Of a DNA stretch of 64,000 nt, positions 1 through 64,000 are shown in pieces. The stretch comes from Ignavibacteriota bacterium. GTDB lineage: Bacteria; Bacteroidota; Ignavibacteria; UBA10030; BY39. A model generated the notes under the pieces. It was not told where the DNA came from, made no database searches, and saw nothing but the letters and a program-made list of their open reading frames with translations. The stretch spans positions 62,001-126,000 of the forward strand of contig QOQV01000001.1 of assembly GCA_003327435.1 (NCBI GenBank), given 5' to 3'. The translations under genes were made by a program, and so were the position numbers. Every line of letters begins with the position of its first letter. Position 1 is the first letter of the stretch.

Positions 1-1
1 T

Positions 2-481
2 ATGGGCATTTCGCTTGGTGTTTTAATGTTAAATGCTTTTATATTAACAACTCTGGATACCACAGTTAGATTGGCAAGATACATTGTCGAAGAATCTGTA
101 GGTATAAAATTTAGAATTTTTAAAAATAGGTACATCGCAGCAGCAATGGGTTTGGTTTTAGCTTACATCTTAACACAGAATAACAGCTGGAAAATTATAT
201 GGCCAGTTTTCGGAGCTTCAAATCAACTAGTAGCCGCTCTTGCTTTGTTTGTTGTAACGGCATACTGGTTTGGGTTTGGAAGACCAAAAGGCTATACATT
301 ATTACCTGCGATTTTTATGCTTCTCACAACAGAAGCTGCGTTAATTTATCAAACAATATGGCAATATATACCTCAGGGAAATATTTTACTAATAGTTATT
401 TCAAGCTTGTTGATTATTTTAGGATTAATAGTAGCTTTTGAAGTATATAAAAAAATCTGGATAAAAGATGGGCAGCAATAA
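2..481 (+). CDS. cstA: Carbon starvation protein CstA, C-terminal part (cut by window edge)
   Basis: These are the last 159 or so residues of a CstA-type membrane permease. The family imports peptides or pyruvate in starved cells. The frame is open at the left edge, so the true start lies outside the window. Recognisable family stretches are LTTLDTTVRLARYIVEE near the beginning and FGASNQLVAALALF about 70 residues in. Four hydrophobic segments can be seen: YIAAAMGLVLAYIL, QLVAALALFVVTAYWF, LLPAIFMLLTTEAALIY and the C-terminal ILLIVISSLLIILGLIVAF. The TAA stop directly abuts the ATG of the next gene, so the two are probably co-transcribed and translationally coupled. Family assignment is firm; substrate is not determined by the sequence. 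Confidence 0.88.
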   Translation: MGISLGVLMLNAFILTTLDTTVRLARYIVEESVGIKFRIFKNRYIAAAMGLVLAYILTQNNSWKIIWPVFGASNQLVAALALFVVTAYWFGFGRPKGYTLLPAIFMLLTTEAALIYQTIWQYIPQGNILLIVISSLLIILGLIVAFEVYKKIWIKDGQQ

Positions 482-1333
482 ATGAAAAGTGCAAGAACAA
501 GAGCTTCATTTTTTGGTTTTTTCTCAAATCTTTTCTTATTTATAATCAAATTAATAGTTGGTTTGTCTGTTGGAAGTATCGCTCTCATTTCAGATGCATT
601 TAATTCACTGATGGATATTATCGCCTCAATGGCGACAATATACAGTGTTCGCATTAGTCAACAAAAAGCTGACTCAAATCATCAGTTTGGTCATCAGGCA
701 GCAGAACCGATAGCAGGACTTTTATATGCCATCCTTGCAGGTGTAGTTGGTTTTAATTTTATCAAAGAATCCATAATCAGAATTTTCTCGCCCACAGTGG
801 AAAATATTAATTGGTTACCATTCTCAATAATAATAATCACGATGTTATTGAAAAGTTATATGACAATACATTTCAAAAAAGTTGGTAAACAGCATCAAAG
901 CCCGGTTATTCTTGCAAGTTCAGTAGATAGTTTTAATGATGTAATTGCTTCTTCTTTTGCACTTATTGCGATAGGAATGAGTTATTTTGGGTTACCAATC
1001 TTTGACGGGATAGGAGGAATTTTTATATCAGCAATAATAATCAAAGGTGGATACGAAATTGCTCGTGATAATATAAAATATTTAATGGCACACGCAGCAG
1101 ATGAAAAACTCCTTGCAGAACTCGTTCAGAGAGCGTTAAAAATCCCTAATGTAAAAGGTGTAAATGATCTCCGTTCTCATTATGTAGGTAACCTCTTCCA
1201 TATAGAAATTCATATCGAAGTGGATAAATCACTTGACACGAAAACTTCCCACGACATTGGTAAAGCAGTTCAAAAAGAGTTAGAATCTGTTAGCTCAATC
1301 AATAAAGTATTCGTTCACATAGATCCTGTTTAA
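482..1333 (+). CDS. Cation diffusion facilitator (CDF) efflux transporter, probably Mn2+ or Fe2+ type
   Basis: This 283-residue protein has the CDF layout: six hydrophobic segments over residues 1-200, then a soluble C-terminal dimerisation domain (about 205-283, ending HIDPV). CDF proteins export divalent metals against protons. The metal site in TM2 reads SDAFNSLMD (N41, D45) and in TM5 DSFND (D149, D153). The quartet is therefore N-D-D-D, not the His-containing set of zinc exporters. From family knowledge, D/N-only sites go with Mn2+ or Fe2+, so manganese efflux is my inference. It starts immediately after the cstA stop and is followed 3 bp later by asnA. Length is normal for the family. 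Confidence 0.9.
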   Translation: MKSARTRASFFGFFSNLFLFIIKLIVGLSVGSIALISDAFNSLMDIIASMATIYSVRISQQKADSNHQFGHQAAEPIAGLLYAILAGVVGFNFIKESIIRIFSPTVENINWLPFSIIIITMLLKSYMTIHFKKVGKQHQSPVILASSVDSFNDVIASSFALIAIGMSYFGLPIFDGIGGIFISAIIIKGGYEIARDNIKYLMAHAADEKLLAELVQRALKIPNVKGVNDLRSHYVGNLFHIEIHIEVDKSLDTKTSHDIGKAVQKELESVSSINKVFVHIDPV

Positions 1334-1336
1334 ATT

Positions 1337-2371
1337 ATGAATCTTACAATTCCCAAAAACTATCAACCAAAATTAGATATTACAAAAATTGAGATAGCAA
1401 TTAAACTCATTAAAGACAATTTTGAGAGAGACCTCGCATCCGAATTAAGGTTATATCGCGTTACTGCACCTTTATTCGTGCTTAAAGGAATGGGAATTAA
1501 CGATGACCTGAGTGGCATCGAAAAACCTGTAACCTTCCAGATTAAAGATTATAATGGATACTCCGCTGAAATTGTTCAATCCCTTGCTAAGTGGAAACGT
1601 ATTGCACTTGCGGATTATGGAATAAAACCAGGTTACGGTATTTATACTGATATGAACGCAATTCGACCAGATGAAACTATCGATAATATTCACTCAATAT
1701 ACGTTGATCAATGGGACTGGGAAAGAGTTATAACGCCAGAAGAAAGAAATATTAATTTTTTAAAGGAAATCGTTAACAAAATATATTCTGTAATTAAAAG
1801 AATTGAATTTATTGTATATGAACATTACCCTCAAATAAATCCAATCCTACCTGAACAAATTAAATTTATTCATAGTCAGGATTTGCTAAACTTATATCCT
1901 GACTTAATACCGCAGGAAAGAGAAAATAGAATTGCGGAAGAATTTGGAGCGGTATTTATAATTGGTATCGGTGCAGAACTATCGGATGGAAAACCACATG
2001 ATAAAAGAGCTCCTGATTATGACGACTGGACAACTGAAACTGAAAATGGATATCAAGGTTTGAATGGGGATATAATTGTCTGGAATCCGATACTTGAAAG
2101 AGCATTTGAAATATCCTCTATGGGAATTAGAGTTGATAAAACAGCACTTCTGAGACAATTAACAATAACAAAAACAGAAGAGAGAAAATATTTATATTTT
2201 CATAAAAGATTGTTAAATGACGAGTTACCTCTTTCTATTGGAGGAGGAATAGGACAATCACGTCTTTGCATGTTTTATTTAAGAACCGCACACATTGGTG
2301 AGGTTCAAGTTAGTATCTGGCCAGATGATATGAAATATGTCTGCAGGAATAACAATATATTCCTCTTGTAA
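1337..2371 (+). CDS. asnA: Aspartate--ammonia ligase (asparagine synthetase A)
   Basis: AsnA makes asparagine from aspartate, ammonia and ATP with release of AMP, in the cytoplasm. It is a relative of class II aminoacyl-tRNA synthetases. Over 344 residues the protein carries family stretches such as the N-terminal LYRVTAPLF, the middle IYVDQWDWERVI (about 115-126), and the C-terminal PLSIGGGIGQSRLCMF (about 299-314), which holds the class II motif 3 arginine. Length is slightly above the usual 330. It sits 3 bp after the CDF gene and ends a short + strand unit. The following 30 bp hold no obvious terminator. Confidence 0.95.
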   Translation: MNLTIPKNYQPKLDITKIEIAIKLIKDNFERDLASELRLYRVTAPLFVLKGMGINDDLSGIEKPVTFQIKDYNGYSAEIVQSLAKWKRIALADYGIKPGYGIYTDMNAIRPDETIDNIHSIYVDQWDWERVITPEERNINFLKEIVNKIYSVIKRIEFIVYEHYPQINPILPEQIKFIHSQDLLNLYPDLIPQERENRIAEEFGAVFIIGIGAELSDGKPHDKRAPDYDDWTTETENGYQGLNGDIIVWNPILERAFEISSMGIRVDKTALLRQLTITKTEERKYLYFHKRLLNDELPLSIGGGIGQSRLCMFYLRTAHIGEVQVSIWPDDMKYVCRNNNIFLL

Positions 2372-2404
2372 CCCTGTATAAACTCCTAAAATAAAGTTGT
2401 TCTA

Positions 2405-2629
2405 TCAATGAATTCTTTTTTTATATTGATTGAGATTTTTTTGATTTCTTTTCTTTTTCTCGTATTCCCTAATAGAAAGTATTGGTTGTTCTGAAAAAGC
2501 TCCCTTTTGCAACTTCATAAATTCTTTTAATTGAAATTGCAACTCTAATTGTTTTTGTTGTTTCTTTTTATATTTGTGTTTTTTCTTAAAAGAACTGTTT
2601 CCATTTCTTCTCTTAAATTGTTTTTGCAT
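2405..2629 (-). CDS. Small Lys/Gln-rich basic protein of unknown function
   Basis: I do not recognise this 74-residue protein. It is extremely rich in Lys, Gln and Arg: its first 30 residues hold long runs such as KKKHKYKKKQQKQ, and the tail is KKKRNQKNLNQYKKRIH. There is no signal peptide or membrane segment. Composition suggests binding to RNA, DNA or the ribosome, but that is only inference. In favour of a real gene are an ATG start and a good purine-rich site, AAGGAAAAG, just upstream. Against it, the coding strand is low-complexity A-rich DNA, which gives open frames by chance. It lies downstream of tyrA on the same strand with a 155 bp gap. Confidence 0.45.
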   Translation of the reverse strand: MQKQFKRRNGNSSFKKKHKYKKKQQKQLELQFQLKEFMKLQKGAFSEQPILSIREYEKKKRNQKNLNQYKKRIH

Positions 2630-2784
2630 TTCTTTTCCTTTTACTCGTTAGTTATATTGAAACTAAAATATAGAATTCTTTTGCAGTGATTTTATAATAA
2701 AATCTTAAACCCGTTTTAAAACGTTTACACTTTGGATAATTGTTCTATCATATAATAATGAAACTTATGTTCATTTGCAACTTT

Positions 2785-3483
2785 TCATTTATTAAAATAC
2801 CTTAAGAATTCCATTTTAGCTTTTTCTGAGTATCTATTGAATTTTAACATATCTTCCAATAATTCTTCGGAATCTTTTAACAACAAATTAAATATTTTTA
2901 TGGCTTTATCATAATTTGTGGTGGTTGAATAATATTCGCGACGCATAATATTATGGAAACTCCTCGCTGTGAGATGTAACAAAGTTTGTGTATATGCCAT
3001 TATTTTATCATGTTTTTGAGGAGTCATCTCAATAATTTCCAACCCAAACTTGAATAATTCCTTTTTTATAATATTGTAATACTCTTGTTTAATCCTGATA
3101 GGATAGAGGATAATTTTATTATTTCGTGAACCTTGTTTAAATGAGTCTGGTCCAAATAACGGATGGGTACCTAATAAATTTACATTTTTGGGTAAATATT
3201 TTTTCATCAATCTTACAGGGTATTCTTTTACTGAACAAACGTCAATAATTATGCTATCTTCTCTCAGAAATTGTTTTATTGATATTAATACATCTTTAAA
3301 ATTTCTAATACTTACTGATATGATTACAATATTTTTTGAAGCTGCGCTGCTCAAATTACATACTGTAACTCCTGGTAAAGGTTTAATTTTTTTTATATCA
3401 TAAGCAAACACATCAAAGTAATTCTTCATATGTTTACTTAAAAACCTACCAAATCTACCATAACCAATTATACCGACAGTCAT
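2785..3483 (-). CDS. tyrA: Prephenate dehydrogenase (TyrA family)
   Basis: The enzyme converts prephenate oxidatively to 4-hydroxyphenylpyruvate, the step committed to tyrosine. The 232-residue protein opens with a Rossmann nucleotide-binding motif, GIIGYGRFGRF (residues 4-14). It has the TyrA signature GTHPLFGPDS near residue 110 and a helical C-terminal dimerisation region. It is short for the family and lacks an ACT domain, so product feedback would have to act elsewhere. Its ATG overlaps the stop of the chorismate mutase gene by 4 bp. This gives the order DAHP synthase, chorismate mutase, prephenate dehydrogenase, a complete tyrosine-branch unit apart from the central shikimate steps. I infer control by the leader attenuator upstream of the operon. 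Confidence 0.85.
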   Translation of the reverse strand: MTVGIIGYGRFGRFLSKHMKNYFDVFAYDIKKIKPLPGVTVCNLSSAASKNIVIISVSIRNFKDVLISIKQFLREDSIIIDVCSVKEYPVRLMKKYLPKNVNLLGTHPLFGPDSFKQGSRNNKIILYPIRIKQEYYNIIKKELFKFGLEIIEMTPQKHDKIMAYTQTLLHLTARSFHNIMRREYYSTTTNYDKAIKIFNLLLKDSEELLEDMLKFNRYSEKAKMEFLRYFNK

Positions 3484-3767
3484 TTTGCCCTCTGTATTTT
3501 TCTTGAATATATGAAAATTGTTCTATAAATATTTTGCACCATTTTACCATCCAAACAATATTTTTTTGCTTGTTTGAGTTGTTTATTTATTATAGAATTT
3601 TCTCGATGATAACTAATAATTTTTATACCATTTGCCCTTTTATATTCTCCAATTTGTTCAATTAATTTTTGTCGTTTATTTAAAAGATACAACAATTTTT
3701 CATCAATTTTATCAATTTTATTTCGCAATATCTGTAAGTTATTATTCTTAATACTATTGTTTTTCAT
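3480..3767 (-). CDS. Chorismate mutase, AroQ type
   Basis: This 95-residue all-helical protein is the size and pattern of a monofunctional AroQ chorismate mutase, which rearranges chorismate to prephenate. The N-terminal helix reads LQILRNKIDKIDEKLLYLLNKR, split here as LRNKIDKIDEKLL and YLLNKRQKLIEQIGEYK. This is the classic R-x-x-I-D-x-I-D-x-x-L-x-x-L-L-x-x-R motif, with the active-site arginine and lysine. The second helix follows around YHRENSIINKQL. The gene sits 13 bp downstream of the DAHP synthase gene and overlaps tyrA by 4 bp. In many Bacteroidota chorismate mutase is fused to DAHP synthase or to TyrA; here all three are separate. Confidence 0.88.
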   Translation of the reverse strand: MKNNSIKNNNLQILRNKIDKIDEKLLYLLNKRQKLIEQIGEYKRANGIKIISYHRENSIINKQLKQAKKYCLDGKMVQNIYRTIFIYSRKIQRAK

Positions 3768-3780
3768 AATTAAATTCCAA

Positions 3781-4809
3781 TTAATCTAAATTGATATTAA
3801 GTGATCGATCCACCACTTCGGCTAATTTCCGAAGTTTTAAGAGTAGATGCTTAAATCTTTCGGGTTTTAGAGATTGATATCCATCTGAAAGGGCAGATTC
3901 AGGATTCTGATGTACTTCAATGATCAAACCATCTGCACCTCCAGCAATTGCTGCCATAGACATTGATGCAACACCATCCCATATACCGATTCCATGGCTT
4001 GGGTCTACAACTATTGGTAAATGAGAAAGTCGTTTTATAATAGGTATTGCATTTAAATCAAGAGTGTTCCTTGTATATGTCTCAAAAGTTCTGATTCCCC
4101 TTTCACATAATATTACCTCGTAATTTCCGTTACTTACAATATATTCTGCTGCCATAAGAAGTTCTTCAATTGTTGCAGAAATTCCTCTCTTCAATAAAAC
4201 CGGTTTTTTGATACTTCCTGCTGCTTCAAGGAGGGCAAAATTTTGCATGTTACGAGCCCCGATCTGAATAACATCAACTGCTTTTGCAACTAATTGTAAT
4301 GTAGATACATCTTTAACTTCAGTAACTATTTTCATACCTGTCCTTTCTCTAACTTCCATCAGATACAACAAAGCTTCTTCTTTTAATCCTTGAAACGAAT
4401 ATGGCGAGGTTCGAGGTTTATAGGCACCACCACGCATAAACTTGATTCCAAAACTTGAGAGTATCTCACCAATTTCAATTATTTGTTCTCGACTTTCTAC
4501 AGAACAAGGACCTGCAATTATCGCAAGCTCTTTACCACCAATCATATGGTTACCTAACTTAATTATTGTGTTTTCCTGTTTTACTTCACGACTAACTAAT
4601 TTAAATGGCTTTGAAATTGATATTGCCTCTAATACACCCGACATATTCAAAAATAATTCAGGGTTAACGGGGGATTTATTTCCCGTAATTACTATGCCGA
4701 TTCGATTAACACCGGGTACTTCATTTGCTTTAAATCCAAGCGCACAAATTTTTTCTTTAACTGCTTCAACATCACTTTTAGTAGCGTCTGTTTTCATTAT
4801 TACAATCAT
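3781..4809 (-). CDS. aroF: 3-deoxy-7-phosphoheptulonate (DAHP) synthase, type I-beta with N-terminal regulatory domain
   Basis: DAHP synthase condenses phosphoenolpyruvate with erythrose 4-phosphate, the first step of aromatic amino acid synthesis. The 342-residue protein has a ferredoxin-like N-terminal domain (about 1-70, [17 protein letters not shown]...). In homologues this domain gives allosteric inhibition by Tyr or Phe. The KDPS-like barrel follows, with [53 protein letters not shown] and a C-terminal IIEVHQNPE metal/substrate region. The ATG at 4809 has an AGGAG site 7 bp upstream. It is the first gene of a three-gene operon behind a Tyr/Phe-rich leader peptide and terminator, so I expect both enzyme feedback and attenuation. 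Confidence 0.95.
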
Positions 4810-4841
4810 CTTGCTTCTCCTTATTGAATATTACTATTTAT

Positions 4842-4880
4842 TAAAATAAAAAACCCTACTTACTGTTCGCAAGTAGGGTT
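4842..4880 (-). terminator. Intrinsic terminator in the aroF leader
   Basis: On the minus strand a perfect 10 bp stem AACCCTACTT / AAGTAGGGTT (4880-4871 with 4861-4852) encloses a 9-base loop. It is followed at once by a T-rich run (TTTTTATTTT). The hairpin ends about 40 bp before the aroF ATG. Its 5' arm can instead pair with an upstream segment at 4921-4933, which would prevent termination. It could also stop transcripts coming from the T9SS gene at 5041-6399. Confidence 0.85.
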
Positions 4881-4898
4881 CATAAAAGCTTTTATTTA

Positions 4899-5009
4899 TT
4901 AGAAAATAAATTTATAAACACCTAATTGCGAACCGAAAAATTGATAATAATAATAGGAATAATATTCATAACGATGACAGATGGAATTTTTCGTATTTTC
5001 GGTGGTCAT
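4899..5009 (-). CDS. Leader peptide of the aro/tyr operon (36 aa, Tyr/Phe-rich)
   Basis: The reading frame starts ATG ACC ACC GAA at 5009 and stops with TAA at 4899. Residues 14-25 are YEYYSYYYYQFF: seven Tyr and two Phe in twelve residues, all Tyr codons being TAT. Three more aromatics follow before the stop (VYKFIF). Such a run is far from the composition expected of random sequence and matches the products of the downstream enzymes. There is no strong Shine-Dalgarno site (upstream is AGAAAATAAAT), as in many Bacteroidota genes. The peptide itself probably has no function beyond being translated. It begins 32 bp after the stop codon of the upstream T9SS gene. Confidence 0.8.
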   Translation of the reverse strand: MTTENTKNSICHRYEYYSYYYYQFFGSQLGVYKFIF

Positions 5010-5040
5010 ATTTATTTTCTAAATTTAATAAATTTTAAGT

Positions 5041-6399
5041 TTATCTGGTCAGAATCATCTTCTTAACATCAACAAAATTATTTGCTATAATTTTGTAAAA
5101 GTATACACCACTTGTAAATTGTGATGCATCAAAATCAACTGAATAAGTTCCTGCTTCCATTTGATCGTTAACTAAGGTTGCCACTTCCTGTCCAAGAATA
5201 TTAATAATAGATAATTTTACAAAACCAGAATTTGGAAGACTGAAGTTAATTGTGGTTTTTGGATTAAATGGATTGGGATAATTTTGAGAAAGTTCATATT
5301 TCTGTGGAATTTTATTTGATTCCCTGACAGAATTTGGATTCAGCATAATTGGACCATAATATGTAACCAACCCGTCGTTGTCAATTTGTTTTAGTCGATA
5401 TATTGGTGAAATTTCATTTACATTTTCATCAAGCCATGAATATTTTTGTGGTTGTAAAGAATAACCAGCACCAGGTTGGAAACTTTCCTCAATTGTTATG
5501 TAGTCATTAACTTGTTTGTTGAATTTTTCCACATAAAATCCATAGTTGTTAATTTCAGAAACGGTTTCCCACTCCAACAATATAGAATTATTTCCAACAT
5601 AACTTGCCATCATCATCCCAAGTTGAATTGGAAGTGGTGCATCCGACCAATTTTTCGCAACCCTGATACCATCAATATAAGCGTTTGGTGAAATCATGCC
5701 AAAATCACGATTCTGTACAATTCCAATACTTGATAAAGAACTGATCAGATCTAACGTATCTGATACCTGAGATACTGTTGGAGCCGGTGGAGTTGGAGTT
5801 AACTCAGGATTAATCCACAATGCAGCGATATCATTTGAATCACCATCGACAAATGTATAACTAAACACAATTAAGTATGTTTGATTGATGTTAAGATTTG
5901 CATAATACCATTCAACTTGTGGATGGTGTTCATTTACCTGAATACCCAATCTATATGTAGTATCTGTCGAACCACGTCGTATACATATTAAAGGGTAATA
6001 CTTTCCAGACGAATAAAATCCAGTAAAGTATTGACCCAGGGCGCTAGTACTACCAGGAATATATTCTGTGTTGATGACTTTTAAAAGAAAGGAACAATAT
6101 ATAGTTCCAGAATTTTGTGAAGGGAAAGCTCGATAATAATCCATAGAGGATGATGTGCTTGCTACAATTCGAATCATCCGCCCGATATTTGATGATGGAT
6201 AACCTGGATAATTTAAATTACTATCAATAACCTGAACAGGATTAAAATCACCATCGTATTTAACCCAGGAAAAATTACTTACTGTATCAAGGCTACCGGC
6301 ATTATATTCAAAATTTTCTTCCAATAATGTTTGCCCAACTGTAATTGAGTACAGCACACAAATATTAATAATGAAAAGTTGTAAAATTTTTTTATGCAT
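5041..6399 (-). CDS. Secreted protein with T9SS type A sorting domain
   Basis: This 452-residue protein has an N-terminal signal peptide (about 1-22, hydrophobic LFIINICVLYSITVG). A beta-rich extracellular region follows at about 25-270, with no family I can name; its layout resembles lectin/LamG-like domains. Next is a short region (about 265-345, containing ILLEWETVSEINNYGFYVEK) common in secreted Ignavibacteria proteins. The last 80 residues are a T9SS type A sorting domain: YELSQNYPNPFNPKTTI, GQEVATLVN, SGVYFYKI, KKMILTR. It should cross the inner membrane by Sec and leave by T9SS, with the C-terminal domain removed. It lies just upstream of the aro leader on the same strand. Binding target unknown. 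Confidence 0.85.
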   Translation of the reverse strand: MHKKILQLFIINICVLYSITVGQTLLEENFEYNAGSLDTVSNFSWVKYDGDFNPVQVIDSNLNYPGYPSSNIGRMIRIVASTSSSMDYYRAFPSQNSGTIYCSFLLKVINTEYIPGSTSALGQYFTGFYSSGKYYPLICIRRGSTDTTYRLGIQVNEHHPQVEWYYANLNINQTYLIVFSYTFVDGDSNDIAALWINPELTPTPPAPTVSQVSDTLDLISSLSSIGIVQNRDFGMISPNAYIDGIRVAKNWSDAPLPIQLGMMMASYVGNNSILLEWETVSEINNYGFYVEKFNKQVNDYITIEESFQPGAGYSLQPQKYSWLDENVNEISPIYRLKQIDNDGLVTYYGPIMLNPNSVRESNKIPQKYELSQNYPNPFNPKTTINFSLPNSGFVKLSIINILGQEVATLVNDQMEAGTYSVDFDASQFTSGVYFYKIIANNFVDVKKMILTR

Positions 6400-6433
6400 A
6401 ATATAACCCTTTGTTTGTTATTAATTAACACCA

Positions 6434-6465
6434 ATAATTTAACCAATTCCTATGATAAAGTCAAT
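6434..6465 (-). promoter_or_regulatory. Possible Bacteroidetes-type promoter for the T9SS gene at 5041-6399
   Basis: On the minus strand ATTG (6465-6462) is followed after exactly 20 bases by TAAATTAT (6441-6434). This resembles the Bacteroidetes TTTG-N19-21-TAnnTTTG layout imperfectly. It would start transcription about 28 bases before the ATG at 6399. The region is A+T-rich, so chance matches are easy. Confidence 0.3.
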
Positions 6466-6750
6466 ATCCATATAAAATTATTCTTAAAAAATGGTTAATT
6501 TTTTAAAAATTTCATATTCACACTTGATTTGCATCACGAATTTAACCCTAATTTTAAATGAATAAAATTATATTACTATCAAAAACAATTTATTCGTAAT
6601 ATATATTGTAGAAATTTCAATAATATTATTAACAAAGTTATAATTTATTGTTTTAATTTTCCCTTAATCAGATTTTCTCTCCAATAAAAATTTCAATTTT
6701 TACATCATATTTTCAGACCTCATATAAACTAACTTAAAATTATTTTTGTC

Positions 6751-6766
6751 TGGCACTTCAATTGAA
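6751..6766 (+). promoter_or_regulatory. Possible sigma-54 promoter for the TIGR03790/T9SS gene
   Basis: TGGCACTTCAATTGAA matches the sigma-54 consensus TGGCACGN4TTGCW at all but two defined positions: the G after TGGCAC and the C of the -12 GC. The -24 GG and -12 G are present with correct spacing. The implied start near 6776 would leave only about 8 bases before the ATG at 6784, which weakens the case. Confidence 0.35.
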
Positions 6767-6783
6767 TGAAATAATAAAAGAAT

Positions 6784-8535
6784 ATGAAAAGGTTAGCAAT
6801 AAAAATATTTTTTATCAGCATTCTCTCCATAACACTTGTAAAATCACAAAATTATATAAATGAACGCATAGATGATTATTCGGATGTGTTAGTAATTATA
6901 AATCAAAATAGTTCAATATCCGATAGTATAGGTAAATACTTTGCACAGGTCAGAAATATCCCAGAAATAAATTTAGTAAGGATCAATGCACCAACATACG
7001 AAGAAATTGATAGTGCAACATTTAATTCAATAAGGACACAAATAGAAAATTATATCCTTGAAAACGGTTTATTAAATCAAATCAATTATATTGTGACTAC
7101 AAAAGGGGTTCCACTTAAGATAAATCGCGGCAATACAACATCAACATCATCGCCATCTGCATCTGTGGAAAGCGAGCTGACACTTATATTAAGTTCTTAT
7201 GCAGATAAGATTGGGAAAAGCGGATATATTGTATCACCTTATTTTTTAAAAAATGAAAAATTCTCAAAAGCTAAATTCGATATATTTTTGGTGACAAGAC
7301 TTGATGGTTATAATTTTACGGATATAAAGAACTTAATTGATAAATCTAAATATTATGTATGGGTAGATACCACAATGCAATTTGTATTTGATCAGGATCC
7401 GACATGGAATACTACAATTCCATATTTAAATAATTCAATGGCTTACGCGCATTCCCTTTTAAATAATAAAGGATTAAATTCATATTTAGACAATACAACA
7501 AATTTTATAACAAACCGGACAAATATAATCGGATATACAAGCTTTGGGAGCAATGATTATAATGCCTATTTATATACTGAAAATGCAAAACCAAATTTCA
7601 GTTGGGCTCCTGGTGCAATTGCAGAAACATATGTTTCAACTTCTGGAAGAACCTTCACAAAACCTGTAGTTTATGGTCAATCACTTATAGCTGATTTAAT
7701 TGAAGAAGGAATTACTGGTGCGAAAGGATATGTTTATGAACCATACAGTAATGCAATAGCAATTGTTTGGTATTTGTTCGAAATGTACACTGAAGGATTT
7801 AATCTTGCCGAAAGTTTTTATTCTGCTTCAAGAGCTCTGTCATGGATGGATGTTATTGTTGGTGATCCAAAAATGAGAATATTTACACCAAGAACAAAAT
7901 TAAATAAATTCTTTGCTAATCGAATCGCAAATTCATTAAATATTGAAATCTTTTGGTCTACATCTGTGGAATATAAAAATGCTTACTTTATTATTGAAAG
8001 ACGCCTGGATGTACCAAATACCGAACAATTCGAATGGAAACAAATTGCAAAAGTAAAAGGCAATGGAACAACTGTTTTTCCAAAGAATTATTCTTACATA
8101 GATAAAAAAGTAAAAAATGGAAATTATTTATATAGATTAATCATTGTTGATTCATTGGGAAATGAAATATTAACTAATCCGATTTCCCTTGATGTTTTTA
8201 GAACACCAGGTGTAATTTATGAACCTGAATTACTTATGGACAACAGACCTCAAAAGTTAGAGAAAACGAAATTTATTAAAGACTATCTCACCAATTACCC
8301 AAATCCATTTAATCCATCTACAGATATTACATTCAGTATTGAAGAAGCTGGAAATGTAAAAGTGACAATTTACAATTCTTTAGGACAGGTTATCAGAACT
8401 TTAATAGATGGATATTACACAGAAGGTTCATATAACATAAATTTCAATGCATCTGGTTTGGCAAGTGGAATTTATTATTGTACACTCGAGACTAAAGAAA
8501 AATCAGTTACTAATAAAATGATATTCTTAAAGTAA
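6784..8535 (+). CDS. TIGR03790-family secreted protein with T9SS type A sorting domain
   Basis: This is a 583-residue exported protein. Residues 1-21 are a signal peptide (IFFISILSITLVKSQ). Residues about 30-390 match the TIGR03790 family as I know it: the start YSDVLVIINQNSSISDSIG, then YIVTTKGVPLKI (about 101-112), RLDGYNFTDI, and GATGAKGYVYEPY-like GITGAKGYVYEPY near 310. The last step, WMDVIVGDPKM, is also typical of the family. The function of TIGR03790 is not established; the fold resembles caspase-like/gingipain-type domains, but I cannot point to a catalytic pair with confidence. A fibronectin-like stretch (about 385-470) and a C-terminal sorting domain (NYPNPFNPSTDITF, GLASGIYYCTL) complete it. 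Confidence 0.82.
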   Translation: MKRLAIKIFFISILSITLVKSQNYINERIDDYSDVLVIINQNSSISDSIGKYFAQVRNIPEINLVRINAPTYEEIDSATFNSIRTQIENYILENGLLNQINYIVTTKGVPLKINRGNTTSTSSPSASVESELTLILSSYADKIGKSGYIVSPYFLKNEKFSKAKFDIFLVTRLDGYNFTDIKNLIDKSKYYVWVDTTMQFVFDQDPTWNTTIPYLNNSMAYAHSLLNNKGLNSYLDNTTNFITNRTNIIGYTSFGSNDYNAYLYTENAKPNFSWAPGAIAETYVSTSGRTFTKPVVYGQSLIADLIEEGITGAKGYVYEPYSNAIAIVWYLFEMYTEGFNLAESFYSASRALSWMDVIVGDPKMRIFTPRTKLNKFFANRIANSLNIEIFWSTSVEYKNAYFIIERRLDVPNTEQFEWKQIAKVKGNGTTVFPKNYSYIDKKVKNGNYLYRLIIVDSLGNEILTNPISLDVFRTPGVIYEPELLMDNRPQKLEKTKFIKDYLTNYPNPFNPSTDITFSIEEAGNVKVTIYNSLGQVIRTLIDGYYTEGSYNINFNASGLASGIYYCTLETKEKSVTNKMIFLK

Positions 8536-8541
8536 AATGTA

Positions 8542-8967
8542 ATGGAATCCGATGTCTTAAAATATAATTCCGAGTACAATGTTGTAGAAAAGTCAACACA
8601 AAACACTGTTTTTCATCCTCGCCTTGCATGGATGATATATTATAAACAGGTGCATAGTATCAAAATGGTTTGTGAAAAATTCGGGATAAGCCGAAAAACA
8701 TTCTACAAATGGTGGATGCGATATTTTAAGTCCGGATATAAAGTTGAAAGTTTATTTGACTTATCCAAAAAACCACATAATTCACCTTATACAACACCTA
8801 TCGAAATTATACAAAAAATATTGGAAGCAAGAGAATCCACAGGCTATGGAGTAAGGAAACTTAAAAACTACCTTTTGAAAAATTATAATATTCGAATTTC
8901 TGAACATACAATCTGGAAGATATTAAAGAAATATAAATTCAACGAAAAAGAAATTACCCCTAATTAG
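8542..8967 (+). CDS. Helix-turn-helix protein resembling the DNA-binding half of an IS481-type transposase
   Basis: This 141-residue protein has two helix-turn-helix units. The first is at about residues 35-60 (SIKMVCEKFGISRKTFYKWW). The second, winged type, is at about 90-135 (IIQKILEARESTGYGVRK, then ISEHTIWKILKKYKF). The arrangement is that of the N-terminal half of IS481-like transposases, but the protein ends before any DDE integrase core. No remnant of one follows in the next 40 bp, and no inverted repeats flank it. It starts 6 bp after the T9SS gene stop, so it may be co-transcribed. It could be a domesticated regulator or an IS fragment. I favour a stand-alone DNA-binding protein because both HTH units are intact. 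Confidence 0.7.
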   Translation: MESDVLKYNSEYNVVEKSTQNTVFHPRLAWMIYYKQVHSIKMVCEKFGISRKTFYKWWMRYFKSGYKVESLFDLSKKPHNSPYTTPIEIIQKILEARESTGYGVRKLKNYLLKNYNIRISEHTIWKILKKYKFNEKEITPN

Positions 8968-9006
8968 TGTCTGCATTTTTGTATTTCTTAATTTTTATCT
9001 AAACAA

Positions 9007-9918
9007 TTATTTATTTTTATTGAACAAATTTGTTTGTTTGTAATTTAAAGGGATTTTCAGTATGGGAATATCATCTGAAATTTCGGATATTAATAACCCA
9101 ATCAATATAATTCCCCCACCAAAAACTCCAGCAATTCCAATATTCTCTTTCAAAAATATATATGCTAATATTGCAGCAATGACCGGCTCGACAGTGAAAA
9201 TTACTGCAGCTTTTGTAGGCGTTGTTTCTTTCTGCCATTTCATCTGAAGAAACAGTGTTAATACTGTTGCCAATAACGATAAATATAGTAATGAAAACAA
9301 CAAATTATAATTCATCTTAAACACAATTGTTTCAAATATCAGAGCAAAGATTAAACTTAGTACACCATTTATTAGAATTTGAAAAAAAGTGATTCTGATA
9401 GGATTACTTTCCTGTGCGGCAATATCTACATATACTATATACAATGCAAAAACAATTGCACAGGATATGGTTAATCCATCACCAAAATTGAATTCGCTAC
9501 CTTTTGGAGATGTAAGCAGATACAGGCCCAATGTTACAACAATTACACCCACAACATTACCAAGTAAAGGGGCTTTCCGCTCTATGATGAACTGAAACAA
9601 AGGAGTAAAAATAACAGTCATACCAGTTAAAAAAGCTGATTTCGAAGCAGTCGTATACTGAAGTCCAATAGTTTGAGCAGCAAATCCTAAAAAAAGCAAG
9701 ATTCCTAAAATACTTGCATGTTGTAATTCTGAAAAATTAAAATTTTTAATTTGCTTGTAAAATAAAAGTAATAAAACTATTGAAGCGAAAATAAATCTGA
9801 CGGCGATAAAGAAAAGTGGTGAAATATAATCAAGCGAGCTTTTTACTATTGTGAATGTAGCACCCCAAATTAGAGTTATTGATAATAAAATTAGTTCTGC
9901 TTTTCTTTGTCTGGTCAA
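9007..9918 (-). CDS. DMT-superfamily (EamA) permease
   Basis: This integral membrane protein has ten predicted helices in two EamA repeats: the first from LILLSITLIWGATFTIV, the second from FGDGLTISCAIVFALYIVYVD. Such drug/metabolite transporters export amino acids, nucleotides or other small solutes; the substrate is not evident. I place the start at the TTG at 9918, giving 303 residues. The longer frame begins with another TTG at 10014, would overlap the DUF362 gene by 80 bp, and adds a charged tail not seen in the family. A GGA lies close upstream of the 9918 TTG, and the DUF362 stop is 16 bp before it. The C-terminal end is a short hydrophilic tail. Confidence 0.82.
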   Translation of the reverse strand: MTRQRKAELILLSITLIWGATFTIVKSSLDYISPLFFIAVRFIFASIVLLLLFYKQIKNFNFSELQHASILGILLFLGFAAQTIGLQYTTASKSAFLTGMTVIFTPLFQFIIERKAPLLGNVVGVIVVTLGLYLLTSPKGSEFNFGDGLTISCAIVFALYIVYVDIAAQESNPIRITFFQILINGVLSLIFALIFETIVFKMNYNLLFSLLYLSLLATVLTLFLQMKWQKETTPTKAAVIFTVEPVIAAILAYIFLKENIGIAGVFGGGIILIGLLISEISDDIPILKIPLNYKQTNLFNKNK

Positions 9919-9934
9919 GATTCCACAGGTATTT

Positions 9935-11023
9935 TTACATTTGAGAGTATTTCTGGAAAAGATTTCCCCACTCAGTTTCTTTTTTCCACTTTTCAAAAAC
10001 TTTTTTATCCACAAAAGGCCATCTGTAATAGTCGTGGTAAATCTCAGACCCTAATACAAACAGGTGGACCAGGGGTGTATGGAAAAATAGTTTTTGTATC
10101 CCGCGGAGGGGACCAAACCAAATAAATTTGCCGAAAAAGCTTACAGCATTATTTCCCACAGAAAAACCCCACGATTCGTTTGATATATCGTCACCAACAA
10201 TTTCTATATCTCTTGGATCTCCAATACCAAGTTTTTCTTCGTGTGCAATTTTGATATAAGGAATACTCATGGGATCAAAGCCCATCATTTTAGCTGAAAT
10301 TGCATCAATTGCCACCTGATCTCCACTTGCAAGAATGAAATTTTTAATTTCTGGTTTCATGGTTCTTGGACCAGGACCGTTACCGGCAGTTGTACCATCC
10401 ATAATTGCAAAGATTCCTGTGTGAATTTCTTTCTGAATCGCAAGTAAATCCACCAAAGTCTCATGTATCCAGCTATGTGTATAATGTCTTTTTGTATTTA
10501 ATAATCCTCCAAAAGCGTTTTTCATAGCTCCAGTAGTTGTTGTATAAATGTGACATTTGACGGTCGGGAGATGAATAATATTTTTCCCTAAAAAATACTC
10601 AGGAATATATATTCCATGTTTATAAATCTTATCCAGAACATGCATTTTTGCTTTCGGTTGAATTTTAATCCATTTCATATCCGAATCTTTGAAATTGTAA
10701 AGTACCGGAATATTATATTTTTTAAATATCGGTACATAATGGTTCAGATCTTCACCCTTAAAAGCATTTGTAACAACTGTTTTATTTTGCACACACACAA
10801 TATCTCGATAACCAGCTTCCTTCAGCCCAAGGATTGTTCCCTCCATTTGCCAGGGCGTGGTATTTGCACCTGGGAATGGGAAATGCCAGGAAATGTTATC
10901 TTTAAGTATGGTAACGCTATTCTTATCAAGATATTTTTCAAATTCTGCATTATGCATAATTTTTTTTATGTCTTCCAATACCGCTTCGGGTTTTGTTCTT
11001 ACAACTGCTACTTTTGATTTCAT
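9935..11023 (-). CDS. DUF362 domain-containing protein
   Basis: This soluble 362-residue protein has the DUF362 pattern: KSKVAVVRTKPEAVLEDI at the start, NISWHFPFPGANTTPW (about 47-62), HLPTVKCHIYTTTTGAMKN (about 151-169), and DGTTAGNGPGPRTMKP near 207. Function is not established. Some relatives carry a C-terminal 2x[4Fe-4S] ferredoxin domain, but this one has no CxxCxxC cluster and no signal peptide. It lies 4 bp after a UbiA-type prenyltransferase gene and 16 bp before the DMT permease start, so the three probably form one transcript. That neighbourhood suggests a role linked to polyprenyl or envelope metabolism, but only weakly. Confidence 0.82.
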   Translation of the reverse strand: MKSKVAVVRTKPEAVLEDIKKIMHNAEFEKYLDKNSVTILKDNISWHFPFPGANTTPWQMEGTILGLKEAGYRDIVCVQNKTVVTNAFKGEDLNHYVPIFKKYNIPVLYNFKDSDMKWIKIQPKAKMHVLDKIYKHGIYIPEYFLGKNIIHLPTVKCHIYTTTTGAMKNAFGGLLNTKRHYTHSWIHETLVDLLAIQKEIHTGIFAIMDGTTAGNGPGPRTMKPEIKNFILASGDQVAIDAISAKMMGFDPMSIPYIKIAHEEKLGIGDPRDIEIVGDDISNESWGFSVGNNAVSFFGKFIWFGPLRGIQKLFFHTPLVHLFVLGSEIYHDYYRWPFVDKKVFEKWKKETEWGNLFQKYSQM

Positions 11024-11027
11024 ATCT

Positions 11028-11909
11028 TTATTTCACATAAATTATTATACTTACAGTTAAAATCCATAACAACAAATTTATTATTATCGGTTTATCTTTG
11101 ATCAAGGTTAGTGTTGGGTTTCCTCCTTTATCAAGTTTGTGTACTAAATATAAATATCTAAATATACCATACAAAACAAATGGAACCGTATATATCAGGT
11201 TTTTAGTACCAAATTTTGTTATAGTTTCTTCAGAAATTGTATATAACGCATACGACATAACAGTGGATGCTGTTACGATGCTTATCATTTGATCCAGAAA
11301 ATGTGGGCTATAGTGACTCAAAACGGAACGATGTATATTTGCATTTAAATCAAGGGTAACTAATTCAGAACGTCTTTTACTAAACCCCAAAAACAAAGCG
11401 ATCAATATTGTACACAATATTAACCATTCTGATACAGGAACATTTATTAGAGTTGCACCTGCATAAATTCTTAATACAAAACCGGCTGATATTGCCATTA
11501 TATCAAGTACAACCACATTTTTTAAGATTAGTGTGTAAAGGATATTTAGTAAAATGTACCCCATAAGGAAAAACAAAAAATAATAATTTAATAAATAACC
11601 TGACAGCATAGATACAACTGCTAACGACAACGAAGCGATAATAGCAACCTTTATTGATAATTTTCCACTTGGCAATGGTCTTTGTGATTTCTCTGGATGC
11701 AGTTTATCTTTTTCAATATCAATAATATCATTAAAGATATATACAGCGCTTGTAATCAATGAAAAAATAAAAAAGCCAAGAATTGTATCAATTAAATCTT
11801 GAATTTGAAAAAGGTGTCCTGAAAATAACAAAGCAGCAAATATGAAAAAATTTTTAACCCATTGATGCAAACGCATCGACTGGATTATATATTTTAGTTC
11901 TTTGAACAT
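11028..11909 (-). CDS. UbiA-family prenyltransferase, decaprenyl-phosphate phosphoribosyltransferase-like
   Basis: This 293-residue membrane protein has eight or nine hydrophobic segments and the two Asp-rich UbiA features. The first is AVYIFNDIIDIEKDKLHP (about 57-74), followed by RPLPSGKLS. The start MRLHQWVKNFFIFAALLFSG resembles the DPPR synthase branch (mycobacterial UbiA, Rv3806c) more than the quinone branch. DPPR synthase transfers phosphoribose from PRPP to a polyprenyl phosphate, giving a lipid-linked ribose/arabinose donor. The gene is 3 bp from the mutase gene upstream and 4 bp from DUF362 downstream. Subfamily assignment rests on the N-terminal and Asp-box wording, so I hold it at moderate confidence; UbiA superfamily is secure. 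Confidence 0.8.
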   Translation of the reverse strand: MFKELKYIIQSMRLHQWVKNFFIFAALLFSGHLFQIQDLIDTILGFFIFSLITSAVYIFNDIIDIEKDKLHPEKSQRPLPSGKLSIKVAIIASLSLAVVSMLSGYLLNYYFLFFLMGYILLNILYTLILKNVVVLDIMAISAGFVLRIYAGATLINVPVSEWLILCTILIALFLGFSKRRSELVTLDLNANIHRSVLSHYSPHFLDQMISIVTASTVMSYALYTISEETITKFGTKNLIYTVPFVLYGIFRYLYLVHKLDKGGNPTLTLIKDKPIIINLLLWILTVSIIIYVK

Positions 11910-11912
11910 ATA

Positions 11913-13574
11913 TCAGAATACAGCCTGTTCTTCATATACACCAAAGACTTCTGCAAGTTTGTTGCATATTTCACCTAATGTAACATATGCTCTGGTACAT
12001 TCAAGAAGATATGGCATTAAGTTTCTGCCTTCAGATGCAGCATTTTTTAAATTATTTAAAGCTATTTCAACTTTTTGATTATCTCTTGATGCTCTCACTT
12101 CAGCGAGTCGTTGCCTTTGTCTCACTTCAACCTCTGGAGATATTTCGAGTATGGGAATTTCTATCTTTTCATCTTCTTCTATATATTCGTTAACACCAAC
12201 GATAATTTTTTCTTTTCTATCCAATTCCATTTGATATCTGTATGCAGCTTCTGCGATTTCTTTTTGAAAGAATCCAGCTTCAATTGCGGGGATAACACCA
12301 CCTAATGAATCTATTTTCTGGAAATACTCTTCAGCCTGTTTTTCCATCTTATCAGTTAATGCTTCTACGAAATAGCTCCCTGCAAGTGGATCGATTGTAT
12401 TAGCAACACCAATTTCGTGAGCAATAATTTGTTGAGTACGAAGAGCAATTTTGACTGCTTTTTCGGATGGTAAAGCGAGTGTCTCGTCCATTGAGTTTGT
12501 GTGTAGTGATTGTGTACCACCCAAAACGCCAGCCAAGGCTTCGAATGCGGTACGAACGATATTATTTTCAGGTTGTTGTGCTGTTAATGAACACCCGGCA
12601 GTTTGTGTATGAAATCTCAGCATCCAGGATCTTGGATTTTTTGCTTTGTATTTATTTCTCATTCGTTTCGCCCATATTCTTCGTGCTGCCCGGAATTTTG
12701 CAATCTCTTCAAAAAAGTCGAGATGTGAGTTGAAAAAGAACGAAATCCTTGGAGCAAATTCATCAACATCAAGACCACGTGCGATGCCCGCCTCAACATA
12801 AGCAAAACCGTCAGCGAGCGTGAAAGCAAGCTCCTGAACAGCAGTAGAACCAGCTTCTCTTATATGATAACCACTAACAGATATAGGATTCCACTGGGGT
12901 ACTTCCCTATTTAGATATTCAAACATATCAATAATAATTCTCATTGAAGGATTCGGCGGGAATATCCATTCTTTCTGTGCAATATACTCTTTTAAAATAT
13001 CGGCCTGAACAGTTCCCCTGAGATCTTTAAAGTTTGCACCCTGCTTTTCAGCAACAACAAGATAAAATGCCATTAAAACTGCTGCTGGTGCATTAATTGT
13101 CATTGATGTAGATATTTTGTCAAGAGGTATTCCTTTAAATAGGACTTCCATATCCGCAAGTGAGGATACTGAAACTCCACATATACCAACTTCTCCTTCA
13201 GATTGTGGATCATCAGCATCGCGACCCATAAGTGTAGGTAAATCAAAAGCAACTGATAAACCAGTTTGGCCATGTTGTAATAGATAATGGTATCTTTTGT
13301 TTGAATCTTCCGGTGTTCCGAATCCTGCAAACTGGCGCATAGTCCATAGCCTTCCACGATACATTGTTGGATGGATGCCACGAGTATATGGATATTCGCC
13401 AGGAAATCCAATGTCCGATAAATAATTTATATGTGATATATCGTCTGGTGTGTACAGTGGTTCTATATGCTCTCCAGAAATAGTTGTAAATTTTACGGGT
13501 CTTTTGGGTTCCGATTGGGCAAACTTCTTCTTCCAATCGTTTTTTGCTTTTTTTATATCCTCTATATTACTCAT
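11913..13574 (-). CDS. Methylmalonyl-CoA mutase, large (catalytic) subunit without B12-binding domain
   Basis: The family interconverts succinyl-CoA and methylmalonyl-CoA (or related acyl-CoAs) by a B12 radical mechanism. This 553-residue protein is the TIM-barrel substrate half: [23 protein letters not shown] (about 60-82), [22 protein letters not shown] (about 230-241), [18 protein letters not shown] and [11 protein letters not shown]. It ends without the DxHxxG cobalamin domain, so it needs a separate small subunit, which is not in this window. The first possible codon is TTG at 13580; I prefer the ATG two codons later. It is the first gene of a close-packed set with the prenyltransferase, DUF362 and DMT genes. 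Confidence 0.93.
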
Positions 13575-13681
13575 ATCCAAATAACTCTTTTAATTGATTA
13601 TTTTTCTTAAAAGATAATACATAATTCCGATTAATTCAAAAATTTTTTATAAGTTCAGATTTCTTACATTTGCTCTAAAAA

Positions 13682-15505
13682 TTATGGTCTACCGAATCTA
13701 CGAGCTAATTCCTCAAGAGATATTTTAATGATTACAGGTCTACCATGTGGACAAACATAAGGAACTCTCGTCATAAATAGTTGCTCAATCAATGATCGCA
13801 TTTCTGTTTGATTTAATGTATCACCAAATTTAATTGCTGATTTACAGGCAAAAGATTTTGCAAGGTTTTCCCTTGGTTCCAATTTCTGTTCATACTCGTT
13901 TTCCTTATATAAATCAACAATTTCTTGAAGAATTGTTAGTTCATTGCCGGGTTTAATATCTACTGGTACACCTTCAAGAACTACAGTATTTCTTCCAAAT
14001 ATTTTAATTTCAAATCCCAATTTTTTTAAATCGTCCTGTAATATTTGTATGATTGCAAAATCACCAGCTGAAAATTCAATTGTGTGTGGAAATAAGAGTT
14101 GCTGGGAAACATTATTTTTTATTGAAAAACTTACCAAAGCTTTTTCAAAAAGAATCCTCTCGTGAGCAGCATGTTGATCAATTATCATCATACCTTCTTC
14201 GATTGGAACAATTATAAATTGATTATGAAGCTGATAACAAACTGGCGGTGTAAAAGAGAATCCAGATAATGAAATGTTGCTTTTATCAGCCTCATCCTCA
14301 GTTATATTACCCTCCTCAGAAAATATTGGTTTTATTTTCTCGATTAGATCAACCTGTATATCAGTTGACTTTCCGTCAACAAATATTTTATCAAGTTCAA
14401 CATTTTTGTTTGATGAAAATTCAGGAACTTTTTTAAATATCTGTTGAAACTTAATTTTGATATTATCATTCAAAGATTCGAACTTAACTGAAGGTATAAG
14501 ATTATTTTCAGAAAGTGTTTTTCTAACAGAAGAGTTAATTAAATGATATATGTTTCGTTCATCTTTAAACTTTACTTCTAGCTTAGATGGATGAACATTT
14601 ACATCTACTCGCCGTGGATCAATTTTAATAAAAAGGATAAAAAAAGGATAGTTATTTTTCTCGAGCATATTTTCGTATGCTTGAAAAACAGCGTGGTTCA
14701 AACTTCTATTTATAATATATCTTCTATTTAAGAATAAAAATTGTTCACTTCTACTTTTTTTAGAGAAATCCGGTTTGCTTATATATCCACTGACAGACAA
14801 ACCTATTCTTTCATACCCTTCAGGATCATTTTCAATTAACATTAAAGCTTCTTGCAGATTTTTACCGAATATATCTACTATTCGTTCATCAAGCTGTTGA
14901 GGTCTTAAATCAAGAACTGTTTCCCCATCACTTATAAATTTCATTTCCAACTCTGAATAGGAAAGGGCTATTCTAACAAACACATCAAAAATATGTTTAA
15001 ACTCCACATTATTACTTTTTAAAAACTCTCTTCTGGCTGGAGTATTAAAAAACAGGTTTTTCACACTGATGGATGTACCTTTCTCGAAACTCGTTTTGGT
15101 TACTTCTTTAATAACAATACCTTCAACTGATACTTTTGTTGCAATTTCATCTTCCTCCGTTTTTGTTATCATATCAACTTGGGAAACAGCCGCTATAGAA
15201 GCCAATGCTTCGCCCCTGAAACCTAAAGTTGTAATTTGTTCAAGATCTTCCAATGTTTGAATCTTACTGGTTGAATGTCGTTGGAAAGCAATAACAGCAT
15301 CGTCTTCGCTCATTCCACATCCATTATCAACAATCTGAATTAGCTTTTTACCAGCATCTTTTATTATAAGTGTAATTTTTGTAGCACCTGCATCAATGGA
15401 ATTTTCGAGCAATTCTTTCACAACTGATGCTGGTCGCTGAATTACTTCGCCAGCAGCAATTTTACTTGCAAGATTTTCAGGTAAAATATTTATCTTATTT
15501 CTCAA
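13682..15505 (-). CDS. mutL: DNA mismatch repair endonuclease MutL
   Basis: MutL couples mismatch recognition by MutS to strand incision. Over 607 residues the GHKL ATPase domain is first: LPENLASKIAAGEVIQRPAS, ELLENSIDAGATKI, DNGCGM and GFRGEALASI (about 8-105). A linker of low conservation follows, then the C-terminal dimerisation domain. That domain contains DQHAAHERILFE (about 439-450), FACKSAIKFGD and CPHGRP, which are the metal-binding endonuclease motifs of MutL proteins from organisms without MutH. The start is a TTG at 15505 with GGAG 9 bases upstream, because no ATG lies ahead of the conserved LPEN. The gene overlaps the dipeptide epimerase gene by 11 bp. Confidence 0.96.
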   Translation of the reverse strand: MRNKINILPENLASKIAAGEVIQRPASVVKELLENSIDAGATKITLIIKDAGKKLIQIVDNGCGMSEDDAVIAFQRHSTSKIQTLEDLEQITTLGFRGEALASIAAVSQVDMITKTEEDEIATKVSVEGIVIKEVTKTSFEKGTSISVKNLFFNTPARREFLKSNNVEFKHIFDVFVRIALSYSELEMKFISDGETVLDLRPQQLDERIVDIFGKNLQEALMLIENDPEGYERIGLSVSGYISKPDFSKKSRSEQFLFLNRRYIINRSLNHAVFQAYENMLEKNNYPFFILFIKIDPRRVDVNVHPSKLEVKFKDERNIYHLINSSVRKTLSENNLIPSVKFESLNDNIKIKFQQIFKKVPEFSSNKNVELDKIFVDGKSTDIQVDLIEKIKPIFSEEGNITEDEADKSNISLSGFSFTPPVCYQLHNQFIIVPIEEGMMIIDQHAAHERILFEKALVSFSIKNNVSQQLLFPHTIEFSAGDFAIIQILQDDLKKLGFEIKIFGRNTVVLEGVPVDIKPGNELTILQEIVDLYKENEYEQKLEPRENLAKSFACKSAIKFGDTLNQTEMRSLIEQLFMTRVPYVCPHGRPVIIKISLEELARRFGRP

Positions 15506-16508
15506 TTTTCATTACTCCTATTCCAGGTTCGTTTATGAGTTTTAATTCTCCTTCTTTGCAAATAACACCTGTATATGGATCATTGTTTATTAAAAGATTT
15601 CCATCGAGATCAATGTAATCAACCATAGAAGCAAGTTGTGCAGCTGCCGATATACCAATTGAACTCTCAATCATACATCCCAACATAATCTTAAGATTTA
15701 GATAGCGTGCTACCTGAATCATCAAATATGCATTAAAAATTCCACCACATTTGGATAGTTTAATATTTATCCCGTCAAAATAATCTTTTACCAAAATCAA
15801 ATCTTCAAAAGTTTTACAATTTTCATCTGCAAAAATTGGAATTGTTGTTTGTTCTCTTAATCTGTTATTTTCATACAACATTTCTGATGGTAAAGGTTGC
15901 TCTATAAGTTCTATATTGTTATCTTCTAAATATTTTATAAGTTCGATAGCTTTATTTAAATTTTTCCAGCCTTCGTTAACATCAATGCGTAAGGGCTTAT
16001 CGGTATATCTACGAATAGTTTGTATAATTTTTATATCATCCTCACAACCTAATTTAATTTTTAATACTTTGAATTCGTGTGCCTCATCAAGTTTTCTCTC
16101 AATATTTTCAGTTGTATCGATTCCTATTGTAAAAGAAGTATTAATTATTTTATCCGATGTTAGTCCGAAGTATTGCCACAAAGGAAGATTTAATTTTTTT
16201 GTGTGAAGGTCATAAAGAGCGATATCGACTGCTGATTTTGCTGAATAGTTTCCGTTCAAATTATTTAACATTTGTAATGTGGTATATAAACTCATATTTT
16301 CAGAAATCAACTTATTAAATTCATTTAAAAAATTTTTTACAGTTTCGACCGATTCGCTGTACCTTGGACTTGGTGCTGCTTCTCCTAAACCGTAAAATCC
16401 ATCATCTTCAAGCTTCACAATTACTCTTTTAACATTTTTCTTACTTTCTCGAGCTGTTACAAAAGTGTGTCTCAAATATAATTCTATTTCTTCCCAGGAA
16501 ATATTCAT
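15495..16508 (-). CDS. L-Ala-D/L-Glu dipeptide epimerase (enolase superfamily)
   Basis: The enzyme epimerises L-Ala-D-Glu from peptidoglycan turnover, or related dipeptides. It has 337 residues. The enolase-fold capping domain (about 1-120, GLGEAAPSPRY) is followed by the barrel. Catalytic KxK is at VLKIKLG (K150, K152). Metal ligands lie in LRIDVNEG (D176), LIEQPLP (E203) and IFADEN (D228), and the second-face lysine in INIKLSKCGG (about K250-K253). The substrate may differ within the superfamily, since ycjG-like enzymes vary. It is translated in the frame just ahead of mutL (11 bp overlap) and 8 bp after ftsY. Confidence 0.88.
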   Translation of the reverse strand: MNISWEEIELYLRHTFVTARESKKNVKRVIVKLEDDGFYGLGEAAPSPRYSESVETVKNFLNEFNKLISENMSLYTTLQMLNNLNGNYSAKSAVDIALYDLHTKKLNLPLWQYFGLTSDKIINTSFTIGIDTTENIERKLDEAHEFKVLKIKLGCEDDIKIIQTIRRYTDKPLRIDVNEGWKNLNKAIELIKYLEDNNIELIEQPLPSEMLYENNRLREQTTIPIFADENCKTFEDLILVKDYFDGINIKLSKCGGIFNAYLMIQVARYLNLKIMLGCMIESSIGISAAAQLASMVDYIDLDGNLLINNDPYTGVICKEGELKLINEPGIGVMKIEK

Positions 16509-16516
16509 GGTAATAT

Positions 16517-17470
16517 TTATGTCTCATTTTTTTCAAATAGAGCATTTACAAAGGCTTTTTTGTCAAAGGGTTGCAAATCGTCTATTTGTTCACCGACACC
16601 TATGAATTTTACAGGTACATTAAGTTCGTTACTTATGGCTATCACAATTCCACCTTTTGCAGTACCATCCAGTTTTGTTACAATTAGACCAGTAATTCCA
16701 ACTGCTGAAGAAAATTGTTTCGCCTGTTGAATTGCATTCTGTCCTGTGGAAGCGTCCAGTACGAGCAAAATTTCGTGTGGTATATCCGGAGATTGTTTCT
16801 GCAAAACTCTTTTAATTTTTTTGAGTTCTTCCATCAAATTAATCTTTGTGTGCAGGCGTCCTGCTGTATCAATAAGCAGAACATCAACATTACGAGCTTT
16901 AGCTGCTTGATAAGCATCGAATGCTACGGCTGCCGGATCAGCTCCCTGAATTTGCTGAATAATTTCTACACCAGCACGTTCAGCCCAAATTTCAAGTTGT
17001 TCATTTGCCGCTGCTCGAAATGTATCCGCCGCTGCAATCAAGACCTTCTTCCCACTACTCTTATAATTAAATGCAAGTTTACCAATTGTCGTTGTTTTTC
17101 CAACTCCGTTCACCCCAACGACCATTATCACATATGGCTTTTTGCTGGATTTTATATCAAAAACATTTTCACCTTCGGATTTATCATCAAGTAATAGCTT
17201 TTCTATCTCTTCCCTAAGAAGATGATCTATATCTGCAGAATTTTCATATTTATCTTTTTTTACACGAATTTTTATGTTTTCTATAATTTTAGTTGTGGTT
17301 AAATATCCCACATCACCTAATATCAAAATTTCTTCAAGGTTCTCAAGCAATTCATCATCAATTTTTGATTTACTTGTGATAAGAGTTTTGACTTTTGCAA
17401 TTATGTTTTCGCGGGTTTTAGTTAAACCCTCTTTTAATTTGTTAAACTTGAATTTGTCGAAGAATCCCAT
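16517..17470 (-). CDS. ftsY: Signal recognition particle receptor FtsY
   Basis: FtsY is the membrane-associated GTPase that receives SRP-ribosome complexes for co-translational insertion. The 317-residue protein is a compact form without the long acidic A domain of E. coli. It has a helical N domain (about 1-95) and a G domain with [15 protein letters not shown] (about 119-133), [33 protein letters not shown] and a final [15 protein letters not shown]. The basic, amphipathic N-terminus ([15 protein letters not shown]) could bind membrane. It lies 1 bp after pgsA and 8 bp before the epimerase gene. Confidence 0.97.
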
Positions 17471-17471
17471 T

Positions 17472-18032
17472 TTAAGCCTTTGAATTCAAAATTCGAAAAA
17501 ATCTAATTGAATATAGAACAAAAGAAATTATTATTAAAAAGCTACCAATTAATAAAAAAACTGTTCTGAGTACATACATTTCTGGATAAAAAAGAATAGA
17601 TATTAACAGATAAAATGCAATAACAGCCGCAGTCACCTTACCAAGTACATTAGATTGTGGTACTATTCTTTTCTTGTTTTTGAGATATAATCCACCCATC
17701 AAAATTAGTAAATCTCTTGTAATTAATACTACAAAAAACCATAATGGCACAAAATCTTTAATAACACATATCAGCCCAACTGATGCAATTAATATCTTGT
17801 CTGCCAATGGATCAACAATTTTACCAAAATCAGTTACCTGATTATATCTTCTCGCAAAATATCCGTCCAATCCATCTGATACGATAGCAACTATACCAAT
17901 TAAAACAGCAAATAATCTTTCAATATTTGTAGAACCCATCAATAATATAGATATTGGAACAACAAGTGCAAGTCTAAACAAACTCAAAAAATTTGATATA
18001 AAAAAGATCTCTTTTTTAAATTGCGAACTCAT
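17472..18032 (-). CDS. pgsA: CDP-diacylglycerol--glycerol-3-phosphate 3-phosphatidyltransferase
   Basis: The enzyme makes phosphatidylglycerol phosphate in the inner membrane. It has 186 residues and about five to six helices. The CDP-alcohol phosphotransferase motif is complete: DGLDGYFARRY (about 53-63), then G and two aspartates in DFGKIVDPLADKI (about 67-79), fitting D-G-x2-A-R-x8-G-x3-D-x3-D. Assignment to PgsA rather than another CDP-alcohol transferase rests on size and the N-terminal NFLSLFRLALVVPI. Its ATG overlaps the purF stop by 4 bp. Confidence 0.9.
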   Translation of the reverse strand: MSSQFKKEIFFISNFLSLFRLALVVPISILLMGSTNIERLFAVLIGIVAIVSDGLDGYFARRYNQVTDFGKIVDPLADKILIASVGLICVIKDFVPLWFFVVLITRDLLILMGGLYLKNKKRIVPQSNVLGKVTAAVIAFYLLISILFYPEMYVLRTVFLLIGSFLIIISFVLYSIRFFRILNSKA

Positions 18033-19507
18033 ATTTCAAATTCATCTTTTTGATTCTTGTCCTGAATTGGTATTGGATACTCTCCCGTAAAACACGCAGT
18101 ACAATACCATTGATTATTATCTTTTGGTACTGACTTTAACAAACCTTCGAGGGAGAGGTAAGCTAAACTATCAACATCGAGTTCTTTTTTAATTTTTTCA
18201 ATATTTCCTTCACATTGGTTAGCAATAAGTTCGTTGGGTTCAGGGAAATCCATACCATAATAACAGGGATATCGTATCGGTGGAGAAGCAACTCTGAAAT
18301 GAATTTCTTTAGGTTCTGCTTCACGTATTAATTTCACAAGTTGCTTTGAGGTTGTACCCCTAACTATCGAGTCATCTACTATAACTACAACTTTGTCTTT
18401 AAGAACACCTCGTACTTTATTAAATTTCGTTTTTACCTGTATTTCGCGATTGTTTTGTTCAGGTTGTATAAATGTTCTTCCGATATAGTGACTTCTAATT
18501 AAGCCAATTTCATATTTTGATGGATTTCCTAATTTATTATTTCGACTTACAAATCCAAGTGTTGCTGTATTACTGGAATCAGGAACATTAATCACTATAA
18601 CTTTTTCCTGTTCATTGATACTTTTTACTGGATTTTCTTCTGCTAAAATTTTCCCAAGTCGTCTTCTAATTTTATCTACGCTTTCACCAAATATATAGCT
18701 ATCAGGTCTCGAAAAATAGATATATTCAAAAATACAATGAAAAGGTTTGGAAAATTTATTCTTCAGGTAATACGATTTAATATTTCCTGTTTGGAGCACT
18801 TCATCATCAATTACAATGATTTCTCCAGGTAAAACTTCTCTAATGTATTCAGCACCAATAATATCGAATGCACAGGTTTCTGAGGCAACTACATATGCGC
18901 CATCGAACTTACCAATATTCAATGGCCTCCACCCAGCTGGATCTCGAGCAGCAATCAACATATTATCAGTTAAAAAGACAAACGAGAAAGCCCCCTCTAT
19001 TTGATTCAAGGCATCTAAAATCTGCATAACCTGTTCTTTTTCTTTACTACGAGCAATTAGATGTAAAACCAGTTCCGTATCTGATGTAGTTTGAAATATC
19101 GTTCCTTCTTCGATTAGGTAGTTTCTAATTGATTTATAGTTCACAAGATTGCCATTATGGGAAATTGCAAGATTACCGTTTTTGTAATGAACAGTTAAAG
19201 GTTGAATATTTTGTTTATTAAATGCAGAGCCTGCGGTAGAATAACGAACATGTCCGATCGCAGAATTTCCTCTTAAAACATTTTTCAATATGTTTTCATC
19301 TTTAAAAACATCATTAACGAGGCCAAAATCTTTATAAATATGGAAAAAATTCCTGTTTTTGGTCTCAACAAATTCAGATGTTACAATTCCACAACCTTCC
19401 TGACCTCTATGTTGTAAAGCTTGTAAACCATAATAGGTCATTACAGCAGCATCTGGATGTTTATAAATCCCAAAAACACCACATTTATCGATAGGTTTAT
19501 CAATCAT
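18029..19507 (-). CDS. purF: Amidophosphoribosyltransferase
   Basis: PurF uses glutamine and PRPP to make 5-phosphoribosylamine, the first step of purine synthesis. The 492-residue protein begins MIDKPIDKCGVFGIYKHPDA. The nucleophile Cys9 must be exposed by removal of an eight-residue propeptide, as in the Bacillus type. The glutaminase domain (to about 240) has GHVRYSTAG, ISHNGNLVN and RDPAGWRPL. The PRPP site reads VVIVDDSIVRGTTSK (about 372-386). Cysteines in HCIFEYIYF, RYPCYYGMD and WYCTACFTG match the four 4Fe-4S ligands of that type, implying an oxygen-sensitive iron-sulfur cluster. Confidence 0.97.
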   Translation of the reverse strand: MIDKPIDKCGVFGIYKHPDAAVMTYYGLQALQHRGQEGCGIVTSEFVETKNRNFFHIYKDFGLVNDVFKDENILKNVLRGNSAIGHVRYSTAGSAFNKQNIQPLTVHYKNGNLAISHNGNLVNYKSIRNYLIEEGTIFQTTSDTELVLHLIARSKEKEQVMQILDALNQIEGAFSFVFLTDNMLIAARDPAGWRPLNIGKFDGAYVVASETCAFDIIGAEYIREVLPGEIIVIDDEVLQTGNIKSYYLKNKFSKPFHCIFEYIYFSRPDSYIFGESVDKIRRRLGKILAEENPVKSINEQEKVIVINVPDSSNTATLGFVSRNNKLGNPSKYEIGLIRSHYIGRTFIQPEQNNREIQVKTKFNKVRGVLKDKVVVIVDDSIVRGTTSKQLVKLIREAEPKEIHFRVASPPIRYPCYYGMDFPEPNELIANQCEGNIEKIKKELDVDSLAYLSLEGLLKSVPKDNNQWYCTACFTGEYPIPIQDKNQKDEFEI

Positions 19508-19566
19508 AAGCTAACTCGCTATTGAGCAAAATATTTTTGCTAAAATGGATAAAAAGACCATAAGTA

Positions 19567-21174
19567 TTAATGATCCCATATCGAAATTATTGTATCTTTT
19601 TTCCAATTTACATCATCTTTTTCAGGATAATCTGTAGTGAAATGTAAACCTCTGCTTTCTTTTCGGGAAATAGCACTTTTGGAAATCAATATAGCAACTA
19701 GAGCAAGATTTCTCAATTCTATTAGTGGTTCTGTTATTTTTGTTTTCTTATAGAAATTTTCGACTTCATCGCTGATAAAATTCAATCTTTTTATAGCTCT
19801 TTCTAATCTTAGATCGGAGCGGACTATTCCGACATAATCCCACATAATTTCTTGAATTTCTCTACGGTCGTGAGAGATTAAGATCCATTCCTCTGCATTA
19901 AATGTTCCAGAGTCGTCCCAATCGGGAATTTTAGGTATATCATTTTTATTTTTTGAACAAATTTCAATTGATTTTCTTGCAGCGCGTTCTGAAAAAACAA
20001 TAGCTTCCAAGAGCGAATTACTTGCAAGTCGATTAGCTCCGTGAACACCAGTCATCGCTACCTCGCCACAGGCAAAAAGATTTTTTATGTTTGTTCTTCC
20101 TACAAGATCAGTTTTTACACCCCCACATGCGTAATGTGCAGCTGGAACAACCGGAATAAGCTCTCTGGTAATATCGATTTTATATTTTTCAAGACAGGTT
20201 TGATAGATATTTGGAAATTTCTCTTTTACAGCATCAGAAGGTAAATGTCTTAAATCCAGATAAACATAATTATCACCTCTTCGTTTCAACTCAGTATCAA
20301 TTGCACGAGCTACAATATCTCTTGGAGCCAGTTCTAAAGACGGATGATATTTTGACATAAATCTTTCACCGTCAATGGTTTTTAAATATGCTCCAAATCC
20401 CCGGACAGCTTCAGAAATCAAAAAGGCTGGTGAGCCTGAATTATAGAGTGTAGTTGGGTGAAATTGGATAAATTCCATGTTTGCAATTGTGGCACCAGCC
20501 CTATAAGCCATTGCAATTCCATCGCCAGTAGCAATTAACGGATTTGTAGTATGTAAATATACATGCCCCAGCCCACCCGTCGATAGCATTGTGATATTTG
20601 ATAGAAATTTTTTTACAATGCCTTTTTCCACATCTAAAACATAAGCTCCCCAACAGTGAATGTCACTAAATTTGTTCAACTTAATACCAAGGTGATGTTC
20701 GGTTAAGAGATCAATAGCAACATGATTTTCATATATTTTGATGTTTGGATGAGAGGAAATTTTTTGCAAGAGAGCCCTCTCAATTTCTTTACCAGTTAAA
20801 TCCTGAGCATGAACTATTCTATTTCGCGAATGTCCCCCTTCTCTTCCAAGATCAAGTTTACCATATCTGGTGGTAAATTTTACACCAATTTCTATTAATT
20901 CTTTCAATCTTTCTGGACCTTCATATACCAGCGTTTCAACAGCATCTATATGACATAATCCATCACCAGCTGTGAGTGTATCTTTTATATGTAGTTCAAA
21001 AGAATCATCATCAGATATAACTGCAGCAATTCCACCTTGGGCTAAATTCGTGTTTGAATCAGCTTTTTCTTTTTTCGTAATGATCGAAACTGAGCCATAT
21101 TCAGCGACACGTAGCGCATACGATAATCCAGCAATACCACTTCCAATAATTAAAAAATCGGATCTAATTTCCAT
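19567..21174 (-). CDS. nadB: L-aspartate oxidase
   Basis: NadB oxidises aspartate to iminoaspartate, the first step of de novo NAD synthesis. The 535-residue flavoprotein has an N-terminal FAD-binding [13 protein letters not shown] (residues 12-24), [15 protein letters not shown] (about 41-55), [45 protein letters not shown] and the C-terminal [22 protein letters not shown] helical domain of about 110 residues ends the protein. nadA and nadC are not in the window. It starts 3 bp after the aminotransferase gene; 59 bp separate its stop from purF. Confidence 0.97.
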
Positions 21175-21177
21175 TTA

Positions 21178-22359
21178 TTAATCCTTGAGATTTTTCAGAA
21201 CATATTCAAATTTTTCAAGTGCAAAATCAATTTCTTCTTTGTTAATAATTAATGGCGGTAATAATCGTATAACATTTTCATTAGTACAATTGACAAGAAC
21301 ATTATTTTGTAACATATAAGCGACGATATTTTCACATTTGAAACTCATTTCGATTCCGATCATTAAACCTTTGCCCCGAATAATTCTTATTAAATTAGGA
21401 AATTTATTCTGGAGCATTTTTAATCCTTCTTGGAAATAATCCCCCATCTGTTTAGCATTATCTACCAAATTTTTTTCTTTAATCTGATTTATTAGCGCTT
21501 CGCCTGCGGCACATGCAACAGGATTTCCTCCAAACGTAGTACCATGAACTCCATATGTGAATACATTTGCAACTTTTTCATTGCCGAGTAAAGCACCAAG
21601 AGGAAGCCCACCACCAATTGGTTTAGCTATTACACATATATCTGGTTTAAAATTATAATGTTCGAATGCAAAAAATTTTCCGGTTCTGCCAATACCCGAT
21701 TGAATTTCATCAGCAATTACAAGAAAATTGTATTTATCCCTTAAATTTGCGATAGTTTTTAGAAAATTCGAATCAACTTCAACTATTCCACCTTCACCCT
21801 GAATAAACTCAAGTACAATTGCCAGTGTACTTTCATCAACTTTTTTTATAAGCTCATCTGGATCGTTGAATTTTGATTGGATACAATTTGGTAAAAATGG
21901 TTCATAACCTTTTCTATATTTTTCTCTTCCAGTTATTGAGAGTGAGCCAAGTGTTCGACCGTGGAATGAGTTATCAAAAGAAATTATATTAAACTTATTT
22001 TTTTCAGCACCCCATTTTCGAGCTAACTTAATAGCACCTTCCATTGCTTCTGTACCACTATTTGAAAAAAATATTTTATTAAACCCGGACACTTGGATTA
22101 ACAACTGTGCAAGTTTTATTTGTGGTTCTTGCAAAAAGTAATTGGAAAGGTGTGTATATTTTCTAATTTGCTCTTCTATGGCTTTTGTAATAGCAGGATG
22201 ATTGTATCCAAGTGCATTAACTGCCAACCCGCCAAAAAGATCCAGATATTTTTCTCCCGATTTTGTTATTAACCAGCATCCTTCACCCCTTTCGATTAAT
22301 AAATCAAGACGTTTATATGTTTTGAAAAAATATTTTTCCTCAAGTTCCTTTAGTTCCAT
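21178..22359 (-). CDS. Class III aminotransferase, acetylornithine transaminase-like
   Basis: This PLP enzyme of 393 residues resembles ArgD and related ornithine/acetylornithine transaminases. It shows DLFGGLAVNALGYNHP, NSGTEAMEGAIKLARKW, FHGRTLGSLSITGREKYR, VIADEIQSGIGRTGKFFAFEH, and the PLP-lysine region PDICVIAKPIGGGLPLGALLG. No other arginine gene lies nearby, so the exact substrate (acetylornithine, succinylornithine or another omega-amine) is open. An in-frame TTG lies five codons upstream, but I choose the ATG at 22359. It overlaps the coaE end by 20 bp. Confidence 0.9.
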   Translation of the reverse strand: MELKELEEKYFFKTYKRLDLLIERGEGCWLITKSGEKYLDLFGGLAVNALGYNHPAITKAIEEQIRKYTHLSNYFLQEPQIKLAQLLIQVSGFNKIFFSNSGTEAMEGAIKLARKWGAEKNKFNIISFDNSFHGRTLGSLSITGREKYRKGYEPFLPNCIQSKFNDPDELIKKVDESTLAIVLEFIQGEGGIVEVDSNFLKTIANLRDKYNFLVIADEIQSGIGRTGKFFAFEHYNFKPDICVIAKPIGGGLPLGALLGNEKVANVFTYGVHGTTFGGNPVACAAGEALINQIKEKNLVDNAKQMGDYFQEGLKMLQNKFPNLIRIIRGKGLMIGIEMSFKCENIVAYMLQNNVLVNCTNENVIRLLPPLIINKEEIDFALEKFEYVLKNLKD

Positions 22360-22969
22360 AATTCTTTTCTGCAATTTTTAATAATAGTTTATAAATGAAA
22401 TGAACATTCTTTTTTAATTCATCAATTGTTGAATTATTGTGAATCACAAAATCGGCGAGTTTAATTTTTTCCTTCTGCTCAACTTGAAATTTTATACGGT
22501 TCAGAACATCATCTCTACTCACCTTATCTCTTTTCATTACTCTTGCGATACAGGTTTCAATATCCGAATCTACAACAATTGTATAGTTGAGGTTTTCATT
22601 GAATCCTGTTTCGAAAATGAGGGCTGCTTCCACAAAAACTACAGTTTTATCTTTTTTTTCTTCAATTTCCTGAAATGCTTTTAAGATGAAATTAATGACT
22701 ACAGGATGGACAATACTTTCGAGTTGTCTTTTGAGATTGCTGTCTAAAAATATTTTTTTTGCTAATAATTTTCTATCAATCCTATCGTTTTGATCGTATA
22801 TTTCGTTTCCAAATATTTTTTTTACCTGTGATTTTACTGATTTATCTGAATCCAATAAATTTTTAGCTATGGAATCGGCATATAGAACAGTGGCACCAGA
22901 TTCCTCAAGAATTTTACAAACTTCCGATTTTCCTGTACCTATACCACCAGTAATTCCAATTTTCAGCAT
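22340..22969 (-). CDS. coaE: Dephospho-CoA kinase
   Basis: CoaE phosphorylates dephospho-CoA, the last step of coenzyme A synthesis. The 209-residue protein begins MLKIGITGGIGTGKSEVC with the P-loop at residues 8-15. It shows YADSIAKNLL (about 32-41), the central HPVV (about 88-91), VFVEAALIFETG and RVMKRDKVSRDDVLNRIKFQ (about 145-164). The C-terminal helix runs a little longer than usual. It is 12 bp after the rny stop and overlaps the aminotransferase start. Confidence 0.95.
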   Translation of the reverse strand: MLKIGITGGIGTGKSEVCKILEESGATVLYADSIAKNLLDSDKSVKSQVKKIFGNEIYDQNDRIDRKLLAKKIFLDSNLKRQLESIVHPVVINFILKAFQEIEEKKDKTVVFVEAALIFETGFNENLNYTIVVDSDIETCIARVMKRDKVSRDDVLNRIKFQVEQKEKIKLADFVIHNNSTIDELKKNVHFIYKLLLKIAEKNYGTKGT

Positions 22970-22981
22970 ATGATTGAAAAA

Positions 22982-24547
22982 TTATTTTGCATAGGCAGTT
23001 GCACGATGTTCTCGTATTATCGTAATTTTTATTTGTCCTGGGTATTCTAATTCCTGTTCAATTTTTTTCGCTATGTCGTTAGCAAGTTGATCAGCTCTTG
23101 CATCGTCAATTTTATCTGGTTCAACTATTACTCTGATTTCTCTTCCGGCTTGAATGGCATAAGTTTTGGCAACACCATCAAACGACTGTGCAAGGGCTTC
23201 AAGTTTCTCTAATCGTTTTATGTAACCCTCTACTGATTCTCTTCTTGCGCCTGGGCGGGCGCCGCTGATTGCATCAGCTGCCTGGACCAGTGCAGCAATT
23301 GGGGTTTCCATTGGCATATCTTCATGATGTGAACCTATTACATTCAAAACTACAGGATGTTCGTTATATTTTTTTGCGAATTCGTAACCAATTAAAGCGT
23401 GAGGACCATCTACAGTTTTATCAACTGTTTTGCCTATGTCGTGTAATAATGCAGCTCTGCGTGCAAGTGTTATATCAAATCCAAGTTCTGCTGCCATAAG
23501 ACCAGTAATATGAGCTACTTCAAGGCTATGAGCTAACAAATTCTGGCCATATGAAGAGCGATATTTCATTTTGCCGATACACTTAATTATTTCAGGATGT
23601 GCATTATTTAGTCCAAGTTCCATTAGTGCATTTTCACCAACTTTAAAAATTTCTTCTTCAATTTCGTTTTTCACTTTTTCTACGACTTCTTCTATTCTAC
23701 TTGGGTGTATTCGACCATCGCTCATTAATTTTTCTAGTGCAATCTTCGCAACTTCCCTTCTTATAGGATCAAACGCCGAGAGTATGACTGCCTCAGGGGT
23801 ATCGTCTACGATAACATCTACTCCAGTAGAAGCTTCAAAAGCTCGAATGTTACGACCTTCTCTACCGATGATTCTGCCTTTCATTTCATCATTTTGTATG
23901 TTAAGGACACTTACAGTTGATTCAACAGTATAATCCGCTGCAAATCTTTGAATTGCCTGAACGATAATTTTCTGGGCTTCTTTTTTTGCTTCCTGTTTTG
24001 CCTGATCTCTTATACTCTTAAGTTGAGCCGCTGCTTCATTTTTCGTTTCCTGAATTAAATTATCAAGTAAAATCTTTTTGGCTTCCTCAGTGGATAGACC
24101 GGCAATTTTTTCAAGCTTTCTGTTTTCTTCCTCAATTAAGCGTTCCAATTCTTGGGTTTTATTTTGTATTAATTTTGCTTTAGTCTCGAGTTCCTTTTTG
24201 AGCTGGTTTAATTCCTGTTCTTTTTTGGTTACCAGTTCAACTTTTTTATCGAAATTTTCTTCACGCTGATTTAATTGTTTCTCGAAAGCAAGTAATTTGT
24301 TACGCTTATTGTTTACTTCATTATCGAATTCCTGCTTTTTTCTATACCATTCATCTTTAACTTCAAGCAGTTTTTCTTTTTTAAGGTTATTTGCTTCTTT
24401 TTCGGCATTAGATATTATTTGTTTAGCTCTTTCTTCAGCCGACATTATTTTGTTTTTTCCGCTTTTATTACTCAAATACCATCCAAGGAGGAAAGATATT
24501 GTTGTTAATAAAAATGCGGCAATTAATAATATATATATTTCATTCAT
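22982..24547 (-). CDS. rny: Ribonuclease Y
   Basis: RNase Y is a membrane-anchored endoribonuclease that starts mRNA decay. The 521-residue protein has one N-terminal membrane helix ([22 protein letters not shown]). A long charged coiled coil follows (about 30-200). The KH domain contains [18 protein letters not shown] (about 225-242). The HD domain has [13 protein letters not shown] and [14 protein letters not shown] with the catalytic His-Asp pair (about 371-372). The conserved [16 protein letters not shown] closes it. It is the first protein gene downstream of the 6S-like RNA, which lies head to tail on the same strand. Confidence 0.97.
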
Positions 24548-24574
24548 ATTTCACCTCATGCACTTATTATTCAT

Positions 24575-24810
24575 AAAAAAAGCCACACGCGCAACGATAG
24601 ACAAGGTTATTTTAGAACCTCATTCTAACACAGTGGGTACCTGCCAGTTAGTTTCTTACTTCCACCGCGGCGTTTATGTTATTTCTAACTCTGCCGATCT
24701 CATAATATTGAGATTGAGGCCTGTAATAATACTAACTTGAGCCAGGTTCCCTATTAAATTAACTTGTCAGGTTCTTTAATATGTGTTGACTACGGTTGAC
24801 GGTGTGGCTT
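24575..24810 (-). ncRNA. ssrS: 6S RNA-like small RNA
   Basis: A long rod-like structure can be drawn on the minus strand. The closing stem AAGCCACAC / GTGTGGCTT (24810-24802 with 24588-24580) is a perfect 9 bp and is followed by a run of Ts. Further in are AGAACCT / AGGTTCT, ACCTG / CAGGT and AGTTAGT / ACTAACT, separated by internal loops, and an apical hairpin ATCTCA-ATATTA-TGAGAT. 6S RNA, which mimics an open promoter and binds RNA polymerase, has this shape and often lies next to zapA, as here. A TATAAT at 24820-24815 sits 5-7 bases before the 5' end. At about 236 bases it is somewhat long for 6S, so I leave room for another structured RNA. Confidence 0.65.
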
Positions 24811-24814
24811 GTAA

Positions 24815-24820
24815 ATTATA
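24815..24820 (-). promoter_or_regulatory. -10 box of the 6S-like RNA gene
   Basis: TATAAT on the minus strand lies just ahead of the base of the closing stem. A TTTG is found 21 bases further upstream, close to the Bacteroidetes TTTG-N19-21 spacing. The combination supports an independent transcript starting near 24810. Confidence 0.5.
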
Positions 24821-24855
24821 TTTTATTTAAAGAACATTTAACAAAAGTCAAAGGA

Positions 24856-25143
24856 CTATTCAAGAATTTTATCCAGATAATCATTCATTTTACTGATCTC
24901 TGAATGGGCAAAACTGATCATTTTGCCATTTCTTTCTCTCTCTTTGAACAAATCTTCAGTAATGTTTAAAGCTGATAAAACTGCAACAGTTAGAGGAGGT
25001 TGTTCAGGTATTTTATTGTGTATTGTATTTATCATTTCATCAACATAATTAGCTACTTTCTTAGTCAGTTCATCACTTTCACCTCTAAGCGGATATTCAG
25101 TACCAAATATTTTTACTCTTATACTTTTTCCTTCTGTTGGCAT
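24856..25143 (-). CDS. zapA: Cell division protein ZapA
   Basis: ZapA binds and bundles FtsZ filaments at the division site. The 95-residue protein begins with the typical beta-rich head SIRVKIFGTEYPLRGES (about 6-22), then DELTKKVANYVDEMINTI. A C-terminal coiled coil follows (about 45-95, LNITEDLFKERERN and beyond). Length fits the family. It is followed downstream by the 6S-like RNA gene, an association known from several phyla, and preceded by a coiled-coil protein gene 68 bp upstream. Confidence 0.88.
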   Translation of the reverse strand: MPTEGKSIRVKIFGTEYPLRGESDELTKKVANYVDEMINTIHNKIPEQPPLTVAVLSALNITEDLFKERERNGKMISFAHSEISKMNDYLDKILE

Positions 25144-25211
25144 ATTTTTTCCTTTAACTTTTGTTATTTCACCGAAGTTTTATTATAACTTCGTCCGTAC
25201 TCGTAGTCATT

Positions 25212-25556
25212 CTATAAATGTGAATTAATTTTTGCAATAAGTTCGTGAATTCTTTTTCGCAGGGCTTCTTTTTCCTGCGGTGTAAAAACATCACCAGCAG
25301 CAGAATTCATTACCCTCGCGTATTCAGCTTTAATTTTACCAATTTCTTGCTCTTTGTTAGTAAGTTTTTCTTTCAATTCTTCAAGTTTTTGCACCAGAGA
25401 ACTATTTTGCTCTTTAAGTTGCTGATTTTCTTCTCGAAGCAGAAATATTAACTCTGATGCTTTCTTGATTTTATCCCAGAGATTATTAATCTCCGCTTCA
25501 AGTTCTTTCTGTTCAACTGCAACTTTTATTTCAGCACCTGTTTGTTGATAATCCAA
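25212..25556 (-). CDS. Coiled-coil protein of unknown function next to zapA
   Basis: The 114-residue protein is nearly all coiled coil from residue 15 to 80 (KELEAEINNLWDKIKKAS, LLREENQQLKEQNSSLVQ, LEELKEKLTNKEQEIGKI). It ends with a short different segment, FTPQEKEALRKRIHELIAKI. No signal or membrane segment is seen. Position between pheT and zapA, plus the small coiled-coil form, invites comparison with ZapB, which joins ZapA at the Z ring; that is inference only. The start is TTG at 25556 with AGGAG eight bases upstream, and it is 27 bp after the pheT stop. Confidence 0.75.
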   Translation of the reverse strand: MDYQQTGAEIKVAVEQKELEAEINNLWDKIKKASELIFLLREENQQLKEQNSSLVQKLEELKEKLTNKEQEIGKIKAEYARVMNSAAGDVFTPQEKEALRKRIHELIAKINSHL

Positions 25557-25583
25557 TTAGTTATCTCCTGATTAAATTTGGAT

Positions 25584-28013
25584 TTATTTTCTTAAAGTTG
25601 CATTATATTTTTCATTCATTACTTTAATTATATTCTCAACAACCTGTGTCACTTCTTCATCAGTCAGGGTTTTTTCTTCCGACTGGAATTGAAGCGTGAA
25701 AGCACAACTTTTTTTATCTGGTGCAATTCTTTCACCTGTGTAAACATCAAACAAATTTATATCTTTCAACAATTCACCAGCACTAAGTTTAATCGTCTCA
25801 AGCAATTTCTCAACTGAGATTCCTTTGTCAACTATAAAAGCAAGATCCCTTATAACCATTGGATATAAGGGCAAAGGAACATATTTTCGCTTATAATTTA
25901 CAAAACTTTTTAATATATCCAAATTTATATCACTCACATATACATCTTGTTCAATATCAAAAAGTTCTAATATTTCCTTCTTAACTTTTCCAATATATCC
26001 AATTTCAACATTTTGATACATAATATTTAAATTCATTTCAGTTAAAGTTCTATCAATAGTATATGAAATAAATTTATATTTGTCAAGTGAGAGCATCACA
26101 AACAGGTCCTCAACCTCACCTTTTAAATCAAAAATATCACTTTCCCGTTCATCCCGCGACCAGTGAGGGCATTCAGAAATGCCTGTTTTAGCCAGTATTA
26201 TTCGTTTTTCCTCCCTATAATTTGGAGTTGTATAAGGTCCTCTTGGAACTGAAGAATCCTTAAAATACACTTTTCCAATTTCGAATAAATTCAAGTTTTT
26301 CGATTGATGATATATATTATTTTTGATTACACTTAAAATTGATGGGAGCATCGATGTACGCATCGTAGCCATATCCCGACTTATGGGATTGAGTATTTCA
26401 ACATATTCATCTTTTGATAAACTTGCCATTTCCTTACTCAATAAACTATTTGTTATAATTTCATCATAACCACGACCAAAAAAGTAATTTTTGATTTCAT
26501 CCTCAAAATCCCTAAAATTAGCTTGTTCAGAGAACAATATCGGCGAGCGCATCTTGATTTCAATATTATCATATCCATATAACCTGGCAATCTCTTCAAT
26601 CAAATCAATATCTCTTTCGAGATCCGGTCTAAATGTCGGAACCTCAAACCACAACCCTATCTTGTTTCTTTTTAAGAATTTTATATCAATTTTTTGAAGT
26701 AAATTTTTAATCGGATAGTAGGTTAAATTAGTTCCTAATGTCCTATTTACTTTTTGTGTGTTTAAAAATATCTTTTTGGGTTGAATTGGTTTTGGATATA
26801 TATCAATATAACCCAATAAAACTTTCGCATTTGTTAGTCGTTGTATAAGCTCAGCTGCACGGTTGATTGCATATTTAGTAATATTTGGATCAGCTCCTCT
26901 TTCAAATCTCTGTGAGGCATCTGTCGATAATCCAAGTAATTTTGAAGTTCTTCTAATACTTTGTGGCAAAAAATATGCACTTTCCAATAAAATATTTTTT
27001 GTTGTCTCAGTAATTTCGGAATTTACACCTCCCATAACACCAGCTATAGCCACTGGTTTTTCATCATCACATATCAGAAGTATTCCCTCTTTCAGTTCTC
27101 TACCTTTACCATCGAGTGTAACGAAATGTTCACCATCTTTAGCAGTACGAACTTTAATGGTGTTATTTTTTAATCTATCATAATCAAATGCATGAAGTGG
27201 ATGGCCTATCTCCATTAATACATAGTTAGTTACATCAACAATATTATTGATTGGTCGAATACCAACAGCGTTCAAATAATTTTGTAACCATTGTGGAGAT
27301 GGTTCAACTTTTACATTTCTTAGAACTCTTGCAGTGTATCGAGGACATTTATCTATATCATCGATGTATACTTTTGCTGCAAAAGTGACTAATTCTTTTG
27401 ATTCTTTAATCTTTATCTTTGGTTTTTTGAGTTTTACATGAAAAATAGCAGCAATTTCTCTAGCAATTCCCAAATGACTTAAACAATCCGGTCTATTTGG
27501 TGTAATACCAATTTCGAATACCACATCGTTTAGTCCAAGATAGTCACTTAATTTAGTTCCCGCTTTAAGTTTCTCATCTTTTAGTATCAAAATTCCTGAT
27601 TTATCTTCACCCAAATCAAGTTCGTATTCAGAACAAATCATTCCATTCGACTCGATTCCCCTAATGTTTGCTCTTTTCAAGGTAAAGGGTTTAGAATCGG
27701 TATCATGCTGGTTTCTTGGAATTGTTGCTCCGACTAATCCCACCACAACTAACTTATTTTCTGCAACATTTGGTGCTCCACAAACAATATCAATAATTTC
27801 AGAACCTATATCAACTTTGCAGACAGTTAACTTGTCAGCATTTGGGTGCTTATCAACCTTGAGAATTTTTCCAACAAGAAATTTATCATATTTCTTTCCC
27901 AGATAATCTATACTTTCCACTTCCAAACCCACGTTTGTGAGTTTTTCAGCCAGTACTTCCGGGGAAACGTCAATATTCACATAATTTTTAAGCCAATTTA
28001 ATGAAATTCTCAT
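25584..28013 (-). CDS. pheT: Phenylalanine--tRNA ligase beta subunit
   Basis: PheT forms the alpha2-beta2 synthetase with PheS and carries tRNA binding and editing. The 809-residue protein starts MRISLNWLKNYVNIDVSPE. It has the EMAP/OB domain (about 38-150, KVDKHPNADKLTVCKVDIG), the B3/4 editing region with HPLHAFDYDRL (about 272-282), GVMGGVNSEIT, the B5 domain and a C-terminal ferredoxin-fold anticodon-binding domain (about 715-809, YPMVIRDLAFIVD). It follows pheS by 7 bp and is of usual length. Confidence 0.97.
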   Translation of the reverse strand: MRISLNWLKNYVNIDVSPEVLAEKLTNVGLEVESIDYLGKKYDKFLVGKILKVDKHPNADKLTVCKVDIGSEIIDIVCGAPNVAENKLVVVGLVGATIPRNQHDTDSKPFTLKRANIRGIESNGMICSEYELDLGEDKSGILILKDEKLKAGTKLSDYLGLNDVVFEIGITPNRPDCLSHLGIAREIAAIFHVKLKKPKIKIKESKELVTFAAKVYIDDIDKCPRYTARVLRNVKVEPSPQWLQNYLNAVGIRPINNIVDVTNYVLMEIGHPLHAFDYDRLKNNTIKVRTAKDGEHFVTLDGKGRELKEGILLICDDEKPVAIAGVMGGVNSEITETTKNILLESAYFLPQSIRRTSKLLGLSTDASQRFERGADPNITKYAINRAAELIQRLTNAKVLLGYIDIYPKPIQPKKIFLNTQKVNRTLGTNLTYYPIKNLLQKIDIKFLKRNKIGLWFEVPTFRPDLERDIDLIEEIARLYGYDNIEIKMRSPILFSEQANFRDFEDEIKNYFFGRGYDEIITNSLLSKEMASLSKDEYVEILNPISRDMATMRTSMLPSILSVIKNNIYHQSKNLNLFEIGKVYFKDSSVPRGPYTTPNYREEKRIILAKTGISECPHWSRDERESDIFDLKGEVEDLFVMLSLDKYKFISYTIDRTLTEMNLNIMYQNVEIGYIGKVKKEILELFDIEQDVYVSDINLDILKSFVNYKRKYVPLPLYPMVIRDLAFIVDKGISVEKLLETIKLSAGELLKDINLFDVYTGERIAPDKKSCAFTLQFQSEEKTLTDEEVTQVVENIIKVMNEKYNATLRK

Positions 28014-28020
28014 ATCAATC

Positions 28021-29031
28021 TTAAAATTGTTTTAAAAATCTTATGTCATTATCAAAGAGTAATCTTATGTCATCAATACCATATCTCAACATCGTAATTC
28101 TTTCGATTCCCATACCAAATGCATAACCTGTATATTTTTCAGCATCATAGTTTACATATTTATAAACATTTGGATCAACCATACCACAACCTAAAATTTC
28201 GAGCCAGCCAGTTTGTTTGCATACTCTACAACCTTTTCCATTACATAAGAAGCAAGTTATATCCATTTCGGCACTTGGTTCTGTAAATGGGAAAAAACTT
28301 GGACGAAATCTATATTTCAGATTACTACCAAAAAATTGCTTAGCAAAGGCAACCAGTGTACCCTTCAATTCGCTGAATGTGACACCTTCATCAACATATA
28401 AACCTTCAACTTGATGGAACAGGCAATAACTTCGAGCACTGATTGCTTCATTCCGATAAACTCTACCAGGAATTATAACTCGTACTGGTGGAGTTGTTCT
28501 TTCCATTACTCTGATCTGAACTGGTGATGTGTGAGTTCTGAGCAAAATTTTATCAGATATAAAAAATGTATCTTGCATATCCCGTGCCGGGTGTTCTGGT
28601 GGGAAATTTAAAGCTTCAAAATTATAATAATCTTCTTCGATTTCTGGACCATCGGCAATATCAAATCCCATTTTTTGAAAAATAAATTTAATCTCTTTTA
28701 GAGTTTTTGTTAGTGGATGGAGTGATCCTACCCATCTTCTTCGACCGGGCAAAGTTAGATCAATCTGTTCGGTTATTATATTTGATAAATTTTCAATTTC
28801 CTGTTTTTTATTATCAAAAACTTGCTGACAATATATTTTGAGTTCGTTGATTGCTTTACCAACTGAAGGTCGATCATCCTGTGGGATTGATTTAATTAAA
28901 TCATATAATTCAGATATAATTCCCTTTCTTGATAAATATTTTACTCTAAAGTTTTCTAAGTCGTTGGAGTTTTTAATGTTAACAATATCTTGTTCGATTT
29001 GATGTTTAATTTCATTAATTTTTTCTAACAT
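28021..29031 (-). CDS. pheS: Phenylalanine--tRNA ligase alpha subunit
   Basis: PheS is the catalytic subunit that activates phenylalanine. The 336-residue protein has an N-terminal coiled coil (about 1-85). The class II core follows, with PGRRRWVGSLHPLTKTL, FGFEPADGPEIE-like MGFDIADGPEIEEDYYNFEALN (written in parts: MGFDIADGPEIE, DYYNFEALN), HPARDMQDTF, RTHTSPVQIR and a C-terminal GFAFGMGIER-like YAFGMGIERI. A terminator hairpin lies in the 67 bp between rplT and this gene, so expression may depend on read-through or on an unseen promoter. Confidence 0.97.
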   Translation of the reverse strand: MLEKINEIKHQIEQDIVNIKNSNDLENFRVKYLSRKGIISELYDLIKSIPQDDRPSVGKAINELKIYCQQVFDNKKQEIENLSNIITEQIDLTLPGRRRWVGSLHPLTKTLKEIKFIFQKMGFDIADGPEIEEDYYNFEALNFPPEHPARDMQDTFFISDKILLRTHTSPVQIRVMERTTPPVRVIIPGRVYRNEAISARSYCLFHQVEGLYVDEGVTFSELKGTLVAFAKQFFGSNLKYRFRPSFFPFTEPSAEMDITCFLCNGKGCRVCKQTGWLEILGCGMVDPNVYKYVNYDAEKYTGYAFGMGIERITMLRYGIDDIRLLFDNDIRFLKQF

Positions 29032-29041
29032 ATTAACTCCT

Positions 29042-29092
29042 TAAATAAAAAAATTCCCACTTTTACTTTGGGAAGAAGGTAAAAGTGGGAAT
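29042..29092 (-). terminator. Strong intrinsic terminator between rplT and pheS
   Basis: On the minus strand a perfect 14 bp stem ATTCCCACTTTTAC / GTAAAAGTGGGAAT (29092-29079 with 29066-29053) with a 12-base loop is followed by TTTTTTTATTTA. It begins only a few bases after the rplT stop and ends just ahead of the pheS ATG. No leader peptide fits in the gap. It may end the thrS-rplT transcript or act as a control point for pheST. Confidence 0.85.
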
Positions 29093-29098
29093 ATAACA

Positions 29099-29446
29099 TT
29101 AGGCATTAACATATTTTACGATTTCCGAGAAAGCATCTGGATTATTTGCTGCAATATCAGCTAGTACTTTGCGGTTTATATCAATGTTTTTCTTTCTCAT
29201 TGCATCGATTAATCTGGAATAAGTGGTACCGTTTAATCTTGCTGCAGCATTAATTCGTGCAATCCAGAGCTGTCGGAATTCTCTTTTCTTAAGTCTACGA
29301 TCTCGATATGCATGTTGCAGTGCTTTTTCAACATGATGTTTTGCAATCGTAAGGACTTTACTTCTTGCACCCCAGTAGCCTTTCGCTTGAGCCAGCAGGC
29401 GTTTGCGACGGCGGTGGGAGGCAACTTTATTCTGCGATCTGGGCAT
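29099..29446 (-). CDS. rplT: 50S ribosomal protein L20
   Basis: L20 is an early assembly protein of the large subunit. The 115-residue protein is standard in length and sequence: [29 protein letters not shown]-type N-terminus (seen as [20 protein letters not shown]), [20 protein letters not shown] and a C-terminal [19 protein letters not shown]. It is the last gene before the 29042-29092 terminator and follows rpmI by 26 bp. Confidence 0.98.
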
Positions 29447-29472
29447 AGTTGCTCTTTTCTCCTTTCTTTACT

Positions 29473-29667
29473 TTAAATTTGAAGTATCATTTTAATTCTT
29501 TTTTCGTCTGATTTAGCAACAAGAGTAGATTGACGAAGTTTTCGCTTTCGTTTCCGACTCTTAGATGTTAAAATATGACTTTTATATGCTTTGTGTCTTT
29601 TAATTTTACCTGAAGCAGTAATTTTAAAACGTTTCTTCGCTCCAGAATCAGATTTCATCTTCGGCAT
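29473..29667 (-). CDS. rpmI: 50S ribosomal protein L35
   Basis: L35 is a small basic large-subunit protein. The 64-residue sequence has the family start [20 protein letters not shown], then [20 protein letters not shown] and [19 protein letters not shown]. It lies 12 bp downstream of infC and 26 bp upstream of rplT, in the conserved infC-rpmI-rplT order. Confidence 0.97.
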
Positions 29668-29679
29668 ATTATATCCTTT

Positions 29680-30240
29680 TTATTTTTCTTGATCTTTAAT
29701 TTTATTTGTAGTTTTTTTCTTAGAACTTTTATCAGCACTTAAAATCATTGACATCCATTTACCTTCCATTTTAGGTGGTTGTTCAACTTTAGCGATATCC
29801 GACAATGATTCTGCTAACTTTTTTAATAATTCTTCCCCCTGTTCTTTATATGTAATTTCTCTACCTTTGAATATCACAGTTGCCTTAACTTTATTGCCAG
29901 CTTCTATGAAAGCACGAGCATGTCGAGCTTTAAATTCATAATCGTGAACATCGGTGTTAGGATGGAATCTAATTTCCTTTAAAACTACAACCTGTTGATG
30001 TTTACGCTGAAGTTTCTCCTTTTTTGTTAATTCATATTTGTATTTACCTAAATTCATCAACTTGCAAACAGGAGGATTTGCATTTGGAACAATTTCGATC
30101 AAATCCAAACCTCTTTCATTTGCATATTTCATTCCTTCCTGGGGCGACATAATTCCAAGTTGTTGTCCATTTTCATCAATAAGACGAATTTTTGGAACTT
30201 TTATTTGTTCATTAACTCTTGGGTTCTGTTGATCTTTAAT
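29680..30240 (-). CDS. infC: Translation initiation factor IF-3, starting at an AUU codon
   Basis: IF-3 keeps ribosomal subunits apart and checks start codons. The usual N-terminal domain is recovered only if translation begins at ATT at 30240. From there the frame reads KDQQNPRVNEQIKVPKIRLI and continues into QQLGIMSPQEGMKYANERGL, giving 186 residues. AGGAG lies 8 bases ahead of this ATT, while the first ATG, at 30150, would cut off about 30 conserved residues. AUU starts on infC are known to let IF-3 repress its own synthesis. The C-terminal domain has KEIRFHPNTDVHDYEFK and ends with a Lys-rich tail. It starts 10 bp after thrS. Confidence 0.95.
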   Translation of the reverse strand: MKDQQNPRVNEQIKVPKIRLIDENGQQLGIMSPQEGMKYANERGLDLIEIVPNANPPVCKLMNLGKYKYELTKKEKLQRKHQQVVVLKEIRFHPNTDVHDYEFKARHARAFIEAGNKVKATVIFKGREITYKEQGEELLKKLAESLSDIAKVEQPPKMEGKWMSMILSADKSSKKKTTNKIKDQEK

Positions 30241-30250
30241 AGTTACTCTC

Positions 30251-32191
30251 CTAATTTGTTATTAGTTTCTGTTTGATTTCTGTTTGAATATTTGATAAAA
30301 ATTCATTAATAGAAAAACTTCCCAAATCACCCTTTCTATGACGGCGTACTGAAATTGTTCCATTACTTTTTTCTTTTTCCCCTAAAATTATCATATATGG
30401 TGTTTTCTTTGTTTCCCAATCACGTATTTTATAATTAACTTTTTCGTTTCTGTTATCCAATTCTACTCTAATATTAGACTCCTTTAAGATGTCGTATACT
30501 TTCATAGCATAATCATATTGAGAATCTGTGATTGGGATTACTACAACCTGCAGTGGGGATAACCATAATGGAAATTCTCCAGCATAATGCTCGATCAATA
30601 CTCCAATAAACCTTTCAAGACTTCCAAATGGTGCTCGGTGAATAACAACAGGACTATGCTTTTGTCCATCACTACCTACATATTCAAGATTAAATCTTTC
30701 AGGCATTACATAATCGATTTGAACTGTACCAAGTTGCCAGTTGCGGCCAAGTGCATCTTTCACAATAAAATCTATTTTAGGACCATAGAAAGCTGCTTCC
30801 CCTTTAGCAATCTTATAATCTAATTTCATCTCGTTTGCAACTTCAAGAATTTCTCTCTCTGCTCTTTCCCAGAGTTGATCAGCTCCACCATATTTTTCCT
30901 TATTCATTGGATCTCTAAAAGATAATCTTGTGGTGAAATTTTTAAACCCTAATGTATTGAAAACAAGTTGAATTAAATCAATAACACCGCAAACTTCTTC
31001 TTTAAGTTGATCTTCACGAACGAACATATGCGAATCGTCAACAGTAAAACTTCTAACGCGTGTCAAGCCATTCAGTTCACCTGATTGTTCGTATCTATAA
31101 ACTGTTCCAAATTCTGCCAATCTAATCGGCAAATCACGATAGCTATGAGGTTTTGAAGCATATATTTGAAAGTGATGAGGGCAATTCATAGGTTTTAACA
31201 AATACTCTTCATCTTCAACTTTTATTGGGCTAAATTGACTATCTTTATAATATGGATAGTGTCCACTTGTTTTATATAAATTTATGTTACCTATGTGTGG
31301 GGTTACAACAGGGAGATAACCTCTTTTTTTCTGTTCTTCTTTTAGGAAGTTTTCCAATGTTTCTCGTATAACAGTTCCTTTTGGTAACCAGATCGGAAGA
31401 CCTTGACCTACTTTTGGAGTCAAGAGAAAAATTTCCAATTCAGTACCCAACTTTCTATGGTCACGTTTTTTAGCTTCTTCTAACTGAAAAAGGAATTGCT
31501 CTAATTCTGATTTTGTTGGAAATGTTATTCCATAAATTCTCTGTAGCATTTTATTTTTTTCGCTACCACGCCAATAAGCACCTGCAACATTTAAGAGCTT
31601 TATGTATTTTATTCTTCCTGTTGATGGTATATGTGGACCATAACAAAGGTCTGTGAATTTACCTACATGATAGAGTGAAATTTTCTCATTTTTAAATTCT
31701 TCAAGTAGCTCTAATTTATAATTATCACCTTTTTGTAAGAAAAAATTATAAGCATCCTGCCATGACTTTTCTTCTCTAATGAATGGAAAATCCTGTTTCA
31801 CATATTCATACATTTTTTCCTCGATACGAGTTAAATCATCGTTACTCAATTTATGTTCATCAATATCTATGTCGTAATAAAAGCCGTTTTCAATTGGAGG
31901 TCCGATGCCAAATTTTGTTCCGGGAAATAATTCCTCAATAGCGTAAGCCATTAGATGAGCAGAACTGTGCCAGTAGGTATATTTACCTCCATCGTCAGTC
32001 CATTTAAGAATTTTAATATTTGCGTCGGAAGTAATTGGCCTTGATAGGTCGTATATTTCACCATTAACTTCAATAGCAAGTGCATCTTTAGCTAAGTTAT
32101 GACTGATTTGTTCAGCGATTTCATAACCTGTAATACCTGAATCAAATTCCTTGACGCTATTATCTGGAAATGTTATTTTAATTTTACTCAT
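30251..32191 (-). CDS. thrS: Threonine--tRNA ligase
   Basis: ThrS charges tRNA-Thr and edits Ser-tRNA-Thr. The 646-residue protein has all domains: TGS (about 1-62, ITFPDNSVKEFDSGITGYE), editing domain with the zinc-like HSSAHLMAYAIEE (about 75-87), class II core with KPMNCPHHFQIY (about 336-347), YRDLPIRLAEFGTVYRYE and the C-terminal HRAPFGSLERFIG. The anticodon-binding domain follows (about 545-646). The tRNA-Val gene ends 40 bp upstream on the same strand with no terminator or T-box seen between, so tRNA and thrS transcripts may be joined. Confidence 0.98.
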   Translation of the reverse strand: MSKIKITFPDNSVKEFDSGITGYEIAEQISHNLAKDALAIEVNGEIYDLSRPITSDANIKILKWTDDGGKYTYWHSSAHLMAYAIEELFPGTKFGIGPPIENGFYYDIDIDEHKLSNDDLTRIEEKMYEYVKQDFPFIREEKSWQDAYNFFLQKGDNYKLELLEEFKNEKISLYHVGKFTDLCYGPHIPSTGRIKYIKLLNVAGAYWRGSEKNKMLQRIYGITFPTKSELEQFLFQLEEAKKRDHRKLGTELEIFLLTPKVGQGLPIWLPKGTVIRETLENFLKEEQKKRGYLPVVTPHIGNINLYKTSGHYPYYKDSQFSPIKVEDEEYLLKPMNCPHHFQIYASKPHSYRDLPIRLAEFGTVYRYEQSGELNGLTRVRSFTVDDSHMFVREDQLKEEVCGVIDLIQLVFNTLGFKNFTTRLSFRDPMNKEKYGGADQLWERAEREILEVANEMKLDYKIAKGEAAFYGPKIDFIVKDALGRNWQLGTVQIDYVMPERFNLEYVGSDGQKHSPVVIHRAPFGSLERFIGVLIEHYAGEFPLWLSPLQVVVIPITDSQYDYAMKVYDILKESNIRVELDNRNEKVNYKIRDWETKKTPYMIILGEKEKSNGTISVRRHRKGDLGSFSINEFLSNIQTEIKQKLITN

Positions 32192-32231
32192 TCAATAAAT
32201 ATTAACTGATTAAAATTGGTTTAAAAGTGTG

Positions 32232-32305
<74 letters not shown>

Positions 32306-32312
32306 AAGTTAG

Positions 32313-32398
32313 TGCCGGGGATCGGAATCGAACCGACACGGACCTTGCGGTCCACAGGATTTTAAGTCCTGTGCGTCTACCAGTTCCGCCACCCCGGC
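32313..32398 (-). tRNA. tRNA-Leu (TAA)
   Basis: This 86-base tRNA has acceptor GCCGGGG / CCCCGGC, discriminator A and the long variable arm (TGGACCGCAAGGTCCG) of class II tRNAs. The anticodon arm CAGGA-CTTAAAA-TCCTG gives TAA. The 3' CCA is not encoded. Seven bases separate it from tRNA-Val. Confidence 0.95.
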
Positions 32399-32408
32399 AC
32401 TTTTATTG

Positions 32409-32480
32409 AGGCGCCGGGCGGATTCGAACCGCCGAATAAAGGTTTTGCAGACCTCTCCCTTACCACTTGGGTACAGCGCC
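32409..32480 (-). tRNA. tRNA-Cys (GCA)
   Basis: The acceptor GGCGCTG / CGGCGCC contains one G-U pair and the discriminator is T, as expected for Cys. The anticodon arm AGGT-CTGCAAA-ACCT gives GCA. The 3' CCA is not encoded. It lies downstream of the structured spacer that follows tRNA-Gly. Confidence 0.95.
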
Positions 32481-32602
32481 ATATTTCAACCTCAAATAAA
32501 AGCCCCGCCACCTGGTGGGATTGGGGGCGGCGGGGTAACTTTTCTTGGAGGTCAATTAAATCGATCGCTTTGAGCGACCAAGGTTGCATTCTCGCAACCT
32601 CG
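32481..32602 (-). other. G+C-rich structured spacer between tRNA-Gly and tRNA-Cys
   Basis: Read on the minus strand, the 122 bases hold three hairpins in a row. The first is GGTTGC-GAGAAT-GCAACC (32599-32582), directly after tRNA-Gly. The second is GGTCGCT-CAA-AGCGATC (32579-32563). The third is a long CCCCGCC / GGCGGGG hairpin ending in TTTTATTT. It is much richer in G+C than other spacers here. It could be a small RNA with its own terminator or only processing structure between tRNAs. Confidence 0.5.
32492..32535 (-). terminator. Terminator-like hairpin after tRNA-Gly
   Basis: On the minus strand the stem CCCCGCC (32535-32529) / GGCGGGG (32509-32503) is followed by CTTTTATTT. The loop is long (19 bases), and the inner bases can partly pair. 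It stands between tRNA-Gly and tRNA-Cys, so it may end a short transcript or be read through. Confidence 0.5.
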
Positions 32603-32675
32603 AGCGGGAAACGGGATTCGAACCCGCGACATTCACCTTGGCAAGGTGACGCTCTACCAACTGAGCTATTCCCGC
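32603..32675 (-). tRNA. tRNA-Gly (GCC)
   Basis: The acceptor is GCGGGAA / TTCCCGC with discriminator T, usual for bacterial tRNA-Gly. The anticodon arm TCACC-TTGCCAA-GGTGA gives GCC, and the T arm has GGTTCGAATCC. The 3' CCA is not encoded. It is the first gene of the tRNA group, about 12 bases after a promoter-like element. Confidence 0.95.
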
Positions 32676-32686
32676 ATTTTTCTGTC

Positions 32687-32718
32687 CTAATATACAAAAC
32701 TTATAAACTTATTGCAAA
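32687..32718 (-). promoter_or_regulatory. Bacteroidetes-type promoter of the tRNA cluster
   Basis: On the minus strand TTTG (32718-32715) is followed after 20 bases by TATATTAG (32694-32687). This matches TTTG-N19-21-TAnnTTTG at all but one position. Transcription would begin about 5 bases before tRNA-Gly. Confidence 0.6.
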
Positions 32719-32782
32719 TATTTACGATATAATATATCTTATTTAATTTTAAAAAACAAAAATCCATCAGTCAAATATACTC

Positions 32783-33280
32783 CTATATCAAATCAATATA
32801 TGATTCCCTGTAAATCTTTTTAATATGTGGTAAAAAAAGTTCTTGTAAAGAATTTACAAAATCGTCAGATTTTTCATCTCCTGGTTCTTTTATATACTCA
32901 AATTCTAGAAATTGACCCAAATTAGCCACTTCATCTATATGAATTCTGCAATTATTCAACATATAAACTTCTCTGATCTTCCTAACCACCCCTTTAACAC
33001 CTAATGAATTTTTTAGAATATCTTTCAACTTTTCCACATCAGATATCTCACAAATCTGATATTCACTCAATCTAAATTTTTTCGTCTCATCCCTATTATA
33101 GTATATCAATTGATAGATGGAATCGTTGATCTCTCTAATTTTTAATCTTCCATACTTTATGTAAAAGTAAGTATCGGCTTGTTTTATGGTCTCAATATAT
33201 TTCGCACCAATGCGATTTAAAATATTTTTTATATCTTCACATGAATTAATACTTGCTTTAAACTCTAAGTTGGTTGGCAT
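32783..33280 (-). CDS. CYTH-domain protein, class IV adenylate cyclase-like
   Basis: This 165-residue protein fits the CYTH fold. It starts MPTNLEFKASINS, with the acidic/basic strand N-L-E-F-K where others have ExExK. Then come RLKIREINDSIYQLIYYNRDE (in parts, GRLKIREIND and YQLIYYNRDE) and, near the end, RIHIDEVANLGQFLEFEY, which supplies the metal-binding Asp and Glu. Family members are class IV adenylate cyclases or enzymes acting on triphosphate-containing substrates. Which one applies here is not clear from sequence. It lies 2 bp after greA, so they are probably co-transcribed. Confidence 0.8.
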   Translation of the reverse strand: MPTNLEFKASINSCEDIKNILNRIGAKYIETIKQADTYFYIKYGRLKIREINDSIYQLIYYNRDETKKFRLSEYQICEISDVEKLKDILKNSLGVKGVVRKIREVYMLNNCRIHIDEVANLGQFLEFEYIKEPGDEKSDDFVNSLQELFLPHIKKIYRESYIDLI

Positions 33281-33282
33281 AA

Positions 33283-33768
33283 TTATCTTGAAATATCAAG
33301 AATTTCATATTCCAGAAATCCTGCTGGTACTTTAATCTGAACAACATCACCTATTTTTTTCCCCAATAATCCTTTTCCAATTGGTGAAGTAATAGAAATT
33401 TTATTTTCCTCATAATTTGCTTCTTCTGGAGATACAAGAATATAAGTCACTTCCTCGTTATTTTTCTTATTCTTAAGTTTCACTTTTGATAAAATATAAA
33501 TTTTATCGTTTGGTAATTCATTACTTTCGATAATTCGTGCACGAGCAAGTGTGTCTTCAATTTTTTTTATCTTAAGTTCAAGATGTTCTTGTGCTTCTTT
33601 AGCAGCATCATACTCTGCATTTTCACTGAGATCTCCGTATCCTCTTGCTTCGGCAATTTTAGCTGCAATTTCAGAACGGCCCTTTATTTTTAATTGGCGA
33701 AGTTCATTCTCAAGTTCAATGATTCTTTCTTTTGTTAAGTATACTACGTCGTTTTTCTTATTATTCAT
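33283..33768 (-). CDS. greA: Transcription elongation factor GreA
   Basis: GreA rescues backtracked RNA polymerase by stimulating transcript cleavage. The 161-residue protein has the N-terminal coiled coil with the tip acids in GDLSENAEYDAAKEAQ (about 45-60; D46, E49). The C-terminal FKBP-like domain has EANYEENKISITSPIGKGLLGKKIGD in two parts (KISITSPIGKGLLG). Length is normal. A 17 bp hairpin stands 37 bases upstream, possibly inside its own leader. Confidence 0.95.
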   Translation of the reverse strand: MNNKKNDVVYLTKERIIELENELRQLKIKGRSEIAAKIAEARGYGDLSENAEYDAAKEAQEHLELKIKKIEDTLARARIIESNELPNDKIYILSKVKLKNKKNNEEVTYILVSPEEANYEENKISITSPIGKGLLGKKIGDVVQIKVPAGFLEYEILDISR

Positions 33769-33804
33769 ATTTTACCAATCATTATATTTGTTATTACTAA
33801 AAAT

Positions 33805-33850
33805 AAAAATATATAACCGCACTTTTTGAAAAATGCGGTTATATATTTTT
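33805..33850. terminator. Bidirectional terminator hairpin between ribBA and greA
   Basis: A perfect 17 bp stem joins AAAAATATATAACCGCA (33805-33821) and TGCGGTTATATATTTTT (33834-33850) with a 12-base loop. Because the outer pairs are A-T, a T run follows the stem on both strands. It should end the tgt-yajC-ribBA transcript, and may also lie in the greA leader. Confidence 0.85.
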
Positions 33851-33857
33851 ATTGACT

Positions 33858-33889
33858 TAAATTTAATACTTTATTATTTAAAAATCAAA
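33858..33889 (-). promoter_or_regulatory. Possible greA promoter just ahead of the terminator hairpin
   Basis: On the minus strand TTTG (33889-33886), 20 bases, then TAAATTTA (33865-33858) fit the Bacteroidetes promoter pattern. The implied transcript would start near 33851, at the foot of the hairpin. The stretch is very A+T-rich, so chance is a serious alternative. Confidence 0.35.
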
Positions 33890-33897
33890 ATTTGATG

Positions 33898-35121
33898 TTA
33901 CTTTTTATCCATTAGTATCAAGTGACCAAGTTTGTCACGCTTTGTTTTCAAATATTTTTCATTATGCGGTTGAGGTTTAACTTCCAGAGGGATTCTTTCA
34001 ACAATTTCTAATCCATAGCCCTCAAGGCCAACAATTTTTTTAGGGTTGTTAGTAAGCAATCTAATTTTCCGTACACCTAAATCTAAAAGAATTTGTGCAC
34101 CAATACCATAATCTCTTAAATCGGCTCTAAATCCCAATTTTTCGTTGGCTTCTACAGTATCAAGTCCTTCATCTTGTAACCTGTAAGCTCGAATTTTTCC
34201 ACTCAATCCAATTCCTCTGCCCTCCTGTCGCATATAGAGAACAACACCAGAGCCAGCTTCATTAATTATTTTGAGTGCACTCTGTAATTGATCATTACAA
34301 TCACAACGCAATGACCCGAAAACATCTCCTGTTAAGCATTCAGAGTGAACTCTCACGAGTGTTGGTTTATCAGGAGATATTTCCCCTTTAACCAGTGCTA
34401 CATGATCCTTTGAATCGGTTTCACTGTGATACAATATAATTTTAAAATCTCCGAATTTAGTTGGCAAAAAAGCATTGCTAACTGGATGAACCAATTTTTC
34501 GCTTTGTAAGCGATATTGTATTAAATCTTTAATTGTTATGATGCTTAAATTAAATTCCTCAGCAATTTTTATTAATTGAGGAACGCGAGCCATCGTTCCA
34601 TCCTCATTTAAAATTTCACAAATAACACCAGCCGGGTAAAGATTTGCAAGTTTACATAAATCGATTACAGCTTCGGTATGGCCTGCCCTTCGGAGAACAC
34701 CACCTTCCATTGCTCGGAGTGGGAAAATATGTCCCGGTCTTGCTAAATCGCTTGGTTTTGTTTTTGGATCTATTAATGCTTTAATAGTTGCTGCCCTATC
34801 ATAGGCTGATACACCTGTTGTTGTTCCATGAATATAATCAACAGATATTGTAAAGGGTGTTTCATGGAGAGAAGTATTGTTCTGCACCATAAAATTTAAA
34901 CCTAATTCCTCAGCTCTTTTATTAGTTATCGGTGCACAGATAATACCTCTTCCGTGTTTTGCCATAAAGTTTATGAATTCAGGAGTACATTTTTCAGCAG
35001 GAATTGTAAAATCCCCTTCATCTTCACGATCTTCATCATCAACGATTATCACAATTTTACCATTGCGATAATCTTCAATCGCATCTTCGATCCTATCAAA
35101 TTTATGTTTTTTGCTATCCAT
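33898..35121 (-). CDS. ribBA: Bifunctional 3,4-dihydroxy-2-butanone-4-phosphate synthase / GTP cyclohydrolase II
   Basis: This 407-residue fusion supplies both precursors of riboflavin. The RibB half (about 1-205) has [44 protein letters not shown] and [11 protein letters not shown]. The RibA half (about 210-407) has [18 protein letters not shown], with zinc cysteines in that stretch and in CDCNDQ, then [20 protein letters not shown] and a final [12 protein letters not shown]. No FMN riboswitch is seen ahead of it; it follows yajC by 8 bp and ends at the 33805-33850 terminator. The other rib genes are 7 kb away. Confidence 0.97.
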
Positions 35122-35129
35122 TAGAAAAA

Positions 35130-35471
35130 TTATTCACCTAATTTTGGTGCATCAGTTTCAGTTTGACCTGCTTTAGTTGAAATTGCAGATTTTTCAAACT
35201 TAACTTTTACATTATCTGCGATCTGTATTAAAACGGTTTTTTCATCCATTCCAACAACCGTACCATGAACGCCACCAATAGTTATTACTTTGTCGCCTTT
35301 TTGTATAGAATCTAACATCTTTTGTCTTTCTTTCTGGCGTTTTTGTTGTGGTCTAATTATCATAAAATAGAATATTGCAATAATTGCTGCAAACATTATT
35401 AGGGTAGATGCTATTCCGCCACCACTACCCTGACCTTGAGGTGCCATTGCTATTAAATTTAATATTTCCAA
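35130..35471 (-). CDS. yajC: Preprotein translocase accessory subunit YajC
   Basis: YajC associates with SecDF at the inner membrane. The 113-residue protein has one N-terminal helix ([19 protein letters not shown], about 20-38), then [21 protein letters not shown] and the conserved [19 protein letters not shown]. The start is TTG at 35471 with AAGGAG about 7 bases upstream. It lies 1 bp after tgt, the usual tgt-yajC pairing, and 8 bp before ribBA. secD and secF do not follow. Confidence 0.93.
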
Positions 35472-35472
35472 G

Positions 35473-36609
35473 TTATTCTCCTTTGTTTGTTATTCTTGTA
35501 TTGATTTGATTTAATAAACTTCTTTTCCATTCTTGAAAATTCTTATTTAATATCGCTTTTCTGGCTTCTCTTGTCAACCAGTGGTAAAAAGCTAAATTAT
35601 GTATTGTTGCCAGTTGTAAAGCAAGTATCTCTTTAACCATAAAAAGATGACGAATATATGCTCTCGAAAAGTTTTTACATGTATAGCATTCACAATTTGA
35701 ATCAATGGAAGTTTCATCTTCTTTAAAAATTGAATTCCTTATCGAAAGAGTTCCTTTTCTTGTGAAGAACATTGCATTCCGTCCGTTTCGAGTTGGCATT
35801 ACACAATCAAACATATCTACGCCTGATTCTATTCCTTCAAGAATATCTTCAGGTGTACCTACACCCATTAAGTATCTGGGTTTCTCAAATGGTAATTTCT
35901 CAGTACAAATTTTAGTCATTTCGTACATTAAATCTTTTGGTTCACCAACTGATAATCCACCAATTGCATAACCGTCGAAATCAACTTCAATCAACTCGTT
36001 TACAGATTTTCTTCTTAAATCAGGATAAACACTACCCTGTACTATTCCAAAAATTGCTTGAGTATGAGAATACAAAGTTGATGTTTTTTTAAATTGATTT
36101 TTACATCTAATTGCCCAGTCGGTAGTGAGTTCCTGTGACTTACTCGCATATTCGTAGCTTGCTGGATACGGTACACATTCGTCCAATACCAACATAATAT
36201 CTGAACCAAGATATCTTTGTATATCAATCACAGTCTCCGGTGTAAAAAAATGTTTTGAACCATCAATGTGAGATTGAAAATATACACCATCTTTAGATAT
36301 TTTATTTAAATCTGCCAAGCTGAATATCTGGTATCCACCACTATCAGTAAGAATACTCTGATTCCATCCAATAAATTTATGCAGTCCACCGAATCGATGT
36401 ATCAGCTCAACTCCAGGTCTAAGATAAATGTGATATGTGTTACCTAAAATTATCTTTGTATCTATTTCAAGAAGTTCTCTATGTTCAATAGCTTTAACCG
36501 CGCCCTGAGTACCAACTGGCATAAAAACTGGTGTTTCTATTTTACTATGATCAGTTTCAATTACACCGGCTCGCGCATTATTATCGATATTTATAAGAAT
36601 AAATTTCAA
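35473..36609 (-). CDS. tgt: Queuine/preQ1 tRNA-ribosyltransferase (Tgt)
   Basis: Tgt exchanges guanine 34 of GUN-anticodon tRNAs for preQ1, toward queuosine. The 378-residue protein shows PVFMPVGTQGAVKAI (about 28-42), LTDSGGYQIFSLADL with the catalytic Asp (about 89), FDGYAIGGLSVGEP, YLMGVGTPEDIL and the nucleophile region GVDMFDCVMPTRNGRNAMF. The zinc site is CECYTCKNFSRAYIRHLF. The start is TTG at 36609, matching the family start MKF. The gene leads yajC and ribBA. Confidence 0.96.
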   Translation of the reverse strand: MKFILINIDNNARAGVIETDHSKIETPVFMPVGTQGAVKAIEHRELLEIDTKIILGNTYHIYLRPGVELIHRFGGLHKFIGWNQSILTDSGGYQIFSLADLNKISKDGVYFQSHIDGSKHFFTPETVIDIQRYLGSDIMLVLDECVPYPASYEYASKSQELTTDWAIRCKNQFKKTSTLYSHTQAIFGIVQGSVYPDLRRKSVNELIEVDFDGYAIGGLSVGEPKDLMYEMTKICTEKLPFEKPRYLMGVGTPEDILEGIESGVDMFDCVMPTRNGRNAMFFTRKGTLSIRNSIFKEDETSIDSNCECYTCKNFSRAYIRHLFMVKEILALQLATIHNLAFYHWLTREARKAILNKNFQEWKRSLLNQINTRITNKGE

Positions 36610-36653
36610 ATTCTAACTAAATTTAATGAAATTTAATGGAATAAACAAACCCA

Positions 36654-37871
36654 TCATTTTTCAATTTTTAATTCAACTAACTCAATACGTGTTTTACTGG
36701 CTTTCAATATTTTGAATTTGAATTTATTTACTTTGACAATTTCTCCTACCTTTGGAATTTTCCCAGTTTTTTCAGTAATAAACCCGCCTAAAGTGACGGC
36801 TTCATCAGAATAAATATCTAAATTATACTTTTCATTTAGTAAATCTAATTCAATTCTACCACTGAAAATATATGTGTTATTATCTAACTTTTTATTAAAA
36901 GAACTCCAATAATCCTTTCCTTCAGCAATATCACCAATTATTTCCTCCAAAAGCTTTCGATATGTTATCAGACCTGCTGTTCCTCCAAACTCGTCTACAA
37001 CAACTGATATATATTTGCGTTCGTATTGAAATTTTATTAATAGATCTGAACACTTCAACGATTCTGGAATATAAATGACCGGTTTAATTATTTTATCTAT
37101 ACTTACCTGCTCTTCCAGTAAGTCTTTTATTTCAATATAGCCCAAAATATTGTCTATATTATTTTCATAAATGATAACTTTATCTTCCTGATATTTACTC
37201 ATAATATCAATAATGTCTTTCATTTCAGCATTCTTATTCACACCGATAATTTCTGTTCTTGGGATCATAATTTCTTTTACAACCCTATCCATTAGTTCAA
37301 GAGACTTTATAAAATATGAGGTTTCATCCGTTTCCTCTTGAAGTTTTTCACTTGATCTTACAAGGTTATAAAAATCCTCTCGAGTATAACTCAATCTATC
37401 CGAAGTATCAACGACTTTAACAATTTGGATCAATTTATTAACGATGTAATTTAATACTGCAATAATAGGGAAAAAAATTATTTTACTTATTATTAAAAAT
37501 ATTGTGAAAGGATAAATAAATTTATCTGCATTTTCACGAAAAAAAACCTTGGGTATTATCTCACTAAAAACTAACAATAAAAATGCAGTTATCAGCATAA
37601 CATATACTGGTTCTAAAGAAAATAATTTATTTATAATTATGGCAAAGGTAGAAGAAAATGCAATGTCAAAAATATTTGTACCAACGAGTGATATAATTAA
37701 AAAATCTTTAGGATTGTTAAGATAGTTGAGAGCAACCTTCGCAGTAAATTCACCTTTTTGGGTTTTAAGTTCCACCTTTAATTTACTGACCACAACAAAA
37801 ACAATCTCAGAACCAGCATATAATGCAGCAAGAATAATTAGGAGTATTAAAATTATAATTTCAACTAACAT
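36654..37871 (-). CDS. CNNM/CorC-type (hemolysin C-like) membrane protein with CBS pair
   Basis: This 405-residue protein has a DUF21/CNNM membrane domain (about 1-185; helices LVEIIILILLIILAALYAGSE, FLIISLVGTNIFDIAFS, MLITAFLLLVFSEIIPK). A CBS pair follows (about 195-315, MIPRTEIIGV, YISVVVDEFGGTAGLIT), then a CorC_HlyC C-terminal domain (about 320-405). Family members are linked to Mg2+ or Co2+ transport or its regulation; the ligand is not evident. VanZ lies 11 bp upstream and the next gene, tgt, starts 44 bp downstream. Confidence 0.88.
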   Translation of the reverse strand: MLVEIIILILLIILAALYAGSEIVFVVVSKLKVELKTQKGEFTAKVALNYLNNPKDFLIISLVGTNIFDIAFSSTFAIIINKLFSLEPVYVMLITAFLLLVFSEIIPKVFFRENADKFIYPFTIFLIISKIIFFPIIAVLNYIVNKLIQIVKVVDTSDRLSYTREDFYNLVRSSEKLQEETDETSYFIKSLELMDRVVKEIMIPRTEIIGVNKNAEMKDIIDIMSKYQEDKVIIYENNIDNILGYIEIKDLLEEQVSIDKIIKPVIYIPESLKCSDLLIKFQYERKYISVVVDEFGGTAGLITYRKLLEEIIGDIAEGKDYWSSFNKKLDNNTYIFSGRIELDLLNEKYNLDIYSDEAVTLGGFITEKTGKIPKVGEIVKVNKFKFKILKASKTRIELVELKIEK

Positions 37872-37882
37872 AATGTAAATAA

Positions 37883-38269
37883 TTAAACTTTATCTTCCCT
37901 AACATATTTTAATTTTTTCTGAAATACTATTGATAGAATTCCTCCAATTAAATCAGCAACGAAATCAAAAAAATCTGTTGTACGTCCAGGAATTAATCCT
38001 TGATACAACTCATCTATAACACCAAATATGGCTACGATTATAATTACATAAGTTGCAATTTTTTTAAAACTATAACTTACTCCTTTTGAGTGATTGATTG
38101 ATCTAAAAACCAGGTAACCGAAAACAAAAAAAGCAAAAATATGAACAATCTTATCAATTCCAAAAATTTGTATATTTGGAATTTTATCAGAAGGTATTGA
38201 TGAGACTATAAAAATTATTAATCCCCAAATAAACGGTGGGAGATGGTATCTTGAGAAAGAATTCAGCAA
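37883..38269 (-). CDS. VanZ-family small membrane protein
   Basis: This 128-residue protein has four hydrophobic segments and the family's closing region DELYQGLIPGRTTDFFDFVADLIGG (in parts, DELYQGLIPGRTTDF and DFVADLIGG). The start includes PPFIWGLIIFIVSSIPSDK. Named after VanZ of teicoplanin resistance, most family members have no assigned role. The start is TTG at 38269, overlapping the nnr stop by 7 bp, with a purine-rich GGGGA upstream. No Van-cluster genes are nearby. Confidence 0.82.
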   Translation of the reverse strand: MLNSFSRYHLPPFIWGLIIFIVSSIPSDKIPNIQIFGIDKIVHIFAFFVFGYLVFRSINHSKGVSYSFKKIATYVIIIVAIFGVIDELYQGLIPGRTTDFFDFVADLIGGILSIVFQKKLKYVREDKV

Positions 38270-39846
38270 TTATATTTTCCCCTTTCAATCAGTTTAATAG
38301 CATCGGGTATATATTTTTGTATATCAGTTGCTGTTAAACTTTTTATGCCTAAATTTAATTTTGCAATGTCTCCAGCCAAGCCATGTAAGTATACACCTGC
38401 TATAGATGCATCCTCTGCGTTCAAACCCTGAGCGAACAAACCTGATATTATTCCAGATAAAACATCACCTGAGCCTGCAGTTGCCATACCTGGATTTCCT
38501 GTGGAGTTTATATAGACACGATTATCTGGTGTTACAGTAATGGTTGGAGCACCTTTTAAAACCAAAACAAGATTAAATTTTTTTGCAAACTCTCTTGAAA
38601 CTGCGAATTTATTTTTTTCGATTTCTTCAACTGTAGATCTGGTTAATCTTGAAAATTCTCCCATATGAGGTGTTATAATAAGTTGTTTCGATTTTCTTCG
38701 TTTCAAAATCTTCAGTTCATTAGAAAGAATTGTTATTGCATCAGCATCTATTACTATTTTTTTACCAAATTCATAGATGATTTTTATTACTAATTCTGCT
38801 GTTTCATCATTTGTGGAAATTCCGGGTCCGATAGCTAATACATCAGCCCATTTAAGATGTTTTTGAATTTTTTCGTATGAATTCAAGGATAATGATCCGT
38901 TTTTAGTGGAATCAAGTGGAAATACCATCACTTCAGTTAGTTTGCGCGCTAATATCGGATATACTTTATCAGGTGTACCTAATATTACTGCTCCTGCTCC
39001 AGTTTTAATTGCTGAGAGTGATGTCAATGCTGATGCTCCCGTATAACCTACTGAACCAGCTAAAACCAAAACTTTTCCAACGCTGTACTTATGAGCTGTT
39101 TTTTCCCGAACAGGAAATATGTTACGAATATCGGAAAGTGTTACTTCATATGTCTTGAACTTAAATTTTTTCGATAGAAATCTCGGTATAGAGATATCAA
39201 CAAGCTTTAAATCTTCTATATAATTTACTGAATTACCAATAAGTAAGCCTGTTTTTTTAAATCCCATTGTTACTGTCAAATTTGACTTTACTGCATCATT
39301 TTCAACAGAGCCAGTTGTACCATTAACGCCTGAGGGTATATCAATAGATATTACTGGTATTGATTGTGAATTAATCCATTTTACGATTTTCAGAAAAAAA
39401 TCATCTAAGGTTCCAGTAAAACCTGTACCAAAAATTGCATCAACTATGAAATCAAATTTTGGGAATTTATGGAGCATATTAAAATTCTTAAATCCCAAAA
39501 CTTTTAAATTTTGCCGTGCTTCCCTGTTTTTTAAAATATTAATAAGTATATCAAAATTAATCTTTGCATCTCCTGTAATTTGTTCTTTTTTTGTCAATAA
39601 GAGAACCGTAACATTTGCACCTAAATTATATAGATATCTTGCAACGACAAATCCATCACCTCCATTATTCCCTTTTCCGCAAATAACTAAAAAATTTTTT
39701 TTATCGATTGCTCCGTATTTTTTAATAATATGTGCGACAATTCCCCTGCCAGCATTTTCCATCAGAACACATCCAGGAATACCAATAGAATCAATAGTGA
39801 TTCTATCAATATTTCTCATTTCCTCGGGTGTTAAGACCGGATTCAT
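38263..39846 (-). CDS. nnr: Bifunctional NAD(P)HX epimerase / ADP-dependent NAD(P)HX dehydratase
   Basis: Nnr repairs hydrated NADH and NADPH. The N-terminal epimerase domain (about 1-215) contains LTPEEMRNIDRITIDS, CGKGNNGGDGFVVARYL (about 52-68) and FDFIVDAIFGTGFTG. The C-terminal dehydratase (about 230-527, ribokinase-like) has KVLVLAGSVGYTGAS, IAIGPGIST and GNPGMATAGSGDVLSG. At 527 residues it is the usual fused length. It follows nuoN by 2 bp and overlaps VanZ by 7 bp. Confidence 0.96.
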   Translation of the reverse strand: MNPVLTPEEMRNIDRITIDSIGIPGCVLMENAGRGIVAHIIKKYGAIDKKNFLVICGKGNNGGDGFVVARYLYNLGANVTVLLLTKKEQITGDAKINFDILINILKNREARQNLKVLGFKNFNMLHKFPKFDFIVDAIFGTGFTGTLDDFFLKIVKWINSQSIPVISIDIPSGVNGTTGSVENDAVKSNLTVTMGFKKTGLLIGNSVNYIEDLKLVDISIPRFLSKKFKFKTYEVTLSDIRNIFPVREKTAHKYSVGKVLVLAGSVGYTGASALTSLSAIKTGAGAVILGTPDKVYPILARKLTEVMVFPLDSTKNGSLSLNSYEKIQKHLKWADVLAIGPGISTNDETAELVIKIIYEFGKKIVIDADAITILSNELKILKRRKSKQLIITPHMGEFSRLTRSTVEEIEKNKFAVSREFAKKFNLVLVLKGAPTITVTPDNRVYINSTGNPGMATAGSGDVLSGIISGLFAQGLNAEDASIAGVYLHGLAGDIAKLNLGIKSLTATDIQKYIPDAIKLIERGKYNC

Positions 39847-39848
39847 AT

Positions 39849-41273
39849 TTAGAATAACCGCTCAATGATTTGCATTAACAAAGATGGGAAAATTCCGAAT
39901 ACAAACAAACCGAGAGCACTCAAAAAAATAATTGAGTTATTGATTGGGTTAAATGCTGTCGATATAGTGGTTTCGGCTTCTCTAAAATACATCAATACAA
40001 CCAATCTCAGATAATAATAAGCTGAGACGACCGACATCAACACACCTAAGACAGCAAGCCATGTTAAGTTAGCGTTTACAGCTGCTGCAAAAATATAATA
40101 CTTTCCAAAAAATCCCGCAAAGGGTGGTATTCCTGTTAATGAAAACATAAATATTGCCATTAGAGCAGAATGAAAAGGAAATTTTGTTGATAATCCAATG
40201 TAATCATCGAAGGTAAGATACTTTTCTTCATCTTTTTCGAATATAGAAAGAATTCCAAATGCGCCAATATTCATAAGGACATAAGCCGATAAATAAAATA
40301 ATATACCATTTTTACCGCCAGGGTTAGCGGATGCTAAACCAATCAACATATATCCTGCATGTGCAATACTTGAATATGCTAACATCCTTTTGATATTGTT
40401 TTGAGATATTGCGATTATATTACCAACAATCATCGATGCAGAAGCAAGTATAGCAAGAATCAGTTGAATTTTTGAATCAGCCAAAAGATTATCAGGAAAG
40501 ATCAATATTAATGCTGAAAATGCTGCCGCTTTGGCACCTGTAGACATAAATGCGGTTATAGTAGTGGGAGCGCCTTCATAAACATCAGGTACCCACATAT
40601 GAAATGGCACTGAGGCAACTTTAAAAGCTAAGCCAATAAGAACTAAACCGACTCCAATCCAGAACATTGTTGGCAGTGACGAGTTCGTCGAATAATATTC
40701 AATAATTTTAGCAATATTAGTTGTATTTGTAGTTCCATATATCAATGCTATTCCGTACAGCAGAAAGCCGGTCATAAAAGCACTAAGTAAAAAATATTTT
40801 AGTGCTGCTTCATTGGATTTCAATCGTTTACGCATAAAGCCGGCAAGGATATAAAGACAAATGGACATAAGTTCGATACCAAGAAATATGATGATTAAAT
40901 CTGCAGCATTCGCCATCAATATCATTCCGACCGTAGCAAATAATATTATTGCATAATATTCTCCATAATGTGTTCCAAGCTTATCAAGATAGTCTCTCGA
41001 TAGGAAAATAGTGAAAAGAGCTGATACCATAAATAACACACTAAAATAATTACCATAAGCCGAAAGGCGAAACATCTCAAAGAAACTTATTGTGGAGTCC
41101 TGAAAAATATCTATGGTCATTATTATCGAAACAACAATCCCAATAATTGATATCCAATAACTTAAAGTTGAACTTTTTCTTATTAAAGCTTCAATAATAA
41201 CCACAACAAATGCAGTAATTAATAATCCAAATATTGGTGTTAATGAATTTAAATCTTGTAAAGGAAATTGCAT
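39849..41273 (-). CDS. nuoN: NADH-quinone oxidoreductase subunit N
   Basis: NuoN is one of the three antiporter-like membrane subunits of complex I. The 474-residue protein has about 14 helices and family stretches ATVGMILMANAADLIIIFLG (about 113-132), ELMSICLYILAGF, SNEAALKYFLLSAF (the Lys of TM7 region), VPDVYEGAPTTITAFMSTGAKAA (in parts, FHMWVPDVYEGAPT) and RMLAYSSIAHAGYML. No other nuo genes are in the window. It is placed between riboflavin synthase (49 bp upstream) and nnr (2 bp downstream), which is unusual. Confidence 0.93.
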   Translation of the reverse strand: MQFPLQDLNSLTPIFGLLITAFVVVIIEALIRKSSTLSYWISIIGIVVSIIMTIDIFQDSTISFFEMFRLSAYGNYFSVLFMVSALFTIFLSRDYLDKLGTHYGEYYAIILFATVGMILMANAADLIIIFLGIELMSICLYILAGFMRKRLKSNEAALKYFLLSAFMTGFLLYGIALIYGTTNTTNIAKIIEYYSTNSSLPTMFWIGVGLVLIGLAFKVASVPFHMWVPDVYEGAPTTITAFMSTGAKAAAFSALILIFPDNLLADSKIQLILAILASASMIVGNIIAISQNNIKRMLAYSSIAHAGYMLIGLASANPGGKNGILFYLSAYVLMNIGAFGILSIFEKDEEKYLTFDDYIGLSTKFPFHSALMAIFMFSLTGIPPFAGFFGKYYIFAAAVNANLTWLAVLGVLMSVVSAYYYLRLVVLMYFREAETTISTAFNPINNSIIFLSALGLFVFGIFPSLLMQIIERLF

Positions 41274-41322
41274 TGAAATAACCTTTATTTTTTGCTAAAA
41301 ATAAGAAATTTGTTATTAATAT

Positions 41323-41970
41323 TCAAAAACCTAATTTTTTTAACTTTTCGAGTGTAATCTTGCTTTCTGGTTTATTTTGTAAAAGACCATTTAAATAATT
41401 AACTATATATTTTCCTATAATATCAAATTCAACATTAACTTTAGAACCAGGTTTTTTATTTTTTAGAATAGTATGCATCATTGTATACGGGATTATCGAC
41501 ACATCAAAACAGTTATCTGTAACATCTGATATGGTTAAACTAATCCCATCGATTGCAATAGAACCAACTTTGACTATATTAACCTTATTTTCATCGGGAA
41601 TTTGGATATTTATAATCCAGCTTTTAGTTAATTTCTTTAGAGATTTTATAGTACCTACGCAATCAACATGCCCCTGAACAATATGGCCATTTAAGCGATC
41701 ACTTACTGTTAGTGCCAATTCCAGATTTACTTCTTCACCTTGTTCCAAATATTTAAAAGTTGTTTTTTTGATTGTTTCTTCAACAGCTTCTACTTCGAAT
41801 TGGTTTTTTATTTTATTAATAACTGTCAGACAAACTCCATTGACTGCAATACTCTCGCCAAGTTTTAGTTGATTTACAACTTCAGGTGACTTGATTTTAA
41901 TTACTGTTGCATTACCAATTTTTTTTATTGAAGAGACAATTCCGATATTTGTAATTATTCCTGTAAACAT
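41323..41970 (-). CDS. ribE: Riboflavin synthase, alpha chain
   Basis: The enzyme disproportionates two lumazines into riboflavin. The 215-residue protein has two lumazine-binding repeats: MFTGIITNIGIVSSI with SIAVNGVCLTV (about 40-50), and HIVQGHVDCVGTI with SIAIDGISLTISDV (about 133-146). The C-terminal VEFDIIGKYIVNYL is typical. It follows ribD by 10 bp. No FMN riboswitch is seen. Confidence 0.95.
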   Translation of the reverse strand: MFTGIITNIGIVSSIKKIGNATVIKIKSPEVVNQLKLGESIAVNGVCLTVINKIKNQFEVEAVEETIKKTTFKYLEQGEEVNLELALTVSDRLNGHIVQGHVDCVGTIKSLKKLTKSWIINIQIPDENKVNIVKVGSIAIDGISLTISDVTDNCFDVSIIPYTMMHTILKNKKPGSKVNVEFDIIGKYIVNYLNGLLQNKPESKITLEKLKKLGF

Positions 41971-41980
41971 AATTATCCCA

Positions 41981-43084
41981 CTAGTATTTTATTTTTCCCT
42001 GAATCAAGATGTCATTAGAAATTTGTTCTATTTTGAGGTTTGATAATTCTAAAGGATTATTTATCGAACGTAATAAATTGTTTGAAACACTACTCAATCC
42101 ATTCCCTAATATTTTGGGTGCGATGAATATATAAGCACGATCTGCAAGTTTCTTTTTTAAGAATTCTGTAAACAAGGTCTGTCCACCCTCAACAAGTACT
42201 GAAGATATATTATATGCATAAAGTTTTTTGAGGATTTTTTTTAATGGAATTTTTTTGTTTTTACCTCTAACAGGGATGACCTTCACATCCTTCGATTGAA
42301 ATAATTTCACCTTCTGTTTTTTTGAACTATATTCTAATTGATCTACAAATAAAAATGTTGGTACCTTTTTAGCATCTATAAAAATATTATAGGATGGGCT
42401 TAATTGAAATCTTCCATCAAGTATAACTCTTATTGGATTTTTACCATTAACTAACCTTACTGTAAGTTGCGGATTATCAATCAGAACAGTATTAGCTCCA
42501 ATCATCACTGCATCATATTGGGAGCGTAAAATATGAACCCTTTTTCTTGATATGGAACTTGTAATCCATCTTGCTCGACTTTTTGAATCTGCTATTTTTG
42601 CATCAATTGTTTGTGCAATCTTTAAAGCAACGAAAGGTAATCTTTTCTGTATAAATTTAAAGAATGCTTCATTTAACTCAATTGCTTCACTTTTAAGAAC
42701 ATTTTCTATGACTTCAATTTTAGCTTCTTTTAATTTTCGAATTCCTGTTCCATTTACCAATGGATTTGGATCACGAGTGGCGATTATAACGCGTTTAATT
42801 TTTTTCTTGATAATCAAATCGACACACGGGGGTGTTTTCCCATAATGGCTACAGGGTTCAAGATTGACATAAAGGTCTGCTCCATTTGCCTGTGTTCCTG
42901 CGGAATTAATGGCATTTACCTCTGCATGAGCACCTCCAAAATATCGGTGGTAACCCTTCCCCACGATTTTTCCATTTTTTACGAGTACTGCACCTACCAT
43001 AGGATTTGGACTTACATAACCAGCACCTTTGAGAGCAAGGTCAAAACACATTTTCATATATTTTTCGTGTTCTGAATCCTTCAT
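41981..43084 (-). CDS. ribD: Bifunctional diaminohydroxyphosphoribosylaminopyrimidine deaminase / reductase
   Basis: RibD carries out the second and third steps of the GTP branch of riboflavin synthesis. The deaminase half (about 1-145) has the zinc motif GGAHAEVNAI (about 45-54) and LEPCSHYGKTPPCVDLI. The reductase half (about 150-367) has KIAQTIDAKIADSKSRARWI, GANTVLIDNPQLTVR and a late VLVEGGQTLFTEFL. It overlaps the SAM hydrolase gene by 4 bp and precedes ribE. Confidence 0.96.
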   Translation of the reverse strand: MKDSEHEKYMKMCFDLALKGAGYVSPNPMVGAVLVKNGKIVGKGYHRYFGGAHAEVNAINSAGTQANGADLYVNLEPCSHYGKTPPCVDLIIKKKIKRVIIATRDPNPLVNGTGIRKLKEAKIEVIENVLKSEAIELNEAFFKFIQKRLPFVALKIAQTIDAKIADSKSRARWITSSISRKRVHILRSQYDAVMIGANTVLIDNPQLTVRLVNGKNPIRVILDGRFQLSPSYNIFIDAKKVPTFLFVDQLEYSSKKQKVKLFQSKDVKVIPVRGKNKKIPLKKILKKLYAYNISSVLVEGGQTLFTEFLKKKLADRAYIFIAPKILGNGLSSVSNNLLRSINNPLELSNLKIEQISNDILIQGKIKY

Positions 43085-43869
43085 CTCAAAACAACTTTAA
43101 TTTTTGTACCAATTTTTACTTTATAAATTTTTGCAGCATTTTGATTTCGCATAGCTAATTCTAATAAATTACTGCTACCAACCAATCCGAATATCTTAGA
43201 ATTTCTCGCTTCTGAATAATATTTATAAAAATGATTTACATGAGTTTTTCCAATTTCAATGTATTGAATATCATCAATGTACTTATTATTTTCTATCAAA
43301 ATATTAGTGATTATATTTCCGAATCTGTCTATATATAAAATTTTCCCATTAATTGATTTATTCTTAACACTGGCTAAAGATAAAAAATACTCTGGTCTGG
43401 TCAAAGGTGTAGTTTCTGTTCCAAAGTTTTTTAGTGGGATACCTTTTGATATATATGCAGCAACAGGAGAAAATATATCCCTGCCATGAAATGTATTACT
43501 AATATTTTTTAAAAAATATTCCTTGTTCTCTAAATTGTAAATTTTTAATACTTCCTGATATGCAAAAATGTATTTCAATATACCATTATCAGGTGCAAGA
43601 AAGATATAATTTTTAGTTTTCACCATTAATATTTTTCTATTACTTCCAACACCTGGATCCACTACTGTAACAAATATAGTGGATTTCGGAAAATATTTAT
43701 AGGAAGTCCAGAGTACATAAGCAGCTTCATCAATATTTTGAGGACTAATATCGTGTGTAATATCTATTATATCAGTATTAGGTGCAATTGACTTTATAAC
43801 TCCCTTCATTACAGCAATGTAACCATCTTTTAAACCGAAATCTGTAAGAAGTGCGATAATTTTTCCCAT
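43081..43869 (-). CDS. S-adenosyl-L-methionine hydrolase (adenosine-forming), DUF62 family
   Basis: The 262-residue protein matches the SAM hydroxide adenosyltransferase (duf62) family. These cleave SAM to adenosine and methionine, and are related to fluorinases. Seen are LLTDFGLKDGYIAVMKGVI (about 7-25), DITHDISPQNIDEAAYVLW, VVDPGVGSNRKIL (about 68-80) and FHGRDIFSPVAAY. The second domain (about 170-262) is a small beta barrel with YIDRFGNIITNI. It is 6 bp after the Gfo/Idh gene and overlaps ribD by 4 bp. Physiological role is not established. Confidence 0.9.
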   Translation of the reverse strand: MGKIIALLTDFGLKDGYIAVMKGVIKSIAPNTDIIDITHDISPQNIDEAAYVLWTSYKYFPKSTIFVTVVDPGVGSNRKILMVKTKNYIFLAPDNGILKYIFAYQEVLKIYNLENKEYFLKNISNTFHGRDIFSPVAAYISKGIPLKNFGTETTPLTRPEYFLSLASVKNKSINGKILYIDRFGNIITNILIENNKYIDDIQYIEIGKTHVNHFYKYYSEARNSKIFGLVGSSNLLELAMRNQNAAKIYKVKIGTKIKVVLR

Positions 43870-43875
43870 AAAATT

Positions 43876-44880
43876 TTATTTTATTACTATTTCTTTTTTC
43901 GACTTTGCTGACTTATAAACTGCTTCAACAACTTTCATTCTTTTAATTGCTTCATCTATAGTTGATATCAAAGGGTGTAAGTCCCTTACCGAACCGATAA
44001 AATGCTTTAATTCATTCTCATAACTTTTCTTTGCTATATTTTGTGGCGATTCTAATTTAGTTGGAAACACATTTACGACATCTGTACCGTAATTTTTAAA
44101 AATTTTCAAGGGATTTATCTGGGCGGTACCCTTAGTTCCATATATATCACAATAAAACTGATCAGTAACTGTCTGGAACGACCAGCTTGTTTCAAGTGTA
44201 AGTACAGCATTGTCTTTCGTCTCGAAATATGCAATACAGGTATCTTCGACATTTTTAGTAGTATTGTAAAATGTAAAAGCAGAAACTCTTTTTATCTCTG
44301 TAAAATTAACAGTCCATAGTAATGTATCAAGAGCAGCAAGACCAAGATCAATAAATACTCCACCACCTGATTTATCTATTTGAATCATCCATTTTTTATC
44401 AGTAGATATTTTCTTAATCCATCCAGTTTTAACATACATAATTTTTCCTAACTCATTACTTTCAATTATACTTTTTAGTAGCATCATATCTGGTCGAAAT
44501 CGGTTATTCATTCCAACCATTAACTTAATCTTCTTTTCATTTACTGCTTCTGCAATATCGACAGCTTCCTGGTGATAGCGTGCTACAGGTCTTTCAACAA
44601 AAATATTTAAATTCCTTTTTGTTGCCTCCAAAATGATAGCTTTATGTGTATCAGTTGGGGTACAAATGTCGACAGCATTGATGTCTTCGTGTTCAAACAT
44701 ATCGATATAATTTGTGTAATACTTTCTAATTCCGAATTTTTCAGCTACTACCTGACATTTAGTTTTGTCGATATCGCATATTGCTACGATTTCAACATCA
44801 GATAATTTTTTAAGGATAGGTAAATGAAATACCTGCGATACCCAACCCAACCCAACTATTCCAATTTTAACCGTTTTCAT
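43876..44880 (-). CDS. Gfo/Idh/MocA-family oxidoreductase
   Basis: This NAD(P)-dependent dehydrogenase of 334 residues acts on a sugar, inositol or a similar alcohol; the substrate is unknown. The N-terminal Rossmann fold starts VKIGIVGLGWVSQVFHLPIL with the GxGxxx loop at 9-14, then VEIVAICDIDKTK, AVDICTPTDTHK and a VERPVARYHQEA that stands where the family has EKP. The C-terminal alpha/beta domain includes GGGVFIDLGLAALDTLLW (about 178-195). It overlaps dxs by 4 bp. Confidence 0.9.
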   Translation of the reverse strand: MKTVKIGIVGLGWVSQVFHLPILKKLSDVEIVAICDIDKTKCQVVAEKFGIRKYYTNYIDMFEHEDINAVDICTPTDTHKAIILEATKRNLNIFVERPVARYHQEAVDIAEAVNEKKIKLMVGMNNRFRPDMMLLKSIIESNELGKIMYVKTGWIKKISTDKKWMIQIDKSGGGVFIDLGLAALDTLLWTVNFTEIKRVSAFTFYNTTKNVEDTCIAYFETKDNAVLTLETSWSFQTVTDQFYCDIYGTKGTAQINPLKIFKNYGTDVVNVFPTKLESPQNIAKKSYENELKHFIGSVRDLHPLISTIDEAIKRMKVVEAVYKSAKSKKEIVIK

Positions 44881-46799
44881 AAATTATTTTGATTGTTTTT
44901 TATGAGTTCAACTATTTGCTGAGCAATACCTTCAGGATCAAGTCGCAAAAGCTTATATAGCTCTTCTGGAGTTCCGTGCGGAACAAATTCGTCAGGGATA
45001 CCAAGATTTAAAATTTTTGATTTATAGATACCTTTCTGAATTACAAATTCATTTACAGCTGATCCAAATCCACCATATAATATACCATCTTCAACAGTAA
45101 CAATCACATCATAATTTTTTATAACATTAGAGATTAGTTCTTGATCCAATGGCTTTACAAAACGCATATTTGCTATCATCGGATCAAATCCATAAGATTT
45201 AAGTATTTTAGCTGCAGAAATAGAATGAGATACCATTTTACCAATTGCAAGAATCGCGATTTTATTTCCTTCTTTTACTATCTCCGCTTTACCAATTTTT
45301 AGATTTTGTAATTTATCATCCATTTTAGCGCCTTCACCTTCTCCACGAGGGTAACGAATAGCCACAGGACCATTAGTATAATTTACAGCTGTATAAATCA
45401 TATGTCGCAATTCATTCTCATCTTTTGGAGCCATAATCACTAAATTTGGAATAATACGTAAATATGCTAGATCAAAGACTCCGTGGTGAGTTGGTCCATC
45501 AGCTCCAACAATACCACCCCTATCAATTGCAAAGACTACATGTAATTTTTGCAATGCTACATCGTGTATTATTTGGTCAAAAGCCCGCTGTAAAAATGTG
45601 GAATATATAGCTGCGATTGGAATATATCCTTGAGTCGCAAGTCCAGCCGCAAATGTAACAGCATGTTGCTCGGCAATTCCAACATCAAAAAATCTATCAG
45701 GAAATTCTTTTTGAAGTTGATCCAATCCTGTTCCGTCTGGCATTGCGGCAGTTATACCAACAACTTTATCATTTTGTTTAGCAAGTTCAACAAAAGTACT
45801 TCCTGCAACTTTGGTATAGCTTGGTGCTTTAATTTTAACATCTTCACTACATTTTTCAGATATTATACTTGGTGGTGAAATACCATGTAGTTTTTGTGAA
45901 TCTTCTTCAGCTGGGGGATATCCTTTACCTTTTTCTGTCATTACATGAACCAATATCGGACCATTGAGATCTTTTATTTGATTTAAAATCTTTATCAATT
46001 TTTGTATATTGTGACCGTTTAATGGTCCAAAATATCGGAACCCAAGAGCTTCAAAAAGCATACCTGGAGTAATTACTACTTTAATTCCTTCTTCAAGCCG
46101 AACAGCAATTTTTCTTAATCTATCTCCGAGAGAATCCAATTTTCCTGTTAAGTCCCACACACCTGCTTTTAATTTATTATATTCGGGCCTTGAAATTAAC
46201 TCAGTGAAATAATTTGTGATTGCAGAAACATTTGGTGCTATGGACATATTGTTGTCATTTAGAATAATTATTAAATTTCTTTTTTGCAATCCGGCATTAT
46301 TCATAGCTTCGAAAGCCATTCCACCAGTCATAGATCCATCGCCAACAATTGCAACAACCCGATATTTTTCTTTTTTAAGATCTCTTGCTACAGCCATACC
46401 AAGTGCACCTGATATTGCCGTACTTGCATGACCTGCTCCAAAAGTATCATATTCACTTTCTGTGATTTTCAAAAATCCACTAATTCCACCAAACTGCCTA
46501 AGAGTATGAAAAACATCTCGCCTTCCGGTTATAATTTTATGTACATATGCTTGATGTCCAACATCCCATACAAGCTTATCATAAGGCGTGTTGAATACGT
46601 AATGAAGCGCTAATGTCAGTTCAACGGCACCCAGACTTGAACCTAAATGTCCACCAGTTTTCGAAACAATCTCAACTAAAAATTCTCTTATCTCATCAGA
46701 AAGAAATTTCAACTCATTAATTGATAGTTTTCGTAAATCTTCAGGTGTGTTTATCCTGTATAACAGCTTATATTTTTCATTTATCATTTTTTCATTCAT
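44877..46799 (-). CDS. dxs: 1-deoxy-D-xylulose-5-phosphate synthase
   Basis: DXS condenses pyruvate and glyceraldehyde 3-phosphate, the first step of the MEP isoprenoid pathway. The 640-residue protein has the thiamine diphosphate site VGDGSMTGGMAFEAMNNAG (about 152-170), AGHASTAISGALGMAVARD, TEKGKGYPPAEED and the second-half FFDVGIAEQHAVTFAAGLA (about 365-383) and DRGGIVGADGPTHHG. The transketolase C-terminal domain ends it. It overlaps xseB by 8 bp. Product use ties in with polyprenyl-dependent enzymes elsewhere in the window. Confidence 0.97.
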   Translation of the reverse strand: MNEKMINEKYKLLYRINTPEDLRKLSINELKFLSDEIREFLVEIVSKTGGHLGSSLGAVELTLALHYVFNTPYDKLVWDVGHQAYVHKIITGRRDVFHTLRQFGGISGFLKITESEYDTFGAGHASTAISGALGMAVARDLKKEKYRVVAIVGDGSMTGGMAFEAMNNAGLQKRNLIIILNDNNMSIAPNVSAITNYFTELISRPEYNKLKAGVWDLTGKLDSLGDRLRKIAVRLEEGIKVVITPGMLFEALGFRYFGPLNGHNIQKLIKILNQIKDLNGPILVHVMTEKGKGYPPAEEDSQKLHGISPPSIISEKCSEDVKIKAPSYTKVAGSTFVELAKQNDKVVGITAAMPDGTGLDQLQKEFPDRFFDVGIAEQHAVTFAAGLATQGYIPIAAIYSTFLQRAFDQIIHDVALQKLHVVFAIDRGGIVGADGPTHHGVFDLAYLRIIPNLVIMAPKDENELRHMIYTAVNYTNGPVAIRYPRGEGEGAKMDDKLQNLKIGKAEIVKEGNKIAILAIGKMVSHSISAAKILKSYGFDPMIANMRFVKPLDQELISNVIKNYDVIVTVEDGILYGGFGSAVNEFVIQKGIYKSKILNLGIPDEFVPHGTPEELYKLLRLDPEGIAQQIVELIKNNQNNL

Positions 46800-47070
46800 C
46801 TAAATCAAAATCCTCGAATATAATTTTTCCATTTATTTCTTTACTGAGCTTTTTTATTTTTAATTCGGCATCACTTAATTTTTCCATACAAATTTTTGCC
46901 AGTCCAATGCCTTCTTCATATAACTTTATAGATTCTTCAAGTGAAACAGAGCCCTCTTCCAAAATACTTACAATTTTCTCTAATCTTTTGAAGCAATCTT
47001 CAAATTTAAGTGATTTTAAATCTTTTTGATTTTCAATTGTAAAAATTGAATCCTTAGATTTTTTTTTCAT
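46792..47070 (-). CDS. xseB: Exodeoxyribonuclease VII small subunit
   Basis: XseB is the helical regulatory subunit of exonuclease VII. The 92-residue protein has the family core LKFEDCFKRLEKIVSILEEG (about 21-40), then SVSLEESIKLYEEGIGLAKIC and a charged tail. It overlaps xseA by 4 bp and dxs by 8 bp, so the order xseA-xseB-dxs suggests translational coupling. Confidence 0.92.
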   Translation of the reverse strand: MKKKSKDSIFTIENQKDLKSLKFEDCFKRLEKIVSILEEGSVSLEESIKLYEEGIGLAKICMEKLSDAELKIKKLSKEINGKIIFEDFDLDE

Positions 47071-48263
47071 TCTTTTTTATCCTCTGTAATAGTAGCGTTA
47101 AGTTTTTTGTCTTTAAATTTTATTCCGACTTCGTCACCTGAATTTAGTTTATAAGCTCTATCAATGATGTGAGAATTTTTATAAACAATTGCATAACCTC
47201 TATTTAATACTGATTCTGGATTAAGCGATGATATTCTCTGTTCAAAATTTTTGATATGTATTTTCTTTTCATTCAGTGAACGCTCAATTAACAATTTTAT
47301 AATTCTATCAAACTCATCAATTCTTTGCATTGATTGTTTTACTTTATTCATTGGTAAATTAAAATAATAATTTGAAATCAGACTATTGATACTATCTTTG
47401 TAAAATGAAATATTATCAGAAACATTTTCTTTCATAGTATAAACAAAATTCTTTACATTTTCAATAATATCCGTGACATTCGGCACAACCAACTCTGCAG
47501 CAGCTGAAGGAGTTGGAGCCCTTAAATCAGCTACAAAATCAGATATAGTAAAATCTGTCTCATGGCCAACTGCACTTATTATCGGAATTTCAGAATTAAA
47601 TATTGCTCGCGCTACAATTTCCTCGTTAAATGCCCAGAGATCTTCAAGTGAACCACCTCCTCGACAAATAATCATCACATCAATATTTTTATACTTATTA
47701 AACTGACTAATTGCGTTAGCAATTTCTTCTGCAGCCCCAGCTCCCTGAACAATAACGGGATAAAGTAATAATTCTACAATTGGAAACCTACGGGCTATTA
47801 TATTCGCAATATCCCTAATTACGGCTCCGGTAGGTGAAGTTACAATACCTATCCTTTGTGGAAATTCTGGTAGAGGTTTTTTATATCTTGGATCAAACAA
47901 ACCTTCCGCCGCTAATTTCTTTTTTAATTCTTCAAACGCTATCTGTAATTCACCAATACCCAAGGGTTTCAAATAAGAAACATCAAGCTGGTAAGTTCCT
48001 CTAATTTCGTAAACGCTTATTGAGCCACGGGCAATAACCTTCATACCATCCTGTGGTGTAAAGAAAAGATTTGCTACCCTATTTCTCCACATAACTGCAT
48101 TGATTGAAGCATTTTCATCTTTTAATGTAAAATACAGATGACCTGAGGTATGTTTTTTAAAATTTGATATTTCACCCAAAACCGTTACGTCAAAAAATGT
48201 TTGTTCTAAAACATTTCGAATTTGTTTAGTTAACTGGGTAACTGTATAATAATTCTCATTCAT
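47067..48263 (-). CDS. xseA: Exodeoxyribonuclease VII large subunit
   Basis: XseA is the catalytic subunit of an exonuclease that degrades single-stranded DNA. From the ATG at 48263 it has 398 residues. The OB-fold domain is first (about 1-100, VLGEISNFKKHTSGHLYFTLKD). The catalytic core follows, with RIGIVTSPTGAVIRDI (about 133-148), CRGGGSLEDLWAFNEE and SAVGHETDFTISDFVADLRAPTPSAAAE (in parts, GHETDFTISDFVADLRAPTP). A long coiled coil comes next, then a C-terminal RGYAIVYKN. A TTG twelve codons upstream is in frame but adds a tail untypical of the family. Confidence 0.95.
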   Translation of the reverse strand: MNENYYTVTQLTKQIRNVLEQTFFDVTVLGEISNFKKHTSGHLYFTLKDENASINAVMWRNRVANLFFTPQDGMKVIARGSISVYEIRGTYQLDVSYLKPLGIGELQIAFEELKKKLAAEGLFDPRYKKPLPEFPQRIGIVTSPTGAVIRDIANIIARRFPIVELLLYPVIVQGAGAAEEIANAISQFNKYKNIDVMIICRGGGSLEDLWAFNEEIVARAIFNSEIPIISAVGHETDFTISDFVADLRAPTPSAAAELVVPNVTDIIENVKNFVYTMKENVSDNISFYKDSINSLISNYYFNLPMNKVKQSMQRIDEFDRIIKLLIERSLNEKKIHIKNFEQRISSLNPESVLNRGYAIVYKNSHIIDRAYKLNSGDEVGIKFKDKKLNATITEDKKE

Positions 48264-48307
48264 TTGATAAAATATATTCAAACTTGATAAGATATACAAA
48301 AATAGTT

Positions 48308-48339
48308 TTTGCTATATTTAAAAAAATTATGTATATTTA
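48308..48339 (+). promoter_or_regulatory. Bacteroidetes-type promoter of prs
   Basis: TTTG (48308-48311), 20 bases, then TATATTTA (48332-48339) match the Bacteroidetes consensus at all but the final G. The predicted start near 48346 leaves a leader of about 68 bases before prs. It lies in the gap between the divergent xseA and prs genes. Confidence 0.6.
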
Positions 48340-48413
48340 AATTCAAAATTTACAAAATTTTGCTTGTTTGGAGTATTTTACCCAAAAATAAGCCTAAAAA
48401 ATTAAAACAAATT

Positions 48414-49361
48414 ATGTCGAATCTTAAAATATTCTCTGGAAGATCAAATCCAGAGCTTGCAAAAGCAATAAGTTTAAAGCTTGGAAAAAAACTTGGTAAA
48501 CGAGAATTAAAGAATTTCAGTGACGGTGAAATTTGGGTAAAATACAACGAGAATATCAGAGGTTCGGATGTTTTTATTGTGCAGTCCACAAATCCACCTG
48601 CTGATAATTTGATGGAGCTCTTGATAATGCTGGATGCAGCCAGGAGAGCTTCTGCAAAACGAATTACTGCAGTAATTCCGTATTTTGGTTATGCCCGTCA
48701 GGACAGAAAAGATCAGCCAAGAGTTTCAATAACAGCAAAGTTAGTTGCAAATTTACTTGTATCAGCTGGTGCTGATAGGATCATAACAATGGATCTGCAT
48801 GCTGCACAAATTCAAGGATTTTTTGATATTCCTGTGGATCATTTATATTCTTCAGCAATTTTTGCTCCATATTTCAAGCAACACAGGATAAAAAATTTAG
48901 CAGTTGTTTCACCTGATGTTGGCAGTATTAAACTTGCACGCTCTTATGCTAAACGATTAGGTGCCGAATTAATATTGATTGACAAACGCAGGCCAAAGCC
49001 AAATCAAACAGAAGTTATGAATATTATCGGAAATGCTACTAATAAAAATATTTTGATTGTTGACGACCTAATTGATACAGGCAATACATTCATAAATGCA
49101 GTAGAAGCACTTAAAAATGCTGGTGCAAAAGATATTTATGGTGCTTGCACTCATCCAATTTTATCCGGTGATGCTGCAGAAAAAATTGCTAAATCGGATA
49201 TTAAACTGCTTTATATCACTGATTCTGTAAAAATAGAAAAATCAATTATGAAGATTAAAAAAATTAAATGTTTATCAGCAGCCGGATTATTCGCTGAAGC
49301 TATTTATAGATGTTATAAAAACAAATCCATAAGTTCATTATTTGATGTATACAAAGGTTAA
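48414..49361 (+). CDS. prs: Ribose-phosphate pyrophosphokinase
   Basis: Prs makes PRPP for nucleotides, NAD, His and Trp. From the ATG at 48414 the protein has 315 residues and starts SNLKIFSGRSNPELAKAIS, the usual family start. An upstream TTG at 48309 is in frame but adds an untypical tail. It shows GSDVFIVQSTNPPADNLME, PYFGYARQDRKDQPRVSI, the PRPP-binding MNIIGNATNKNILIVDDLIDTG (in parts, NILIVDDLIDTGNT) and the metal-binding DLHAAQIQGFFDIPVDH. It leads a + strand unit with rplY and pth. Confidence 0.97.
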   Translation: MSNLKIFSGRSNPELAKAISLKLGKKLGKRELKNFSDGEIWVKYNENIRGSDVFIVQSTNPPADNLMELLIMLDAARRASAKRITAVIPYFGYARQDRKDQPRVSITAKLVANLLVSAGADRIITMDLHAAQIQGFFDIPVDHLYSSAIFAPYFKQHRIKNLAVVSPDVGSIKLARSYAKRLGAELILIDKRRPKPNQTEVMNIIGNATNKNILIVDDLIDTGNTFINAVEALKNAGAKDIYGACTHPILSGDAAEKIAKSDIKLLYITDSVKIEKSIMKIKKIKCLSAAGLFAEAIYRCYKNKSISSLFDVYKG

Positions 49362-49385
49362 TTAAATTTAAACAAAGGAAAAACA

Positions 49386-50045
49386 ATGGCAGAAGTTACA
49401 TTACAAGGTGAAATTCGAAATATTAAAGGCAAGAAAGTTAATACATTACGCCGTCAGGGTAAAATACCTGGAATTTTCTACTTACATGGTGAGAAAAATC
49501 TCAGTATCGCAATTCCAGAAAAAAGTATAGTTAAATTAATTAACTCGACTGAGACAAATATAATTAACTTAAAATTAGATGATGGTACCGAACAAAAGTG
49601 CATTCTTAAAGCTTGGCAATTAGATCCAGTTACTGATAGGCCAATACACATCGATTTACAAGGAATAAAATTAGATGAAAAGATAACTATTGATGTTCCT
49701 GTTGTACTAACCGGTGGTATTCCTCAAGGTGTAAAGGATGGCGGAATGTTACAACATATTATACATAAGCTTAAAATATCCTGTTTACCCAAAGATATAC
49801 CACAACATATTGAAATTAATGTAGAAAACCTGCTAATAAACCAATCAATACATGTGAAAGATCTGCAAACCGGAAATTATACCATTTTAGAAAACGAGAA
49901 TACTACTATAGTTGCAGTACTACCACCATTGGTAGAAAAAGCAGCTGCTGAAGTTGCACCAGTTACTGAGGAAGTTACTGAGCCTGAAGTTGTTGCAAAA
50001 GGTAAGAAAGCAGCTGAGGGCGAAGAGGAAGAAAAATCTGAATAG
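49386..50045 (+). CDS. rplY: 50S ribosomal protein L25/CTC
   Basis: L25 binds 5S rRNA; longer CTC forms carry an extra C-terminal domain and are linked to stress. The 219-residue protein is of the CTC type. The L25 domain is about 1-95 (NIKGKKVNTLRRQGKIPGIFY, KAWQLDPVTDRPIHIDL). The beta-rich CTC domain follows, to about 180 (VPVVLTGGIPQGVKDGGML, CLPKDIPQHIEINV). An acidic low-complexity tail (EEVTEPEVVAKGKKAAEGEE) ends it. It is 24 bp after prs and has a GGAAA just upstream of the ATG. Confidence 0.96.
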   Translation: MAEVTLQGEIRNIKGKKVNTLRRQGKIPGIFYLHGEKNLSIAIPEKSIVKLINSTETNIINLKLDDGTEQKCILKAWQLDPVTDRPIHIDLQGIKLDEKITIDVPVVLTGGIPQGVKDGGMLQHIIHKLKISCLPKDIPQHIEINVENLLINQSIHVKDLQTGNYTILENENTTIVAVLPPLVEKAAAEVAPVTEEVTEPEVVAKGKKAAEGEEEEKSE

Positions 50046-50078
50046 TTATTTTATTTCAAAATTAAAAGTATCTACGCC

Positions 50079-50666
50079 GTGTATTTCATAGTAGGTTTAG
50101 GAAATCCTGGTTCAGAATATGAAGGGACCAGACACAATATTGGATTTCGAGTGATTGACGCTTTAGCTGATCGCCTCGGAGTAAAATTATTACCTGGAAG
50201 AGGAGATTATCTCATTAGCTTTACCACTTATCAGGGGAAAAAAGTTGGACTTGTGAAGCCCACTACATATATGAATAACAGTGGCATCGCGGTCTTGGAT
50301 ATAATCGAAAGATTTAAAGCAATTCCTGAAAACATTCTCGTTGTTTGTGATGATTTTCAGCTTCCACTTGGTAGTATAAGATTACGGCAACGGGGTAGTG
50401 ATGGTGGGCATAATGGTTTATACTCAATAATATTTCACACCCAAATTCAAAACTTTCCAAGATTGCGTTGTGGTATAGCGGGTACAACATTTCCCAGAAG
50501 CAAAACTGAACGTTCACATTATGTTCTTTCAACTTTTAACCCCGATGAAGTCCCGATAGTTGAAGAGATGGTTTTAAGAGCCCGAAGTGCTGCTTTAACA
50601 TATCTGAGTGAGGGGATATCTTCGGCAATGAATAAATATAATCCAAAAACTATCAAGGAGTCATAA
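50079..50666 (+). CDS. pth: Peptidyl-tRNA hydrolase
   Basis: Pth frees tRNAs from prematurely released peptidyl-tRNA. The 195-residue protein has YFIVGLGNPGSEYEGTRHNIGF with the catalytic His (about residue 20), KPTTYMNNSG, VVCDDFQLPLGSIRLRQRGSDGGHNGL (in parts, CDDFQLPLGSIRLR and GSDGGHNGL) and a C-terminal helix. The start is GTG at 50079, immediately before the conserved YFIVGLGNPG. It follows rplY as in many genomes. Confidence 0.96.
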   Translation: MYFIVGLGNPGSEYEGTRHNIGFRVIDALADRLGVKLLPGRGDYLISFTTYQGKKVGLVKPTTYMNNSGIAVLDIIERFKAIPENILVVCDDFQLPLGSIRLRQRGSDGGHNGLYSIIFHTQIQNFPRLRCGIAGTTFPRSKTERSHYVLSTFNPDEVPIVEEMVLRARSAALTYLSEGISSAMNKYNPKTIKES

Positions 50667-50669
50667 TAT

Positions 50670-52802
50670 ATGTTCTTACTTTCTAATGTTTCTATATTTA
50701 TTGGAATCTTTGGTCTTTTTGTTGCATTGCTAATATACTTAATAGTTAAGAAGCATTCTGCTGGTAATGAAAAAATGCAGGACATTGCCAACCAAATACA
50801 AATTGGTGCAATGGCATTCTTGCGGAGAGAATATTCTGTATTGGTATTTTTCATTCTCATTGTATTTTTGTTATTAGGATATTTTTTAAGCTGGTTAACA
50901 GCAGTTGCTTTTATTAGTGGTGCAACCTGTTCTATACTTGCAGGATTTTTTGGAATGCGAGCTGCTACAAAAGCAAATGTAAGAACCGCACAGGCAGCAA
51001 AAGAGTCTGGACAGGGTTCAGCTTTATTAGTTGCTTTTAATGGTGGTGCAGTTATGGGTGTTAGTGTTGCAAGCTTGGGTTTGATTGGAGTCGGTATTTT
51101 CTTCTACTTTTTCGGTAAACCAGAAACGGCAAATATCATAAATGGTTTTGCTATGGGTGCAAGTTCTATTGCTCTATTTGCTCGCGTTGGTGGTGGAATT
51201 TACACAAAAGCAGCCGATGTTGGTAGCGATTTAGTTGGAAAAGTTGAAGCAGGAATTCCAGAAGATGACCCACGAAATCCAGGCGTAATTGCTGATAATG
51301 TTGGCGATAATGTTGGTGATGTCGCAGGTATGGGTGCTGATATTTTTGAATCGTATGTTGGTTCAATAGTTGCAACCATTGCAATTGCTGCAACTTTACT
51401 ACCGGAAAAATTATCTCAGTTAAAAGCAATTCCCGAAGTACCTGATTTCGACATAAAATCAATTTTAATGGCACTTCCAATTGTTTTAGCAGCGATTGGT
51501 TTATTAGCTTCATTTATCGGAATAATTTCAATGAGGGCACTTAAGAAGCTCTCACCTGCTGGTGCATTACGGTATGCAACATTTATTGCTGCTGGATTAT
51601 TCTTAATCGGAAGTTTAATTTTGACCCAAACTTTTGATGTTAGTAACAATGTATTTTGGGCAATATTCTTTGGAACAATTGCTGGTATTGCCATTGGATT
51701 AATTACTGAATACTATACTTCATCGAAACCAGTTATTAGAATCAGTAATGCGAGTAAAACTGGCGCAGCAACAAATATTATACATGGATTGGCAGTAGGA
51801 CTCGAATCTGTTGCTCTACCAGTTATCGCTATTTGTATTGCCATCTTTGTTTCAAACGAAGTTGCTGGTTTATATGGAATCGGAATTGCAGCGGTTGGTA
51901 TGTTAGCAACAGTCGGAATTACGATGTCTGTTGATGCATATGGACCAATAGCTGATAATGCTGGTGGAATTTCAGAGATGTCAGGTTTGGGTCCTGAAGT
52001 CAGAAAAATAACCGATGGTTTAGATGCGTTAGGAAATACAACAGCTGCTATGGGTAAAGGTTTTGCTATAGGATCAGCAGCATTGACTGCATTAGCTCTC
52101 TTTGCTGCTTTTTCACAAGCTGTCAACTCGACAATTGTTACGAAGTTAGATGAGATGAAATCATCTGGTATAGAGTTAACTGGTAACTGGAAAATCTATG
52201 ATATCCTACTTTCACATGGTGAAAGTCCACTTCAAATTATTGTAACAGATCCCCTTGTGGTAATTGGACTTTTTATTGGTGGAATACTTCCCTTCTTTAT
52301 TGCTGCATTAACTATGACATCAGTTGGAAAAGCTGCAGGTAAAATGGTAGACGAAATTCGAAGGCAGTTTAGGGAAATTCCCGGATTATTGGCTGGCGAT
52401 AAAAATGCCAAGCCCGATACTGCAAGATGCGTCGATATATCCACTGCAGCGGCATTAAAGGAAATGATTTTACCAGGTATTACAGCAGTAATTGCACCAG
52501 TAATAATTGGTTTTGTATTAGGTCCGGCTGCCTTAGGCGGCATGCTGGCAGGTGCTACAGTTTCTGGAGTACTGTTAGCTTTAATGATGGCAAATGCTGG
52601 TGGCGCCTGGGATAACGCCAAAAAAGCAATTGAAAAAGGTGAAATCCCCGGTGAAAAAAAAGGCACAGATGCTCATAAAGCAGCAGTTGTAGGTGATACA
52701 GTTGGAGACCCATTTAAAGATACAGCTGGTCCTTCAATGAATATTTTGATAAAACTAATGTCTGTTGTATCTTTAGTTATAGCACCTTTATTATTAAGAT
52801 AA
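50670..52802 (+). CDS. hppA: Membrane-bound ion-translocating pyrophosphatase, K+-dependent type
   Basis: The protein hydrolyses pyrophosphate and pumps H+ or Na+ across the inner membrane. It has 710 residues and about 16 helices. The substrate site is [19 protein letters not shown] (about 199-217), and the later [12 protein letters not shown] and [19 protein letters not shown] regions supply metal ligands. The signature [15 protein letters not shown] (from about residue 455) has Ala where K+-independent pumps have Lys, so it should need K+. K+-dependent members include both Na+ and H+ pumps; I cannot separate these here. AAGGAG lies about 9 bases upstream of the ATG. It is 3 bp after pth. 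Confidence 0.95.
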
Positions 52803-52878
52803 ATTTTAATTAACCCTGCTTTTCGCAATTAGCGATAAGCCAGATAAAACAATAACAAACTGTCCAAAGGGCAAATAT

Positions 52879-53295
52879 ATGGAAAAAACAAAAAAAACAT
52901 ACGAAACAACTTTCATTGTTAACGCATCACTGGATGATCCAATAATTGATGCAATAATTGCAAAAGTACAGGAACAAATAGTTAGATATGGTGGTGAAAT
53001 AATTACCATCAGTAAGTGGGGCCGAAAGCGATTAGCTTATCCAATAAAAAAGAAGAACAACGGTTATTATACCGTAATAGAATTCAAAGCTTTTGGTTCT
53101 ACAATTCAACAACTTGAAAAATATTACAAGTTAGATGAAAACATCTTGCGTTACCTAACAATTCAGTTAGATAAAAAAGCTCTACAAGCTAAGAGAGAAA
53201 TACCAACTGAATTGCCCGAATTAGAAGAGTTTCCAGAACCTTTTGAAATTGAAGAGCGTGAACCGCTTTTCGATGATGAAGAAGAAAATCAATAA
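52879..53295 (+). CDS. rpsF: 30S ribosomal protein S6
   Basis: S6 joins S18 on the small-subunit platform. The 138-residue protein has the family fold: YETTFIVNASLDDPIIDAII (about 8-27), ISKWGRKRLAYPIKKKNNGYY (in parts, WGRKRLAYPIKKKNNGYY) and LDENILRYLTIQLDKKALQ. An acidic extension with many Glu follows (about 105-138), typical of longer S6 proteins. A small hairpin, GCTTTTCGC / GCGATAAGC (52818-52840), stands in the 76 bp leader. The gene starts the rpsF-ssb-rpsR-rplI unit. Confidence 0.96.
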   Translation: MEKTKKTYETTFIVNASLDDPIIDAIIAKVQEQIVRYGGEIITISKWGRKRLAYPIKKKNNGYYTVIEFKAFGSTIQQLEKYYKLDENILRYLTIQLDKKALQAKREIPTELPELEEFPEPFEIEEREPLFDDEEENQ

Positions 53296-53342
53296 AAAAA
53301 ATATATGTTTAACCAAACGATGAGTATGGAGGATGTATTATT

Positions 53343-53828
53343 ATGGCAGAATTGAAATTACCTGAACTTAACAATGTTATGATAGTCGGAAATTTAACCC
53401 GTGATCCAGTATTTAGAAAAACGACTAATAACACACCTGTTGTGAACTTCTCAATTGCTTCAAATAGACGCTACAGAGATAGTAGCAATAAGTGGCAGGA
53501 AGAAGTATGTTTTGTCGGTGTTGTTGCCTGGAACAAGTTAGCTGAGAGCTGTATGAACAGGTTGAAAAAAGGAAGTGCAGTATTCGTTGAAGGTGAATTA
53601 CAAAGTCGTACACTTAAAAACGGGGAAAATAATGTTCGACATATTGTGGAAATTAAAGCTCGTAGAATTCAATTTCTCAACAAAAAAGGAAAAACTACAG
53701 AAATTGAGACACTCAACGGAAGTGCATTTGATCAAGAAGATAAATTAGAAGTTCCCGAAGACGATACATTTGATAAATTTCTAACAAACGAAGAATCACA
53801 ATTATTAAAGGATAACAAAAATGAATAG
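53343..53828 (+). CDS. ssb: Single-stranded DNA-binding protein
   Basis: This 161-residue SSB has an OB fold at about 8-115 ([63 protein letters not shown]). A short acidic tail follows, but it lacks the canonical DDDIPF end and finishes LLKDNKNE. It may therefore serve as the ribosomal-operon SSB, with another SSB elsewhere carrying the partner-binding tip. The start has GGAGG about 8 bases upstream. It overlaps rpsR by 8 bp. Confidence 0.94.
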
Positions 53829-54078
53829 AGCTGAACTTAAAAAATTAGACACGACTGCTTTAAGGAAGAGGCGTGTATGCAAATTCTGCGAAAATAAGGA
53901 AACTTATATAGATTATAAAGACGACAAAAAACTTCAACGCTTTGTAAACGAACAAGGGAAAATTATACCCAAGCGAATTACCGGTACCTGTGCCAAACAC
54001 CAAAGGCAACTGGTTACCGCAATAAAGCGAGCCAGACACCTTGCACTTCTTCCATTTGTTTCCGATACGATAAGATAA
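53821..54078 (+). CDS. rpsR: 30S ribosomal protein S18
   Basis: S18 is the partner of S6 in the 30S platform. The 85-residue protein has [20 protein letters not shown] with a CxxC pair (CKFC), then [20 protein letters not shown] and [21 protein letters not shown] (in parts, [19 protein letters not shown]). Three or more Cys suggest the zinc-binding form. It overlaps ssb by 8 bp, and rplI starts 18 bp later. Confidence 0.96.
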
Positions 54079-54096
54079 AATTAAGAGGATTAGAAA

Positions 54097-54540
54097 ATGA
54101 AAATAATATTGAGAAAAGATTTCGAAAAATTAGGTAAAATTGGCGATGTGGTTGAAGTTAAAGACGGATATGCCAGAAACTACCTTATCCCTAAAAACAT
54201 TGCATATCAGGCTACTGAAGGCAATATGCGTGCACTTGAAGAAGAAAAGAAACAGCATGCATATCGACAACAAAAAGAAGAGAGAAACGCTCAAAAAGTA
54301 GCCTCAAAAATCGAAAGCTTATCAGTTACTATTAAAGCCAAAGTTGGTGAGGATGAAAAACTTTTTGGTTCCGTAACCTCACAATCAATTGCTGAAGCGC
54401 TTACTGAACAAGGCATAACAATTGATAAAAGAAGCATCGAATTGGAAGAACCATTGAAAGCTTTAGGTATTTATACGGTGCCAATTAAACTTCATCCTAA
54501 AGTTACTGCCAAACTTAAGGTATGGATTGTTAGAGAATAG
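54097..54540 (+). CDS. rplI: 50S ribosomal protein L9
   Basis: L9 stretches from 23S rRNA to a neighbouring ribosome and helps keep frame. The 147-residue protein has the N-terminal domain MKIILRKDFEKLGKIGDVVEVKDGYARNYLIP (in parts, GDVVEVKDGYARNYLIP). A helical linker follows (about 40-75), then the C-terminal domain with LFGSVTSQSIAEAL and IKLHPKVTAKLKVWI. It ends the ribosomal unit and is followed by a hairpin. Confidence 0.97.
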   Translation: MKIILRKDFEKLGKIGDVVEVKDGYARNYLIPKNIAYQATEGNMRALEEEKKQHAYRQQKEERNAQKVASKIESLSVTIKAKVGEDEKLFGSVTSQSIAEALTEQGITIDKRSIELEEPLKALGIYTVPIKLHPKVTAKLKVWIVRE

Positions 54541-54548
54541 TAAATCTC

Positions 54549-54576
54549 GAATGGTGGGTATTGTGGCCCACCATTC
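54549..54576 (+). terminator. Hairpin after rplI, possible terminator
   Basis: GAATGGTGGG (54549-54558) and CCCACCATTC (54567-54576) form a perfect 10 bp stem with an 8-base loop, 9 bases after the rplI stop. The following bases are AAAATTACTTTT, so there is no immediate T run. It may act as an mRNA 3' stabiliser rather than a strong intrinsic terminator. Confidence 0.5.
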
Positions 54577-54633
54577 AAAATTACTTTTATCAAATTTTCA
54601 GTTCTTTTAAAAAACTAACAACGGAATTTAATT

Positions 54634-56463
54634 ATGAATAAAACCATAAAATCTTTGGAAGAAGTAACCATTCGATTTGCTGGTGATTCTGGTGATGGAA
54701 TGCAACTTACAGGAGGACAGTTTACAACTACAACTGCATTTGTTGGAAACGATTTAGCAACCCTTCCTGATTATCCAGCAGAGATTCGTGCACCTGCCGG
54801 TACACTCGCAGGTGTAAGCAGTTTTCAAATCCACTTCGGCGCTAAAGAAATTAGAACTCCAGGAGATCAGTGTGATTGCCTTGTTGTGATGAACCCGGCT
54901 GCTTTGAGAGCATACCTGAAATGTCTCAAGGATGGAGGAACAATTATAGCCAATTCTGACAATTTTATAGAAAAGAATTTGAAACTTGCAGGATATGAAT
55001 CAAACCCACTCGAAGATGGTTCCCTCGGAAGATATCAGTGTTACCCGGTCGAAATATCAAAACTTACACAAAACGCTTTAAGTGATATGAATTTATCTCC
55101 AAAACTCGTAGATAAAACAAAAAATTTCTTTGCATTGGGGATAACATATTGGATGTATAACAGACCAATAGAACCAACTTTAAAGTGGATAAAAGAAAAA
55201 TTTTCTAACCAACCAGAGATTATTGAAGCAAATACCCGAGTGCTGAAAGCAGGTTATGCATATGGAGAAACAACAGAAATATTTACAACTCGCTATGAAG
55301 TTGAACCAGCTCAACTACCACCGGGAAAATACAGAAGCATAACAGGCAATGAAGCTACTGCATGGGGATTAATGGCTGCAGCAAAAAAAGCAAATCTTGA
55401 ATTATTCTTGGGGTCGTATCCAATTACACCAGCGAGCGAAATATTACATGAATTATCGAAGTATAAAAATTACGGTGTTAAAACATTACAGGCAGAAGAT
55501 GAAATCGCTGGCATAACAAGTGCAATAGGTGCTGCTTATGGAGGAGCACTTGCAGCTACCACAACAAGCGGACCAGGTATGGCATTAAAAACAGAAGCTT
55601 TAGGTCTGGCAGTTATGCTTGAACTCCCACTTGTAGTTGTTGATGTACAACGCGGTGGACCAAGTACAGGTTTACCCACAAAAACCGAACAGGCAGATCT
55701 TTTACAGGCAATTTTCGGGAGAAACAGCGAAGCACCCATACCAGTACTTGCTGCATCTTCCCCTACTGACTGCTTTGATGTAACATTTGAAGCCGCAAGA
55801 ATTGCGATAAAATATATGACACCTGTGATAGTTTTAACCGATGGTTATATTGCAAATGGCGCCGAACCCTGGCTTATCCCAAAATTAAATGAATTACCCG
55901 TTATATCCCCAAAATTTGCAACTGATCCAACAACATTCCAACCATACGCAAGAGATGAAATAACATTATCCAGACCCTGGGCAATTCCTGGTACACCTGG
56001 ACTCGAACATAGAATCGGTGGACTCGAGAAATCGCATATTTACGGTAACATTAGTTACGATCCAGAAAATCATGATTTTATGGTAAAGCTTAGAGCAAAA
56101 AAAATTGCAAATATAGCAAACGATATTCCCAATGCAACAATATTTGGCGATAATTCAGGGGAACTTCTATTAGTAAGCTGGGGCAGTACTTTTGGTGCAA
56201 TTCGCTCTGCTGTCGAAAATAAACGCCTTCAGGGAAAATCTGTCTCTCATTTACACCTTCGATATCTAAATCCCTTACCAAATAATGTTGGCGATATATT
56301 AATAAAATTCAAAAAAATACTCGTACCAGAAATCAATTTAGGACAATTAATAAAAATCTTAAGAGAAAAATATTTAGTTGACGCAATTGGCTACAATATG
56401 GTTCGTGGTTTGCCCTTTAGAGCAATTGAAATCGAAAACAAAGTAGATGAAATTTTAAAGTGA
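54634..56463 (+). CDS. korA: 2-oxoacid:ferredoxin oxidoreductase, alpha subunit (fused gamma-alpha), 2-oxoglutarate type
   Basis: With KorB this enzyme oxidatively decarboxylates 2-oxoglutarate to succinyl-CoA, reducing ferredoxin, or runs in reverse in reductive carbon fixation. The 609-residue protein joins a gamma domain (about 1-190, IRFAGDSGDGMQLTGGQF, PDYPAEIRAPAGTLAGVS) to an alpha domain (about 215-609). The alpha domain includes GNEATAWGLMAAAKKANLE, SYPITPASEILHELS, DEIAGITSAIGAAYGGA, TTSGPGMALKTEALGLA and VDVQRGGPSTGLPTKTEQAD. This long form is common in Bacteroidota and Chlorobi. korB starts 7 bp later. Confidence 0.94.
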   Translation: MNKTIKSLEEVTIRFAGDSGDGMQLTGGQFTTTTAFVGNDLATLPDYPAEIRAPAGTLAGVSSFQIHFGAKEIRTPGDQCDCLVVMNPAALRAYLKCLKDGGTIIANSDNFIEKNLKLAGYESNPLEDGSLGRYQCYPVEISKLTQNALSDMNLSPKLVDKTKNFFALGITYWMYNRPIEPTLKWIKEKFSNQPEIIEANTRVLKAGYAYGETTEIFTTRYEVEPAQLPPGKYRSITGNEATAWGLMAAAKKANLELFLGSYPITPASEILHELSKYKNYGVKTLQAEDEIAGITSAIGAAYGGALAATTTSGPGMALKTEALGLAVMLELPLVVVDVQRGGPSTGLPTKTEQADLLQAIFGRNSEAPIPVLAASSPTDCFDVTFEAARIAIKYMTPVIVLTDGYIANGAEPWLIPKLNELPVISPKFATDPTTFQPYARDEITLSRPWAIPGTPGLEHRIGGLEKSHIYGNISYDPENHDFMVKLRAKKIANIANDIPNATIFGDNSGELLLVSWGSTFGAIRSAVENKRLQGKSVSHLHLRYLNPLPNNVGDILIKFKKILVPEINLGQLIKILREKYLVDAIGYNMVRGLPFRAIEIENKVDEILK

Positions 56464-56470
56464 GGTAGAT

Positions 56471-57520
56471 ATGAATTTAGTAAATGAAATATTGAGTCAA
56501 ATAAATCCAGTTTCAACACAAAAATATACATTCAAAGATTTCCAATCGGATCAGGAGGTAAGATGGTGCCCTGGTTGCGGTGATTATTCAATACTTGCTC
56601 AGGTTCAAAGAACTTTTCCTGAACTTGGGATACCTAAAGAAAAAGTTGTATTTGTTTCCGGTATCGGATGTTCAAGCCGCTTCCCATATTATATGAATAC
56701 TTACGGGTTTCATGGAATTCATGGACGTGCGACTGCAATTGCTACCGGACTAAAGATTGCAAGACCAGACCTTTCCGTCTGGGTTGCAACAGGTGATGGC
56801 GACGGTATGAGTATCGGTGGTAACCATTTTATTCATGCATGTAGGAGAAACATTGATATTAAAATTCTTCTTTTTAATAATCAGATTTATGGACTTACTA
56901 AAGGACAATTCTCACCTACTTCAATACAGGGTCAAATTACAAAATCTTCACCATATGGAAACATTGATCAACCATTCAATCCATTAACATTAGCACTCGG
57001 TTCTCAGGCTACATTTGTCGCCCGTTCACTCGATAGAGATCCTAAACATCTACAATCAATGATAAAGAGAGTAGCAGAACATAAAGGAACAGCTTTCTTA
57101 GAAATTTACCAAAACTGTAATGTATTCAACGACGGTGCTTTTGAACTATATACTGAAAAAGATACAAAAGATGATAATGTTGTTGTTTTAGAAAACGGTA
57201 AACCTTTAATATTTGGTAAACAAAAAGACAAAGGAATTCGCCTGAATGGCTTTACTCCCGAGGTAGTGTCCTTACAAGATGGAAAATTTTCAGCTGATGA
57301 TTTAATTGTTCACGACGAAAAAGATAGTATGCTCGCATTTATCATCGCAAATATGTCTAACTTCCCTAACCTACCCAGGCCTATAGGTGTCTTATATGCT
57401 GTTGATAGACCAAGTTATAATGAACTCCTTGAAAACCAGATTAAAGAAATTATAAATAAAAAAGGAATCGGTGACCTGGAAAAATTATTTAACAGCGGTG
57501 AAACCTGGGAAATAAAATGA
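56471..57520 (+). CDS. korB: 2-oxoacid:ferredoxin oxidoreductase, beta subunit
   Basis: KorB binds thiamine diphosphate and an iron-sulfur cluster. The 349-residue protein has VRWCPGCGDYSILAQVQ with CPGC cysteines (about 34-37), VSGIGCSSRFPYYMNTYGFHGIHGR (in parts, GIGCSSRFPYYMNTY) and GDGDGMSIGGNHFIHACRRN, which is the TPP motif (about 116-135). NNQIYGLTKGQFSPTS and CNVFNDGAF complete the set. Its stop overlaps the nrnA ATG by 4 bp. No separate delta ferredoxin subunit is in the window. Confidence 0.95.
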   Translation: MNLVNEILSQINPVSTQKYTFKDFQSDQEVRWCPGCGDYSILAQVQRTFPELGIPKEKVVFVSGIGCSSRFPYYMNTYGFHGIHGRATAIATGLKIARPDLSVWVATGDGDGMSIGGNHFIHACRRNIDIKILLFNNQIYGLTKGQFSPTSIQGQITKSSPYGNIDQPFNPLTLALGSQATFVARSLDRDPKHLQSMIKRVAEHKGTAFLEIYQNCNVFNDGAFELYTEKDTKDDNVVVLENGKPLIFGKQKDKGIRLNGFTPEVVSLQDGKFSADDLIVHDEKDSMLAFIIANMSNFPNLPRPIGVLYAVDRPSYNELLENQIKEIINKKGIGDLEKLFNSGETWEIK

Positions 57521-58506
57521 ATGATGAAAGTTTTGAAAAAATCGCAAAGCAAATAAAACAACATAATTCATTCATCATCACTTCGCATGTTAATCCCGAT
57601 GGTGATAGTTTGGGTTGTGAACTTGCATTAGCGCGGTTTTTAAAGAAACTAAACAAGATTGTCCACATCATAAACCATAATGAAACTCCAAAATTTTATG
57701 AATTTTTAGACAAAAATAATGAGATACAAAAATATTTTCCAGAGAAACACAATGAACTTATAAAAAATTCGGATGTAATTTTCATACTCGACACAAACCA
57801 ACCTAATCGACTTCGAAGTTTAGAAGAACCCGTTCTTAAAAGTCCAGCAATAAAAATTGTCATTGACCATCACCTTGAAGCTGATAATTTTGCAGATTAT
57901 TACCTTATAGATGAGCAGGCTACATCAACAGCCGAAATACTCTACAAGTTACTTCTTTTTATGAACAACAACCTGCTGGACTATGACATTGCTCATCCAC
58001 TCTACACTGCAATAATGACCGATACTGGATCCTTTCGGTTTCCACGCACCGATGTAGAAACACATCAGATAATTGCGCATCTGCTTCATTTTGGTGTAGA
58101 CCCCACTGAAGTATATTCTAAAGTTTATGAAACCTGGACACCAGGTCGAATACAACTACTTGCAAAGTCCTTATCTACACTAAAACTTGAGTACGATGGG
58201 AAATTGGCTTATATGATTTGCACCATTAAAATGTTTGAATCTACTGGAACAACTGAAGTCGAAACGGATAACTTTACTAACTACCCTATGAGCATTGAAG
58301 GTGTACAGATTGGTTTATTATTTAATGAATTAGATGATGGAGTTAAAATTAGTTTTCGTTCAAAGGGTGATATACCTGTCAATGAATTAGCAAAAGAATT
58401 AGGTGGAGGTGGGCACAAAAACGCAGCTGGAGCGAGATTATTTAATGTTAACTTGCAGGATACAATCATAACAACGATTCAAAAAGCAAAAAAATATCTA
58501 ATATAA
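57517..58506 (+). CDS. nrnA: Bifunctional oligoribonuclease / pAp phosphatase NrnA-like (DHH family)
   Basis: NrnA degrades short RNAs and removes 3'-phosphate from pAp. The 329-residue protein has the DHH domain with ITSHVNPDGDSLGCELALARFL (in parts, TSHVNPDGDSLGCEL, about 24-38), FILDTNQPNRL, VIDHHLEADNFADYY (about 115-129) and TAIMTDTGSFRFPRTD. The DHHA1 domain ends in ELGGGGHKNAAGARLF (about 290-305). The 4 bp overlap with korB suggests co-translation only. pepA starts 6 bp later. Confidence 0.92.
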   Translation: MNDESFEKIAKQIKQHNSFIITSHVNPDGDSLGCELALARFLKKLNKIVHIINHNETPKFYEFLDKNNEIQKYFPEKHNELIKNSDVIFILDTNQPNRLRSLEEPVLKSPAIKIVIDHHLEADNFADYYLIDEQATSTAEILYKLLLFMNNNLLDYDIAHPLYTAIMTDTGSFRFPRTDVETHQIIAHLLHFGVDPTEVYSKVYETWTPGRIQLLAKSLSTLKLEYDGKLAYMICTIKMFESTGTTEVETDNFTNYPMSIEGVQIGLLFNELDDGVKISFRSKGDIPVNELAKELGGGGHKNAAGARLFNVNLQDTIITTIQKAKKYLI

Positions 58507-58512
58507 CGAGTT

Positions 58513-60027
58513 ATGCAAATATTCACATCTTATTTTTCAGACATTAAAGATATCAATTCTGATTTGATCACAATATTTTTATACGGCAATAACAGGTTAT
58601 TTAACAAACAAATTTTGGAAATTAAGAAATTATTACCCGAGGAAATTGATCGCATACTAAAACTCGAAAAATTTAGGGCTGAATCAGAATCTTCAATTTT
58701 AATTTATACAAATAAAAGTTTCAAATCACCACGAATACAATTATTTGGTTTAGGTGCAAAAGAAAAACTTAATTACGAATCTTTCCGAAAAGCTTCAGCA
58801 CTGTCTTGTTTAAATGCAAATAAATTAAAAATTCACAATATTACATTTCTTTTACCTGACCTACCTGATGGATTAAATCTTAAGTATTTAACTCAATCAA
58901 TATTTGAAGGCGCTTTCCTTTCGCAGTATAAATTTGATAAATTCTTAACATCAACCCAAAAAACTAATAGATTAAAAAAAATTACATTAGCTTACAATTC
59001 AAAAAAACTGAAAGACGAAATAAACTCTGTAAAAGTTAAGACTCAAATTTTATGTGATGCTGTTTTGCTTGCAAGAGATTTATCAAATATGCCTGCAAAT
59101 CAATTAAATCCGGATTTGCTTGCAAAATATGCGAAGAAATCAGCAAAATCTTTTAATTATAAAGCGGAAGTATGGGATGAGAATAAGATTAAGAAAACAG
59201 GTTTTGGTGGCTTAGTTGCAGTTGGTTCTGGAAGTAATCATCCTCCGCGTTTCATAATACTTAAATATTACGGTAACAAAAATAAAAAAATGAATATTGT
59301 ATTAGTCGGAAAGGGTATCACATTTGATTCAGGTGGATTATCTTTGAAATCAGCTGAGAATATGGCTGAAATGAAAATGGATATGAGTGGAGCTGCAGTG
59401 GTTCTGGCTACGGTTCAATGTGCAGCACGAATGAAACTTCCAGTAAACTTAATTGGATTGATACCTGCCTGTGAAAATATGCCAGGCGGTTCAGCCCTAA
59501 AACCTGGTGATATCATCAAACACTATGGAGGTAAAACATCGGAAGTTGCTAACACAGACGCCGAAGGTAGGTTGATTCTTGCAGATGCCCTTGCATATGC
59601 TCATAAACTCAAACCTGAACTTGTAATCGATATAGCAACATTAACCGGTGCTGTAATTTCAGCACTCGGTCATCATGTAGCTGCAATCCTGGGAAACGAC
59701 AGAACAGATATTGATAAAATAAAAAATGCAGGGGATGTCACATATGAACGTGTTTGGGAGCTTCCTTTATATGACGAGTATAAAAAACAAATTAAAAGCG
59801 AAGTTGCGGATGTAAGGAATCTTGGTACACGCGGTGCTGGAGTGATTACAGCAGCAATGTTTCTTAAAAGTTTTATAAGTGACAAAAATAAAAAAGAATA
59901 TAAATGGATACACATAGATATTGCGGGAACAGCTATCATAGATGAAGGAGCTTATTATATTCAATCAGGGGCAAGTGGATTTGGAGTCAGATTATTAATA
60001 GAATTCTTAAGAACAAACTTCAAATAA
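58513..60027 (+). CDS. pepA: Leucyl aminopeptidase (PepA, M17)
   Basis: PepA removes N-terminal residues from peptides in the cytoplasm. It has 504 residues. The variable N-terminal domain is about 1-170. The catalytic domain has RDLSNMPANQLNPDLLA, VGKGITFDSGGLSLKSAENM (metal-binding Lys and Asp, about 270-289), MKMDMSGAAVVLAT and EVANTDAEGRLILADALAYA (about 343-362, metal ligands Asp and Glu). The C-terminal WIHIDIAGTA is typical. It is 6 bp after nrnA. Confidence 0.96.
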   Translation: MQIFTSYFSDIKDINSDLITIFLYGNNRLFNKQILEIKKLLPEEIDRILKLEKFRAESESSILIYTNKSFKSPRIQLFGLGAKEKLNYESFRKASALSCLNANKLKIHNITFLLPDLPDGLNLKYLTQSIFEGAFLSQYKFDKFLTSTQKTNRLKKITLAYNSKKLKDEINSVKVKTQILCDAVLLARDLSNMPANQLNPDLLAKYAKKSAKSFNYKAEVWDENKIKKTGFGGLVAVGSGSNHPPRFIILKYYGNKNKKMNIVLVGKGITFDSGGLSLKSAENMAEMKMDMSGAAVVLATVQCAARMKLPVNLIGLIPACENMPGGSALKPGDIIKHYGGKTSEVANTDAEGRLILADALAYAHKLKPELVIDIATLTGAVISALGHHVAAILGNDRTDIDKIKNAGDVTYERVWELPLYDEYKKQIKSEVADVRNLGTRGAGVITAAMFLKSFISDKNKKEYKWIHIDIAGTAIIDEGAYYIQSGASGFGVRLLIEFLRTNFK

Positions 60028-60096
60028 CCATACTAAAAGAGTCCAATTAAATAATATGCTTGCTTATAAACAAACATATTAGTAAATTACTTTGTG

Positions 60097-61401
60097 ATGA
60101 AAAAAATTATATATATTTTTACATTTTTGATTCAATTTGGTATTGCCCAGATTCAGGAAAATTTTCCACCAGGGATACATTTAGAACCCATTCAAAATAT
60201 TTTTCTAACTAGAACAGTTTTCCCAATATTTGAAACCGAATCGAGTAGAGTAGATTTTCAATATATCATTCCCCAAAATTTCTTAATATACACAAGGTAT
60301 ACAGATACTTCATACAAAGCACAATGCGAAATCACATTGGAGATTAAAAGTAAAAACACCAATAGAACTGAGGTAAGGAAAATTCAAATAAGAGAATTTT
60401 TTTTAAACGAACCACCAAAAGATGAAAATTCTTATTTCAAAGGCATATTCTCTTTCAATTTAAAAAATGGCAAATATCAGATCATATTTGAAGTAAGAGA
60501 TAAAGAATCATCAAGGATATTTGTTGATAACAAAAAGGAATTCGAAATTCCGGAAGTGAATAATAACATTTCAGACTTATTCTTTCTTCAATATTGTGAT
60601 ACATTGTCATTAATATCATCTAGAATCTACAATATGGCATATGGTGAGGCCATACCGTTTAATAGTTCTTTTATTGCTTATGTTGAATTAAATTCTAATT
60701 ATTTTCAGAATTTAAATCTAGTAATTGAACTATTTGAAATAATTGAAAATCAAAAAAATAAAATTATTACTGATCAACATTTTAAATTGGTGAAATCTTA
60801 TAAACTCGTTCCGTTAGTTGATAGTCTTTATTACTCATTTGAAAGGGACGAAAAATACACTGGGTTGTTAATTTTCTTTCCTTATAAAAGTTTAAGAATT
60901 GGAGATTATGAACTTGTTCTGAAATTTCAGCAAGATAAAGAACCGATCAAAAGGAATTTTCAGATAAAATGGATTAATATGCCTAAATCTTTAAAAAATT
61001 TTAGATTGGCGATTGACTTACTTGAGTACATTGCTACTCCTGAAGAAATAAGAGAGATGAAGGTATTAAATCCGAAATCTGTCAAAGAAAAATTTGAAAC
61101 ATTTTGGAAGAAACTTGATCCGACACCTGAAACAGTGTATAATGAAGCTATGGCTGAATATTATAAACGAGCTGATTATGCAAATGAACAATTTGGTACA
61201 CTAAAAGGTGATTTAGGAGCTAAAACCGATAGGGGAAAAATCTATATTCTTTATGGTGAGCCAGCTAATATTGAAAGAATAATCCTACCACGGACTACAC
61301 CAAAAGAAATCTGGACATATAAAAATTTATCAAAGAAATTTATTTTTGAAGATAAAAATTTTGATGGTAGCTATAAACTAATCAGGATAGAAACATTATG
61401 A
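60097..61401 (+). CDS. GWxTD domain-containing exported protein
   Basis: This 434-residue protein begins with a signal peptide (KKIIYIFTFLIQFGIAQ). A beta-rich region follows to about 290. The C-terminal domain belongs to the GWxTD family: YYKRADYANEQFGTLK (about 367-382), then DRGKIYILYGEPANIER (about 390-406). The namesake motif reads GAKTD here, with Ala in place of Trp. No function is established for the family. The start is ATG at 60097, one codon after a GTG. It overlaps pdxA by 4 bp, an odd pairing. Confidence 0.85.
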   Translation: MKKIIYIFTFLIQFGIAQIQENFPPGIHLEPIQNIFLTRTVFPIFETESSRVDFQYIIPQNFLIYTRYTDTSYKAQCEITLEIKSKNTNRTEVRKIQIREFFLNEPPKDENSYFKGIFSFNLKNGKYQIIFEVRDKESSRIFVDNKKEFEIPEVNNNISDLFFLQYCDTLSLISSRIYNMAYGEAIPFNSSFIAYVELNSNYFQNLNLVIELFEIIENQKNKIITDQHFKLVKSYKLVPLVDSLYYSFERDEKYTGLLIFFPYKSLRIGDYELVLKFQQDKEPIKRNFQIKWINMPKSLKNFRLAIDLLEYIATPEEIREMKVLNPKSVKEKFETFWKKLDPTPETVYNEAMAEYYKRADYANEQFGTLKGDLGAKTDRGKIYILYGEPANIERIILPRTTPKEIWTYKNLSKKFIFEDKNFDGSYKLIRIETL

Positions 61402-62396
61402 AACCTAAAATCGGAATAACAATGGGCGATTTTAACGGAATAGGACCTGAAATTGTCCTGAAAGCAGTTTTATCACCTCAAATAAAAAAAATATGTGTTC
61501 CAATATTAATTGGTTCGACTGATGTATTTGAGTACTACGCAAAATTATTAAAACTAAAGCTCACACTTAAAGAAGTTGAATATATTCCTGAGACCAATTC
61601 AGAAGCAATACCAATTATTCCTGTAAGGAAATTCAGAATACCTAAAATTTTACCGGGGAAATTATCATTTGAAGCCGGTCGATTGGCAGCCGAATCCGTT
61701 ATTGCAGCAGCGGTTTTATCATTAAACAAAGAGATTGATGGTATGGTAACTGCCCCGTTAGCAAAAGAATCAATCCATTTCGATGGTATCCCATTTATTG
61801 GACAAACTGAGATGCTGGCGGCTATTACGAAGACTGAGAATTATGCAATGCTTTTAACACACGATAAGATGAAAGTTGCACTCGCTACAATTCACATCCC
61901 AATAAAAAAGGTTTCTGAAGAATTAAGTGCTCGAGTTATAACGGAGAAACTTAAAGTTCTGGATATATCTTTAAGAAAAGATTTTGCAATTAAAGCACCT
62001 AAAATTGCAGTTCTCGGATTAAATCCACACTCTGGAGAAAATGGTAAAATAGGAAAAGAAGAAATCGAGACAATTATACCAGCAATTAAACAAGCCAAAA
62101 ACAGGAAGATAAATGTAACCGGTCCATTCCCTGCAGATGGATTCTTTGGTTCAGGACTCTATAAACATTTCGATGCAATACTTGCAATGTATCATGATCA
62201 GGGTTTAATCCCTCTCAAATTATTAGGATTTGAAACTGGAGTGAACTTTACGGCAGGTTTACCTATTGTTAGAACATCACCTGATCATGGAACTGCTTTC
62301 GAAATTGCTGGTAAAGGAATTGCAAACCCTTCAAGTATAATTTCAGCGATTAAAGAAGCAGTTAAAATTATTAAAAACCGTAAATTTGTAAAATGA
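61398..62396 (+). CDS. pdxA: 4-hydroxythreonine-4-phosphate dehydrogenase
   Basis: PdxA acts in the DXP-dependent route to pyridoxal phosphate. The 332-residue protein has KIGITMGDFNGIGPEIVLKA (about 4-23), DGMVTAPLAKESIHFDGIPFIGQTE (in parts, GMVTAPLAKESIHF, FIGQTEML), the metal site GLNPHSGENG and DAILAMYHDQGLIPLKLLGF (about 254-273), and VRTSPDHGTAFEIAGKG. It uses deoxyxylulose-derived precursor chemistry, which agrees with dxs in this genome. It overlaps both neighbours by 4 bp. Confidence 0.96.
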   Translation: MKPKIGITMGDFNGIGPEIVLKAVLSPQIKKICVPILIGSTDVFEYYAKLLKLKLTLKEVEYIPETNSEAIPIIPVRKFRIPKILPGKLSFEAGRLAAESVIAAAVLSLNKEIDGMVTAPLAKESIHFDGIPFIGQTEMLAAITKTENYAMLLTHDKMKVALATIHIPIKKVSEELSARVITEKLKVLDISLRKDFAIKAPKIAVLGLNPHSGENGKIGKEEIETIIPAIKQAKNRKINVTGPFPADGFFGSGLYKHFDAILAMYHDQGLIPLKLLGFETGVNFTAGLPIVRTSPDHGTAFEIAGKGIANPSSIISAIKEAVKIIKNRKFVK

Positions 62397-63055
62397 TAGA
62401 TTTCAAAAATGTATCAATAAGTTTCAAGAACCAACCAATTTTACAAAATATTAATCTTCATATAAATCAGGGTGAGTTTGTTTCCTTAGTTGGTGAATCA
62501 GGAATTGGAAAAACAACATTATTAAGATTAATCTATATGGATCTTTTTCCTGATAGTGGTATTGTAAGTGTTGGCAAATTTAATTCTTTGACCATTCAAA
62601 AAAAAGAAATACCGCTATTAAGAAGAACGCTTGGTATAGTGTTTCAAGATTTTAAATTATTAGAAGACAGAAATATATTTGAAAATGTTGCCTTCGCACT
62701 TCAGGTAACAAATGTTAAGAGAAAAGATATTCAAAAAAGGGTATTACGAGTGCTTGCAGATGTTGGCTTGAGTCATAAAAGAAGTAATATGCCTGATGAG
62801 TTATCTGGAGGTGAGCAACAGAGAGTTGTAATAGCGCGAGCCCTCGTAAACGAACCTTTAGCACTCCTTGCTGATGAACCCACAGGTAATCTTGATCCAA
62901 ATACATCTTTTGAGATATTAGATTTATTGAAAGATATAAATCGAAAAGGAACCGCAATTGTACTGGCAACTCACAATTATGAACTAGTTCGCCGATCAGA
63001 AAGTAGAATATTGCAAATTAAGGACGCCAATATTACAGAATTAGAATCCATTTGA
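62393..63055 (+). CDS. ftsE: ABC transporter ATP-binding protein, FtsE-like
   Basis: This 220-residue ATPase has Walker [10 protein letters not shown] (about 34-42), Q-loop [21 protein letters not shown], signature [19 protein letters not shown] and Walker [15 protein letters not shown] (about 161-174). The Q-loop wording [16 protein letters not shown] is typical of FtsE, which with FtsX governs cell-wall hydrolases at the septum. No ftsX follows; the next gene is an esterase. It could alternatively be a LolD-like or other transporter ATPase. It overlaps pdxA by 4 bp. Confidence 0.85.
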
Positions 63056-63057
63056 AA

Positions 63058-64000
63058 ATGAGAATTAAATACTTCTTTTATTATTTTTTAATTTCTTCAC
63101 TTTTAATACCAACAAGCAACACTCAAGAAAAAAGATTATTAAAATTTAAAATTGAATCTTTTCTTCCCTCACATAACTATAATAAATCTTTTCTACCATC
63201 ATTTAAGATTCATATTAATGCTATTGAAAATTTAAAAGGAAAATTATTAATAAAATTAAAAAGGATAAACGAAAATAATTTCCGGGATGTGTATATAAAG
63301 AAAACAAAAGTAATAAAGGGAGAAAATGTATTTCAAATTTCAGAAAATGAATTTCAATTTAGTAACTTAAGCACTGAGTTTTATGAAATTTACTCACAAT
63401 TTTTAACAAGTGATACTAAATATACATCAGATACTTTAACTTTTGTTATTAATATTGATTCATTACGGTATCCACGTTTTAAGCCACCGGATTTTGATTC
63501 TTTCTGGAGTAATACTTTTTCCAAGCTTGATTCAATAGAACCAAATTACAAAATCGATACTTTATGTGACAAATGGACGGAACAAATCTCAATTTACAAA
63601 GTTTCATTTTCAGGTCTGGATTCAATGACGATAAAAGCTTGGTATTGTATTCCTAAAGGAGTTAATAAAGTACCTGCAGTATTAGTATTACCAAGTTACG
63701 GTAATGGGCCAATTACTATACCCTACAATTTTTGTGAGCAGGGTTATGCAGCACTTGCATTACAGATACATGGAAAAGATGTTGAAAGCGACACATATCC
63801 TGTTGGAGATGATCCATCGGCAGGTTTGAATCTTAATAATCCTGAGAAATATTACCTCAAGCATGCTGTAGCTCATATAAAAAGAGCCATAGATTTTCTA
63901 TACTCTATTCCGGAAATAGATACAAATCGCATTGGAGTTGCTGGAACAAGTCAAGGGGGTGGTTTAGCCTTATTAATCACTGGTCTTGATAGGAGAATAA
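63058..64000 (+). CDS. Acetyl xylan esterase-family (CE7-like) secreted hydrolase, cut by window edge
   Basis: The frame starts ATG at 63058, two bases after the ftsE-like stop, and runs open to the window end (314 codons seen). It begins with a signal peptide (YFFYYFLISSLLIPTSNTQ). A poorly conserved region follows to about 130. The alpha/beta hydrolase part then has RFKPPDFDSFWSNTFSKLD, VPAVLVLPSYGNGP and the nucleophile elbow GVAGTSQGGGLALLITGLD (about 295-313). GxSQGG is the CE7/cephalosporin C deacetylase signature. The Asp and His of the triad lie beyond the window. Exported location and the family suggest deacetylation of polysaccharides; this is inference. Confidence 0.82.
   Translation, partial: MRIKYFFYYFLISSLLIPTSNTQEKRLLKFKIESFLPSHNYNKSFLPSFKIHINAIENLKGKLLIKLKRINENNFRDVYIKKTKVIKGENVFQISENEFQFSNLSTEFYEIYSQFLTSDTKYTSDTLTFVINIDSLRYPRFKPPDFDSFWSNTFSKLDSIEPNYKIDTLCDKWTEQISIYKVSFSGLDSMTIKAWYCIPKGVNKVPAVLVLPSYGNGPITIPYNFCEQGYAALALQIHGKDVESDTYPVGDDPSAGLNLNNPEKYYLKHAVAHIKRAIDFLYSIPEIDTNRIGVAGTSQGGGLALLITGLDRRI

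Follow-up and report, generated by a model that had tools for sequence, protein, structure and literature searches.

Leader-peptide attenuators that respond to Trp, Phe, His, Thr, and the branched-chain amino acids are textbook examples of transcriptional control. At DAHP synthase genes, the described cases concern phenylalanine. In C. glutamicum, aroF is preceded by aroR, a leader with a Phe-Tyr-Phe sequence that, according to the summary of Neshat et al. 2014 in PMC11802643, answers Phe limitation, with no effect of Tyr availability. In Acholeplasma, the uORFC-13-1 motif is a computationally predicted upstream ORF with Phe codon(s) and a terminator at aroF (PMC8632094), and the same paper mentions a 1980 hypothesis of attenuation at E. 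coli aroF-tyrA. No leader is annotated at aroF in the E. coli record, and a scan found no terminator before that gene. By 2010, demonstrated leader-peptide systems were confined to Proteobacteria and Actinobacteria, apart from the Firmicutes case added in PMC2965389; a wider survey by Lopatovskaya et al. from the same year is cited in PMC4833913, and given that survey, trp leaders in related phyla may have been mentioned before. A literature search returned neither a Tyr-specific leader attenuator nor any leader attenuator in the lineage examined here, and the initial annotation of this locus, which knew of no described example at a DAHP synthase-TyrA operon in the lineage, is borne out to that extent.

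Results

The window, by which we mean the whole 64,000-nucleotide stretch of Ignavibacteriota DNA that was analysed, carries on its minus strand a 36-codon leader peptide ORF (MTTENTKNSICHRYEYYSYYYYQFFGSQLGVYKFIF) extending from an ATG at 5009 to a TAA at 4899 and containing 7 Tyr within 12 codons. The regulatory Tyr codons identified by the folding described below are codons 14-22 (YEYYSYYYY; 4944..4970, minus strand), and Phe codons 24-25 (4935..4940, minus strand) come after them. A Tyr density this high was found in 1 of the 1,229 small ORFs of the window, namely the leader ORF alone, and in no frame of 20 simulated 64-kb windows. All eight Tyr codons of the leader are TAT, which is the usual Tyr codon of the AT-rich window (533 TAT versus 136 TAC in long frames), and codon rarity is therefore no part of the argument. 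There was no Shine-Dalgarno-like site before the leader ORF. The sequence TAAATTTA (5020..5027, minus strand), 18 nt 5' of the leader ATG, weakly resembles the Bacteroidota -7 promoter element TAnnTTTG; an exact match occurs there in many trp leaders of the class, and was found before 13 of 37 class leaders compared with 0.9% of control windows. Because the match at the Tyr leader is weak, it suggests, rather than establishes, a leaderless start of the frame.

The genes downstream on the same strand are aroF (3781..4809), which encodes a type Ib DAHP synthase of 342 aa and has AAGGAG as a Shine-Dalgarno-like site (4817..4822); aroQ (3480..3767), which encodes a type II chorismate mutase of 95 aa; and tyrA (2785..3483), which encodes a prephenate dehydrogenase of 232 aa and whose start overlaps the aroQ stop. 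Neither tryptophan synthase alpha (trpA) nor prephenate dehydratase was detected in the genome, which is 98.6% complete; chorismate synthase is present, and the one chorismate-binding enzyme adjoins a pabC-like gene in a pabB-like setting. Since trpA and prephenate dehydratase are not detectable, the operon appears to supply Tyr and neither Phe nor Trp, making Tyr, as far as sequence can tell, its sole amino acid product; it is possible that the organism has an unrecognised Phe route, or that a gene is hidden in an assembly gap. The leader codons match this product, with a Tyr run, predicted to be translated, standing before a Tyr operon. The initial annotation had held that the enriched amino acids of the leader, Tyr and Phe, are the products of the operon, and this agrees with the gene content for Tyr but not for Phe, as prephenate dehydratase was not found. 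A second DAHP synthase gene (locus L112:5050-12367) lies in a cluster whose genes, on sequence alone, resemble those of menaquinone (futalosine) biosynthesis, and a search of that locus for a leader with a terminator was negative; the arrangement is suggestive of one DAHP synthase isozyme per branch.

Between the leader and the first gene lies an intrinsic terminator hairpin (GAACCCTACTT-GCGAACAGT-AAGTAGGGTTTTTTATTTT, then TTTATTTT; 4881-4851, minus strand), the stem of which is a perfect 10 bp (AACCCTACTT/AAGTAGGGTT, at about 4881-4851) with a T-rich tail. The 5' arm of an antiterminator, segment A (4913..4933, minus strand), was located by folding and duplex search and comprises a basal part (4933-4921) and an extension to about 4913. 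Its 3' arm, segment B (4865..4884, minus strand, from folding), has as its 3' part the 5' arm and loop of the terminator, and the antiterminator and the terminator are mutually exclusive. Of the 13 positions in the basal part of A, 12 are paired with B (4877-4865), and the best duplex takes A to about 4913. The A:B duplex has a z of -9.7 against shuffles, and among 3,876 window segments on both strands, none but B's own complement is a better partner for B than A. Free RNA covering 4940-4845 adopts the antiterminator fold (-26.6 kcal/mol, z -4.8), and a 5' hairpin of the leader RNA coexists with A:B. These results confirm two claims made earlier for the locus: a 36-codon Tyr-rich frame does lie upstream of aroF-chorismate mutase-tyrA, at 5009-4899 (minus strand) and beyond chance, and the 12-of-13 pairing of A with a segment B that doubles as the 5' arm of a perfect 10-bp terminator is far beyond chance. 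An exclusive protector hairpin (1:2) of the E. coli trp/phe type was not seen in leader folding; such a hairpin is an enteric-type feature, and not every attenuator needs one.

The same hairpin could instead serve as the terminator of the T9SS-sorted protein gene that lies upstream of the leader on the same strand, given that no other terminator was found between the stop of that gene (5041) and the hairpin; the Tyr-rich frame would then be a chance product of AT-rich intergenic DNA. Chance does yield such pairs, since a second Tyr-rich small frame before a terminator in the window (33732-33797, plus strand) is plainly of this kind and was rejected as a candidate because no gene start lies downstream on that strand. 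However, the rarity of the leader's Tyr density in the window and in simulation, the standing of A as the best partner of B across the whole window, and the recurrence before trp-aroF operons throughout the class of the order frame, A, B, C (the 3' arm of the terminator), first gene all argue against this account, which we consider improbable. T-boxes, riboswitches, and protein-controlled attenuators are in use at Tyr and aromatic genes in other phyla, and a terminator with an alternative fold is their usual output, so that control by one of them, with the ORF incidental, would produce a similar RNA. Against this, a scan of 4,227 Rfam families matched only tRNAs in the window, there was no conserved aptamer upstream, and the Tyr codons agree position-specifically with the start of A; control of this type is very unlikely.

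The leader was folded repeatedly, masking a ribosome footprint at one codon after another, and the probability of the terminator, P(terminator), was read out. With a Tyr codon in the ribosomal A site, P(terminator) was 0.46 at Tyr14, which is near the balance point between terminator and antiterminator, 0.28-0.42 at Tyr16-20, 0.06 at Tyr21, and 0.01 at Tyr22, and with the standard footprint it was 0.92-0.98 from Phe24 through the stop codon. Footprints reaching 10-14 nt downstream and 13-20 nt upstream all preserved the pattern, with Tyr14-22 at or below 0.54. In the model, then, a ribosome at the Tyr codons leaves the antiterminator arm free, and a ribosome past them blocks it. A ribosome at Phe24 or Phe25 already sits on the first bases of A, and the terminator forms, so a regulatory role for the Phe codons is unlikely; as the switch falls after the final Tyr codon and ahead of the first Phe codon, the operon is predicted to stay uninduced under Phe starvation, and the leader should sense Tyr rather than Phe.

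The initial annotation had cautioned that the leader stop codon lies 20 bases past A and had questioned how a ribosome that does not stall would mask A. At equilibrium this concern is largely answered, with a P(terminator) of 0.98-1.00 for a ribosome at the stop codon: since A:B runs past the basal 13 nt, a ribosome at that position blocks the upper A:B and the terminator wins. If the RNA stops short of the 3' arm, however, a ribosome at the stop does not keep the basal A:B from forming (0.79), whereas one on codons 26-33 does (0.03-0.22). As A:B survives the stop-codon ribosome in the shortened RNA, ribosome-polymerase timing may matter, and full termination may depend on a ribosome at codons 24-34 as the terminator emerges. 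Untranslated leader RNA favours the antiterminator (P(terminator) 0.22-0.29) and, given the absence of an exclusive protector hairpin, should read through.

The same test applied to E. coli pheL, taken from the genome record, gave a P(terminator) of 0.32 falling to 0.00 over codons 5-10 and of 0.94-0.97 from Phe12 to the stop. Equilibrium masked folding discriminated little for E. coli trpL and not at all for class Trp leaders, in which the terminator nearly always wins; the method is blind for the class Trp leaders and is thus evidence neither for nor against them. Shortened-RNA folding of the class Trp leaders showed a weak trend, the stall exceeding the stop in 14 of 37 and falling below it in 7 of 37 (Wilcoxon p 0.085).

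Taken together, the anatomy, the operon content, and the comparative context fit the attenuator reading, and along with the masked-ribosome folding they support what had been proposed from the first view of the locus. We estimate a probability of roughly 85% that the leader acts as a ribosome-mediated (leader-peptide) transcription attenuator of aroF-aroQ-tyrA, with charged tRNA-Tyr as the sensed signal. When Tyr is ample, the leading ribosome would pass the Tyr codons and move onto and beyond A; with the ribosome on A, nascent B would pair with C, the terminator would form, and transcription would end before aroF. When Tyr is scarce, the ribosome would stall in codons 14-22 and leave A unmasked, and free A would pair with B, so that no terminator would form and the operon would be transcribed. 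We infer that in the cell the leader is transcribed, its frame is translated, and stalling and read-through occur.

The family comprises 5 genomes, and tyrA is found in 3 of them, the source genome and two of the sister genus. The sister genus has a single operon, trpE-G-D-C-F-aroF-trpB-A-aroQ-tyrA, and its leader MQKINTIYYTYYRQAFYYPYWWCVSFRKWC, with a terminator (L044:7945-8115, L045:4168-4338), is rich in Tyr, Phe, and Trp and is apparently a three-amino-acid sensor. Across the class, 36 trp-operon leaders with Trp runs were collected, followed by terminators of a shared core AACCCTTCTnnG...AAGGGTTTTTT; Trp-run leaders of this kind stand before trp-aroF operons at loci L119-L167, L048, L049, L056, L058, and L171. 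In nearly all class trp operons examined, aroF lies between trpF and trpB, and one operon (G131) has a distal aroQ-tyrA and a leader containing FWYWYWF. In many class trp leaders the antiterminator arm falls on the stop codon or just 3' of it, and some class leaders have an extra early segment that, judged by eye, pairs with the frame end (in L125, CTGGGACATATT with AATATGACCCAG) and resembles the classical protector. No Rfam match was obtained at the four class leader loci scanned (L136, L125, L044, and L048). The initial annotation had looked to the leaders of orthologous aroF operons for conservation; in relatives, the position immediately 5' of aroF yielded no orthologous Tyr leader, and class trp-aroF operons carry similar Trp (or Trp/Tyr/Phe) leaders instead. 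The nearest named AroF relatives beyond the family include Ignavibacteria and Chlorobiales MAGs, which would put the window within Ignavibacteria or close to it.

Small frames rich in aromatic residues were also seen near aroF in other bacteria. In Clostridium magnum, an aroF-led operon is immediately preceded by a leader frame that contains YYFYFSWGYFYFSAGYFF and by a terminator (L222:6642-6870), and no Rfam match was obtained at this site. Two Chloroflexota MAGs have Phe/Tyr-rich small frames followed by strong terminators (L237:3024-3190 and L177:5159-5380), which lie upstream of aroF by about 200 nt and 1.7 kb, respectively.

Synteny and leader composition make it likely that the Tyr leader derives from a trp-type leader. 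An ancestral trp-aroF-aroQ-tyrA operon would have lost its trp genes while the sensing codons shifted from Trp/Tyr/Phe to Tyr, and we lean slightly toward the view that, alongside trp gene loss, a trp attenuator was re-coded to Tyr alone and kept its switch machinery. AroF is 73% identical to the AroF of the sister-genus trp operon and about 54% identical to its own paralog, the aroQ-tyrA overlap is kept in both the source genome and the sister genus, and Tyr is abundant in the sister-genus leader as well. Past the codon run, the sequence aligns with the sister-genus leader at a z of 5.4-6.2 over shuffles and ranks first of 13 terminators examined in this alignment; for the pre-terminator part alone, about 0.8% of sliding windows reach similar alignment scores by chance. 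Each of these observations, the last of them through its excess over shuffles and its rank, argues against the alternative that the same mechanism arose with a leader of independent origin rather than from the leader of a trp-aroF-aroQ-tyrA operon. That alternative, which we hold to be possible though doubtful, gains from segment A, which compared with that of most trp leaders is much stronger and lies at a greater distance 5' of the stop. It gains also from a covariance model built from trp leaders only: the site is the best match in the window (E 5e-4), but genome-wide its 32.2 bits are no better than the scores of some generic terminators (31-34 bits), and the model was dropped as a homology test because its genome-wide matches are mostly terminators.

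Discussion

The attenuator reading of the Tyr leader would extend the leader-attenuation device to a deep-branching lineage beside Bacteroidota and Chlorobiota, in a class whose trp-aroF operons apparently share one type of guarding leader. If the re-coding from a trp leader is true, the locus is a natural experiment in which the sensed amino acid tracks the content of the operon and the RNA switch persists. The narrow gap that separates segment A from the last Tyr codon makes for predictions that are both sharp and cheap.

Among known systems, E. coli pheL-pheA likewise has a run of aromatic residues in its leader, a terminator, an antiterminator, and the same masked-folding pattern; however, it involves another amino acid and other genes, no sequence relation is shown, and untranslated pheL is predicted to terminate (P 0.97), whereas the Tyr leader is predicted to read through (0.22). 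The aroR leader of C. glutamicum is likewise an attenuator before a DAHP synthase gene, but it belongs to another phylum and its signal is reported to be Phe, as opposed to the Tyr predicted here. The Acholeplasma uORFC-13-1 motif also combines an ORF and a terminator at aroF, but in a different genus and phylum, and with Phe codon(s) and no Tyr run. E. coli trpL and the Trp-run leaders of the class follow the same logic with Trp codons in place of Tyr, and the class trp leaders additionally have the terminator core and the operon context in common with the Tyr leader.
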